The notes beneath the pieces are model-generated. The model was not told the origin of the DNA and searched no databases. It saw only the letters and a program-made list of their open reading frames with translations. A DNA stretch of 34,524 bases from Candidatus Thalassarchaeum sp. (GTDB lineage: Archaea > Thermoplasmatota > Poseidoniia > Poseidoniales > Thalassarchaeaceae): contig JASMMD010000015.1 of NCBI GenBank assembly GCA_030748335.1, positions 1-34,524 on the forward strand. The letters run 5' to 3'. The position numbers and the translations under genes are program-made. This document shows, one piece after another, positions 1 through 34,524 of this stretch; positions within the stretch are counted from its first letter, which is position 1; every line of letters begins with the position of its first letter.

Positions 1-158
1 TCGGCATATCGAGGACTGCTGATGGAGCCATCGCCGGTGATGTCGACCCCGGAGTGAGCGAGGTTGCGGGCTGGTTGACCCCTGTGCCGGGGGGAGTTGG
101 TCCGATGACCATAGCCATGCTGATGAGGAACACGGTCAGGGCGGCCGAGTCGCCCTAG
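1..158 (+). CDS. folD: FolD, methylenetetrahydrofolate dehydrogenase/cyclohydrolase, 3' end only
   Basis: This is the last ~51 codons of a gene that begins before the window. The frame (codons starting at position 3) ends [20 protein letters not shown], followed by [13 protein letters not shown]. The [11 protein letters not shown] block is the C-terminal signature of bifunctional FolD, which interconverts methylene-, methenyl- and formyl-tetrahydrofolate in the cytoplasm and supplies one-carbon units for purines. The stop TAG (156-158) overlaps the stop of the convergent sufT-like gene. The piece was too short for the ORF track. Identification is firm because the motif is diagnostic; the catalytic lysine region lies outside the window. 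Confidence 0.93.
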
Positions 159-469
159 AATACACCCAACTCGAACCTAGCATCCTCGCTGGCGTGGACA
201 CGGGGGTCCCAAGGTGGAGAGAATGTCAGATTCACGTGGGCGCTGCCCACTCCCTCAGTGGCTAGGGCCGAGCGATGCACTGCGGCCATTATCTCAGGAG
301 CGACGGGGCATCCTGGACTGGTCAGGGTCATGTCTATCTCTGCGTGCGCGCCGTCTTCACCGTCCTCGACTCTGATTGCGTAAATCAGGCCGAGTTCGGT
401 GACTGACATCTTCATCTCCGGGTCCTCGACGTCACCGAGTGACTGCATTATCTCCGACTCTTCTACCAT
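155..469 (-). CDS. sufT: MIP18/DUF59 family Fe-S maturation protein (SufT-like)
   Basis: A 104-residue protein that is a single MIP18/DUF59 domain. The [13 protein letters not shown] start of the domain and the MTLTSPGCP segment with its conserved cysteine are both visible. Members of the family (SufT, PaaD, MIP18/Cia2) help load or target iron-sulfur clusters. The gene is third in the minus-strand order sufS-sufE-sufT; its start is 7 bases downstream of the sufE stop, so cotranscription is very likely and fits an Fe-S role. Its stop overlaps the stop of folD on the other strand. The exact client protein cannot be told from sequence. Confidence 0.88.
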
Positions 470-476
470 ATCTTCC

Positions 477-950
477 TCATAGCAGCAGGGCTGCCTCTTC
501 AGTCACTCGCTTGAACATGTTAAGGAAGCCGTTGGCCCTGCTCGGGGTCAGCGAGGAGCGGATACCCATCTCCTCGGCGTAGTCGGGCTCCATTCCGGCC
601 ACGTCCGCTGGGTCCATTCCATTGACGGCAATCGCCGTCACCGCCATCAGACCTTGTACAATCTGGGCATCGGCGCCTCCGCGCAGCAGGAAGCCTCCGT
701 TCTCGTCGACCGAGCAAATCACATGTGCCCTCGACTGGCAGCCGTGAACTTGGTTGTCATCGTCCCACTCCTCTTGAGGCAGTGGTGACGGATGCCTCTT
801 GGCGTATGAGAACAGGAGCTCGTAGCGCTCCATCGCATCGAAGCAGGCCTGGAACTCCTCGACCACCGCGTCGAGGTGTTCGGGCCATCTCCTGCTTCCA
901 ACCATGGTTCCTCGTCCTAGGGGTCCGCCTTGAATATGACTAGCGGTCAT
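477..950 (-). CDS. sufE: SufE-like sulfur acceptor protein
   Basis: A 157-residue SufE-family protein. In this family a conserved cysteine accepts persulfide sulfur from SufS and passes it to the scaffold; here it sits in VHGCQSRAHV (around residue 70), matching the family V-x-GC-x-S motif. The C-terminal half (GLMAVTAIAVNGMDP, then GIRSSLTPSRANGF) also matches the family. The ATG at 950 overlaps the sufS stop (ATGA), which supports this start and translational coupling, although a second ATG at residue 16 is possible. Length is slightly above the usual ~140 residues because of a short N-terminal extension. It belongs to the operon with sufS and sufT. Confidence 0.93.
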   Translation of the reverse strand: MTASHIQGGPLGRGTMVGSRRWPEHLDAVVEEFQACFDAMERYELLFSYAKRHPSPLPQEEWDDDNQVHGCQSRAHVICSVDENGGFLLRGGADAQIVQGLMAVTAIAVNGMDPADVAGMEPDYAEEMGIRSSLTPSRANGFLNMFKRVTEEAALLL

Positions 951-2173
951 GCGAATCTGTCGATGATCTCTTCGAGATACTGCACAAATGACTCGGCCTC
1001 GCCCATGGTGTTGTATATCCAGAACGAGGCGCGGTTCGTCGAAGGCACTCCCAGCGCGTCCATCAACGGCTGGGCGCAGTGATGGCCGGTCCTGACCGCG
1101 AAGCCGCCCTCGTCAAGCAGCAGAGCCAGATCCTGCGACTGTATGTCTTCGTGCAGGAAAGAGACCGCCCCGCTGCTGTCCTCTCTTTCGGGATCGCCGT
1201 AAATCCTGATCCCGGGGATCTCCCTCATCCGGGACGCGGTCCACGAGGCGATGTCGTTGATGTGCTCGTGCACCTCGCTCATGTCGAACTGGTCAAGCCA
1301 CTCGACAGCGGCACCCCAGCCTATGGCCTCCGCGAGCCGAGGGGTCCCGGTCTCAAACATGGCGTGACCCTCTTGGAACGTCGAGCCTTCAGTAGAAACT
1401 CGCTTGATCATGGACCCGCCGGTCATGAACGGGCCCATCTCGGCCATCGCGTCGACTCTGACCAGCAGGCAGCCGATGCCTGTGGGCCCGGCCATCTTGT
1501 GGGCCGAGATGGCGACGAAGTCGGCCCCCAGTGAGTCGAAGTCAATCCTCTCGTGCGGAGCTCCCTGAGCGCAGTCTATGAGCACCCGTGCGCCGGTGGC
1601 ATGTGACATCTCGATGATTTTCTCTATTGGATTGCGCACACCCAGTACATTGCTGGTGTGGACGACGCAGACCAGCGAGGCGCCTTCGATAGCCACTTCG
1701 AAGGCATTCATGTCGAGAGTAAATGACTCGGTGTCGATGGGCACGTACCTGACTTCGATACCCTTGTCGATAGACATCTGCTGCCAAGGCACGATGTCCG
1801 CGTGGTGCTCCATCTCAGTCAGGACGACGACGTCGCCCTCACTGAGGTTCTCCCTCGCCCAGGCATAGGCTGCCAAGTTGATTGCCTCAGTGGCCCCGCT
1901 GGTGTAGATCATCTGGTCGGGCGAGGTTCCGAAGTACGAGGATATTCGATTCCGTGCGCCCTCCAGCGCCGTGGTCGCCTCGTCGGCGAGGGTGTGGTTG
2001 GCCCTGTGTGCGTTGGAGTTGTAGTGCTCGTAGTACTCGCTCATGGCGTCAATCACGCACTGCGGCTTCTGGGAGGTAGCGGCGTTGTCGAAGTAGACGA
2101 GTCGTTTGCCATTCGGCAGTGTACGAGCGAGGATGGGGAAATCGGCACGTATTGCCTCGATATCCAAAGTCAT
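947..2173 (-). CDS. sufS: SufS cysteine desulfurase
   Basis: A 408-residue, full-length group II cysteine desulfurase. It converts L-cysteine to L-alanine and a protein persulfide for Fe-S cluster assembly and uses PLP. The PLP lysine is in SAHKMAGPTGIG and the catalytic cysteine is in RTGHHCAQPLM near the C-terminus; the TEMEHHADIVPWQ histidine region is also present. The first gene of the minus-strand suf operon, it overlaps sufE by 4 bases. SufB, SufC and SufD are not in the window. A short A/T-rich element about 37 bases upstream (TTGATATC on the minus strand) might be the promoter, but this is weak. Confidence 0.96.
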   Translation of the reverse strand: MTLDIEAIRADFPILARTLPNGKRLVYFDNAATSQKPQCVIDAMSEYYEHYNSNAHRANHTLADEATTALEGARNRISSYFGTSPDQMIYTSGATEAINLAAYAWARENLSEGDVVVLTEMEHHADIVPWQQMSIDKGIEVRYVPIDTESFTLDMNAFEVAIEGASLVCVVHTSNVLGVRNPIEKIIEMSHATGARVLIDCAQGAPHERIDFDSLGADFVAISAHKMAGPTGIGCLLVRVDAMAEMGPFMTGGSMIKRVSTEGSTFQEGHAMFETGTPRLAEAIGWGAAVEWLDQFDMSEVHEHINDIASWTASRMREIPGIRIYGDPEREDSSGAVSFLHEDIQSQDLALLLDEGGFAVRTGHHCAQPLMDALGVPSTNRASFWIYNTMGEAESFVQYLEEIIDRFA

Positions 2174-2309
2174 CGCTGTCCCTCGGTCATTTCGAACTGA
2201 CGGTCCGATATCAAGTAGTACCCGAACGTGGATGCTTCAAACGGGCAAACCCAATAACGGCATGGTCTACCTGACAGCATGAGTCAGATTCGGGCTATTG
2301 ATTGCACTA

Positions 2310-2326
2310 TTCCTCTGGAAGAGGAA
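2310..2326. repeat. Short inverted repeat upstream of the SLOG gene
   Basis: TTCCTC and GAGGAA form a perfect 6-base inverted repeat around a 5-base centre (TGGAA), about 40 bases before the TATA-like element of the SLOG-domain gene. It lies in the ~220-base space between divergent sufS and the SLOG gene. It could be an operator or chance; no function can be assigned. Confidence 0.35.
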
Positions 2327-2364
2327 GAAGGCAAAAACGACTGGATCGGATGATTAGAGCGGAT

Positions 2365-2372
2365 GTTTATTG
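2365..2372 (+). promoter_or_regulatory. Candidate TATA box for the SLOG-domain gene
   Basis: TGTTTATT is the most A/T-rich stretch in this GC-rich spacer. Its centre lies about 28 bases before the ATG at 2397. That is the distance expected for an archaeal TATA box driving a leaderless transcript, and it favours 2397 over the upstream in-frame ATG at 2370. Confidence 0.5.
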
Positions 2373-2396
2373 TTCAGCACCCCCTTCCGGCCAATC

Positions 2397-2846
2397 ATGG
2401 CGGGACCTGCCGGGCAGGATACGGTCGAGCGGCTCGGGAGTCGTGATCTCAATCTGGATGGGGAAATTATCAACCTTGCAATCGTGGGGTCGAGCAGATT
2501 CTACGACTTCATGGCCTTCGAGGAAGCGGTCGAGTCATGGGTGGAGGAGAACGGCTACCCGGACATGATTATCGTCGGTGGAGCGAGTGGTGTCGACTAC
2601 ATGGCCGAGCGCTGGGCTGACAACAACTCGATTCCCATAGCCGTATTCACAGAGGAGTGGAGTGATCCCACTAGGAGTCTGGTCGACAGAGGCAGAGCCG
2701 AGGCTCCAAACACCCTGACCGAGAAGATTCTGAAAGGGGCCTCGCATATCCTAGCTATGCCATCTCCGACCAGCAAGTGGACTAGGGTAGTAATCGACCA
2801 AGCATCATCACGAGGAATTCCAACCATCGTCCACGAAGTCGAGTGA
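2397..2846 (+). CDS. SLOG superfamily protein (DUF2493/YspA-like)
   Basis: A ~149-residue Rossmann-like protein. The core AIVGSSRFYDF, followed by MIIVGGASGVDYMAERWA, matches the DUF2493/SLOG family, whose members are thought to bind nucleotides or nucleotide-derived ligands and which often occur with phages, mobile elements or stress systems. The usual S-G-T near the end reads SKWT here, so the ligand loop may differ. The ORF track starts at 2370, but 2397 is chosen because of a TATA-like element 28 bases upstream. The gene stands alone between sufS (divergent) and tRNA-Glu (convergent), which gives no functional hint. The family call is good; the specific role is unknown. Confidence 0.75.
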   Translation: MAGPAGQDTVERLGSRDLNLDGEIINLAIVGSSRFYDFMAFEEAVESWVEENGYPDMIIVGGASGVDYMAERWADNNSIPIAVFTEEWSDPTRSLVDRGRAEAPNTLTEKILKGASHILAMPSPTSKWTRVVIDQASSRGIPTIVHEVE

Positions 2847-2850
2847 TTGG

Positions 2851-2925
2851 TGCTCCTGTCGGGATTCGAACCCGAGTCGCCGGGATGAAAACCCGGAATG
2901 ATGGACCGAGCTACACTACAGGAGC
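2851..2925 (-). tRNA. tRNA-Glu (anticodon TTC)
   Basis: The minus strand folds as a tRNA: acceptor GCTCCTG pairs with CAGGAGC, the anticodon stem CCGGG/CCCGG encloses TTTTCAT (anticodon TTC), and the T arm is TCGGG-TTCGAAT-CCCGA. The discriminator is A, and the next three bases on the minus strand (2850-2848) read CCA, so the 3' CCA appears to be encoded. No intron is visible. The SLOG gene on the opposite strand ends 4 bases away. Confidence 0.95.
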
Positions 2926-2950
2926 GACGAGGTGACGAGAGACATCTCCC

Positions 2951-2958
2951 CCATAACG
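2951..2958 (-). promoter_or_regulatory. Candidate TATA box for tRNA-Glu
   Basis: The minus strand reads CGTTATGG, centred about 29 bases upstream of the tRNA 5' end. This is the expected archaeal position for a TATA element. Confidence 0.4.
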
Positions 2959-2963
2959 ATTCG

Positions 2964-5942
2964 TCACGGAGGGTTGCCGGTCCCTGCAGTGGTGATGGTC
3001 TGTGACTCGGGCGTGCCGTCCTGATCGGAATCTATGGTGATGACTGTGACGGTGATGCCTTGGGATGTTCCGGCGACATAGTCGATCTGGAATCCGATCC
3101 AAGTGTTGTTGGTGTGGTAAGCATGTCCCTGTGAGTTGATGTTCCACTGAAACACGTTGTGCGATAGGTACCCCTCCTGCAGTACCTCGATGCTGCCGCT
3201 GGACGAAAGGGAGAGGTTTCTCGCGTGCCAGATGTTGGAATTGACCGCGGAAGTCACGTTGCCGTCAGCGTTGTCGTCCCTCTGCCCCATATAGTGACGG
3301 TGGAACACCCTACGGTTGAGGAAGCTATCATTGTCGGTGTCAGTTGCCTGCCAAGTCCGGCTCAGGTAGTGGTAGGTGTCAGGACTACCGTCTGAGTTGT
3401 TATCCCACGAAGTCAGCTCATTGACCACGATGCGAATTCTATGGGGCTGGTGCAACGAGTTGCGCCACACCTCCATCGAGCGCGTCTCCTCGGTCTGGAA
3501 GGTCCAGCCATGGGCGTGCTGATCCAGATAGGAGGTCTCTCGGACCCTCCTGAAGATGTGCTCCTCGAAACCGTCCTCGTTGGAGTCCCACCACGTCAGG
3601 GTAGCGGTGTATGACTCGCGCTGCTCGAGATGGTGGTCGAAGTCCCAGTCAGTAGCATTGGACATGTGTATGGTCCTCTGCTTCCACTCAAGTGTCCCAT
3701 CCGCATCGTCGTCGACCATGCGAGTCAGTGCGAATCGGTGGATGTGGTGCTCCACCATCCCCCAGTCCCAGTGCTGGTGCCAGCCTCGCATGCGAGCAGT
3801 GTAATCGAGGTCGCCGTCGTGGTCGGTGTCTACCTTGAGGACCCCTGCTCTCCAAGTCCACTGTAGTTCAATGACGCCGTTGGAGTCGTTGTCGAACTGA
3901 ACGGTGTTCTGCTGAAGTGCGCGAATCACATCGACATTGCCGTCGGAGTTGGTGTCCCTGACTACGACTGCTCGCAGGTTGTCGCGATGGCGGTCGGCGT
4001 TGCCGTCCTCGGTGGGGTCCCAGACCCATGAGGTATGGTCGATTGCCATCCAGCGCTCGGGCGTGCCGTCATCGTTGCCATCGATGCGATGGATGAGTCG
4101 AGAGTGAGAGAAGTAGGCGGTCAGGACCGAGCCGATACCCTGATCGACCATCCTCCGGTTCTGGTTTAGGATGACTCTACGCTCCAGATTGCCGTCTTGA
4201 TCGGCATCGGTCCGGGCATGCACGAAGAGGTGTATGTTTACGTCCTCGTAGGTACCGTTGTCCCAAGTCCACACGGTTCTGGTCAATACATCGTGCCGCT
4301 CGGGGATGCCGTCCGAGTTCTGATCGACCAAGTCGAGCCCCCTGAAGCGCGTGAGGAAGAGGTCGTCCTGGCCGTCACCGTCGCGGTCGTGTGAGCACTG
4401 GGTGTTGCGAACCAGAATGATTCGCTCAGGCCCCGGGATGCCGTCCGAGTCGAACCAGAACACTCCTACAGTCCTGTGGCATAGGGTCTCGGCGACCCCG
4501 TCGTTGTCCCAGTCCTCCCAGAAGCTGTCATTCCACCAAGTGGCCGTCACCTGCGAGATGGAACGCGAGTAGGTCTGCTCTTGCATCGAGGAGTCGTCGA
4601 TGTCCCCCCATGCCTCGTCGAACACTGGGTCGACTATCTCAGTCCTAGCTGCGTTTTCGATTGGAATCGGGGCGAGTTCGTCCTCCGAGGGGGCCTCGTC
4701 CGCGTTGACGACGCTACTCTGAATCATCAGGGGGTCGCTCGGGATGGTGTCGGCCTCCTCTTCGTCGCCGGCCTCGTCGCGTACCGAATCCTCGTCAGTG
4801 GTAACCCAGTCGTCTACCTCCTGATCATCGTCGTAGTAGCCATCCCCATCAGGGTCGAAGTCGGATTGCCAATCGTACTCATCGTCCTCCTGCGCATCGG
4901 TGACCTCGTCTACGGTGCCATCGCCGTCGGAGTCGAGCTCCTGCTCGACCTCGTCATCCAGCTGCTCCTCGGCCTCACCTTCCAGTTCTTCCTGGAGCTG
5001 TGCGGCTTCGAGGTCGTCGACGACCGATACTACCTCGACGTGAAACACACGCTCGGTGGATATCCCGGTCGGCCCGGTGGCAGTTACTCGGACGACATAC
5101 ACGCCCTCCTCCGAGTACTGATGGGACTCCTCGGCGAGCGCGGGTTCGGACGTCGAGCCGTCACCCCACTCGATGGAGACGGAGGCGGGGCCCAGAGGGT
5201 CCTCGGTTTCGGTTTCGATGCTCAAATCACCGGCTAGGTTGAGGTGTATCCTGCCTTGAGGAGAAGGATTGGTCGAGACAGTGAGCGAAGGCGCCTGAGC
5301 GTCATCGATCCTGATTGAGCCCTGCGCGGTGGCGAGGAAGCCAGAGGGGTCGGTGGCCGAGACGTGTACCGAATAAGTCCCCGGTTCGCCCCAAATGTGC
5401 TGGCCCGACAGGTCTCGGAGAGTAGTCCCCTCCGAGAAATCGACCTCAACGACCAGCTCGTCACCATCTGGGTCCGATGCCTCGACGGACCAAGCAACCG
5501 GGGCGCCCGCTATACCCTCAGGTGGGAGATCGAGGGAAACAACTGGGGCCCTGTTTGGTTCTAGCAGAGTGAATATCACAGCCGCTACCGCTGTGGCGCC
5601 CATGGAGTCGGTGAGTTCGACCTCGATGGTGTGAGTGTCCACAGATAGGAAACCCGCGTCGTAGGTCAGACTGTTTGAGGTCTGAACCAGAGCCCCATCG
5701 AGACGCCAATTGGCGATGAAGGGGGCTGTGCCCTCCTCGATGACGACGTTGGCGACAATCAGGTCGTTGGCTGTGGTCGGGGAGCCCTCAAGGACCACGC
5801 TGGCGGAAACCACGGTGGGTTCGGGTTGCTCGATGACCTCGTCAGTGGCACCCAAGCACCCAGAGCCCAACATCAGAGCCACTAGGAACAGTCCGGTCTG
5901 GATTCTTCGGCGGGAGTTGTTGTCTCGGACAGTGCTGTACAT
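2964..5942 (-). CDS. Large PKD-domain surface lipoprotein with calcium-loop-like repeats
   Basis: A ~992-residue exported protein. The N-terminus has a basic stretch, a hydrophobic run (GLFLVALMLGSG) and a lipobox-like LGSGCLG, so it is probably lipid-anchored to the outside of the membrane. Three PKD-like Ig-fold domains follow (roughly residues 40-310), then a strongly acidic linker with coiled-coil character. The rest carries about 17 D-x-[DN]-x-D-G loops such as DRDGDGQDDL and DTDHDGDLDY, typically 25-45 residues apart and alternating with Trp-rich strands. Such loops bind calcium in thrombospondin type 3, dockerin and EF-hand proteins. The ORF track starts at a GTG at 5966; ATG 5942 is chosen because it directly precedes the signal peptide and has a TATA-like element 28 bases upstream. 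Function is unknown; a calcium-stabilised adhesin or particle-binding stalk is an inference. Confidence 0.8.
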   Translation of the reverse strand: MYSTVRDNNSRRRIQTGLFLVALMLGSGCLGATDEVIEQPEPTVVSASVVLEGSPTTANDLIVANVVIEEGTAPFIANWRLDGALVQTSNSLTYDAGFLSVDTHTIEVELTDSMGATAVAAVIFTLLEPNRAPVVSLDLPPEGIAGAPVAWSVEASDPDGDELVVEVDFSEGTTLRDLSGQHIWGEPGTYSVHVSATDPSGFLATAQGSIRIDDAQAPSLTVSTNPSPQGRIHLNLAGDLSIETETEDPLGPASVSIEWGDGSTSEPALAEESHQYSEEGVYVVRVTATGPTGISTERVFHVEVVSVVDDLEAAQLQEELEGEAEEQLDDEVEQELDSDGDGTVDEVTDAQEDDEYDWQSDFDPDGDGYYDDDQEVDDWVTTDEDSVRDEAGDEEEADTIPSDPLMIQSSVVNADEAPSEDELAPIPIENAARTEIVDPVFDEAWGDIDDSSMQEQTYSRSISQVTATWWNDSFWEDWDNDGVAETLCHRTVGVFWFDSDGIPGPERIILVRNTQCSHDRDGDGQDDLFLTRFRGLDLVDQNSDGIPERHDVLTRTVWTWDNGTYEDVNIHLFVHARTDADQDGNLERRVILNQNRRMVDQGIGSVLTAYFSHSRLIHRIDGNDDGTPERWMAIDHTSWVWDPTEDGNADRHRDNLRAVVVRDTNSDGNVDVIRALQQNTVQFDNDSNGVIELQWTWRAGVLKVDTDHDGDLDYTARMRGWHQHWDWGMVEHHIHRFALTRMVDDDADGTLEWKQRTIHMSNATDWDFDHHLEQRESYTATLTWWDSNEDGFEEHIFRRVRETSYLDQHAHGWTFQTEETRSMEVWRNSLHQPHRIRIVVNELTSWDNNSDGSPDTYHYLSRTWQATDTDNDSFLNRRVFHRHYMGQRDDNADGNVTSAVNSNIWHARNLSLSSSGSIEVLQEGYLSHNVFQWNINSQGHAYHTNNTWIGFQIDYVAGTSQGITVTVITIDSDQDGTPESQTITTAGTGNPP

Positions 5943-5965
5943 CGGACACAGGGCGTCCATTCCCA

Positions 5966-5974
5966 CCTTAAAGG
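5966..5974 (-). promoter_or_regulatory. Candidate TATA box for the PKD lipoprotein
   Basis: The minus strand reads CCTTTAAGG, centred 28 bases before ATG 5942. This fits a leaderless transcript and argues against the upstream GTG start. Confidence 0.5.
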
Positions 5975-5994
5975 AAAGTGGGTCATCGGATTTG

Positions 5995-6987
5995 TCAAGG
6001 TCTCAATGAGAGAGGCTCGACGAGCGTCGCCCACAGCCTCATGCCTTCATCGGTCAACTCTCGATTGGTCCTCAGTCCCCTCCTTCTGCGAGTGATTAAC
6101 CCCTGAGACTCAAGTCTCTTGAGATGATGCCCTACCAACTGCTGGCTGGTACCGATTGTGGATGCTAGTTCCCTCTGTGTCGGAGGAGTCTCGCCATCCT
6201 CCTGCTCCGCGATTGAACGTAGCACCATCAGAGCCACGTCACTCAGCTGGCTGGCATCGACCGGGCGAGGTAGGTTGGACGTCTCCGCGGCACGATCGAC
6301 AGCAGATGTGTAGTAGCGCAGCAGGCGGCCATCGCGCCTGCACCACACATTCCCCTCGTTCTCTAGAATCCTAAGGTGGTGCACTGCCTGGTGGTTGCCC
6401 ATCTCGAGCGCGCGTATGATACCAGATAGGTGGCATCCGGGATGCGCCGTCAGGAACCCCTCAAGTCGCCCCCTCTGGTAAGTCCCGGCTAAGGTTCCCG
6501 TACCCTCGGTTACTCTGAGTTGCGAGAAGCGCCCCATCGACCTGACCATCTTCGCTCTGGTCGGCTCGTCGCCAGCCGAGACGAGTGCGAGAGACAGCAG
6601 TATCATCGCCATGAAAGCAGGGGCCCACGGCAGCGCAGGGATTGAGATGGGAGTGATTCCTTGTTCCATCTCCTGCCCTGACTCCTCGTTGTTCTGGCTG
6701 CCTAATCCGGTTGACCAGATGTCTTCTATGAGCCAAGTCCCTTCCAAGGCACCTGCAAGCGCGACACCAATCGTGCGCCCCTCGACGGGACTGAGGAACA
6801 GTCCCGCCTGCGGCTGCGGCTCGTGTAACAGACCATCGGAGTCCTCCAGCATCCAGACCCCGGGCGTCGTGCGCACCCAAGTGGCCTCCTGATCGGCCGC
6901 TGCAGCAGGTGCAGAAACGACCAGAACTGCGAACATCAAGAATGCCATGGGAAACACGCGACTGGTCCGCGCTGACGCCCTTGACAT
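5995..6987 (-). CDS. Membrane-anchored regulator with two winged-helix DNA-binding domains
   Basis: About 330 residues. A hydrophobic signal or anchor (VFPMAFLMFAVLVVSAPAAAA) is followed by a ~90-residue outside domain, then a transmembrane segment (WAPAFMAMILLSLALV, near residue 130), then a cytoplasmic part with two ArsR/MarR-like winged helices. The first is around LEGFLTAHPGCHLSGIIRAL; the second around TQRELASTIGTSQQLVGHHL and ends in a basic wing (TRRRRGLRTN). This is a one-component architecture: an outside sensor joined directly to DNA-binding domains. The ORF track start is a GTG at 7005; ATG 6987 is preferred because a TTAA element lies 27-28 bases upstream. The neighbouring surface lipoprotein (downstream, same strand, 52 bases away) is a plausible but untested target. 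The sensed signal is unknown. Confidence 0.8.
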   Translation of the reverse strand: MSRASARTSRVFPMAFLMFAVLVVSAPAAAADQEATWVRTTPGVWMLEDSDGLLHEPQPQAGLFLSPVEGRTIGVALAGALEGTWLIEDIWSTGLGSQNNEESGQEMEQGITPISIPALPWAPAFMAMILLSLALVSAGDEPTRAKMVRSMGRFSQLRVTEGTGTLAGTYQRGRLEGFLTAHPGCHLSGIIRALEMGNHQAVHHLRILENEGNVWCRRDGRLLRYYTSAVDRAAETSNLPRPVDASQLSDVALMVLRSIAEQEDGETPPTQRELASTIGTSQQLVGHHLKRLESQGLITRRRRGLRTNRELTDEGMRLWATLVEPLSLRP

Positions 6988-7010
6988 GGTGATTCGGAGA
7001 TTCACGCATG

Positions 7011-7018
7011 AGTTAAGC
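7011..7018 (-). promoter_or_regulatory. Candidate TATA box for the membrane winged-helix regulator
   Basis: The minus strand reads GCTTAACT about 27 bases upstream of ATG 6987, the usual spacing for a leaderless archaeal gene. Confidence 0.4.
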
Positions 7019-7038
7019 GTCTTGGGTCGTCGTGTTTG

Positions 7039-7644
7039 TCATGATTGGTTCTCGCTGTGCCCATCAGCAGCTAGGTCCGACCACCAACTCATCATCGGCA
7101 CGAACAGCGCCATACCCACAATCCCACCGACGAGCCAAACCAGAGGGTTCTCCAGTAGACCTAGGAAGTCCTCACCCCATAGCCCAAGGAGAAGCCCTTC
7201 CATCCCGAACCTGATCCCACGGCCAAACAGACCTGCTGCTACGAACAGCCTGAGGTCCATCCTGCCGGCTCCCGCAGCCCAAGCGAAGGCCTTGTAGGGT
7301 ATCGGAGAGACCGCGGCTAGGAATATGCCGGCAGACCCATACCTGCCTATCAGGACGTCTAGCCTGGCTTTGGTGGCATCGCTGGCGAAGCGCTCCAGTA
7401 TCGGCCTACCGGCATAGGCACCGATTCCATATCCGACTACTGCGCCCATTACACTCGTTACAGTAGCAACAAAAACGATGGTCAGGATATCTAGAGAACT
7501 ATCGGCACCGAGTACCATCGGGATAACCAACAGGTCGGGAGGTGCGGGCTGAAGGGCCGCTTCTGAGGCCGACACGATGGCGAGCCCCAACAGACCGAAG
7601 CCCTCTGCCCATTCGATTATCGAGTCGGTGACTCCATTGAACAC
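7039..7644 (-). CDS. YqaA/DedA-like membrane protein (SNARE-associated/VTT family)
   Basis: About 201 residues with four to five membrane segments. The region SEAALQPAPPDLLVIPMVLG and the later VSPIPYKAFAWAAGAGRMDL with LFGRGIRFGMEGLLL match YqaA-like members of the VTT/SNARE-associated family. Family members are integral membrane proteins, some shown to act as lipid scramblases or in membrane homeostasis; the archaeal role is not established. The ORF track begins at ATG 7692; GTG 7644 is chosen because the extra residues are hydrophilic and would overlap the divergent gene region, and AAGGTG precedes it. The C-terminal tail is short and polar. It is divergent from nob1. Confidence 0.75.
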   Translation of the reverse strand: MFNGVTDSIIEWAEGFGLLGLAIVSASEAALQPAPPDLLVIPMVLGADSSLDILTIVFVATVTSVMGAVVGYGIGAYAGRPILERFASDATKARLDVLIGRYGSAGIFLAAVSPIPYKAFAWAAGAGRMDLRLFVAAGLFGRGIRFGMEGLLLGLWGEDFLGLLENPLVWLVGGIVGMALFVPMMSWWSDLAADGHSENQS

Positions 7645-7743
7645 GCACCTTCGTCCGTCCTTTTCGGGATGAACGTTGCTTCCCGCGGACACCGGCTAGG
7701 CACGGAGGCGACCCCTGAAAGCGGGGCCGGCCTACGCCTAGGC

Positions 7744-8241
7744 ATGGCGGCAGGCGAGGTGCTGGACACCGCTGCTCTAATCGCTTGGCCCCTCGAGAGG
7801 ATGCGTGGCAGTCTAGTAGTCCCTGACCAGAGGGCCGAATTGACCCGGATATCACCCGATAGGGAGATCCTCCTCGATGCAGCGGACCTGGAATGGGCCA
7901 CACCGGGGCCTGATGCGCTCGCTCGGGCCAGCGACCTCGCAGTCAGCACGGGTGACATGGCTGGACTCTCTCCCGTTGACCTTGAGCTGTTGGCCTTAGC
8001 AGTAGAGAGGGTTGCGACTCTGGTAACCGATGACTATCGCCTTCAGAACCTCTGCGAAAGGGGCAGCGTGCCTTGGCTGTCGGTAACGATGGAAGGAGTC
8101 AGGGCGCTGTGGACGTGGGAGTTGCGCTGCACCGGATGCGGGGTGGTGCTACCTCCTCCCGAATCGCCCAACCCGAGTCGTGATTTGGGCAATTGCGTCG
8201 ATTGTGGCTCCAAATTAGGACTCAGGCGAAAGATGGGCTAG
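7744..8241 (+). CDS. nob1: Nob1-like rRNA endonuclease (PIN domain plus zinc ribbon)
   Basis: About 165 residues. The N-terminal PIN domain opens with EVLDTAALIAWP, containing the first catalytic aspartate; further acidic positions are in SPVDLELLALA and VTDDYRLQN. The C-terminus is a zinc ribbon with CTGC and CVDC pairs. PIN plus zinc ribbon is the architecture of Nob1, which cleaves the 3' end of pre-16S rRNA during small-subunit maturation. ATG 7744 is chosen over the ORF-track ATG 7669 because it places the PIN strand at the N-terminus as in the family. Its stop abuts the stop of tatA on the other strand. Archaeal PIN-ribbon proteins vary, but the assignment is good. Confidence 0.82.
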   Translation: MAAGEVLDTAALIAWPLERMRGSLVVPDQRAELTRISPDREILLDAADLEWATPGPDALARASDLAVSTGDMAGLSPVDLELLALAVERVATLVTDDYRLQNLCERGSVPWLSVTMEGVRALWTWELRCTGCGVVLPPPESPNPSRDLGNCVDCGSKLGLRRKMG

Positions 8242-8451
8242 TCACTCGCTTTCGCTGGCGGCTTCCTCGCTGACTCCACCCCTATCCATGTCCCTCTCGG
8301 CTTCCGAAGGGTTCCTGATCTCACTGACTGCCATCTCGTACTCGCCCTTGGCCAATCCAAGGCTGCGGGCCAACTCGGGTATCTTCTTGGCGCCGAAGAA
8401 CAGCACCGCGATTCCTATCAGAATTGCCATCTCGGTGGTCCCTACTGCCAT
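8242..8451 (-). CDS. tatA: TatA/TatE-type twin-arginine translocase component
   Basis: A 69-residue protein with an N-terminal membrane helix (MAILIGIAVLFFGAKKIPELARSLG) that contains the TatA FG hinge followed by an amphipathic helix, then an acidic tail. TatA oligomers form the passage for folded twin-arginine substrates across the membrane. TatC is not in the window. The gene follows the moaD-like gene on the same strand after 55 bases. The tail is short and rich in Glu and Ser, as in many archaeal TatA proteins. Confidence 0.92.
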   Translation of the reverse strand: MAVGTTEMAILIGIAVLFFGAKKIPELARSLGLAKGEYEMAVSEIRNPSEAERDMDRGGVSEEAASESE

Positions 8452-8506
8452 GCTATCGGCCTTAGGTGGAAGCGTTCTCGTTCAAATGCTTCGGCTCAGT
8501 AATCCC

Positions 8507-8743
8507 CTAACCGCCAGAAACCGGAGGAAGGAATGCCACCTCGGAAGAATCAGCCAAGGGATCTTTCAGGGATGCTCCTATCTGTCCGTCGATTGCCACT
8601 CGGAGACCCGAATTCAAGAATTCTGAGAGCTCAAACCTGTCGATCAACTGCTCGGCCGTGGTCCCAAGCTCGAGGGCAACCTCAATCTCGCGCTCGCCGA
8701 GTCTCTCGGCCAAAGGGCCAAAGAACAGCATCCTAATCTTCAC
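8507..8743 (-). CDS. moaD: MoaD-like ubiquitin-fold sulfur carrier
   Basis: About 78 residues with a beta-grasp pattern (KIRMLFFGPLAERLGEREIEV), ending in FLPPVSGG. The terminal Gly-Gly is what becomes adenylated and thiocarboxylated in MoaD, the small subunit of molybdopterin synthase, and in archaeal SAMP modifiers. The ORF track starts at ATG 8764, but GTG 8743 gives the usual family N-terminus and has an AACTATGG element about 25 bases upstream. A second Gly-Gly ubiquitin-like gene occurs at 32121-32342, so this one could serve molybdopterin synthesis, tRNA thiolation or protein modification. No molybdopterin genes flank it. Confidence 0.85.
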   Translation of the reverse strand: MKIRMLFFGPLAERLGEREIEVALELGTTAEQLIDRFELSEFLNSGLRVAIDGQIGASLKDPLADSSEVAFLPPVSGG

Positions 8744-8811
8744 GGCCCTGCCTGAGCCAGCCATAGTTGTCCGAGCCCAGCCGCTCCCATCAACCCATCT
8801 GCCTCGCAGGG

Positions 8812-8819
8812 ACTATACC
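8812..8819 (+). promoter_or_regulatory. Candidate TATA box for the HAD phosphatase
   Basis: ACTATACC is centred about 26 bases before ATG 8841, which fits a leaderless transcript and favours that start over ATG 8835 or the far-upstream ORF-track start. Confidence 0.5.
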
Positions 8820-8840
8820 GCGAACGCGCCGCGCATGGGC

Positions 8841-9533
8841 ATGGTCGAGATTTCGGCGGTGGTCTTCGACTGCGACGGGGTGCTGACCGACAACGGCTCC
8901 TCATGGCAGAACATTCACGACAACTTCGGGACCGAGAATCTTGATACTCTAGAGCGCTTCCTAAATCGCGAGATTAGCGATGACGAGTTCATGGCCGATG
9001 ACATACGGTTGTGGACCGCTGTCCAACCACGCATACACCGCGATGACATCATGCGATGCTACTCTGGAATTACGCTGATGACGGGGGCACGCGATGTTGT
9101 GCGCGAACTGCAGAGCAGGGGGATTTTCGTTGCCATCGTCTCTGCCGGCGTCGATGTCTTCGTCGGAGCCATAGCATCGATGCTTGAGGTGGATGACTGG
9201 GTCGCCAACGGCTTCGACTGGGATGAGGAGAGTTGGTTGCGCGGACCCTCGCCCGCTAGGGTCAACTCGCACGAGAAGGGCGTGTTGGTCGAGAAGCTCT
9301 CTCGAATTGAGGGGATTGAGGCGCAGGGCATCGTTTCGGTGGGAGATTCCAGCACCGACCTCTCAATGATGATTCCCGGCTCGCGGTTCATTGGCTTCAA
9401 CCCAGCCCGGCAGAGGGCAGTGGATGCATTCGAGGAGGCAGGGGTCCCGATGGTGAAAGGCAACGACCTGCGTGACATCTGGGTGCACCTGTTCGACGGT
9501 GAGGCGTTTCCGGACTCAGGCGAAGGGGATTGA
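8841..9533 (+). CDS. HAD-family phosphatase, phosphoserine phosphatase-like
   Basis: About 230 residues. All four HAD motifs are visible: VFDCDGVLTDNG (nucleophile and acid aspartates), VSAGVD, the lysine in HEKGVL, and VGDSSTDLSMM. The small helical cap and the overall layout resemble SerB/MtnX-type enzymes, so phosphoserine phosphatase is the first guess, but the substrate is not fixed by motifs. The ORF track extends the gene to 8658 across the moaD-like gene; the TATA element at 8812-8819 and the HAD strand position support 8841. Its 3' end overlaps the 3' end of the DNA polymerase gene by 18 bases. Confidence 0.82.
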   Translation: MVEISAVVFDCDGVLTDNGSSWQNIHDNFGTENLDTLERFLNREISDDEFMADDIRLWTAVQPRIHRDDIMRCYSGITLMTGARDVVRELQSRGIFVAIVSAGVDVFVGAIASMLEVDDWVANGFDWDEESWLRGPSPARVNSHEKGVLVEKLSRIEGIEAQGIVSVGDSSTDLSMMIPGSRFIGFNPARQRAVDAFEEAGVPMVKGNDLRDIWVHLFDGEAFPDSGEGD

Positions 9534-11135
9534 GGCCGTGGCGTGGGTGTGGAGATTCACCACCGTCAGAATGCATGGCTTGGGCTGGAACCCCAACATC
9601 CTCTGGTAGTCGGTCTGATCCTGCCAAGTGGAGCTGTGAACCAATGTGGTGCCCTTGTGGTTGCCGACGTAGTGCCCGTGCACATGACCGGTGACGAAGA
9701 TATCAGGCACCGTGGAGATGACCATGCGATCCTCGGGCTCTGGTGACAGCGGGGTCTTACCACCCCATGACGGGGCCAGGTGCCTGCGTTCCATCATCGC
9801 CCTCATCGCCAGTTCCGGCGAGGAGTAGGTGACTGAACGCAACCCCGCCACGAAGTCGTCGATGCTCTTCCCATGGTAAGACAGTACGCGGACGCCGTGT
9901 AGGCTGAAGTCGCAGGGGTTGCCGACGAACACGGCGTCTGAATAGTCCTGCTGCACCTCCGGGTCGAGGGCTGGTTGCGGCTCTGCGGGGCGGACCGCGT
10001 CATGATTGCCAGGTAGGATCATCACATCGACCCAGTCTGGAAGTCGCTCTAGGAGCCTCGCCAGCTCGCCGTATTGGTTGAATAGGTCCTTGATTGCCAA
10101 ATGGCGCTCTTGGCCCGGGTAGATTCCGACCCCATCCACTCCATCGCCGCTCAGAACGAAGTACTTCACGGTCCGAGCCAAGGGATCCGTCCTGAACCAC
10201 TCGATCATCTTCTCCCACTGCGGGGCGAGGAAGGTCTTACTGCCCACGTGGACGTCAGACAGGAAGGCAGCCGAGACGGCCTCGGACTCGCTTGCTGCGG
10301 ATTTCGAGTGCCTCCCCAGAGGAGGCATGTGGATGTCGCTGACCGAGAAGTACGGGTCCCTGTTGCCAATTACGAAGTGTCCGCTGACGCCAACGACGTC
10401 GTCGTTCATCAGGCCATCTATCGAGGGGTGGAACCCGGATGCCCCTGATGGTTCCTTCAACATGCACCTAATCTGCATCGAGTCGTCCTCTATGTCGAAC
10501 CAGAGGTACCCTCCCTTGGACCACCTGTCAACACTGACCAGTCCGACCAGAGTCACCTCGTAGTCCCGGCTGGAATGCCGCTGCCTGTTGCGCCACGCCT
10601 CCGAGATACTGATTGGACGGCGCGGCAGTGCCCTTCCGGCAATCATCATCTGACGTATCTGACTCAGTCTGTCCGAGAAGCACGACCGGATGTCCTGCAT
10701 CTTACCCTGCGTGGTCGAGCGCCCCGTGATGTCGAAGTGTATCTCAATCTCCGCGTCGACGTCCTTGGCCTGCATCGGGAAATCGTCGAGACTGTAGTGG
10801 TCTAGCCCATGGCGACGCACAGGTGGAGCGAGCACCTGGGCTCCGACTGGTGCTAGGGTCCGGCCAATGGCCGAGTGGCTTTCCGGGTCCGGCAGGGTCG
10901 CCTGCTCGGACCTTGGCGTGGGAGGGGCTTCGATAACATCGTCGGTCGGAACCAGGGTCAGGATCTCATCCACGGTCCTCTCGCTCAGCATGACCACGTT
11001 CGACCTCTGGGCGGCCTCGATTAGGGGCGAGATGTCTGAGAGGCGTTGGATCCTCTCTTGCGCGGCCCTGCCGACTACGAGGAGGCCTGCAGCGGTCAGT
11101 TGGCGCTGCATCTCAGCCCATTCGCCATCGGCCAT
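9516..11135 (-). CDS. polB: Family D DNA polymerase small subunit (DP1)
   Basis: A 539-residue protein. The first ~60 residues form a helical region, a low-complexity linker follows, residues ~190-275 look like the OB fold, and the C-terminal part is a calcineurin-like phosphoesterase. The metal-binding motifs are intact: LSDVHVGSK, LSGDGVDGVG, LPGNHDAVRP and TGHVHGHYV. DP1 provides 3'-5' proofreading and partners the DP2 catalytic subunit of the archaeal replicative PolD, not seen here. Upstream on the same strand is cinA, 72 bases away, with a strong inverted repeat in between, so DP1 may have its own promoter. The identification is firm. Confidence 0.95.
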   Translation of the reverse strand: MADGEWAEMQRQLTAAGLLVVGRAAQERIQRLSDISPLIEAAQRSNVVMLSERTVDEILTLVPTDDVIEAPPTPRSEQATLPDPESHSAIGRTLAPVGAQVLAPPVRRHGLDHYSLDDFPMQAKDVDAEIEIHFDITGRSTTQGKMQDIRSCFSDRLSQIRQMMIAGRALPRRPISISEAWRNRQRHSSRDYEVTLVGLVSVDRWSKGGYLWFDIEDDSMQIRCMLKEPSGASGFHPSIDGLMNDDVVGVSGHFVIGNRDPYFSVSDIHMPPLGRHSKSAASESEAVSAAFLSDVHVGSKTFLAPQWEKMIEWFRTDPLARTVKYFVLSGDGVDGVGIYPGQERHLAIKDLFNQYGELARLLERLPDWVDVMILPGNHDAVRPAEPQPALDPEVQQDYSDAVFVGNPCDFSLHGVRVLSYHGKSIDDFVAGLRSVTYSSPELAMRAMMERRHLAPSWGGKTPLSPEPEDRMVISTVPDIFVTGHVHGHYVGNHKGTTLVHSSTWQDQTDYQRMLGFQPKPCILTVVNLHTHATASIPFA

Positions 11136-11187
11136 CCTCAGCGGGTGGGCCGGGGCCGCTCATGATGATATCGCCGGAATTTCTCAG

Positions 11188-11206
11188 TCGGTGCCGTAGG
11201 CACCGA
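11188..11206. repeat. Perfect inverted repeat with C-TAC-G centre, between cinA and DP1
   Basis: On the minus strand TCGGTGCC-TAC-GGCACCGA is a perfect 8-base inverted repeat around a 3-base centre. It begins 1 base after the cinA stop and lies ~20 bases before a TATC-rich stretch that could be the DP1 promoter. No T-run follows. It shares its TAC centre and C-G closing pair with the repeats at 23696 and 29735. Confidence 0.8.
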
Positions 11207-11207
11207 T

Positions 11208-11897
11208 TCAGTCGTCCCAGTCTGTGAGTGAGGCGAGGTCAACCTCGGATATCTCCTCGGCCACCGTCTTCTTGCTACTTTGCCAGCCCATGCTGCCCTC
11301 CCACTCTTCGTCGGAGGGATCGAAATCGGAGGTATCAACCTCGGAGTCCTCAGTTTGCCTCTCGGATGCTTCGGACTCAGAGATCTGGTTCCCTTCAACC
11401 CTATCTAGGGCCTCAAGCGTGAGTCTGAGGGCGAAGGCTGCGAAGGAGCGTTTGTTATCCAGACGGTCATTCTCTCCGTAGTCCATCCGCCTGACTAAGA
11501 AGTAATCCTCAGTCACCACTGCCACGTGAACCCGGCCGACCTCCTTGTCTGGCGTGGATCCCCCTGGACCGGCAATTCCGGTTATGCCGATAGCAACGTC
11601 TGAGTCCGACTGATAGCGCGCTCCTCTGGCCATCTGAACCGCGACCTCGTGCGAGACGGCCCCGGCCTCGCCCTCATCGAAAGCAGTCTTCTCGACCCCG
11701 AGTTCGCGCATCTTGGAGTCGTTGGAGTACACCACCCATCCCTGCTTGAACCACTCGGAGGCGCCTGAGATGTCGGTTATCAGCGAAGCCAGCAACCCGC
11801 CCGTGCACGACTCGGCTGTAGATACCGTCCAGCCACGCTTGCGAAGCCGGCGGGTCACCCGGGATGCCAGTCCCGCAGTCTCTTCGACCACGTTCAC
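11208..11897 (-). CDS. CinA C-terminal domain amidase (NMN deamidase-like) with acidic tail
   Basis: A 229-residue protein. Residues ~1-165 match the CinA C-terminal domain (PncC), with STAESCTGGLLASLITDISG, WVVYSNDSKMRELGV and GITGIAGPGGSTPDKEVG all present. Characterised members deamidate nicotinamide mononucleotide to nicotinate mononucleotide in pyridine nucleotide recycling. The N-terminal COG1058 domain of full CinA is absent, as in many stand-alone proteins. The last ~60 residues are a Glu/Asp/Ser-rich tail (SESEASERQTEDSEVD), not part of the family. The start is GTG 11897 within a CCGGCCATGGCCGG palindrome; GTG 11891 is possible. Directly upstream is tRNA-Val on the same strand. Confidence 0.88.
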   Translation of the reverse strand: MNVVEETAGLASRVTRRLRKRGWTVSTAESCTGGLLASLITDISGASEWFKQGWVVYSNDSKMRELGVEKTAFDEGEAGAVSHEVAVQMARGARYQSDSDVAIGITGIAGPGGSTPDKEVGRVHVAVVTEDYFLVRRMDYGENDRLDNKRSFAAFALRLTLEALDRVEGNQISESEASERQTEDSEVDTSDFDPSDEEWEGSMGWQSSKKTVAEEISEVDLASLTDWDD

Positions 11898-11910
11898 CGG
11901 CCATGGCCGG
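11897..11910. repeat. 14-base palindrome at the cinA start
   Basis: CCGGCCATGGCCGG is a perfect palindrome overlapping the cinA start codon. On its upstream side lies a second small inverted repeat (ACTCT-TG-AGAGT, 11912-11923). They may form structure near the start or bind a regulator; nothing more can be said. Confidence 0.4.
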
Positions 11911-11952
11911 CACTCTTGAGAGTTTCACTCGGAGAACTGAGGTTCAAGTTGG

Positions 11953-12025
11953 TGGGCCCGACCGGAATTGAACCGGTGATCTTCGCTTTGTAAGAGCGAC
12001 GTCATAACCCCTAGACCACGGGCCC
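11953..12025 (-). tRNA. tRNA-Val (anticodon TAC)
   Basis: On the minus strand GGGCCCG pairs with CGGGCCC, the anticodon stem TCGCT/AGCGA holds CTTACAA (anticodon TAC), and the T arm is ACCGG-TTCAATT-CCGGT. The discriminator is A and the next bases (11952-11950) read CCA, so the tail is encoded. No intron is visible. A GATTTGAA stretch ~28 bases upstream is a possible TATA box and overlaps the 5' end of the divergent PCMT-like gene. Confidence 0.95.
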
Positions 12026-12045
12026 CGGGAGGACGAAGAGGCGTT

Positions 12046-13083
12046 GTGTTCAAATCCCCTCCGGCACAATGGAGGTTCAGAGAGGGTCACGTGGAAGGTA
12101 TCCAGGACTTAGTCGAACGGCTCAGGGCGGCAGGGGTGCCGGTCGACGAGGGCGTGGCCGAGGCCATGAGGTCGGTAGACCCGCGGGACTTCACCGACCA
12201 CGACACCGAGTTGTTCCTGATGGACAGGCCGGTACCATTCCTAGTTACGCAAAACGGGGCGGCCAAGACCATCTCGGCCCCGCACATGGTCGCGACTCTG
12301 CTGCACCACCTAGAGATCAGGGAGGGGCAGCACGTCCTCCTGCTCGGTTCCAAGGGCGGGTACCTCGCCTCGCTGCTCGATTGCATGCTCGGACCGAATG
12401 GAGTTGTGACTGTTATCGAACCTCACCCAGAGGTCTTGTGGCATACTCAAGATAGGCTGGAGGCATATGGTTCGATGGGGCTGCTGAGGGCGTTGCCTCC
12501 CGATTCCCTTGAGGGCTGGGCGGACTTCAACAGGCGAGTGGACAGGGTGCTTGTCACCGGAGCCATCAGGATGCTGCCGTCCGAGGTCGAGGCGCTGGTC
12601 GAGGACGGGGGCTTCGCTCTCGGACCGTTCGGAGGTCCGGTCCACCAGAGGCTGCTCAAGAAAGAAAGGCAGGGGAATGCGTGGTTCGACACCGATCTCG
12701 GGGGTGTGGTCTTCGGGCCGATGGACCTCTCTGAAGCCGAGAGATCTCCCTTGGACCCGCTTTCCCTCGCCGAGCACCTTGAGGACCTTCTAGGCCTGAT
12801 GGCAGAACTGAATGAGATTGATGATGGGTCGCTCGATAGGTTGGAGGGACTCATTATCGCTCTCAGAGAACTCCCTGCCGATCTGCCCCTGCTGAGCGAG
12901 GACTCCAGCGAGGACGAAATTCTGGAGCATCCGGTGATGGAGCTGCTGATGATGGAGATGGAGTGGCTTGGTCCGATGTGGCCTCTGTTCGGCGATTTCC
13001 TGTCGGTCGAGATGTCTAGCCCGGGATCTCCTGACGATGATGACGAGGGTATGATTGGGGGTCATGAGGACCTCGTGCCCTAG
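12046..13083 (+). CDS. Protein-L-isoaspartate methyltransferase-like protein with C-terminal extension
   Basis: A 345-residue protein whose first ~210 residues resemble PCMT: helical QDLVERLRAAGVPVDEGVAEAM, then AKTISAPHMVATLLHHLEI, then the SAM motif I region. That motif reads VLLLGSKGGYLASLL where the family has a G-x-G-x-GY loop, so SAM binding is weakened or altered. True PCMT repairs isoaspartyl residues in aged proteins. The last ~130 residues are an acidic helical extension (DLPLLSEDSSEDEILEHP) not found in PCMT. The GTG at 12046 is the outer start; GTG 12091 follows GAGGG and gives a more family-like N-terminus. Activity is doubtful. Confidence 0.7.
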   Translation: MFKSPPAQWRFREGHVEGIQDLVERLRAAGVPVDEGVAEAMRSVDPRDFTDHDTELFLMDRPVPFLVTQNGAAKTISAPHMVATLLHHLEIREGQHVLLLGSKGGYLASLLDCMLGPNGVVTVIEPHPEVLWHTQDRLEAYGSMGLLRALPPDSLEGWADFNRRVDRVLVTGAIRMLPSEVEALVEDGGFALGPFGGPVHQRLLKKERQGNAWFDTDLGGVVFGPMDLSEAERSPLDPLSLAEHLEDLLGLMAELNEIDDGSLDRLEGLIIALRELPADLPLLSEDSSEDEILEHPVMELLMMEMEWLGPMWPLFGDFLSVEMSSPGSPDDDDEGMIGGHEDLVP

Positions 13084-13087
13084 ACGA

Positions 13088-13501
13088 TTAATCGCCCATT
13101 GCCGGTTGCGATAGTCTCGACAGGGGTATCGAAATTGGCGGTAGGTGGTCAGACAGGAGGTGCCTAGACGTCTTTGGAGGTAACAGCTCGCCTGACAGCG
13201 CTGCCTGAATGACCTCTTCCTTCTCCAGTGAGTCGCGTCCGGAATTCGGCCAGACGGCTAGGGTCACCCTGTCGTCTTCTAGATAGTCGACGAGTACGCA
13301 CGGCAGGCACAGTAGTTCCATCCTTTCCGCCACCTTGGTCCGATGGTGGCCGTCCAGTATCGTCCCCGTTCTCCCATCGACTAGGAGGGGTTTGGTGTAT
13401 GCTCTCCATCGAAGTGTCATCTTCTCGAGGTTGTCGACCCTGTGCTCCTCTACCTGCTCATGGGGAAGCAGGGTCTCCAAGGGTACCAACTCGACCTTCA
13501 C
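13088..13501 (-). CDS. ParB/sulfiredoxin-fold protein, SerK (ADP-dependent serine kinase)-like
   Basis: A 137-residue protein with a ParB/Srx core: LEKMTLRWRAYTKPLLVDG then TILDGHHRTKVAERM, the DGHHR being the catalytic or nucleotide-binding motif. The end, VIQAALSGELLPPKTSRHLL, resembles the C-terminus of archaeal SerK, which phosphorylates free L-serine to O-phosphoserine for cysteine synthesis. SerK is about 240 residues, so this is a compact form lacking the middle insertion. From memory of that family I consider SerK-like more likely than chromosome-partitioning ParB: there is no helix-turn-helix region. A CATATT element lies ~26 bases before the GTG start. The gene is convergent with the PCMT-like gene and divergent from the CCA enzyme. 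Confidence 0.65.
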   Translation of the reverse strand: MKVELVPLETLLPHEQVEEHRVDNLEKMTLRWRAYTKPLLVDGRTGTILDGHHRTKVAERMELLCLPCVLVDYLEDDRVTLAVWPNSGRDSLEKEEVIQAALSGELLPPKTSRHLLSDHLPPISIPLSRLSQPAMGD

Positions 13502-13522
13502 AGGGAGCCGAAGGGCTGTTGG

Positions 13523-13531
13523 CCAATATGC
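13523..13531 (-). promoter_or_regulatory. Candidate TATA box for the SerK-like gene
   Basis: The minus strand reads GCATATTGG, centred 26 bases before GTG 13501, consistent with a leaderless transcript starting at GTG. Confidence 0.45.
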
Positions 13532-13574
13532 CTAACGCCCGAAGCAATCATGGCCGAAATGCCGTCGGCGTAAC

Positions 13575-14813
13575 ATGGAAGCCGTTGAAGATGGCATCGG
13601 AGAGGCCGATAGGCTGGTGCTGGAAGGGCTGCGCTCCGCCGGTGAGGCGTGGATTGTCGGTGGATGGGTCAGGGAGGCACTCTCGAGTCGTCACAAGACG
13701 GATATGGACATAGCCACCACATTGCTGCCTAACGAGGTTGAGGAGCTGTTTCCGCGTTCACTCATGGTGGGGGCGAAGTACGGTACGGTCATGGTCAGGC
13801 TCGACGAGTCAATCTCAGACGATACGTGGGAGGTCACCACGCTGCGCAGCGAAGGCAGTTACGGCGACGGTAGGAGACCGGATCAGGTCGAATTCGGGCA
13901 GAGCATAGAGGACGACTTGGCACGACGGGACTTCACCATCAATGCGATGGCCATCGACTCGAATGGCGATTTGATAGACCCGTTTGACGGTCGTTCCGAC
14001 CTCAAAGAGAGTGTTCTGCGTGCAGTAGGAGTGGCTGGAGAGAGACTTGGAGAGGACGGTCTTCGGATAATGAGGGCATACAGGTTCCTAGATTCCGCTG
14101 ATGGTATGCGAGGAATGGAAAGGTCGTTGAGGTCCGCTGTGAAGGACAACCTCGAGATGCTGGACGTAGTCTCACGAGAGAGGATTGGAGTCGAGATGAT
14201 GAGAATCCTCGGTGGACGGAATCCGGGAGAAGTGGTCTCGCAGATGCTCGAAGACGGCGTCATGGGCCGGGTCATGCCAGAAATCACATGCACCGCCGCG
14301 CCATCGTTCTGCGAGGACCCGATGGTCAATCTCGCTCTGCTGTGCAGCGATGAATTATCCGAGGGAGGTGTGCTGGCGGACAATCTGCGAAGCGCCTTGG
14401 TTCTAGCCAAGCAGCAGCTGCGTCTGGTATCATTCCTACACGACGCCCGGGACGCCCCCCTGTCTAACGAGATCGGAGGGCTTCGCCGCTTCCGAGCGGC
14501 CCTCCCTGCGGAGTGGCAAATCGCTTTCACTGCCTACTCGCTGGGACTGGGCAAGGATACCGAGGAATTCTCCGGGGCCCTAGAGACGCTGAGCCCCCTA
14601 ATCGCAGGCATCGCACCCCTAGTGGACGGGACAGCACTGGTCGAAGCAACCGGATTGGAACCGGGGCCGAGGATGGGACGTCTGAAGGGGCTGCTGCATC
14701 GGATTCAGGTGGAGCGCGACCTCTCGACTTCGGGCGAGGTGCTTTCGGTGCTAGACGAGTTGGACTGGAAAGACTCGGACTACGAGGACTGGTCGGCACT
14801 GGGCTGGCCCTAG
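13575..14813 (+). CDS. cca: CCA-adding enzyme / poly(A) polymerase family, class II (bacterial type)
   Basis: A 412-residue nucleotidyltransferase. The head has WIVGGWVREALSS followed by the catalytic DMDIAT, then ARRDFTINAMAID, LIDPFDGRSDL, EDGLRIMRAYRF and SRERIGVEM. These are the ordered motifs A-E of class II CCA-adding enzymes and bacterial poly(A) polymerases, which add or repair the 3' CCA of tRNA. Archaea normally use the unrelated class I enzyme, so this gene looks bacterial in origin. The C-terminal ~200 residues are helical, with no HD domain seen. It overlaps the stop of the GcvH-like gene by 4 bases. CCA addition versus A-addition alone cannot be decided by eye. Confidence 0.88.
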   Translation: MEAVEDGIGEADRLVLEGLRSAGEAWIVGGWVREALSSRHKTDMDIATTLLPNEVEELFPRSLMVGAKYGTVMVRLDESISDDTWEVTTLRSEGSYGDGRRPDQVEFGQSIEDDLARRDFTINAMAIDSNGDLIDPFDGRSDLKESVLRAVGVAGERLGEDGLRIMRAYRFLDSADGMRGMERSLRSAVKDNLEMLDVVSRERIGVEMMRILGGRNPGEVVSQMLEDGVMGRVMPEITCTAAPSFCEDPMVNLALLCSDELSEGGVLADNLRSALVLAKQQLRLVSFLHDARDAPLSNEIGGLRRFRAALPAEWQIAFTAYSLGLGKDTEEFSGALETLSPLIAGIAPLVDGTALVEATGLEPGPRMGRLKGLLHRIQVERDLSTSGEVLSVLDELDWKDSDYEDWSALGWP

Positions 14814-15313
14814 GGCAACTCGTTCAGCATCTCGATGTACTCGCCCTGGTCGAGAAACTGGTCCTCATCGAACTCGTGTGGCTGCACGATTACGCACCAA
14901 CCGTCCCCGTAGGCGTCATCGTTAAGCAGATCGGGGTTGTCCTCGACCTCTCCGTTCAGCTCCAATATCTTGCAGGGGAACGGGGCGTTGATCAGTAGGG
15001 TCTCTATCTCCCCTTCGAAGCTGGTCGTCAAGGTAATCAGCAGGTCCTCAACACCGACCTCGTCGCCACTACCCATGATTCTGAGGGTATCATCATCCGT
15101 GTCGTCGGCATCTGACTCGCCCTTGAACTCGCTGTCGTCCTCGGGTCGTGTGAGTACAACCCTGATGATTTCACCATACTCTGCACGGACGAACTCGCTG
15201 ATTCCGACCTTCACCGATTCCGCCTTGTCGTCTAAGGCCTGGAGCCATAGGTGCTCGAGCGTATACTTGCGATCATGGGCTATGCTGAACTCCGAATAGT
15301 CGCCGTCTACCAT
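14810..15313 (-). CDS. GcvH-like protein lacking the lipoyl lysine
   Basis: A 167-residue protein related to glycine cleavage H protein. The start YTLEHLWLQAL, then VKVGISEFVRAEYGEIIRV, and the end ILELNGEVEDNPDLLNDDAY with GWCVIVQP are all GcvH-like. In true GcvH a lysine in an E-S-V-K segment before the S-P-V turn carries lipoate; here the matching stretch reads EGEIETLLINAPFP with no lysine. An Asp/Ser-rich insertion (ESDADDTDDDT) splits the domain. It therefore probably does not carry lipoate and may have a structural or regulatory role. Other glycine cleavage genes are not nearby. It is divergent from the acyl-CoA dehydrogenase and convergent with cca. Confidence 0.75.
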   Translation of the reverse strand: MVDGDYSEFSIAHDRKYTLEHLWLQALDDKAESVKVGISEFVRAEYGEIIRVVLTRPEDDSEFKGESDADDTDDDTLRIMGSGDEVGVEDLLITLTTSFEGEIETLLINAPFPCKILELNGEVEDNPDLLNDDAYGDGWCVIVQPHEFDEDQFLDQGEYIEMLNELP

Positions 15314-15338
15314 GTTATACCGAACCGCGCGCTCAGAT

Positions 15339-15351
15339 GTTCAATTTGAAC
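15339..15351. promoter_or_regulatory. Possible operator in the divergent GcvH-like / acyl-CoA dehydrogenase promoter region
   Basis: GTTCAA-T-TTGAAC is a perfect inverted repeat in the 113-base space between the two divergent genes, about 30 bases from the GcvH-like start. Its A/T-rich centre may also act as the TATA region for that gene. A dimeric regulator controlling both directions is an inference. Confidence 0.4.
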
Positions 15352-15385
15352 TATTCGACTCAGACACCATGCGGATGACCACGAG

Positions 15386-15394
15386 ATATTAACA
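15386..15394 (+). promoter_or_regulatory. Candidate TATA box for the acyl-CoA dehydrogenase
   Basis: ATATTAAC lies ~38 bases before ATG 15427, leaving room for a short leader that contains GGGGAG just before the start as a possible ribosome-binding site. Confidence 0.45.
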
Positions 15395-15426
15395 AAGAAA
15401 CACGCCTCGGTCGCACGGGGAGAGCC

Positions 15427-16605
15427 ATGGATTTCAGCGAGACCGGGGAACAGGGGATGATTCGCGAAATGGTGCGGGATTTCGCCGAGAGTGTGCTCGC
15501 CCCGACCTGCTTGGAGCGCGACAGGGCGCAGCAACCCCCTCTCGATGAGTGGGCGACGTTCTGCGAGCAGTCCGGATTGCAGGGCATCACGATTCCCGAG
15601 AATTATGGAGGCAGTCCCGTCGACGACGTCTCCGAGGCCATAATCGTCGAGGAGCTCGCCCGTGTCGACCCCTCGTTCTCGGTGATGTTTTGCGTCCACG
15701 TCGGACTGTGCTCGAAGACCATAGCGCTGAACGGCAACGAGCAGCAGAAGCAGGAGTACTTGCCAAGGCTGGCCGGGAGCGAGATAGGCGCGTATTCTCT
15801 GTCCGAGGCAGGTGCGGGAACCGACGCCGCCGCACTCGGCTGCAAGGCTAAGCTCAGCGATGACGGTAGCCACTACGTCCTCAATGGCGAGAAGATGTGG
15901 GTGACCAACGGCGCGAGCGCAGATATCTACGTGCTTTTCGCCAAGGACGTCGACCATCCGGAGTACGGTCAAAAGAAACATGGTGGGACCACTGCGTTCA
16001 TCGTCGAGAGGGGGTTCAAGGGGTTCTCCGTGGGCAAGAAGGAGGACAAACTCGGAATCCGCTCAAGCGACACCTGCTCCCTGCTGCTTGAGGACTGCAA
16101 AGTCCCGGTGGAAAACGTTCTGGGGGGCTCCGGGGAGGGTTTTCCAATAGCCATGAACGCACTGGACAATTCGAGGATAGGGATCGCCGCCCAGGCTCTG
16201 GGCATCTCTCAGGGTGCATACGAGTCGGCACTGAACTACGCACACGAGCGAATCGCCTTCGGGAAGCCTATCGCACACCACCAGAGCATCGGTAACTATC
16301 TCGCCGACATGGCCACCCGAACCGAAGCGGCGAGGATGATGGTCTACAAGGCGGCCTGGGCCAAGCAGAGGCACTACGAGGATGGGGCTCCCAGACACAC
16401 CAAGGAGGCGAGCATGGCCAAACTGTTCGCCGGCGATACCGCAATGTGGGTGTCCGAGAGGGCTGTGCAGGTCTTAGGAGGGTACGGCTATACCACCGAC
16501 TTCCCCGTCGAGCGCTTCTTCCGCGATGCCAAGATAACACAGATCTACGAAGGCACCCAAGAGGTTCAGAGGATCGTCATCAACCGCTCGATATCGCCAG
16601 AGTAG
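15427..16605 (+). CDS. Acyl-CoA dehydrogenase (short/medium-chain type)
   Basis: A 392-residue, full-length flavoprotein. The FAD and substrate motifs YSLSEAGAGTDAAAL and KMWVTNGASADIYV are clear, and the catalytic glutamate is in the IYEGTQEVQRIVI segment near the end, the position used by short-chain and butyryl-CoA dehydrogenases. It would oxidise acyl-CoA to enoyl-CoA and pass electrons to ETF, both subunits of which are encoded at 23765-25456. The gene is followed after 7 bases by a class V aminotransferase relative, so the two are probably cotranscribed. Chain-length specificity cannot be read from sequence. Confidence 0.93.
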   Translation: MDFSETGEQGMIREMVRDFAESVLAPTCLERDRAQQPPLDEWATFCEQSGLQGITIPENYGGSPVDDVSEAIIVEELARVDPSFSVMFCVHVGLCSKTIALNGNEQQKQEYLPRLAGSEIGAYSLSEAGAGTDAAALGCKAKLSDDGSHYVLNGEKMWVTNGASADIYVLFAKDVDHPEYGQKKHGGTTAFIVERGFKGFSVGKKEDKLGIRSSDTCSLLLEDCKVPVENVLGGSGEGFPIAMNALDNSRIGIAAQALGISQGAYESALNYAHERIAFGKPIAHHQSIGNYLADMATRTEAARMMVYKAAWAKQRHYEDGAPRHTKEASMAKLFAGDTAMWVSERAVQVLGGYGYTTDFPVERFFRDAKITQIYEGTQEVQRIVINRSISPE

Positions 16606-16612
16606 TGGTCGC

Positions 16613-17863
16613 ATGACAGTATTCCCCATCGAGGAGGTGCGCTCGAGGTTTCCTGGACTGCGTCGCGAGGTCAACGGGCAACGGGCCGTATTCTTCGACG
16701 GACCGGGAGGCAGTCAGTCACCCGAATCGGTGGGAGATGCGGTCAAGAACTACCTGATGCACCAGAATGCGAACACCGGGATGTCGTTCGCGACCTCAGT
16801 TGAGACGGATGCCTTGATCGAGGACACCATGAGGGCGTGCGCCGACTTAGTCGGCTGCGATGACCACAGGGAGATAGTGTTCGGACAGAACATGACCAGT
16901 CTGACAATCCAGCTTGCGAGCGCCCTCGGTCGGACTTGGGGCCCTAGCGATGAGGTCGTCGTCACGCGCCTCGACCACGATGCCAACGTCCGCCCGTGGA
17001 TACTTGCCGCGGAGTGGTCGCAAGCCACTGTGAGGTTCGTGGACATCAACCCCGATGACTGCACCCACGATGCCGAGTCCCTAGATGAATCGATCAACGA
17101 GAACACGGTACTGGTTGCTGTGGGGGCGGCATCGAACCTGTCTGGCACGATCAACGACGTGGCCGGTATATGCAAGAAGGCACACGAAGTCGGTGCGGAG
17201 GTGTTTGTGGATGCTGTCCACTATGCCCCGCACTCGCTCGTGGACGTCAAACAGACCGGGTGCGACTATCTGGCCTGCTCCTCGTACAAGTTCTTCGGGA
17301 CCCATCAGGGTATACTGTGGGGTAGAGCCGGTAGGCTGGCCAATCTGCCTGTGACCAAGCTGCGGGTTTCCACCGAGGAGATTCCGTTCAGATGGATGAC
17401 GGGCACCCAGAGCCACGAGTCCATGGCGGGCACTCTGGCTGCAATAGAGCACCTGGCCTGGATTGGAAGAGCTGTTTCTGGGGAGGATCTGAACCGTCGG
17501 GAGGCGTTAGGAGCCGCCTTCTCGGCGATTGAACTCTACGAACGCGACCTGTGCTGGCGAATAATCGAGGGACTGCAATCAATCAAAGGAATCGAGATAT
17601 GGGGGATTACGGACCCTTATCGCTCCTCGGAGAGGGCTCCGACAGTATCTTTCACCCACGATTCGATGAGTGCTAGGCAGATTGCCGATGCCCTAGCCGA
17701 GCGAGGCATATTCGTCTGGGCCGGGAACTTCTACGCCCTAGAACTCAGCGAGGCGCTTGGGCTGGAGCCTGAGGGTGTACTCCGAGTAGGTGTACTGCAC
17801 TACAACACAATGGAAGAGGTCGACAGGTTCCTCAGCGAGCTCTCCAGAATTCTTCCAGATTAG
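16613..17863 (+). CDS. Cysteine desulfurase-like class V aminotransferase family protein
   Basis: A 416-residue fold-type I PLP protein. The PLP lysine is in CSSYKFFGTHQGILWG and the aspartate in VFVDAVHYAPH. The C-terminal loop that holds the catalytic cysteine in SufS (RTGHHCAQ at 1080-2000 in this window) reads FVWAGNFYALEL here, without cysteine, so ordinary cysteine desulfurase chemistry is unlikely. It looks like the 'cysteine desulfurase-like' subfamily TIGR01976, of unknown function. Tight linkage to an acyl-CoA dehydrogenase suggests a catabolic or amino-acid role, but the substrate is unknown. Confidence 0.82.
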   Translation: MTVFPIEEVRSRFPGLRREVNGQRAVFFDGPGGSQSPESVGDAVKNYLMHQNANTGMSFATSVETDALIEDTMRACADLVGCDDHREIVFGQNMTSLTIQLASALGRTWGPSDEVVVTRLDHDANVRPWILAAEWSQATVRFVDINPDDCTHDAESLDESINENTVLVAVGAASNLSGTINDVAGICKKAHEVGAEVFVDAVHYAPHSLVDVKQTGCDYLACSSYKFFGTHQGILWGRAGRLANLPVTKLRVSTEEIPFRWMTGTQSHESMAGTLAAIEHLAWIGRAVSGEDLNRREALGAAFSAIELYERDLCWRIIEGLQSIKGIEIWGITDPYRSSERAPTVSFTHDSMSARQIADALAERGIFVWAGNFYALELSEALGLEPEGVLRVGVLHYNTMEEVDRFLSELSRILPD

Positions 17864-17864
17864 G

Positions 17865-19415
17865 CTACTCAACCCATCGATACTCGCGCTGGCCCTCGAG
17901 ATTACCCTCAGCACCGATGCTGACTAGAGCGAACTCGTCGCTGGGCTTGACCACGGAGCGCTTGCGAGAGCCTTTGTGCAAGGCCTCGTAGACGGTCTTG
18001 TTGATTGGATGGCGACCGGACAGGCGCTCGAACAGGTGGAACCTTGAGGCAATCTCGCGCCACTCGGGCTGGACGACTCCCTCGAAGACCTTGGCCTTGG
18101 CGCCCGAGCCGTAGCCGCAGAGTCCGACCATCTCGCCGGACATGTCGATATTCTCGATGTAGTCGGACTCCATCGCAGACATCAGCGCGAGGAAGATAGA
18201 GCCAGTGTACTGATTGCCAATCAAGCTCGATGCACGGGTGGTCTTCTCGATTCTCTCGTCGACGAACTTCTGGAATGCGTCCGTTTTGGATATCAGTCTA
18301 CGATAGCCGTCGTTGGCTCGCTCGAACTCCTCGATACCCTCAGGAGTGTCGGGGAAATCCCCGGGCATTGGCTCTGGGCCAATTTGCTCGACTATCTCGG
18401 CCCACATCGGCATGTGTCTCCTGTCATGACGGAAGACGTCTGGGAACATCCTCTTGCCTTGGAAAGCATACGGCAGGTGGACGATGATTCGGCTCCACTG
18501 ATTGGTCAGAATCTCGTCGTTTTCAGGGTCGTATCGGCCTTCTCGAATCGCCTTCTCACGGAAGTTGATGAACGCCTGCTTGACTGACTCTGAGTAGCAG
18601 CGGTTGGAGAACTGGCCGTCGAAGACAGGGGTGTCCTTGTGAATCTGCAGCATCGGGCTCTCGAACATGACGTCGTCCTTCTTCGAGGAGCGTGGCAGGT
18701 GCTTGAGAATGCGCTCTGCGAGCCCCTCCCTGACCTTCTCGCCACTCTCACGAGCTAGTTCTAGGACGTTCTCCACGATTGTCCTAGTGTCGACCTCGCG
18801 CCGTGGTTTGAAGAAATCGTGGACGGGCATGGTCGAGACGCCCCATATGTCAGGTATCTCGAGCAATCTGGGGTTGTGGCGAATCAAAATCGCCCCGCCA
18901 CCTGCGCCCTGTGTGTACTCACCGGACGAGCCTATGTCATACTTGGCGTTGTCAGCGAACACTACTATTCCCATCCTGTCCTTCTCCTCGCCACCCCTAG
19001 CGACCCAGTCAAGTGTGTTGTGCATGGCATCGACGGCACCTATGCAGGCGAAGGTCAGATCCACCACGTCGCAGTTGCGGAAGCAGTCCTTGCCGTGAAT
19101 GGGTGAATAGCGCTGCTCGAGCATGTCCATGATGTACGTCGCGGTCGGCTTGGAACCATCTAGGGCAGATTCGGTCCCTAGGTATACCCTGCCAATCGAG
19201 GAGGGAGCGATTCCGTTGCGGTCGAGCAACCTGCGGACCGCGTTCGCCCCCATCGTCGCGGTGTCCTCGTGGACGTCGGGAATCGCCATCGCAGCCAGTC
19301 CGAGGCCGCGATTCAGCTTGCCAAAATCGGCCCCTCTCAGCTTGGCGAAGTCCTCCATGTCGAAATACAGGCGAGGGAAGTGAATTGCGATGTCGTCGAT
19401 GCCAACCGATGCCAT
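17865..19415 (-). CDS. Hydroxymethylglutaryl-CoA synthase
   Basis: A 516-residue thiolase-fold enzyme that condenses acetyl-CoA with acetoacetyl-CoA to HMG-CoA, the entry to the mevalonate pathway for archaeal isoprenoid lipids. The catalytic cysteine is in VVDLTFACIGAVDAMH, preceded by VYLGTESALDGSKPTATYIM; SGEYTQGAGGGAILI and the downstream SNRCYSESVKQAF segment also fit. At ~516 residues it is much longer than the ~350-residue archaeal form and closer to the eukaryotic/bacterial type. Its stop abuts the aminotransferase stop (17863). Acetyl-CoA acetyltransferase, often adjacent in archaea, is not present here. Confidence 0.9.
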   Translation of the reverse strand: MASVGIDDIAIHFPRLYFDMEDFAKLRGADFGKLNRGLGLAAMAIPDVHEDTATMGANAVRRLLDRNGIAPSSIGRVYLGTESALDGSKPTATYIMDMLEQRYSPIHGKDCFRNCDVVDLTFACIGAVDAMHNTLDWVARGGEEKDRMGIVVFADNAKYDIGSSGEYTQGAGGGAILIRHNPRLLEIPDIWGVSTMPVHDFFKPRREVDTRTIVENVLELARESGEKVREGLAERILKHLPRSSKKDDVMFESPMLQIHKDTPVFDGQFSNRCYSESVKQAFINFREKAIREGRYDPENDEILTNQWSRIIVHLPYAFQGKRMFPDVFRHDRRHMPMWAEIVEQIGPEPMPGDFPDTPEGIEEFERANDGYRRLISKTDAFQKFVDERIEKTTRASSLIGNQYTGSIFLALMSAMESDYIENIDMSGEMVGLCGYGSGAKAKVFEGVVQPEWREIASRFHLFERLSGRHPINKTVYEALHKGSRKRSVVKPSDEFALVSIGAEGNLEGQREYRWVE

Positions 19416-19430
19416 AGGCCTTACTCTCAG

Positions 19431-19442
19431 GCCCGCGCGGGC
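19431..19442. repeat. 12-base palindrome in the HMG-CoA synthase leader
   Basis: GCCCGCGCGGGC is a perfect palindrome between the CTCATAAC element and the ATG of the HMG-CoA synthase gene. It could bind a repressor or fold in the leader; the function is unknown. Confidence 0.4.
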
Positions 19443-19449
19443 GAGCGCG

Positions 19450-19459
19450 GGTTATGAGT
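19450..19459 (-). promoter_or_regulatory. Candidate TATA box for HMG-CoA synthase
   Basis: The minus strand reads ACTCATAAC about 39 bases before the ATG. The same CTCATAAC core precedes the L37e gene and TTCATAAAC precedes L44e, so it may be a common TATA form in this genome. Confidence 0.45.
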
Positions 19460-19501
19460 CCTCGCCCTGCGTAATAACCGCGAAAACCGATAGTAACCGT
19501 A

Positions 19502-20620
19502 CTACTGCGAGTCCGTTAGGCGGTTTATTGCTTCAAGTAACTCCGGTTTCTCTGAGAAGTGCTGCGAAATCGGAGCGAGGACCTCCGCAAGTCCGTCTGC
19601 TACCGCCATCTTGGCGTCCAGGGGATGTATCGAGCCACCCGAGACGGCGTCGATGAAGTCCTGTATATCCTCCCATACGGAGGGCTCTCCGTACTTGGGA
19701 TCTGGAGTCACTGTAATCGATTCAAGCTTTGGCAGCACGATGAATTGGGCAATCTCGAAAATCGGGGACGAGGGGTTGCCGACCTCGAGGAACGCGCCCT
19801 TCAACTTGGTCCTCAGCGAGTCGTGGTTGTCATCGAGCAGGATGGAGTTGCCCGGGTCGGACTTGGACATCTTATGATCGAACGAGTCCATCCTCCCGCC
19901 CTTCCCCTTCAGCCCGGACATCATCGGAGTGTGGATGCAGGTGGCCTTGGTCCAGCCGTACCTGTCCGCGACCTCTCGCATGTACATGTGCGCCTTACGC
20001 TGGTCCATCCCGCCAAATGCGATGTCGACCTCCAACTCAAAGATGTCAGCAGCCTGCAGAGCCGGGTAGTAGAACGCCGCGAGGTCGTGGTCCGAGGAGT
20101 CTTCGTCACGACCCATGATACTGAATGTCCTACGGACCCTAGAGAGGCTCATGTTCTTCGAGCACCTCAGCACCCTCTCCCAGTACTTCCCTGAGTCCAT
20201 CAGCTCCGATGCACTGAGGAACCTCAGTTGGCCGGCCCCTTCCCCCTCCGGGGGGTTGTTTAGTAGGGCCCTGAATGTCTCAGTCAGGTACTCCCCAGCA
20301 ATCGCTATCTTGGCCATGTCTCGATCAAACTTGTCGTTGACCCAAGCATGCCAGTCGGCGAGCAGGATGATCACGTTCACGCCCTCATCGAGCATGTCAC
20401 GGATGGCGTCTGCCAGCAGCATGTAGGCAACATGGGCTTTGCCACTGGGCTCGAGTCCGATGTAAGCGACCAGTTGGTCGTCACCAGAGTGCGTAGGGCC
20501 TCCGGATATCACCGAGGCGACGTGTTCCACTCCTACGACCTCGTCGCAACCGGAGAACATGCGGGAGATGCGCGAGCGCCCCTCCTCACCCAGTGACGAG
20601 AGGGGGTCCTTGTCGCTCAT
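19502..20620 (-). CDS. tyrS: Tyrosyl-tRNA synthetase, archaeal type
   Basis: A 372-residue class I synthetase that charges tRNA-Tyr. The HIGH-like motif is in YIGLEPSGKAHVAYM, the tyrosine pocket in FYYPALQAADIFELEVDIAF followed by GGMDQRKAHMYMREVA, and the KMSKS loop is intact in DHKMSKSDPGNSI. There is no S4-type tail, as expected for archaeal TyrRS. It follows the unknown 171-residue gene on the same strand after 6 bases, so both are probably one transcript. The FGGMDQRKAHM motif separates it from tryptophanyl-tRNA synthetase. Confidence 0.93.
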   Translation of the reverse strand: MSDKDPLSSLGEEGRSRISRMFSGCDEVVGVEHVASVISGGPTHSGDDQLVAYIGLEPSGKAHVAYMLLADAIRDMLDEGVNVIILLADWHAWVNDKFDRDMAKIAIAGEYLTETFRALLNNPPEGEGAGQLRFLSASELMDSGKYWERVLRCSKNMSLSRVRRTFSIMGRDEDSSDHDLAAFYYPALQAADIFELEVDIAFGGMDQRKAHMYMREVADRYGWTKATCIHTPMMSGLKGKGGRMDSFDHKMSKSDPGNSILLDDNHDSLRTKLKGAFLEVGNPSSPIFEIAQFIVLPKLESITVTPDPKYGEPSVWEDIQDFIDAVSGGSIHPLDAKMAVADGLAEVLAPISQHFSEKPELLEAINRLTDSQ

Positions 20621-20626
20621 CCAATC

Positions 20627-21142
20627 TCACTCCAGCAGTTTGCCCAGTTTCTCAGCGCGTCCGGCGGCCTTCGTGTTGTCGCCCTGTTCCAGTGCGCTCT
20701 CGATTTCCTCAATCATAGACTCTGCCTGCGCCGTGACTTCCGAGGAGGTGTTTTTCGACAGTGACATGAAGTGCCGTGCAGCAGAGATTGCTGACTTCGC
20801 CTTACTGGCCTTCTTCGCCCATTCCTTCGCCTTGTCACCCCTCTGCTTGGAGTTGTAGCCGGTTGCCGCGTCGAGGAAGGAGGTCCACCTCCTGCGTGCT
20901 TCCATAGCGGATCTCATAGCCTCCTCGTCATCGAAATCAGGGGGCACGTTGGTCACGTCCACCAACAATGCTCCATGCTCGTTGTACTCGGCCGATATCG
21001 AAGTCATGATGCCGTGCGAGCCGGTGAACGAATTGTCCCCAGCGTCCTCCACCGCGTCGAAGTAATCCCGGGCCAGCACCGCCAATCCTCCTTGTGAAGT
21101 AATCTGCTTGACCAAGCCGCGCTTTACATCGAATCTCTCCAT
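20627..21142 (-). CDS. Conserved small protein of unknown function, cotranscribed with tyrS
   Basis: A 171-residue soluble protein. The N-terminal ~90 residues look like a compact alpha/beta domain (MERFDVKRGLVKQITSQGGL, then EHGALLVDVTNVPPDF); this may be the DUF5611 domain of Thermoplasmata, recalled from memory and not certain. The C-terminal ~80 residues are Lys/Ala/Glu-rich helices (KAKEWAKKASKAKSAISAAR, then SMIEEIESALEQGDNTKAAG), likely a coiled coil or helical repeat. It is directly upstream of tyrS (6-base gap), so a link to translation is plausible but unproven. No catalytic motif was recognised. Confidence 0.6.
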   Translation of the reverse strand: MERFDVKRGLVKQITSQGGLAVLARDYFDAVEDAGDNSFTGSHGIMTSISAEYNEHGALLVDVTNVPPDFDDEEAMRSAMEARRRWTSFLDAATGYNSKQRGDKAKEWAKKASKAKSAISAARHFMSLSKNTSSEVTAQAESMIEEIESALEQGDNTKAAGRAEKLGKLLE

Positions 21143-21179
21143 GGCCGAGCGCTGGCTGGACCCTTCTTGAATGCTGTTA

Positions 21180-21198
21180 CCCCGTAGGCCCCACGGGG
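21180..21198. repeat. Inverted repeat between the divergent unknown gene and the propeller gene
   Basis: CCCCGT and ACGGGG form a perfect 6-base inverted repeat with a 7-base centre (AGGCCCC), 15 bases upstream of the CTAAAC element of the propeller gene. It also contains CCGTAGG, the core of the C-TAC-G repeats, but not with matching arms. Confidence 0.4.
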
Positions 21199-21212
21199 GC
21201 TAGGTCGAACGG

Positions 21213-21219
21213 GCTAAAC
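21213..21219 (+). promoter_or_regulatory. Candidate TATA box for the propeller membrane protein
   Basis: GCTAAAC is centred about 26 bases before ATG 21242, consistent with a leaderless transcript. Confidence 0.4.
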
Positions 21220-21241
21220 CGGCATCGCCCGTCGGCCGAGC

Positions 21242-22459
21242 ATGGGGCGAGCCAGTAGCAGCACACTAGCGGCGCTGTTCGCATTGATGATGCTAGCACC
21301 TGTTGCAAGCGCTGGATCGGCGGTGGGGCTGTACGAAAAAATCAGCCTGTCCGATCAGGATCTAGGTCTGACCGGGGCCTCTGTGGATCCCCTTGGGGAA
21401 TGGGCGATAGTGTTCGGGGCCGAATCATATCTCGAGCTGGTTAGCACCTCTGACCCCGAAGACAGGGTAGAACTGGTCTGGAACGGCGAGGAGGAGCTTG
21501 TATACGGGGACTTCCACCCAGGGGGCCAGACCGCGCTAATCGTGGGCAGCGGGGGGCAGGTGCTCAGGTACGCCCGCAGCGACCACTCGGTGACAGATGC
21601 GGGAGGGGACCTAGAGTTCGGCCAGGTCAGCCTTACCTCAGTGACATGGAACTCAGGGGGTTCGTGGGCATACGTCGGGGGAATGGACGGCTGGCTGTGG
21701 AGAATGCGGGCCGCTGCTGACGGTGGTGCCGAGGTGCACCCCATTCAGGGCCGGGGCAGCAGTGACATCACTGGGATGGATTGCCATCCCTCGGTCATGG
21801 CCTGCGTGGTCACCAGCCTAGTCGATGGTATCGGAGTCATCGACAGGGACCACAACCTGCACTGGCTGGGCGGCGTCGGGCATCCGTGGTCCGACGTGGT
21901 CTGCCCGACCACCGAGTCAGCGATTTGCGTGGCGGTCTCGCACGACAGGACCATCGCCACAGTGACGCTGGACGCGGAACTCGCTGCGACGTCCGAGGTC
22001 AGCCTAGTGCAAGTCACCGGGACCGAGGGATACTTCACCGGAATCTCCCGGCAGAGCGGTGACCGCTCCCTAATCATGGTGGCACCATTCAGCCTGATTG
22101 AGCATGACCTGAGTCTCAACTCGTCCTACCCGTGGCTGGATAATTCGGACGTAGTGGAATATGACGCAGGAGTCTCGAACAGTCGGATAGTTGCGACCTG
22201 GGGGACTGACAGAGACAGCGGCTGGATTCTGACCGACAGGGGCGATATGGTGCGCTACCACCCGCCTCTCTCCAACTCGCTGGGAGGGGTTTTGGAGGTG
22301 TGGGTTCTGATTGCCATCCCAGCTGTTACCATATTGGTGATACTCAGCTTCGCTCTTGGCCTCTCCCCAGGGCTGCAGCAGCGGTTCACCCTGAGGTTCG
22401 GCACTGCGGAAGAGAAGCGTGCGGCACGCCGCGAGGCCCGTAGAAGAAAGGGGAGATAG
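21242..22459 (+). CDS. Exported beta-propeller protein with C-terminal membrane anchor
   Basis: A 405-residue protein with an N-terminal signal peptide (TLAALFALMMLAPVASA), then ~320 residues of WD40/YVTN-like blades. Repeated units such as ASVDPLGEWAIVFGAES, DFHPGGQTALIVGSGG and TWNSGGSWAYVGGMDG place a Pro/Ser-Gly turn before a hydrophobic strand. Near residue 350 comes a membrane helix (VWVLIAIPAVTILVILSFAL) and a short basic cytoplasmic tail (RAARREARRRKGR). The propeller is therefore outside the cell and anchored at its C-terminus. Function is unknown; ligand binding or scaffolding on the surface is an inference. It may be the first gene before the gcdH-etf cluster (47-base gap). Confidence 0.75.
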   Translation: MGRASSSTLAALFALMMLAPVASAGSAVGLYEKISLSDQDLGLTGASVDPLGEWAIVFGAESYLELVSTSDPEDRVELVWNGEEELVYGDFHPGGQTALIVGSGGQVLRYARSDHSVTDAGGDLEFGQVSLTSVTWNSGGSWAYVGGMDGWLWRMRAAADGGAEVHPIQGRGSSDITGMDCHPSVMACVVTSLVDGIGVIDRDHNLHWLGGVGHPWSDVVCPTTESAICVAVSHDRTIATVTLDAELAATSEVSLVQVTGTEGYFTGISRQSGDRSLIMVAPFSLIEHDLSLNSSYPWLDNSDVVEYDAGVSNSRIVATWGTDRDSGWILTDRGDMVRYHPPLSNSLGGVLEVWVLIAIPAVTILVILSFALGLSPGLQQRFTLRFGTAEEKRAARREARRRKGR

Positions 22460-22506
22460 TCGAGCAACGTTCATTTGCGCCGCACCGTCGCGCAGTGACG
22501 GGGAAG

Positions 22507-23685
22507 ATGGCGTACGAGGCTCTGGACTTCTACGATATCGATTCGCTGCTGAGCGACGAGGAACGCATGGTTCGCGACATGGTTCGCGACTGGGTCGACG
22601 AGAAGGTGATTCCGAACATAGAGGAGGCGTGCCGGGACGGTGTGTTCCCCGACGAGTGGCGAGTCGACCTCGGGGAGATGGGGATTCTTGGGGCGCCTCT
22701 GAAGGGGTATGGGTGCCCCGGGCTCTCTTACATCGCCTACGGGCTAATCTGTCAGGAGCTGGAGCGAGGTGATAGTGGCGTGCGATCATTCGCGAGCGTT
22801 CAGGGTTCCTTGGCGATGTACCCGATATGGGACTTCGGAAGCGAGGAGCAGAAGAACCACTACCTCCCAAGGATGGCTACTGGGGAGTGGGTAGGGTGCT
22901 TCGGCCTGACCGAACCCGACTACGGCTCAAATCCTGGTGATATGATTACCCGCGCCGAGGACAAGGGCGACCACTACCTGCTCAACGGCGCTAAGATGTG
23001 GATAACCAACGGTACCATCGCTGACCTAGCGGTCGTCTGGGCCAAGCTCGACGGCGTGATTCGTGGCTTCATCGTCGAGAAGGGCGACCCCGGATTCACG
23101 GCTCCGGAGATGACGGGTAAGCACTCCCTCAAGGCCAGCGTGACCAGCGAGTTGGTGTTTCAGGACTGCAGGATTCCGAAGGACAGGATCCTGCCTGACG
23201 TAAAGGGCCTGAAGGGACCCTTCAGTTGCCTCAACAACGCCCGCTTCGGGATTTCTTGGGGGGCTGTCGGGGCCGCTCAGTCATGCTTCAACTCTGCCAA
23301 GGAGTACGCTCTGAGCAGGATACAGTTTGACCACCCGATAGCCTCATTCCAACTGGTGCAGAACAAGCTGGCATGGATGCTGAGAGAGATAACTAAGGCA
23401 CAGCTGCTGGCGTACCACCTCGGACAGAAGAAGGACGACGGGACCTGGATTCCGGAGCACATCTCGCTTGCCAAGATGAACAACGTTGACATCGCGCTGG
23501 AGATTGCTCGTATGGCTCGTGACATCCACGGTGCTAACGGAATCCTCGACGAGTATCCTGTGATGCGTCACATGGCCAACCTCGAGTCAGTCAAGACTTA
23601 CGAGGGGACCCATGACATTCACAACCTAATCCTCGGTCGGCACATAACCGGGATACAGGCATTCACAAGGGAGTTCACGGAATAG
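22507..23685 (+). CDS. gcdH: Glutaryl-CoA dehydrogenase
   Basis: About 392 residues from ATG 22507; the ORF track starts 12 bases earlier at a GTG. The C-terminal MANLESVKTYEGTHDIHNLI contains the catalytic glutamate of glutaryl-CoA dehydrogenase, and GVRSFASVQGSLAMYPI carries the Arg and Ser that bind the glutaryl carboxylate in characterised enzymes. The flavin region FGLTEPDYGSNPGDMITRA is also close to that subfamily. It would convert glutaryl-CoA to crotonyl-CoA and CO2 in lysine or tryptophan breakdown. The ETF genes follow, providing the electron acceptor. Subfamily assignment is strong. Confidence 0.9.
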   Translation: MAYEALDFYDIDSLLSDEERMVRDMVRDWVDEKVIPNIEEACRDGVFPDEWRVDLGEMGILGAPLKGYGCPGLSYIAYGLICQELERGDSGVRSFASVQGSLAMYPIWDFGSEEQKNHYLPRMATGEWVGCFGLTEPDYGSNPGDMITRAEDKGDHYLLNGAKMWITNGTIADLAVVWAKLDGVIRGFIVEKGDPGFTAPEMTGKHSLKASVTSELVFQDCRIPKDRILPDVKGLKGPFSCLNNARFGISWGAVGAAQSCFNSAKEYALSRIQFDHPIASFQLVQNKLAWMLREITKAQLLAYHLGQKKDDGTWIPEHISLAKMNNVDIALEIARMARDIHGANGILDEYPVMRHMANLESVKTYEGTHDIHNLILGRHITGIQAFTREFTE

Positions 23686-23695
23686 GTCGCGGTGT

Positions 23696-23714
23696 TTCCC
23701 ACCTACGGTGGGAA
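23696..23714. repeat. Perfect inverted repeat with C-TAC-G centre, upstream of etfB
   Basis: TTCCCACC-TAC-GGTGGGAA is a perfect 8-base inverted repeat around TAC, 10 bases after the gcdH stop and 10 bases before the TTCATA element of etfB. There is no T-run after it. Confidence 0.8.
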
Positions 23715-23723
23715 TGCCGAAAA

Positions 23724-23729
23724 TTCATA
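23724..23729 (+). promoter_or_regulatory. Candidate TATA box for etfB
   Basis: TTCATA within AAAATTCATAGAGG lies ~38 bases before ATG 23765; the alternative CTTTAGT is ~22 bases before it. The spacing to the inverted repeat just upstream resembles that at the L44e promoter (29761). Confidence 0.4.
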
Positions 23730-23764
23730 GAGGAGGCTTTAGTCGCCGTAGCGCTGGTGACGAG

Positions 23765-24526
23765 ATGACGATAGCCGTTCTACTCAAGCAGGTCCCCGAC
23801 ACCACGTCCAAAATAAGCGTCTCAGGGGGCAGGGTCGACGAGTCGGCGGTGAGCAAGTGGTCGATGAGCCCCTACGACGAGTACGCGCTCGAGTCAGCGC
23901 TCCAACTGAAGGAGAGCGGTGGAGGGGATGTCGTTGCAATCACCTGCGGGCCGGCAAGGGCCGCAAAGATGCTGACTGATGCTGCAGCCGTAGGTGCCGA
24001 CTCCCTGCTCCACGTCCTCGTAGAGGATCTCAACGCCCTAGACAGTACCCAAGTCCAGGCAATTCTGGCTGCCGCGGTCTCGCACTGCAGTGCCCAAGTC
24101 GTGTTCTGCGGCAAGCAGGCCGCGGACACCAACGCCGGCTCGACAGGTCCAGGGGTGGCCCACCTGATGGGCGCCTCATGCGTCACCATGGTTTCCGAGG
24201 TGGCTTCCGAAGGTGATTCTTTTACTGCCATGCGAGCCAGCTCCGGGGGCGACCAACGGGTCGCTGTCTCGGCCCCATGCTTATTCGCTTTCGACAAGGG
24301 TACCACCGAATTGCGCAGGCCTAATGTCCGGGGCATCATGATGGCCAAGAAGAAGGTCGCAGAGACTCTGGGGGCGAGCGATCTGGGAGTCGACACGTCG
24401 GCTTCGTCTGTCTCCGTCGACAGTCACTCACCGCCGCCCGAAAAGCCGCCCGGACAGCGGTTTGAAGGCGTTGATTCGGTGGCAGTCGTAGTCAGCAAGC
24501 TGCGTGACGAGGCGAACGTAATCTGA
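23765..24526 (+). CDS. etfB: Electron transfer flavoprotein beta subunit
   Basis: About 253 residues from ATG 23765; the ORF track runs 57 bases further upstream through non-family sequence. It opens with TIAVLLKQVPDTTSKISV and has WSMSPYDEYALESAL, AITCGPARAAKML and CGKQAADTNAGSTGPGVAHL, all ETF-beta features (AMP-binding side). ETF accepts electrons from acyl-CoA dehydrogenases and passes them to ETF-quinone oxidoreductase. A Pro/Ser-rich segment (SVDSHSPPPEKPPGQRF) near the C-terminus looks like a flexible insertion. It lies 9 bases before etfA and follows gcdH. Confidence 0.95.
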   Translation: MTIAVLLKQVPDTTSKISVSGGRVDESAVSKWSMSPYDEYALESALQLKESGGGDVVAITCGPARAAKMLTDAAAVGADSLLHVLVEDLNALDSTQVQAILAAAVSHCSAQVVFCGKQAADTNAGSTGPGVAHLMGASCVTMVSEVASEGDSFTAMRASSGGDQRVAVSAPCLFAFDKGTTELRRPNVRGIMMAKKKVAETLGASDLGVDTSASSVSVDSHSPPPEKPPGQRFEGVDSVAVVVSKLRDEANVI

Positions 24527-24535
24527 GGTGAGTAG

Positions 24536-25456
24536 ATGGACGTCACGGTGATAGCAGAGTCCTCCGAGAACGGATTGCACCCCGTTACAGCCCAGCTCGT
24601 CGGGGCCGCCGTGGCCATAGGTGGTGCCCCCACAGTGCTATGCGCCGGAGGTTGGGGTGTCGAGGATGCGGTTTCGATCTCTGGGGTCGCCAAGGTAATT
24701 TCGGTTGTCGGGGACTGCTTCGGCAGTTTCGACGGCGGCGCCTGGGCCGAGGCCCTGAGCTCGGCGTCTGGAGGCGATGTGATCATCGCAGCCGCGACCC
24801 CGGCAGGGCGTGAGATAGCGGCTACAATAGCAGCGATACGGGGCATCCCCATCGTGCAGGACGTGACTGGGCTGGCGCCCGGGATATCGGTGACCCGCCC
24901 AATCTACTCTGGCAAGGCGATTGAGTCCTCAACCGTGGGTACACCATGTGCCATCACTGTGCGAGCCAATGCGTTCGATGCTGCAGGCGAGGACGGTTCG
25001 GCCGAGGTCAGCACGGTGAACCAGAGCGCTGACGTGGCCGTGGCCGTTAGAGAAGCCATCGCGAAGGCCAGTGAGAGACTGGACGTCGCGGAGGCCGACA
25101 TCATAATCTCTGGCGGGAGGGGGATGGGTGACCCCGCGAACTTCTCACACTTGGAGGAGATTGCGGATATCATCGGAGCCGCGGTAGGTGCCAGCAGGGC
25201 TGCGGTCGACACCTGGGACGAGATACCCCACGGTATGCAGGTCGGTCAGACCGGGAAGACAGTCACCCCGAGCCTCTACATCGCCGTCGGTATCAGCGGC
25301 GCAATACAGCATCTGGCTGGCATGAGGACGAGCAAGTACATCGTCGCCATAAACAAGGACCCAGATGCCCCAATATTCGGGGTGGCTGACTACGGCATCG
25401 TGGCCACTTGGGAGGATGCTTTGCCCGCCCTCAAGGCGGAGTTAGGCAAGCTCTGA
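24536..25456 (+). CDS. etfA: Electron transfer flavoprotein alpha subunit
   Basis: A 306-residue protein. The C-terminal FAD domain has IISGGRGMGDPANF, GASRAAVDTW, GQTGKTVTPSLYIAVGISGA and VAINKDPDAPIFGVADYGIV, the full set of ETF-alpha motifs. The N-terminal half is a normal Rossmann-like domain. With EtfB it forms the heterodimer that takes electrons from the two acyl-CoA dehydrogenases in this window. The gene starts 9 bases after etfB and its stop abuts the stop of the convergent propeller/PKD gene. There is no bifurcating-ETF signature that I can see. Confidence 0.95.
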   Translation: MDVTVIAESSENGLHPVTAQLVGAAVAIGGAPTVLCAGGWGVEDAVSISGVAKVISVVGDCFGSFDGGAWAEALSSASGGDVIIAAATPAGREIAATIAAIRGIPIVQDVTGLAPGISVTRPIYSGKAIESSTVGTPCAITVRANAFDAAGEDGSAEVSTVNQSADVAVAVREAIAKASERLDVAEADIIISGGRGMGDPANFSHLEEIADIIGAAVGASRAAVDTWDEIPHGMQVGQTGKTVTPSLYIAVGISGAIQHLAGMRTSKYIVAINKDPDAPIFGVADYGIVATWEDALPALKAELGKL

Positions 25457-26944
25457 TCACCTGATCCTCACAGTGATAGTCGAACTGCTCGAGGCAGCCC
25501 TGTCATCGGTCACGGTGAGATAGAACACGTGTACCCCGGCGGACAGCCTTACTCGAACCTGAGGGGCGTCTCCGATGACTCTCCCGGCACCGTCCGCCCA
25601 AGACCATCCCACGATGCTGCCATCGGGGTCGTAGGAGCGCGTGCCGTCTAGCAGGGCCGTGGCCTTGCCCTCGTCATCGGCGTCCAGCGTCACGTCCTCT
25701 CCTGCGTCCGCCACCGGAGGTAGGTTGATCGCGCGTGCCGAGGCTGATAGGTCGTCAAGCAGGTCCACTTCGACCACGGGCTCACCAATCTCGATCTCGG
25801 CCTCTTCGTGCAGCGTACCGAGGATGCTCTCTGCCTCATGGTGCGTGGATGGTCTCTGCTCAACCTGCCTGATCTCGTCCTCCGACAGGGCGCCCGAGTG
25901 CCCCTCCGAGTCTGCGGCGGCCTCCTCCTCAATCGGCAGATCGTCGTGCCTAGGCGGAGAGTCGGGGTCGATGATGACTAGAGGAGCGGGGCTGCCACCC
26001 TTCCTATCATCGCCCATGAGGGCTGCCCTCTCGCCTAGATCGAGGACGTGTTCCACGACCCCGATATGCTCGTAGTGCCATACCACCTCTCCCCCGGGAG
26101 TGATTCGGAAAACGTCGAACCAAGAGGCTACGAGAATATCCGGGCCCCACTGGACTATCTCCGACACCTGGTAGTCCAGTTGGGCGATTGGGCTGTGGTC
26201 GAGCTCGCCGATCTCGAATGACAGGATGCTGCCGTCGAAGCCGCCCACTATGGCACCTGACTCGGTCGGTAGCAGCGACGTGGCCACGGAGGGCAGTTCC
26301 GAGACATTCAGCAGCCCTGCTCCGGGGTGCCAGCATTCCAGCCTGTTCTCAAGCCTGTCGTCGACGGTCATCCCGAGGGAGTTACGGGCCGCCAGTAGAG
26401 TTCCGTCGGGACGGAAGGCCAGACATGACACAGTCTCCACGTCGTCCTCGGCTGCGGGAGAGTCATGCAGCACCGCGAGATCCGGGGCCAGCAGTAGCAA
26501 TCTGCCATCCTCCAGCGCTGCCGCGCAGACTCCCTCGGGAGAACATGCGAGGAGCGTGACATGTCCGAACTCCGCTTGCGCGGCCTCGCTCCCGTCGTCG
26601 GCTATGGCGATCAGTCTCCCCGAGCTGTCTGCGGCCACCACTCCGTATGACGACGTCGCCAGCGTCTCGCACCCCGATTCGAGCGGGTGCTCCCACAGGG
26701 GCTGGTTGTGGAACGCGCGCGCGCCACCGATGCTGCTGCCGGTGACCAAGGAGTCCCCCAAGCTAGCGACTGCGACGGTGCGGCTGCCCAGAAAAACCGA
26801 GTCGATGACACTCCCATCGCAGCCGTAGACCCGGACCTCGCCGGAGTCGAAGCCTGCGGCGAAGTTGCCGTCATCGAGAGTGCAGGCGCACCTTGCTACC
26901 TCATCTAACTCGATTACTGACAACTCGTCAATGACTCCTACCAC
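25457..26944 (-). CDS. Beta-propeller protein with C-terminal PKD domain, no signal peptide seen
   Basis: About 495 residues from GTG 26944 (preceded by CAGGAG); the ORF track starts at 27019 inside purF. Residues ~20-330 are WD40-like blades (for example DGNFAAGFDSGEVRVYGCDG and LAFRPDGTLLAARNS). An acidic, disordered linker follows (PIEEEAAADSEGHSGALSED). The last ~85 residues are a PKD domain (LPPVADAGEDVTLDADDEG, RSYDPDGSIVGWSWADG). PKD domains are usually extracellular, yet no signal peptide or membrane helix is visible at either start, which is odd. It sits 25 bases downstream of purF on the same strand. Function is unknown. Confidence 0.72.
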   Translation of the reverse strand: MVGVIDELSVIELDEVARCACTLDDGNFAAGFDSGEVRVYGCDGSVIDSVFLGSRTVAVASLGDSLVTGSSIGGARAFHNQPLWEHPLESGCETLATSSYGVVAADSSGRLIAIADDGSEAAQAEFGHVTLLACSPEGVCAAALEDGRLLLLAPDLAVLHDSPAAEDDVETVSCLAFRPDGTLLAARNSLGMTVDDRLENRLECWHPGAGLLNVSELPSVATSLLPTESGAIVGGFDGSILSFEIGELDHSPIAQLDYQVSEIVQWGPDILVASWFDVFRITPGGEVVWHYEHIGVVEHVLDLGERAALMGDDRKGGSPAPLVIIDPDSPPRHDDLPIEEEAAADSEGHSGALSEDEIRQVEQRPSTHHEAESILGTLHEEAEIEIGEPVVEVDLLDDLSASARAINLPPVADAGEDVTLDADDEGKATALLDGTRSYDPDGSIVGWSWADGAGRVIGDAPQVRVRLSAGVHVFYLTVTDDRAASSSSTITVRIR

Positions 26945-26969
26945 GCTCTCCTGAGCGTTCTCGGCGACT

Positions 26970-28493
26970 TCAGTCTGCCGCGTCCGCGTGCTCGGCGAGA
27001 GCCTCGCTCTTGGCCGCATCGCTGCGTGAGTCCTCGACCTTCGCTAGGTACTCCTCAGTTATCCCGCCCGTCACGTACACTCCGTCGAAGCAGGAACAGT
27101 CGAATCTCGCCAAGCCGTCGTTGCCCGCACCGAGACAGGCATCTACGAGGTCGGGCAACTCCTGATAGACCAGCCAATCAGCGCCGATGGCCTCCCGTAT
27201 CTCGTCGATCGTCCTGCCGTGGGCGACATACTCTTCGCGCGCCGGCATGTCAATGCCGTACACGTTCGGATGCACTATGGGCGGTGCCGAGGAGGCGAAG
27301 TATACACGCTTAGCTCCGGCCTGCTTTGCCATCTCGACGATTCTCCTTGAGGTGTTTCCCCTGACTATACTGTCGTCGACTATCATCACTGTCTTGCCTG
27401 CGAACTCTCCCTCTATCGTGTTGAGTTTCTTCTTCACCGAGTCCTTCCTGATGGACTGACCTGGCATGATGAACGTTCTGCCGATGTAGCGGTTCTTGAC
27501 AAAGCCCTCACGGAACGGAACCCCCATCTCGTTGGCCATCTCCATGGCGGCTATTCTACCGCTGTCGGGAACAGGAATCACCGCATCTATGTCATGAACG
27601 GGGCACTCCTTGAGGGCCCTTCTAGCTAGGGCAGCCCCCATCCTCAACCTCGCCTCGTGCACCGATATCCCGTCGAGGGTAGAGTCGGGGCGGGCGAAGT
27701 AGACGTGCTCGAAGATGCAGGGGGTGTGAATCGGCTCCGAGTGGCAGACTCTGGAGTGGAAGGAGCCATCCATCCTCGCAATCACCGCCTCACCGGGAGC
27801 AATGTCGCGATCCGTCTCGAACCCTAGGGCTGCGCAGGCCACGCTCTCGGATGCGAACAGACGCTCGGTGAATCCGTCGATGTCGTTCCTGCCCATGAAA
27901 AGCGGCCTGATTCCATTTGGGTCACGGAAGGCCACCAACCCCCATCCAGTAATCATGGTGACCACACTGTAACTGCCCTCTGCTCTCAGGTGCGTGCGCT
28001 CTACAGCGCGGAAGACGTCGTCCTCGGTGAGGGCTTCCATACCTCCCGGGCGGCCGTTCACCGAGCGCTGAATCTCGGCGGCAAACAGATTCAGCAGAGC
28101 CTCAGAGTCGGAACTGGTGTTAATCCTCCTGTGGTCGTACTCCAACAGGCTGTTGATGATGTCGGAGGTGTTGTTCAGATTACCGTTGTGAGCCAAACTG
28201 ACTCCGAACGGTGTGTTGGTGTAGAACGGCTGGGCCTCGGCCGCTGAGTTGGAGCCAGCAGTGGGGTAGCGCACGTGCCCGATCCCCATCGACCCGGTGA
28301 GTTTGGACATGTGCTTGGCCCTGAAGACGTCCCTAACCAGCCCATTGGCCCTCCGATGCGAGATGTTGTCAGAATCACTGGTCACTATTCCAGCGGCATC
28401 CTGCCCGCGGTGCTGCAGAACGAGCATGCCGTCGTAGATGCAGCCTGCGACCTGGGAGTCCGGGTGCCCCAAGATCCCGATGATACCGCACAT
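26970..28493 (-). CDS. purF: Amidophosphoribosyltransferase (PurF)
   Basis: About 507 residues from ATG 28493; the longer ORF-track start runs into the L37e gene. The N-terminus MCGIIGILGH exposes the nucleophile Cys2 after Met removal, as in class II glutamine amidotransferases; QHRGQDAAGIV and LAHNGNLNNT belong to the same domain. The phosphoribosyltransferase motif is MIVDDSIVRGNTSRRIVEM. PurF makes 5-phosphoribosylamine, the first committed step of purine synthesis. Cysteines near residue 240 and in FDCSCFDG resemble the cluster ligands of Bacillus-type PurF, but their spacing differs, so an Fe-S cluster is uncertain. No propeptide precedes Cys2. Confidence 0.95.
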   Translation of the reverse strand: MCGIIGILGHPDSQVAGCIYDGMLVLQHRGQDAAGIVTSDSDNISHRRANGLVRDVFRAKHMSKLTGSMGIGHVRYPTAGSNSAAEAQPFYTNTPFGVSLAHNGNLNNTSDIINSLLEYDHRRINTSSDSEALLNLFAAEIQRSVNGRPGGMEALTEDDVFRAVERTHLRAEGSYSVVTMITGWGLVAFRDPNGIRPLFMGRNDIDGFTERLFASESVACAALGFETDRDIAPGEAVIARMDGSFHSRVCHSEPIHTPCIFEHVYFARPDSTLDGISVHEARLRMGAALARRALKECPVHDIDAVIPVPDSGRIAAMEMANEMGVPFREGFVKNRYIGRTFIMPGQSIRKDSVKKKLNTIEGEFAGKTVMIVDDSIVRGNTSRRIVEMAKQAGAKRVYFASSAPPIVHPNVYGIDMPAREEYVAHGRTIDEIREAIGADWLVYQELPDLVDACLGAGNDGLARFDCSCFDGVYVTGGITEEYLAKVEDSRSDAAKSEALAEHADAAD

Positions 28494-28539
28494 CGGATAC
28501 CGTTCGGCCCTAGCAGTGAGGGACTTAGCCCTTTCCGGC

Positions 28540-28725
28540 TCACTTACGGGCGCCCATCGACCTAGAGCGCTTGTTCCACTGGTACTTGCGAATCCTAGCG
28601 GTGGCCCCGTAGCCGCAGTGGGCACAGACGCTCTTGGTCTTGTGGTAAGAGTGCCTGCCACAGCGCCGGCAACGGATGTGTGTGGACTTCTGGCGTTTGC
28701 CCATGCTCGGAGTTCCCTTCGACAT
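28540..28725 (-). CDS. rpl37e: Ribosomal protein L37e
   Basis: A 61-residue zinc-ribbon ribosomal protein. It begins [12 protein letters not shown] and carries RCRRCG and CAHCGYG, an intact four-cysteine zinc site, followed by the basic tail [17 protein letters not shown] 28725 is chosen because it gives the canonical start; the ORF track begins three codons earlier. A CTCATAAC element lies ~41 bases upstream. In many archaea an LSm gene precedes it, but here two membrane protein genes lie upstream. PurF follows after 46 bases. Confidence 0.96.
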
Positions 28726-28760
28726 CGCCACCACCTAGGACAGCGCGGCGACCGAAGGGG

Positions 28761-28770
28761 GTGTTATGAG
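28761..28770 (-). promoter_or_regulatory. Candidate TATA box for L37e
   Basis: The minus strand reads CTCATAACAC, ~41 bases before ATG 28725 and ~32 bases before the in-frame ATG 28734. The same CTCATAAC core is found upstream of HMG-CoA synthase. Confidence 0.45.
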
Positions 28771-28790
28771 AGTTGCCCAAGGGAAACGAC

Positions 28791-29147
28791 TCACTCGGAG
28801 CCTGACTCTGACTCCAGTAGGGCCAATAGTGGATCTTCTGGACGTTTTCGCAGTGAGGCCTCAAGAAGCAGGGCAGTGAGGACTAGGAAGGCAATAGGGA
28901 GCAGTCCAATCATGGCAAATACACCCTCGGACATGGCCGTCCTTAGAGCGAGGATGTCGACTGCGGTGCCATCGGTCCATGCGAGCATGTAGGTGCAGGA
29001 CAGCATGACCAACAAGGCACCCAGCACCGGGATGATGGGGCGGTGGTAGGGGTTCATGGTGCCGATCATGGCGAGGACTACGAACAAGGAGGTCAGCGCG
29101 GCCGAGCCCGCGAAGGCCGTCGCCATCGAGTCGATTTCAGGGCTCAT
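28791..29147 (-). CDS. Small membrane protein of unknown function, three predicted helices
   Basis: A 118-residue protein with three hydrophobic segments (SAALTSLFVVLAMIG, IIPVLGALLVMLSCTYML and FAMIGLLPIAFLVLTALLLE) and a polar C-terminal tail (LLALLESESGSE). It overlaps the end of the upstream 179-residue membrane protein by 11 bases, so they are translationally coupled and may form one complex. The polar residues NPYHRP between helices 1 and 2 are a possible loop motif. I do not recognise the family. Confidence 0.6.
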   Translation of the reverse strand: MSPEIDSMATAFAGSAALTSLFVVLAMIGTMNPYHRPIIPVLGALLVMLSCTYMLAWTDGTAVDILALRTAMSEGVFAMIGLLPIAFLVLTALLLEASLRKRPEDPLLALLESESGSE

Positions 29148-29676
29148 CGTCCACCCCCAAATGCCTCCTTAGGACACTCGCCACATACTTCATCTCCCTC
29201 TCGTCCAACCCCTCGGTCTCGGGCTCTTGAGGAGTCATCCTCTCTGCTGTGCGAACGCAAAGGACGAAGACCGCCAGAGACAGGAGGATTCCGATAAGTG
29301 AGCCTCCCGCGCTGAGCGCGTCTGTGAGGCTCGGACTCGAGGTCGAGTAGTACTGGAGCCATCCCGCGACTATCAGTACCCAACCTGCCAGCAGCGGAAG
29401 CGGGCGTGACTTCCAGTACAGCGGGGCCCCCGACAGCACCAACCTAGTACCTAGCAGCGCCGGAATCGTCCAGAAGGCTGCGTCCACCGCTGCAGAAACC
29501 ACCTCCAACTCGGGATGAGGGGGCTGTTCGACGTGAATCAGCATTACAGCCAATCCCAGCAGTGCAATCGGAGTGCCAAAGGGGTGCCTTCTGAATGCGG
29601 GGCCGGTCCTGTGCATGCTGATGCCGATGACGGCGATACTTAGGCCGAGCCAGACCTGAGCGGCCCACAGGGACAT
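29137..29676 (-). CDS. Membrane protein of unknown function, four to five predicted helices
   Basis: A 179-residue protein with hydrophobic segments at VWLGLSIAVIGISM, TPIALLGLAVMLIHV, AAFWTIPALLGTRLVL, PLLAGWVLIVAGWL and LIGILLSLAVFVLC, ending in a charged cytoplasmic-looking tail (DEREMKYVASVLRRHLGVDD). It is the first gene of a pair with the 118-residue membrane protein. It is divergent from the L44e-aIF2-alpha cluster. I do not recognise the family and no enzymatic motif is visible. Confidence 0.6.
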   Translation of the reverse strand: MSLWAAQVWLGLSIAVIGISMHRTGPAFRRHPFGTPIALLGLAVMLIHVEQPPHPELEVVSAAVDAAFWTIPALLGTRLVLSGAPLYWKSRPLPLLAGWVLIVAGWLQYYSTSSPSLTDALSAGGSLIGILLSLAVFVLCVRTAERMTPQEPETEGLDEREMKYVASVLRRHLGVDDEP

Positions 29677-29734
29677 GGTCTGGTGCGTGTTGGGCCATTA
29701 CATCGTATTTGTGCAGTCGGCCCGTACCGGACGT

Positions 29735-29749
29735 TCCTGCTACGCAGGA
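29735..29749. repeat. Perfect inverted repeat with C-TAC-G centre, upstream of L44e
   Basis: TCCTGC-TAC-GCAGGA is a perfect 6-base inverted repeat around TAC in the 137-base space between the divergent membrane protein gene and L44e. It ends 11 bases before the TTCATAAAC element. Confidence 0.75.
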
Positions 29750-29760
29750 GTCTCGATAGA

Positions 29761-29769
29761 GTTCATAAA
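29761..29769 (+). promoter_or_regulatory. Candidate TATA box for the L44e cluster
   Basis: TTCATAAAC is the most A/T-rich element in the spacer, ~48 bases before ATG 29814. That would leave a leader of ~20 bases containing AGGTAGGGAC, a possible ribosome-binding site. Confidence 0.5.
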
Positions 29770-29813
29770 CGGGTCATCGGTGGCCGCGCTGTCGCAAGGC
29801 GTGAGGTAGGGAC

Positions 29814-30095
29814 ATGGTGAAGATGCCAAGGACGGTGAAGCGCTACAGCCCCGCGGCTGGTAAGCACACCGAGCACACGGTCGAGCGCGTCAAGAAGCGA
29901 CGTGCTAGCGAGCTGAAGTGGGGGCAGCGCCGCTTCCGTCGAGTTACCTCTGGGTACCGTGGTTTCCCACGACCGAAGCCATCGGGGGAGAAGCCGACCA
30001 AGCGCGTCAACCTGATCTACCGGTGCCAGGAGACCGGAAAGGCACACTCTCCTTCCGGGAAGCGCGCCAGGAAGTTCGAGTTGGTCGACAAATGA
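29814..30095 (+). CDS. rpl44e: Ribosomal protein L44e with degenerate zinc site
   Basis: A 93-residue ribosomal protein. KHTEHTVERVKKRRASELKW, GQRRFRR and GFPRPKPSGEKPTKRVNL match L44e, a large-subunit protein near the E site. Family members carry a Y-C-P-x-C pair and a C-x-E-C-GKAH pair that bind zinc; here these read YSPAAGKH and RCQETGKAH, so three of four cysteines are gone. The fold must be held without zinc. It opens a cluster with S27e, aIF2-alpha, Nop10 and PAC2 on the same strand. ATG 29814 is used; ATG 29823 is also possible. Confidence 0.94.
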   Translation: MVKMPRTVKRYSPAAGKHTEHTVERVKKRRASELKWGQRRFRRVTSGYRGFPRPKPSGEKPTKRVNLIYRCQETGKAHSPSGKRARKFELVDK

Positions 30096-30105
30096 TTGAG
30101 GCGAG

Positions 30106-30279
30106 ATGATGGCTGGTAGGTTCCTTCGTGTTAACTGCCGGGACTGCGGTAACGAGGCCATTATCTTCGAGAGGGCGTCAACCTCAATCGCCTGCTCAAT
30201 CTGCGGAGCCACACTAGCTCGACCCGCAGGTGGCAGGGCGGACCTGACAGGCAGCGACATCATAGATGCCCTCGAGTGA
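30106..30279 (+). CDS. rps27e: Ribosomal protein S27e
   Basis: A 57-residue zinc-ribbon protein that is absent from the ORF track because it is short. Its sequence has RFLRVNCRDCGNEAIIFERA and ACSICGATLARP, an intact CxxC/CxxC zinc site, and ends DIIDALE, all typical of archaeal S27e. It lies 10 bases after L44e and 14 bases before the aIF2-alpha ATG, so it belongs to the same transcript. Two ATG codons stand in tandem at the start. Confidence 0.95.
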   Translation: MMAGRFLRVNCRDCGNEAIIFERASTSIACSICGATLARPAGGRADLTGSDIIDALE

Positions 30280-30293
30280 AGGGGGCGTTCCAG

Positions 30294-31076
30294 ATGAGTT
30301 CCAACGAATGGCCGGAAGAAGGCGAACTGCTAATCTGCACGGTCAGGAGCGTCAAGGAGAACGGTGCCTACCTCAACCTTGAGGGATACGAAGGCAGGAC
30401 CGGTTTCGTATTCATTGGTGAGGTCGCCTCGGGTTGGGTCAAAAACATTGGGACCCACCTCAGGGAGGGTCAGCGCGTGGTCGCTAAGGCAATTCAGGTT
30501 AAGCGCGACAAGGAGCGCATCGAACTCTCAATCAAATCCGTCTCCGAGGAGCGTAGGAGAGACACCTTGCAGGCTTGGAAGAACCGCAAGCGCGCCAGAC
30601 AGATCATGCGTGTCGCGGCCGAGAGGGTCGGCTGGGACGAGAACAGGACTAACGAGGTCTGTGACGAGATGCGCGAGATCTTCGGGACGCTCTACGGGGC
30701 CCTCGAGGAGTGCGCCATGAGCGAGACAGCCCTGAGCGAGTCGGGATTCACGGGAGATTGGATGACAGTGGTCACTGAACTGGCCGTCGAGAACATCGTT
30801 CCTCCCTACGTGGAGATTCGCGGCGAGTTCGACCTGCAGGTCTGGGGCCCTGAGGGAGTGACTGCGATTAAGGAGGGGCTGCTGGCCGCGGAGGCCTGCG
30901 CAGAAGGGCTCGAAGAGGTCTCCCTGACTTGTCATTACGACGGGGCGCCTCACTACCGCGTAGACATCCGCGCACCGGACTACCAGGCTGCCGAATCGGT
31001 GTGGGAAGCCGCGCAGGAGGCGGTCTCGCGGCGCATGTCCTCGGTCGAGGGCTCAATCTCCGCCGAACGCCTCTGA
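30294..31076 (+). CDS. eif2a: Translation initiation factor aIF2 alpha subunit
   Basis: A ~260-residue protein. Residues ~10-85 form an S1/OB domain (GELLICTVRSVKENGAYLNL, then GEVASGWVKNIGTHLREGQR), followed by a helical domain (WKNRKRARQIMRVAAERVGW) and a C-terminal alpha/beta domain (VENIVPPYVEIRGEFDLQVW). This is the aIF2-alpha architecture; with the gamma and beta subunits it brings initiator Met-tRNA to the small subunit. ATG 30294 is chosen over the GTG at 30276, which overlaps the S27e stop. The order L44e-S27e-aIF2-alpha-Nop10-PAC2 is a known conserved archaeal cluster. Confidence 0.95.
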   Translation: MSSNEWPEEGELLICTVRSVKENGAYLNLEGYEGRTGFVFIGEVASGWVKNIGTHLREGQRVVAKAIQVKRDKERIELSIKSVSEERRRDTLQAWKNRKRARQIMRVAAERVGWDENRTNEVCDEMREIFGTLYGALEECAMSETALSESGFTGDWMTVVTELAVENIVPPYVEIRGEFDLQVWGPEGVTAIKEGLLAAEACAEGLEEVSLTCHYDGAPHYRVDIRAPDYQAAESVWEAAQEAVSRRMSSVEGSISAERL

Positions 31077-31137
31077 CGGTACCTATCGAGCCGTAGGCTT
31101 CATTGACCCTTCCTAGCGGAAGCAGGCCGGGGATGAG

Positions 31138-31356
31138 ATGGTACGCACCAGATTGCAGCGCTGCAGTTCTTGTGGCGAGTACGGCTTGGCTACCAGATGC
31201 AAGGAGTGCGGAGGAGCGATGGTTGCCGTGTCCCCGATGAAATACTCGCCAGAGGACGCTCAAGGAGCGAGGCGTAGGAAGAGGCTCGATGTGGGCAGCG
31301 AGGAATGGCTCACATCCCTTCCCACGCCCAGAGACGACGGGGGCGAGGAGGAATGA
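31138..31356 (+). CDS. nop10: Nop10, H/ACA RNP component
   Basis: A 72-residue protein with CSSCGEYGLATRCKECGGAM (two CxxC pairs, the archaeal zinc form) and SPMKYSPEDAQGARRRKRL, the Nop10 linker and helix. Nop10 binds Cbf5 in H/ACA RNPs that make pseudouridine in rRNA. The C-terminal ~15 residues are an acidic extension (DDGGEEE). It overlaps the PAC2 gene by 4 bases (ATGA), so the two are coupled. A 61-base gap separates it from aIF2-alpha. Confidence 0.94.
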   Translation: MVRTRLQRCSSCGEYGLATRCKECGGAMVAVSPMKYSPEDAQGARRRKRLDVGSEEWLTSLPTPRDDGGEEE

Positions 31357-32117
31357 ATCGAACTAGGGTTCATTGGCTCGTAGACGAGGGGTTGCCTGAG
31401 CACGCGGCGATACTGGAAGCTGTGCCCGGAGTGGGAAATGTCGGCAAGATAGTCGTGGACTCGCTAATCGAGAAGCACCCCTCGCGAACCATAGGATGGA
31501 TCCTGCACCCAGACTTCCCCCCGCACTCGACCCTTGATGACGACGGGCTAGTATCTCCACCTCGCATCAACATCGACTCGGTGCTCATCCCAGATGGCAG
31601 GACCGTGATCACCATAGGTGGGCCGTTGCAGCCGATGACGGCTGCAGGTCAGCACGAGGTCTCCGAAGCAATCCTCGAGATGGCCTCGGAGTCTGGCACC
31701 CCCCAACTGCTGGTGTTGGCCGGCCTAGCAGCAGGCAGCGACGACAGGGGCATCCACGTAATCTGCGCCGACGCCGAGGTCAGGAAGAACCTCGAGGCCA
31801 ACGACATCCCGGTCAGCAGGGAGCATCCCGAGGCCGGCATGATAGGCATAGCCGGGCTGCTGATTTCCCTCTCCCCTCTGTACGGCGTTCCTGCAGTTGG
31901 GCTTGTGGCAGAGACCATCGGAGCCAGTGCCGACGTGCTGGCAGCAGACCGACTGGCTTCTTGGATAGGAGCCGGGCTTGACCTCTCGCTGGAACTGGAT
32001 CTCGACTCGACCGAGGAGACGGCTAGGAAACTGATGGAGACAATGGAGGTCAGCGGCAGCATAGAGGAGGTTCTCAGTGCAGGCGAGTCAGAGGGCTCCA
32101 GCGACTTCTACGTCTAG
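31353..32117 (+). CDS. PAC2 family protein (proteasome assembly chaperone-like)
   Basis: About 254 residues from ATG 31353, which overlaps the nop10 stop; the ORF track runs further upstream. The sequence has EAVPGVGNVGKIVVDSLIEK, VITIGGPLQPMTAAGQHEVS and LLVLAGLAAGSDDRGIHVIC, and later GMIGIAGLLISLSPLYGVPA, the PAC2/COG2047 pattern. Archaeal PAC2 proteins are related to chaperones that help assemble the 20S proteasome. It closes the L44e cluster and converges on the small ubiquitin-like gene 3 bases away. A short acidic tail ends the protein. Confidence 0.88.
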   Translation: MNRTRVHWLVDEGLPEHAAILEAVPGVGNVGKIVVDSLIEKHPSRTIGWILHPDFPPHSTLDDDGLVSPPRINIDSVLIPDGRTVITIGGPLQPMTAAGQHEVSEAILEMASESGTPQLLVLAGLAAGSDDRGIHVICADAEVRKNLEANDIPVSREHPEAGMIGIAGLLISLSPLYGVPAVGLVAETIGASADVLAADRLASWIGAGLDLSLELDLDSTEETARKLMETMEVSGSIEEVLSAGESEGSSDFYV

Positions 32118-32120
32118 CCC

Positions 32121-32342
32121 TCAACCGCCCGACGAGACGACTATCAACTCGAGACTGATGTCAGACTCAATCCGCGACGTATGAGGTACTATCGTGTCGC
32201 CATGAACGGCGAGGACGGTGGATGACGGGATGCCCAGCCTCTCGAGTAGTTCCAATATTGTGATTGACCCTCCGGATTCGACCGAGAGTGTTTCTCCGTC
32301 ATGATTGATCTCGATCCTCACGGCCCTTGCGTGTCGGGTCAT
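32121..32342 (-). CDS. ThiS/MoaD-like ubiquitin-fold protein ending in Gly-Gly (SAMP-like)
   Basis: A 73-residue beta-grasp protein starting at ATG 32342 (MTRHARAVRIEINHDG). It ends LELIVVSSGG, and the terminal Gly-Gly is required for thiocarboxylation or conjugation. This fits SAMP2/ThiS/Urm1-like proteins used in tRNA thiolation and protein modification. The ORF track starts at 32462, but the extra 40 residues are the antisense of tRNA-Ser and are rejected. It lies next to a PAC2 gene, and a modifier beside a proteasome-related gene is suggestive. A second Gly-Gly protein is at 8507-8743. Confidence 0.82.
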   Translation of the reverse strand: MTRHARAVRIEINHDGETLSVESGGSITILELLERLGIPSSTVLAVHGDTIVPHTSRIESDISLELIVVSSGG

Positions 32343-32350
32343 GCTTATCT
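32343..32350 (+). promoter_or_regulatory. Candidate TATA box for tRNA-Ser
   Basis: GCTTATCT is centred about 29 bases upstream of the tRNA-Ser 5' end and lies just upstream of the start codon of the divergent ubiquitin-like gene, so the two start regions share sequence. Confidence 0.45.
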
Positions 32351-32375
32351 CTAATCCGCAGGTGGCCGAACCGCT

Positions 32376-32458
32376 GCCGAGATCGCATAGCCCGGTATTG
32401 CGGTGGATTCGAAATCCACTGTCCATTGGACGCGGGGGTTCAAATCCCTCTCTCGGCG
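32376..32458 (+). tRNA. tRNA-Ser (anticodon CGA)
   Basis: GCCGAGA pairs with TCTCGGC; the anticodon stem GTGGA/TCCAC holds TTCGAAA (anticodon CGA); the long variable arm TGTCCATTGGACGC marks a class II tRNA; the T arm is GGGGG-TTCAAAT-CCCTC. The discriminator is G and CCA (32459-32461) is encoded immediately after it. The nuclease gene on the opposite strand ends on the next base. Confidence 0.95.
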
Positions 32459-32461
32459 CCA

Positions 32462-34303
32462 CTAGAACTCAGGCACCTCGGAGGAGTCACGCAGTATCAC
32501 GAGGCGCCCCCCTGGCCCAATCCTGACCTGTGGCTGCCCGTTGAACTCGCCGATTTCCCCGTTGAGAATCGCTATCTCATCCCCCCTAGTCACCCCCGCT
32601 GCAGCCAGTGGGATGAACTGCCTGAATGCAACCACTCCTGCAGACCCCGTCTGATCCACCATCGTCACCGACCACCGGGTCACTCCCTCGCCATCTGGGA
32701 ATGCATTCACCGACCACACTCTGCCGATGGCATTGACCTTGGTCTCTATGTCGACTATGGGAGCGGAGTCGGACTCGTCTGCGATTGCGACCGAGGACTT
32801 ATCGTCTAAATCGAGAACTACCTCGCCCTTCCAGACCGATGCCATGGCGTCCTCGATGCGGACTCTGCTGCCGTTGGTAATCGAGCGGGTGACCTGTCTA
32901 GGGGTGCCGTATCGCGAGGGTCGCACCTTGGCTCGGTCATATCCCTCCTGCAAAATAAATGAGAGTTCCACCGAGCCATCGGCCGCTAGGTTAGGACCAC
33001 GCAGACCCGAGACCTCCCCGACCACGTCCACACGGGTCACAATCTCGCCGAGCGGGGTTACCGGCCAGTTGTGGCCGAAGCGCTCTATACTGCGCTCGAG
33101 AGGGAGTTCTAGGTCGTGTTCGCTGCCCTCACAGACGCCACGAAGTTCGCAGCGTCTGCAACGAGCGCGTGGGTCTGGATCGATGGGGGTCTGCGAAGGT
33201 ACCCCGCCCTCATCGAAGTACCTCAGCGGTGCGGGCTCGGGCGGGCACTCGTCGATTGCTGGGTCACGAGCGTGGATTCTTCCATACAGGGCCTCCAGCT
33301 CCTCAGTGAGGCCGAGCAACTCATCCTGAGTTGGCCTCGGAACATCCTTTACCGAGCCAGTTCCAAGATACCAAATCTCGAGTGCCTCGACCTCATCAGC
33401 CCTACCGTGAGTCTCCCACCACAACCAGCAGTAGAGGCGTAATTGATCGATGTAACTGCCCGAGCGATCTCCCCTGCCTATCGATGCCTTGAGGTCGACG
33501 ATTCGAATGGCACCGGTCCAGTCGTACACCATGTCGTACTCTCCCTGGAACCACTCCTCGGGGTGTGAAGTGGTCTGCTTCCACTGACCAGCATCTGGAT
33601 CGACGAACCACGGACGCGCGACCTCCCAAGCCTCGAACCAAGTGATGTCGCCTGAGTCGCGCGCCGCCGGGTGCCTCTCTATCCAGACACGCGGGAAGCC
33701 GTCTGGGGCCGGCCACTGGCCTCTCATACCACCTGCGCGCCATTCTGAGAACTTCGGCCCACCTCCGGCCTTCAAGCAAGTTTCGACCTGATCTAGGTGC
33801 ATCCTGATACCAGCTCGAACCATTTCTAGGGCTTCTTCGGGATCTGCATCTGCCACTGAGCCAGAGCGGTTGGGGGACGATTCCCAGTCTGCGACTGCCG
33901 CGTCCCAGCACGAATCGAAGTGCACATCGACGCGAGACATCGCCCAAGACTCGAGGGTCTTCCTGTCTTCCGGCCACTGCTCCTCGGGAAGCTCGAGCAT
34001 CGCTGGGCTTGGCCACGCCATCTGATTGTCGTATTCTAGGGAGCCGTCATCCAACAAGGGTGATTTCATCCCATCGGGAGAGTCTGCGGAAATCAGAACG
34101 GGAGAATCTCTGAGGACTCGGCAGACACATTCCTCGGCTGCGTTGCCTCGGATTATCTGAGGTGGCAGCGGGCTCTTTAGACGCTCCATGTAGGTGTAGT
34201 ACCATAGCCTGTTGCAGGAATTCCAAGTATTGACCTGCGATGCTGAGAGCCTGCGGAACGGATTGACTCCCGCGGCTTCTGGGTCTCCGATTCTGACCGG
34301 CAC
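32462..34303 (-). CDS. PD-(D/E)XK nuclease (Cas4/RecB-like, probable Fe-S) fused to two OB folds
   Basis: A 613-residue protein. The nuclease core has GEYDMVYDW (D257), IRIVDLKAS (D270, K272) and DQLRLYCW (Q287-x3-Y291), the RecB-family order of motif II, motif III and QxxxY. Cysteines at 30 (SCNRLWYY) and at 382, 385 and 391 (CRRCELRGVC) are arranged as in Cas4 and AddB, where four cysteines hold a [4Fe-4S] cluster. From ~415 on come two OB-like domains (IVTRVDVVGEVSGLRG and VNAIGRVWSVNAFPDG), which may bind single-stranded DNA. It would resect or trim DNA ends. The GTG at 34303 is supported by a TTCATAG element 26 bases upstream. Its partners are unknown; no helicase or CRISPR gene is nearby. 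Confidence 0.8.
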   Translation of the reverse strand: MPVRIGDPEAAGVNPFRRLSASQVNTWNSCNRLWYYTYMERLKSPLPPQIIRGNAAEECVCRVLRDSPVLISADSPDGMKSPLLDDGSLEYDNQMAWPSPAMLELPEEQWPEDRKTLESWAMSRVDVHFDSCWDAAVADWESSPNRSGSVADADPEEALEMVRAGIRMHLDQVETCLKAGGGPKFSEWRAGGMRGQWPAPDGFPRVWIERHPAARDSGDITWFEAWEVARPWFVDPDAGQWKQTTSHPEEWFQGEYDMVYDWTGAIRIVDLKASIGRGDRSGSYIDQLRLYCWLWWETHGRADEVEALEIWYLGTGSVKDVPRPTQDELLGLTEELEALYGRIHARDPAIDECPPEPAPLRYFDEGGVPSQTPIDPDPRARCRRCELRGVCEGSEHDLELPLERSIERFGHNWPVTPLGEIVTRVDVVGEVSGLRGPNLAADGSVELSFILQEGYDRAKVRPSRYGTPRQVTRSITNGSRVRIEDAMASVWKGEVVLDLDDKSSVAIADESDSAPIVDIETKVNAIGRVWSVNAFPDGEGVTRWSVTMVDQTGSAGVVAFRQFIPLAAAGVTRGDEIAILNGEIGEFNGQPQVRIGPGGRLVILRDSSEVPEF

Positions 34304-34324
34304 GGCTAGGCAACGAAAGTCGAG

Positions 34325-34332
34325 ACCCTATG
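34325..34332 (-). promoter_or_regulatory. Candidate TATA box for the nuclease/OB gene
   Basis: The minus strand reads GTTCATAG, centred 26 bases before GTG 34303. It resembles the TTCATA elements of etfB and L44e and supports a leaderless GTG start. Confidence 0.5.
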
Positions 34333-34498
34333 AACCCAACGAGGAGTGCTCACCTGATGCTTGGTCGTTGAGCCAGACAACGGTCACCTCCATCCTCTCA
34401 AAGGTCGGAGTGACCTCTACCACGGCCACCGGTGCGTCAACGTGCTCGGCTATCATCTCGGCCACCAGCAACAGCGAACGGGACGGGGTCCCAGTCCG
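34328..34498 (-). CDS. Possible 3' end of an unrecognised gene, or a small ORF
   Basis: Minus-strand frame open for 56 codons and ending at TAG 34330-34328. It reads SLLLVAEMIAEHVDAPVAVV and then EVTPTFERMEVTVVWLNDQ, which looks like protein rather than shadow sequence. An in-frame TAG (34501-34499) blocks it upstream, but the neighbouring frame at the window edge (RVVVSGLGPRP) also looks protein-like, so a frameshift or assembly error around 34490 is possible. Without the next bases this cannot be decided. If small, its start would be GTG 34465 or ATG 34456. No family is recognised. The rest of 34304-34524 shows no other gene. Confidence 0.3.
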   Translation of the reverse strand, partial: RTGTPSRSLLLVAEMIAEHVDAPVAVVEVTPTFERMEVTVVWLNDQASGEHSSLGS

Positions 34499-34524
34499 CT
34501 AACCACTACCCGATCCTTCGACCC

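Follow-up and report, generated by a model that had tools for sequence, protein, structure and literature searches.

The promoters of the coliphage N4 virion RNA polymerase are hairpins with short stems and a 3-base loop containing a sheared G:A pair, and they extrude at sub-physiological superhelical density (PMC4496689). They demonstrate extrusion in cells for short stems that carry a 3-base loop with a sheared pair (PMC4496689). The cruciform-capable repeats of Escherichia coli are perfect and short, have small spacers, and show enrichment both close to promoters and past stop codons (PMC6060812). Arm conservation with a variable spacer is a general finding (PMC13155455). Repetitive extragenic palindromes (REPs) are present between genes in many copies per genome (PMC12306157, PMC3733652). 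Archaeal termination is described in terms of a U-tract and aCPSF1 (PMC8716108).

A sequence-only reading of the DNA analyzed here (the window, 34,524 nucleotides) had pointed to a set of three intergenic inverted repeats with a TAC centre and a C-G closing pair, and had named no described archaeal element of this form. We found no description of one either in the open-access papers searched. The genome to which the window belongs, as contig C6, is 80% complete, and its closest named relatives are Candidatus Thalassarchaeum betae and related Marine Group II genomes. The host is from one of the archaeal lineages that are abundant in the surface ocean. The features of interest are the following.

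9516-11135, minus strand: DNA polymerase D small subunit DP1 (Pfam PF04042), downstream neighbour of palindrome 1
11161-11172, minus strand: GATATCATCATG element, likely the core promoter of DP1, 15 nt beyond palindrome 1
11188-11206, TCGGTGCC-TAC-GGCACCGA on the minus strand and TCGGTGCC-GTA-GGCACCGA on the plus strand: palindrome 1, 8-3-8, exact
11208-11897, minus strand: cinA (Pfam PF02464), upstream neighbour of palindrome 1
23696-23714: palindrome 2, TTCCCACC-TAC-GGTGGGAA, 8-3-8, exact, between an acyl-CoA dehydrogenase gene and etfB
23724-23729, plus strand: TTCATA box, predicted etfB promoter (from alignment and the learned TTSAWA motif), 9 nt beyond palindrome 2
29735-29749: palindrome 3, TCCTGC-TAC-GCAGGA, 6-3-6, exact, in the divergent space upstream of the ribosomal protein L44e gene
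29762-29767, plus strand: TTCATA box, predicted L44e promoter, 12 nt beyond palindrome 3, kept in the whole genus

All three repeats are exactly as first read, including the placement of palindrome 1 in a 72-bp space (11136-11207, between cinA and DP1), where it lies 1 nt past the cinA stop codon. Their proposed proximity to promoters also held, with a TTSAWA-type box or a conserved, likely promoter element beside each. The GATATCATCATG element is kept across the genus, even at spaces without a palindrome. The DP1 promoter at 11161-11172 has a conserved GCGATATCATCATGAGCG element, unlike the usual TTSAWA box, and a short ATG..TGA frame lies inside this element, ahead of the DP1 start. Palindrome 1 can fold on either DNA strand (about -9.4 kcal/mol, z -5.5). 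Palindromes 1 and 2 are the only perfect 3-base-centre repeats with 8-bp arms in the window, and both are intergenic in a genome with an intergenic share of only about 6%. Palindrome 3, at 15 bp, is not significant alone; it is kept in all six high-GC-clade loci that cover the site, the window included. It is flanked by two TATA-like boxes, read as two opposed promoters, and its transcription from either local promoter is therefore not expected. The L44e 5' leader (29770-29813) is strongly conserved across the family and is possibly a ribosomal-protein leader. Rfam matched only three tRNAs in the window and none of the palindromes.

The window repeats are members of a genome-wide set. We surveyed 913 kb of the window's own genome (G000) and 686 kb of a congener (G012), two genomes in all, both on fragmentary MAG contigs. 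Genes were called with a home-made hexamer model (94% coding), and start codons are predictions. Spaces with tRNAs were removed; tRNA anticodon arms and N-runs gave false triloops and were discarded. In the intergenic DNA of both genomes there were 82 perfect repeats with a 3-base centre and arms of at least 7 bp, compared with 3.9 ± 2.0 in shuffles (about 20-fold). With arms of at least 8 bp there were 51, compared with 0.9 ± 0.9 in dinucleotide shuffles. The supposed set of three is really one of about 54 in the 913 kb of G000, and with 32 in G012 this makes a set of 86. Enrichment was much weaker for spacers of 4, 6, and 8 bases, and the counts for spacers of 5 and 7 are partly 3-base repeats read one or two pairs out. 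Genic repeats had no peak comparable to the intergenic one at 3-base centres. Repeats with one mismatch were in modest excess between genes (42 versus 21), and the excess was equal for sense G.T and A.C (9 and 9). One tandem space of 152 bp in the window's own genome (C9:11403-11475, locus L048) holds a 10-bp hairpin with a TTCG tetraloop and, 20 nt later, a 13-bp C-TAC-G hairpin.

The set is restricted to the genus. Other Thalassarchaeaceae had three such repeats versus 3.3 in shuffles (54.8 kb of spaces from about 60 loci), and therefore the trait is lineage-specific. High GC as the sole cause was rejected: loci L185, L197, and L244 from other genera (54 to 56% GC) are without repeats, and L200 (58% GC) has only a 5-bp repeat at the etfB place. 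Nor do the palindromes form a shared family or regulon. For 86 palindromes there was one intergenic second copy at one mismatch, the same as in the shuffled-arm control, and no locus had near-copies beyond that level. This disposes of the suggestion of a small palindromic repeat family. Like REPs, these palindromes are intergenic and numerous in each genome. However, REPs are dispersed copies that share sequence, whereas no two palindromes here are copies, and the many near-identical copies per genome expected of REPs or mobile palindromic repeats were not found.

The repeats are also distinctive in composition. Arm GC is 72%, compared with 57% for intergenic DNA, and the closing pair is C-G in 72 of 86, as had been claimed, versus 108 of 205 genic chance repeats. 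The first and third centre bases are R..A on one strand and T..Y on the other in 60 of 86 (about 20 expected, p ~1e-19). Conversely, G..G/C..C centres occurred once among the 86 (14 expected), and A..T, G..C, and A..C/G..T centres twice together (about 21 expected). This R-N-A/T-N-Y rule was absent from genic repeats, and terminator-type tetraloops were not preferred. TAC/GTA is the commonest centre overall (16/86), chiefly from G000, where TAC accounts for 13 of 54 (about 1 expected); in G012 it accounts for only 3 of 32. TAC is therefore one value of a wider rule, and we rejected it as the defining centre. The earlier proposal was right that the centre is constrained and wrong that it is invariably TAC.

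Our preferred reading, which we put at a probability of about 0.42, is that the elements may be DNA-level hairpins, small cruciforms that would be extruded by negative supercoiling beside promoters. Each is a locus-unique perfect inverted repeat of 7 to 9 bp with a 3-base centre, set between the neighbouring gene and the core promoter. Negative supercoiling would extrude it as a miniature cruciform, with the loop stabilized by the C-G closing pair and by a contact between its first and third bases (sheared R.A on one strand and T.Y on the other). The extruded hairpin might then buffer torsion or form a boundary next to the promoter, or it might be a structural signal to a DNA-binding protein. 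The enrichment, the loop rule, the frozen arms described below, and the placement are facts of the sequence, from which we infer extrusion in the cell and an effect on transcription. In favour of DNA hairpins are the enrichment, strictly intergenic and strongest for 3-base centres, along with the perfection of the repeats, the closing pair, the loop rule, locus uniqueness, and the GC-rich arms. The equal excess of sense G.T and A.C indicates no strand-specific wobble tolerance, and we count this for a DNA hairpin too. On the other side, stems of 7 to 8 bp require considerable supercoiling.

The N4 precedent and a GyrA homologue encoded in the genome (PF00521, E 2e-148) also favour DNA hairpins. 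The repeats have the short perfect stem, 3-base loop, C-G closing, and R..A first-third pair of an N4-like extruded hairpin. They resemble the N4 promoters in lying at a promoter and in combining a short stem with a sheared purine-A pair in the loop, and the N4 stem is itself partly variable (PMC4496689). Extrusion of the N4 hairpins from duplex DNA is driven by gyrase-dependent supercoiling (PMC4496689), and negative supercoiling would extrude the repeats here as well. By contrast, N4 sites share conserved bases and are read by a phage T7-like polymerase. Here each locus has arms of its own, the TATA boxes downstream of the repeats are of the ordinary archaeal type, and nothing implies a polymerase of that kind. 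If the hairpin reading is true, extruded DNA hairpins would be in genome-wide use at ordinary cellular promoters, and about 50 natural conserved examples would allow a direct test of an old question, that of whether short cruciforms arise in vivo and have effects there. A bolder version, which we think possible but rather improbable, is a chromosomal DNA-hairpin code, in which dozens of promoter-side miniature cruciforms would be recognized or would work by structure, with sequence free between loci and fixed within them, as a cellular parallel to the hairpin promoters of phage N4.

Between G000 and G012 (about 80% protein identity), orthologous spaces kept 24 of 27 repeats, in keeping with the conservation in place that the sequence-only reading looked for. 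Divergence was 2.1% in the kept arms, 43% in the centres, 31% in the flanks, and 28.5% in repeat-free spaces. Of the 21 centres that aligned, 16 belonged to the class and 15 of these remained R-N-A/T-N-Y, and two centres were altered at all three bases with a strand swap (ATA to TGC and TCT to GCA). That centres stay in class even through a strand swap is not predicted by a free operator spacer or by a one-strand RNA, and it favours a DNA hairpin. However, there was no compensatory change in 189 arm pairs. Arms that differ while remaining complementary, the original argument for structure, are thus seen between loci but not within a locus, where arms are nearly frozen. The classical covariation argument is therefore absent, and the argument for structure comes instead from loop chemistry, perfection, the C-G closing pair, and locus uniqueness.

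Individual sites follow the same course. The arms of palindrome 1 are identical in 8 genomes, with TAC, TAT, TAA, or CGC as the centre, and its position in a low-GC sister clade is pyrimidine-rich instead. Palindrome 2 does so in four genomes; its TCCCACC arms are kept in L165, L166, and L167 (centres TTC, TAC, and TAC), a different perfect palindrome (TGGGCTC-TATA-GAGCCCA) takes its place in L169, and an imperfect one does so in L168. The inner arms of palindrome 3 are kept in 6 genomes (centres TAC, TTC, and TGC). One 16-base arm set is unchanged in all 13 genus genomes: TCGACATC-NNN-GATGTCGA has exactly one copy in each of the 13, with TAC, TAT, ATA, or TTT as the centre. In the window's own genome this palindrome is at C44:34686-34704 (loci L258-L269), upstream of an acyl-CoA carboxylase (MCC-like) subunit gene. 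It is followed by CCATTCAATTGAAG; in another genus the promoter motif is kept and the palindrome is absent.

Zero compensatory change and arms invariant in 13 genomes are the pattern expected from sequence-specific binding, and they weigh against a DNA hairpin. Each palindrome might accordingly be read as the duplex site of a dimeric (e.g., helix-turn-helix) transcription factor, with a 3-bp spacer, serving as an activator or repressor site next to BRE/TATA. The nearly invariant arms around a variable spacer, and the identity at the MCC subunit gene in 13/13 genomes, would suit such operators. A dyad of 7 or 8, 3, and 7 or 8 bp spans about two helical turns, as in many dimer operators, and archaeal activators bind just upstream of the TATA box, where the repeats sit. 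Even so, we consider operators unlikely. The palindromes are all unique, which leaves no regulon, and about 85 palindromes per genome (extrapolated) would demand equally many regulators. The same motif was found neither at a second target nor at a regulator's own gene, and the downstream genes examined (DP1, etfB, L44e, MCC, and a NOG1-like GTPase) are mostly not regulators. Perfection and the spacer rule would also be unexpected. If the operator reading is true, the number of one-site palindromic operators is unusually high for a small genome. As for DNA hairpins, a stem in DNA could likewise be frozen if selection were strong, no intermediate were tolerated, and the population were very large. 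Under either reading, the elements are markers for the boundaries of promoters and operons in genomes without genetics.

The positions of the repeats bear on whether they act in RNA. The core promoter motif learned for the genus from G000 and G012 is TTSAWA (TTCAAA, TTGAAA, or TTCATA), mostly about 30 to 50 nt before start codons, with an A+T peak about 26 to 28 nt ahead of them; TATA-box positions are predictions. When a tandem space is shorter than 95 bp, its repeat mostly ends 0 to 21 nt upstream of the best TTSAWA box. Many repeats also start 0 to 10 nt past a stop codon. As to strict anchoring to the stop codon or to the TATA box, short spaces are too tight for the two to differ, and long ones give a mixed picture. 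When every space of 60 bp or more was counted, repeats were more frequent in tandem than in divergent ones (51/241 versus 21/194, p 0.004), but in matched spaces of 80 to 150 bp the rates were equal (20/110 versus 16/105). Short convergent spaces had none, though few such spaces exist.

The overall tandem excess and the proximity to stop codons would suit RNA hairpins at transcript ends, located in the upstream gene's 3' UTR and serving there as terminators, 3'-end protectors, or read-through insulators before the next promoter. So would the strong RNA folding of the repeats, the pyrimidine-rich sequence at the position of palindrome 1 in the low-GC sister clade, and the sense-strand bias toward T-N-Y over R-N-A centres in tandem spaces (25:11). 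This bias is not predicted by a symmetric cruciform and counts against our preferred reading. Nevertheless, we regard transcript-end hairpins as quite unlikely. In length-matched divergent spaces the repeats are equally frequent and lie upstream of both promoters; this similar rate, together with palindrome 3 between its opposed promoters, favours DNA hairpins. The flank composition contained no T-run of the kind that follows a bacterial-type intrinsic terminator on its transcribed side and no U-rich tract as at an archaeal 3' end. T content was the same in spaces with and without repeats, and so we rejected a genome-wide replacement of U-tract terminators. A G.U excess on the sense strand was absent, terminator-type tetraloops were not favoured, and short convergent spaces, few as they are, contained no repeats. 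The terminator option offered initially is weak on these grounds. The repeats do resemble archaeal U-tract/aCPSF1 terminators in following stop codons in tandem spaces, but they have no U-tract and are in divergent spaces too. With the cruciform-capable repeats of E. coli they share perfection, shortness, small spacers, and both preferred locations (PMC6060812). However, most of the long E. coli repeats are intrinsic terminators, and a bacterial spacer is usually 4 to 5 bp. The repeats described here have a 3-base spacer that follows a loop-chemistry rule, lack a U-tract, and are confined to one archaeal genus.

A mutational by-product, in which snap-back (template-switch) synthesis would yield functionless perfect inverted duplications with a 3-base turn as the most stable DNA triloop, is disfavoured and very improbable: the loop and closing-pair chemistry fit DNA hairpin stability, and at two of the three window sites the orthologous spaces of the palindrome clade exceed those of the sister clade by about 10 nt (close to the length of an arm and the loop), but neutral palindromes would decay or change in pairs, whereas 24 of 27 sites are kept with arms diverged by 2.1% against 31% in the flanks.

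Some repeats, included in the totals, abut start codons, with arms of 8 to 10 bp that end 0 to 4 nt ahead of the ATG. With these removed, the loop rule holds for 47 of 65. At the seryl-tRNA synthetase gene serS (loci L245-L255; C44 near 41156-41209 in the window's own genome), the high-GC clade has a perfect GACCAGCCC-NNN-GGGCTGGTC leader hairpin adjoining the ATG, and the sister clade has a version that we read as pairing with U.G and a bulged A. This hairpin appears to behave like an RNA leader element and differs in this from the promoter-side class, and we kept the start-codon class apart. In a close relative (G006:C6:28448-28726 and L255), serS has an in-frame TAG that splits it into two matches, perhaps through an assembly error.

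Follow-up and report, generated by a model that had tools for sequence, protein, structure and literature searches.

The window analysed here is the whole 34,524-nucleotide stretch of contig JASMMD010000015.1, part of an archaeal genome (G000) of 1.16 Mb and about 81% completeness. On its minus strand, at positions 32462..34303, lies a gene that starts with GTG at 34303 and whose stop codon ends at 32462. These are exactly the coordinates of the open reading frame reported in the initial annotation, and the plus-strand reading of the same interval is full of stops. The 613-residue product, an A-type paralog in the terms used below, is predicted to combine an Fe-S-type PD-(D/E)XK nuclease with two OB folds in one chain, and is called the OB nuclease below. 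It is 97% identical over the whole protein to its closest named relative, from a Marine Group II euryarchaeote, and further named matches come from Candidatus Thalassarchaeum and Candidatus Poseidoniales. Marine Group II archaea are highly abundant in the ocean. Throughout, A type denotes orthologues of the window gene and B type its tandem paralog; residue conservation is given for 49 A-type and 15 B-type sequences aligned together, and coordinates within the gene are on the minus strand. The labels f1, f2 and f3 denote families of the class Poseidoniia, of which f1 includes Thalassarchaeum-like loci (identical matches L008/L016 and L025/L024) and f3 is the third, sister family. By Nei-Gojobori comparison with near relatives the gene is under strong purifying selection, with dN/dS of 0.05–0.09 over the gene and the lowest values in the second OB fold (0.02–0.04 in the three relatives with enough changes for an estimate).

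The nuclease region spans residues 15-395 (33119..34261) and is RecB/Cas4/Dna2-like by Pfam, AlphaFold2 and Foldseek. PF12705 (PDDEXK_1) matches the 613-residue protein with an E-value of 7.8e-13, better than the family cut-off. An AlphaFold2 model of residues 1-400 alone (pLDDT 77, pTM 0.80) found Dna2 as its best Foldseek match in the PDB (E 1.4e-3), with further matches to the Cas4-family protein ACE1, Cas4-Cas1-Cas2, AdnAB, MGME1, AddAB and Exo5. These values are marginal, none being better than 1e-3 and overall TM-scores being 0.2–0.4, so the nuclease assignment is built on the agreement among the matches, taken with the motifs and the Pfam match. Taken together, they place the predicted protein in the RecB/Cas4/Dna2 branch of the PD-(D/E)XK superfamily. 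The catalytic residues are the motif II aspartate D257 (33533..33535), motif III D270-L-K272 (33488..33496) and the QxxxY motif Q287-x3-Y291 (33431..33445). D257, D270, K272 and Q287 are present in all 49 A-type and all 15 B-type sequences, while Y291 is found in 48/49 A (the remaining row has an X) and 15/15 B. Judged by these residues the PD-(D/E)XK active site is intact in both paralogs, and the intact core described in the initial annotation holds well beyond the single protein on which it was based. Helices 114-142 and 155-178, both confidently modelled by AlphaFold2, constitute an insertion between the first cysteine and motif II, its end lying close to C176.

The cysteines follow the pattern of Fe-S (AddB/Cas4-type) nucleases. 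C30 (34214..34216), the first of the set, is found in 49/49 A and 15/15 B and aligns with the CPR motif of Cas4 4r5q. In the C-terminal group, C382-x2-C385-x5-C391 (33131..33160), every A and B sequence has C382 and C385, while C391 is present in 49/49 A and 4/15 B; some f1 B copies retain CxxCx5C. The A type therefore has, by alignment, the one N-terminal cysteine and C-terminal CxxCx5C of this nuclease class. An extra cysteine, C176 (33776..33778), is likewise present in every A (49/49) and B (15/15) sequence. The spacing of C382, C385 and C391 matches the C-terminal cysteines of Cas4 4r5q and those of the organism's own AddB-like protein (C1188, C1191 and C1197). Cas4 4r5q and the family profile are colinear at the N-terminal CPR motif, at GxxDLV/xxK/QLxxY and at CxxCx5C, with a significant alignment only at the first cysteine motif (E 0.002) and not at the two later ones. 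AlphaFold2 has low confidence at residues 377-395 (pLDDT <50), and the C-terminal cysteines are not resolved by the model. From the conserved pattern we infer that the set holds a 4Fe-4S cluster. The four cysteines that had been assigned to Cas4/AddB positions from one sequence are thus all conserved throughout the A-type orthologues, where their loss would have spoken against the assignment.

C-terminal to the nuclease lie two OB folds, at residues 424-507 (OB1; 32783..33034) and 521-608 (OB2, RPA-like; 32480..32743). In the full-length AlphaFold2 model (pLDDT 79.8, pTM 0.75) they appear as two barrels of five to six strands, at 424-507 and 522-605, mostly with pLDDT of 84–93. Nearly all of the top 50 Foldseek matches to this part are tandem-OB proteins, including HIN-200, POT1 and Teb1 (E 1e-7 to 1e-9) and telomere end-binding protein; the differing orientation of the two barrels keeps the TM-scores low. 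In profile searches OB2 matched Pyrococcus abyssi RPA (E 4e-9) and OB1 matched Ta0387 (E 0.0012). Compared with one another, the two folds prove homologous (hhalign 98.1%, E 5e-13), and the pair aligns across both domains with the organism's own RPA (hhalign 93%, E 3e-7). By profile and model, the OB folds are thus related to RPA/SSB. The two OB-like domains proposed in the initial annotation are therefore recovered by modelled strands, fold search and profile comparison alike, and the possibility that the C-terminal region is not OB at all, on which that proposal would have fallen, finds no footing in the model. The organism keeps a separate RPA gene (562 aa), and a role as stand-in for a missing RPA was accordingly rejected. 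In four f2 genomes the RPA gene lies ~22 kb from the nuclease pair (G002:C1, at 744 kb and 767 kb; G006:C43; G058:C1; G034:C4), which is possibly plain synteny.

The OB nuclease is encoded by a vertically inherited core gene of Candidatus Poseidoniales. It is present in 120/146 genomes of the class, in all 21 genera of f1 and f2, and in about 96% of sampled Marine Group II (Candidatus Poseidoniales) genomes; the five listed f1/f2 genomes without it are drafts of 79–88% completeness. It was not found in any listed f3 genome. Among 293 Thermoplasmatota genomes, full-length or near-full-length matches were confined to f1 and f2. Matches outside these families were short, weak and N-terminal, to other RecB-type proteins, and the full-profile matches listed there cover the OB part of RPA-like proteins. 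The genome-wide scan beyond Thermoplasmatota detects close relatives only, so more distant homologues may exist in other phyla. A contig titled 'Micrococcales bacterium' (L015, NZLD01000096.1) carries a copy 62% identical to that of the window; it is nearly identical to Marine Group II copies, and the contig is very likely misbinned.

Two head-to-tail copies occur at every sampled f2 locus and in several f1 genera, and most genera outside the lineage of the window carry adjacent, catalytically intact A and B. A maximum-likelihood tree splits A from B with 100/100 support for each; some deep long branches may be misplaced, though not across the A/B divide. Since A and B each contain both f1 and f2, a single duplication predates the family split, and B was lost from the f1 clade to which the window belongs.

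The neighbours of the OB nuclease are housekeeping genes and not a defence island. Most lineages have, downstream, the genes for a small ubiquitin-like protein with GG at its end and for PAC2, Nop10, aIF2-alpha and L44e. In the window, a 113-aa open reading frame (32121-32462, minus strand) is probably a shorter ubiquitin-like modifier of ~66–76 aa ending in SSGG, and its N-terminal extension overlaps a tRNA-Ser gene at 32376-32461. This tRNA-Ser(CGA) gene runs on the opposite strand, its end one base away from the stop codon of the nuclease. In the tandem lineages the upstream order is ABCE1, then B, then A, with short gaps or overlaps, an arrangement that looks like an operon, while single-copy lineages, that of the window included, have PdxT and a radical-SAM gene. 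This setting raises the alternative of an RNA-processing nuclease whose OB folds bind RNA and which acts in tRNA or ribosome metabolism: ABCE1 is adjacent in the tandem lineages, aIF2-alpha, Nop10, L44e and the tRNA-Ser gene are close by, and the weak Pfam OB match is to the tRNA_anti-codon OB family. We consider it very unlikely, because the relatives of the nuclease fold (Dna2, AddAB, AdnAB, Cas4, MGME1 and Exo5) have DNA as their substrate, the profile matches of the OB folds are to RPA/SSB and not to RNA-binding OB folds, and the upstream genes in the lineage of the window are the radical-SAM gene and PdxT instead of ABCE1.

Less likely still is a role in defence, in which a solo-Cas4-like or Argonaute-associated Cas4-like nuclease would destroy invading DNA. 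Its appeal lies in a fold resembling Cas4-family proteins, ACE1 included, in weak PADLOC matches to DruK and Cas4, and in the proposal that solo-cas4 genes serve defence or repair (PMC5704561). No helicase or CRISPR gene lies beside the nuclease in the window or in the loci of its relatives, as had been noted for the window at the outset. No Argonaute or other defence gene was recognised nearby, Cas1 was not found in 26 genomes (9/14 controls positive), and phage, plasmid and viral-contig collections contained no match to the OB nuclease. Together with the housekeeping neighbours, the absence of Cas1 from the 26 genomes and the low dN/dS disfavour defence, as does the order-wide vertical inheritance of the gene at a conserved locus. 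Defence was therefore rejected as the main reading after the PADLOC, Cas1, mobile-element and neighbourhood checks. Of the two roles suggested in the initial annotation, stand-alone end processing survives as the most likely reading and the defence enzyme is disfavoured.

Other end-processing genes of the order differ from those of the sister family. NurA was not found in any of the nine Poseidoniales genomes examined, and was found beside HerA in the f3 genome G001. The same nine encode an SF1 helicase frame of about 1600–1750 aa, absent in G001. This AddA-like protein matches TIGR02784/TIGR02785 (E down to 1e-43), though well short of the equivalog cut-offs, and has a nuclease domain at its end. 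Its gene directly follows an AddB-like gene of about 1200–1260 aa, in whose C-terminal nuclease C839, C1188, C1191 and C1197 are invariant; the AddA- and AddB-like proteins each have an Fe-S-type nuclease domain with conserved motifs. Such AddAB/AdnAB-like operons, with AddA-like products of about 1600–1690 aa, lie at G000:C31 (L106), L107, L109, L110, L112 and L115. AddB-like profile matches occur in 46/48 sampled Poseidoniales and 0/5 f3 genomes, with three weak ones elsewhere in the phylum. The presence of AddAB-like genes and absence of NurA, against HerA-NurA in the sister family, possibly reflects a swap of the end-resection system; the pattern follows one split in the tree and is thus a correlation only, no proof of replacement. 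A HerA/DUF87 search returned a different ATPase, of 700–900 aa, in some genomes. The Rad50 zinc hook gave no matches in 16 genomes, with controls positive in 3/14, Haloferax not among them. In the genome of the window the AddB-like gene (G000:C31:1-1477, L106) is interrupted by one TGA inside the match; the interruption is absent in close relatives and may be an assembly error.

On this background one could picture A and B as an obligate heterodimer, accessory to the AddAB/AdnAB-like helicase-nuclease in a resection machine that replaced HerA-NurA. The AddB-like gene and the OB nuclease have nearly the same spread across the phylum, NurA is missing from the nine Poseidoniales while accompanying HerA in f3, and A and B are neighbours of equal age. 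Several points make this arrangement decidedly unlikely, however. The A/B genes are not adjacent to the AddAB-like genes, the co-occurrence traces to a single split in the tree, which makes it one event, and the clade of the window lives without B. The nuclease domains of the AddA- and AddB-like proteins leave no nuclease missing, and for the same reason the idea of the OB nuclease as the missing nuclease of a bare helicase was rejected. Nor is the OB nuclease the sole RecB-type nuclease of the genome. A second stand-alone one of 395 aa lies at L092:1453-2640 (G000:C2; PF12705, E 2.8e-20), adjoining another PAC2-family gene on one side and, on the other, an open reading frame that resembles by eye the C-terminal end of NAD-dependent DNA ligase.

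The reading we prefer, at a probability of roughly 55%, makes the OB nuclease a stand-alone enzyme, like Dna2 but without a helicase, that is specific for ssDNA and part of the chromosomal replication/recombination toolkit of Poseidoniales. The conserved catalytic residues, the Foldseek relatives, the RPA-like OB pair, the core status, the purifying selection and the housekeeping neighbours support it, although the OB folds could bind RNA or protein instead. In such an enzyme, the 4Fe-4S cluster held by the cysteines would clasp the nuclease fold, while the tandem OB folds would bind ssDNA, feeding it into the nuclease site or orienting it there, so that one chain would give what Dna2 gets from separate RPA. 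Candidate substrates would be ssDNA ends, 5' flaps or resected tails, and candidate pathways Okazaki flaps, stalled forks and trimming after AddAB-like resection; where both exist, A and B may act as a pair. Nuclease activity, Fe-S content, substrate, polarity, the A/B partnership and the pathway are all matters that we infer from sequence. A wider and unlikely extension would make the family a class of self-RPA nucleases, Dna2-type with RPA in cis, originally an A/B pair (maybe a heterodimeric two-site enzyme), which rebuilt end processing together with an acquired AddAB-like system and replaced HerA-NurA.

No description of this architecture was found in the open-licence literature, whether on nuclease-RPA-like fusions, on Poseidoniales DNA repair or on archaeal AddAB-like systems, and a phylogenomic study of Cas4 makes no mention of OB-fold or Marine Group (PMC5704561). 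The initial annotation likewise pointed to no described system with this architecture. Its components are of known kinds; what appears to be undescribed is their fusion, the core status across the order and the ancient tandem pair. The order has, as a core gene, a nuclease with RPA-like OB folds attached; it also has AddAB-like genes and no detectable NurA, and HerA-NurA occurs in a sister family. Should the enzyme act as proposed, it would unite the Dna2-RPA partnership in a single chain, and the part that RPA plays in cleavage polarity could be studied in cis.

Among known systems, archaeal RPA/SSB (P. abyssi RPA 8aa9/8aaj and Ta0387) resembles both OB domains by profile and fold, but here these domains are fused to a nuclease. 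MGME1 and Exo5, among the Foldseek matches, are stand-alone RecB-like ssDNA exonucleases without a helicase, and both are without the OB tandem. AddB/AdnAB nuclease domains share the C...D...DxK...QxxxY...CxxCx5C layout, which is also seen in the organism's own AddB-like protein; that protein aligns with the OB nuclease (hhalign 89.7%, E 1.9e-6) in the motif III-QxxxY stretch only. Unlike AddB, the OB nuclease is without the helicase-like N-terminal region, lies outside the addA operon and has OB folds added. With Cas4 and solo-Cas4 it shares cysteine spacing and motif order (Pcal_0546, 4r5q), and with solo-Cas4 the vertical inheritance reported for that group (PMC5704561). The Cas4 model TIGR00372 scored 13 against a cut-off of 65. 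In contrast to Cas4, the OB nuclease is three times longer, carries the fused OB pair, occurs without CRISPR adaptation genes and has a ~190-residue insertion between the first cysteine and motif II that holds the invariant C176. Dna2, the best Foldseek match of the nuclease model (mouse structure 5eax/5ean, PMC4716839), is an Fe-S-type nuclease of the RecB-like kind; it acts at the ends of ssDNA, in partnership with the OB folds of RPA, and has an OB domain of its own. Its active site lies in a narrow tunnel and requires a free ssDNA end, and RPA sets its cleavage polarity (PMC4716839). In Dna2, however, an SF1 helicase domain is C-terminal to the nuclease, where here the chain ends after two OB folds, and its single OB domain is N-terminal and makes no DNA contact, whereas here two RPA-like folds stand at the C-terminus; given this placement, the likeness between the two proteins is one of parts and not of layout.
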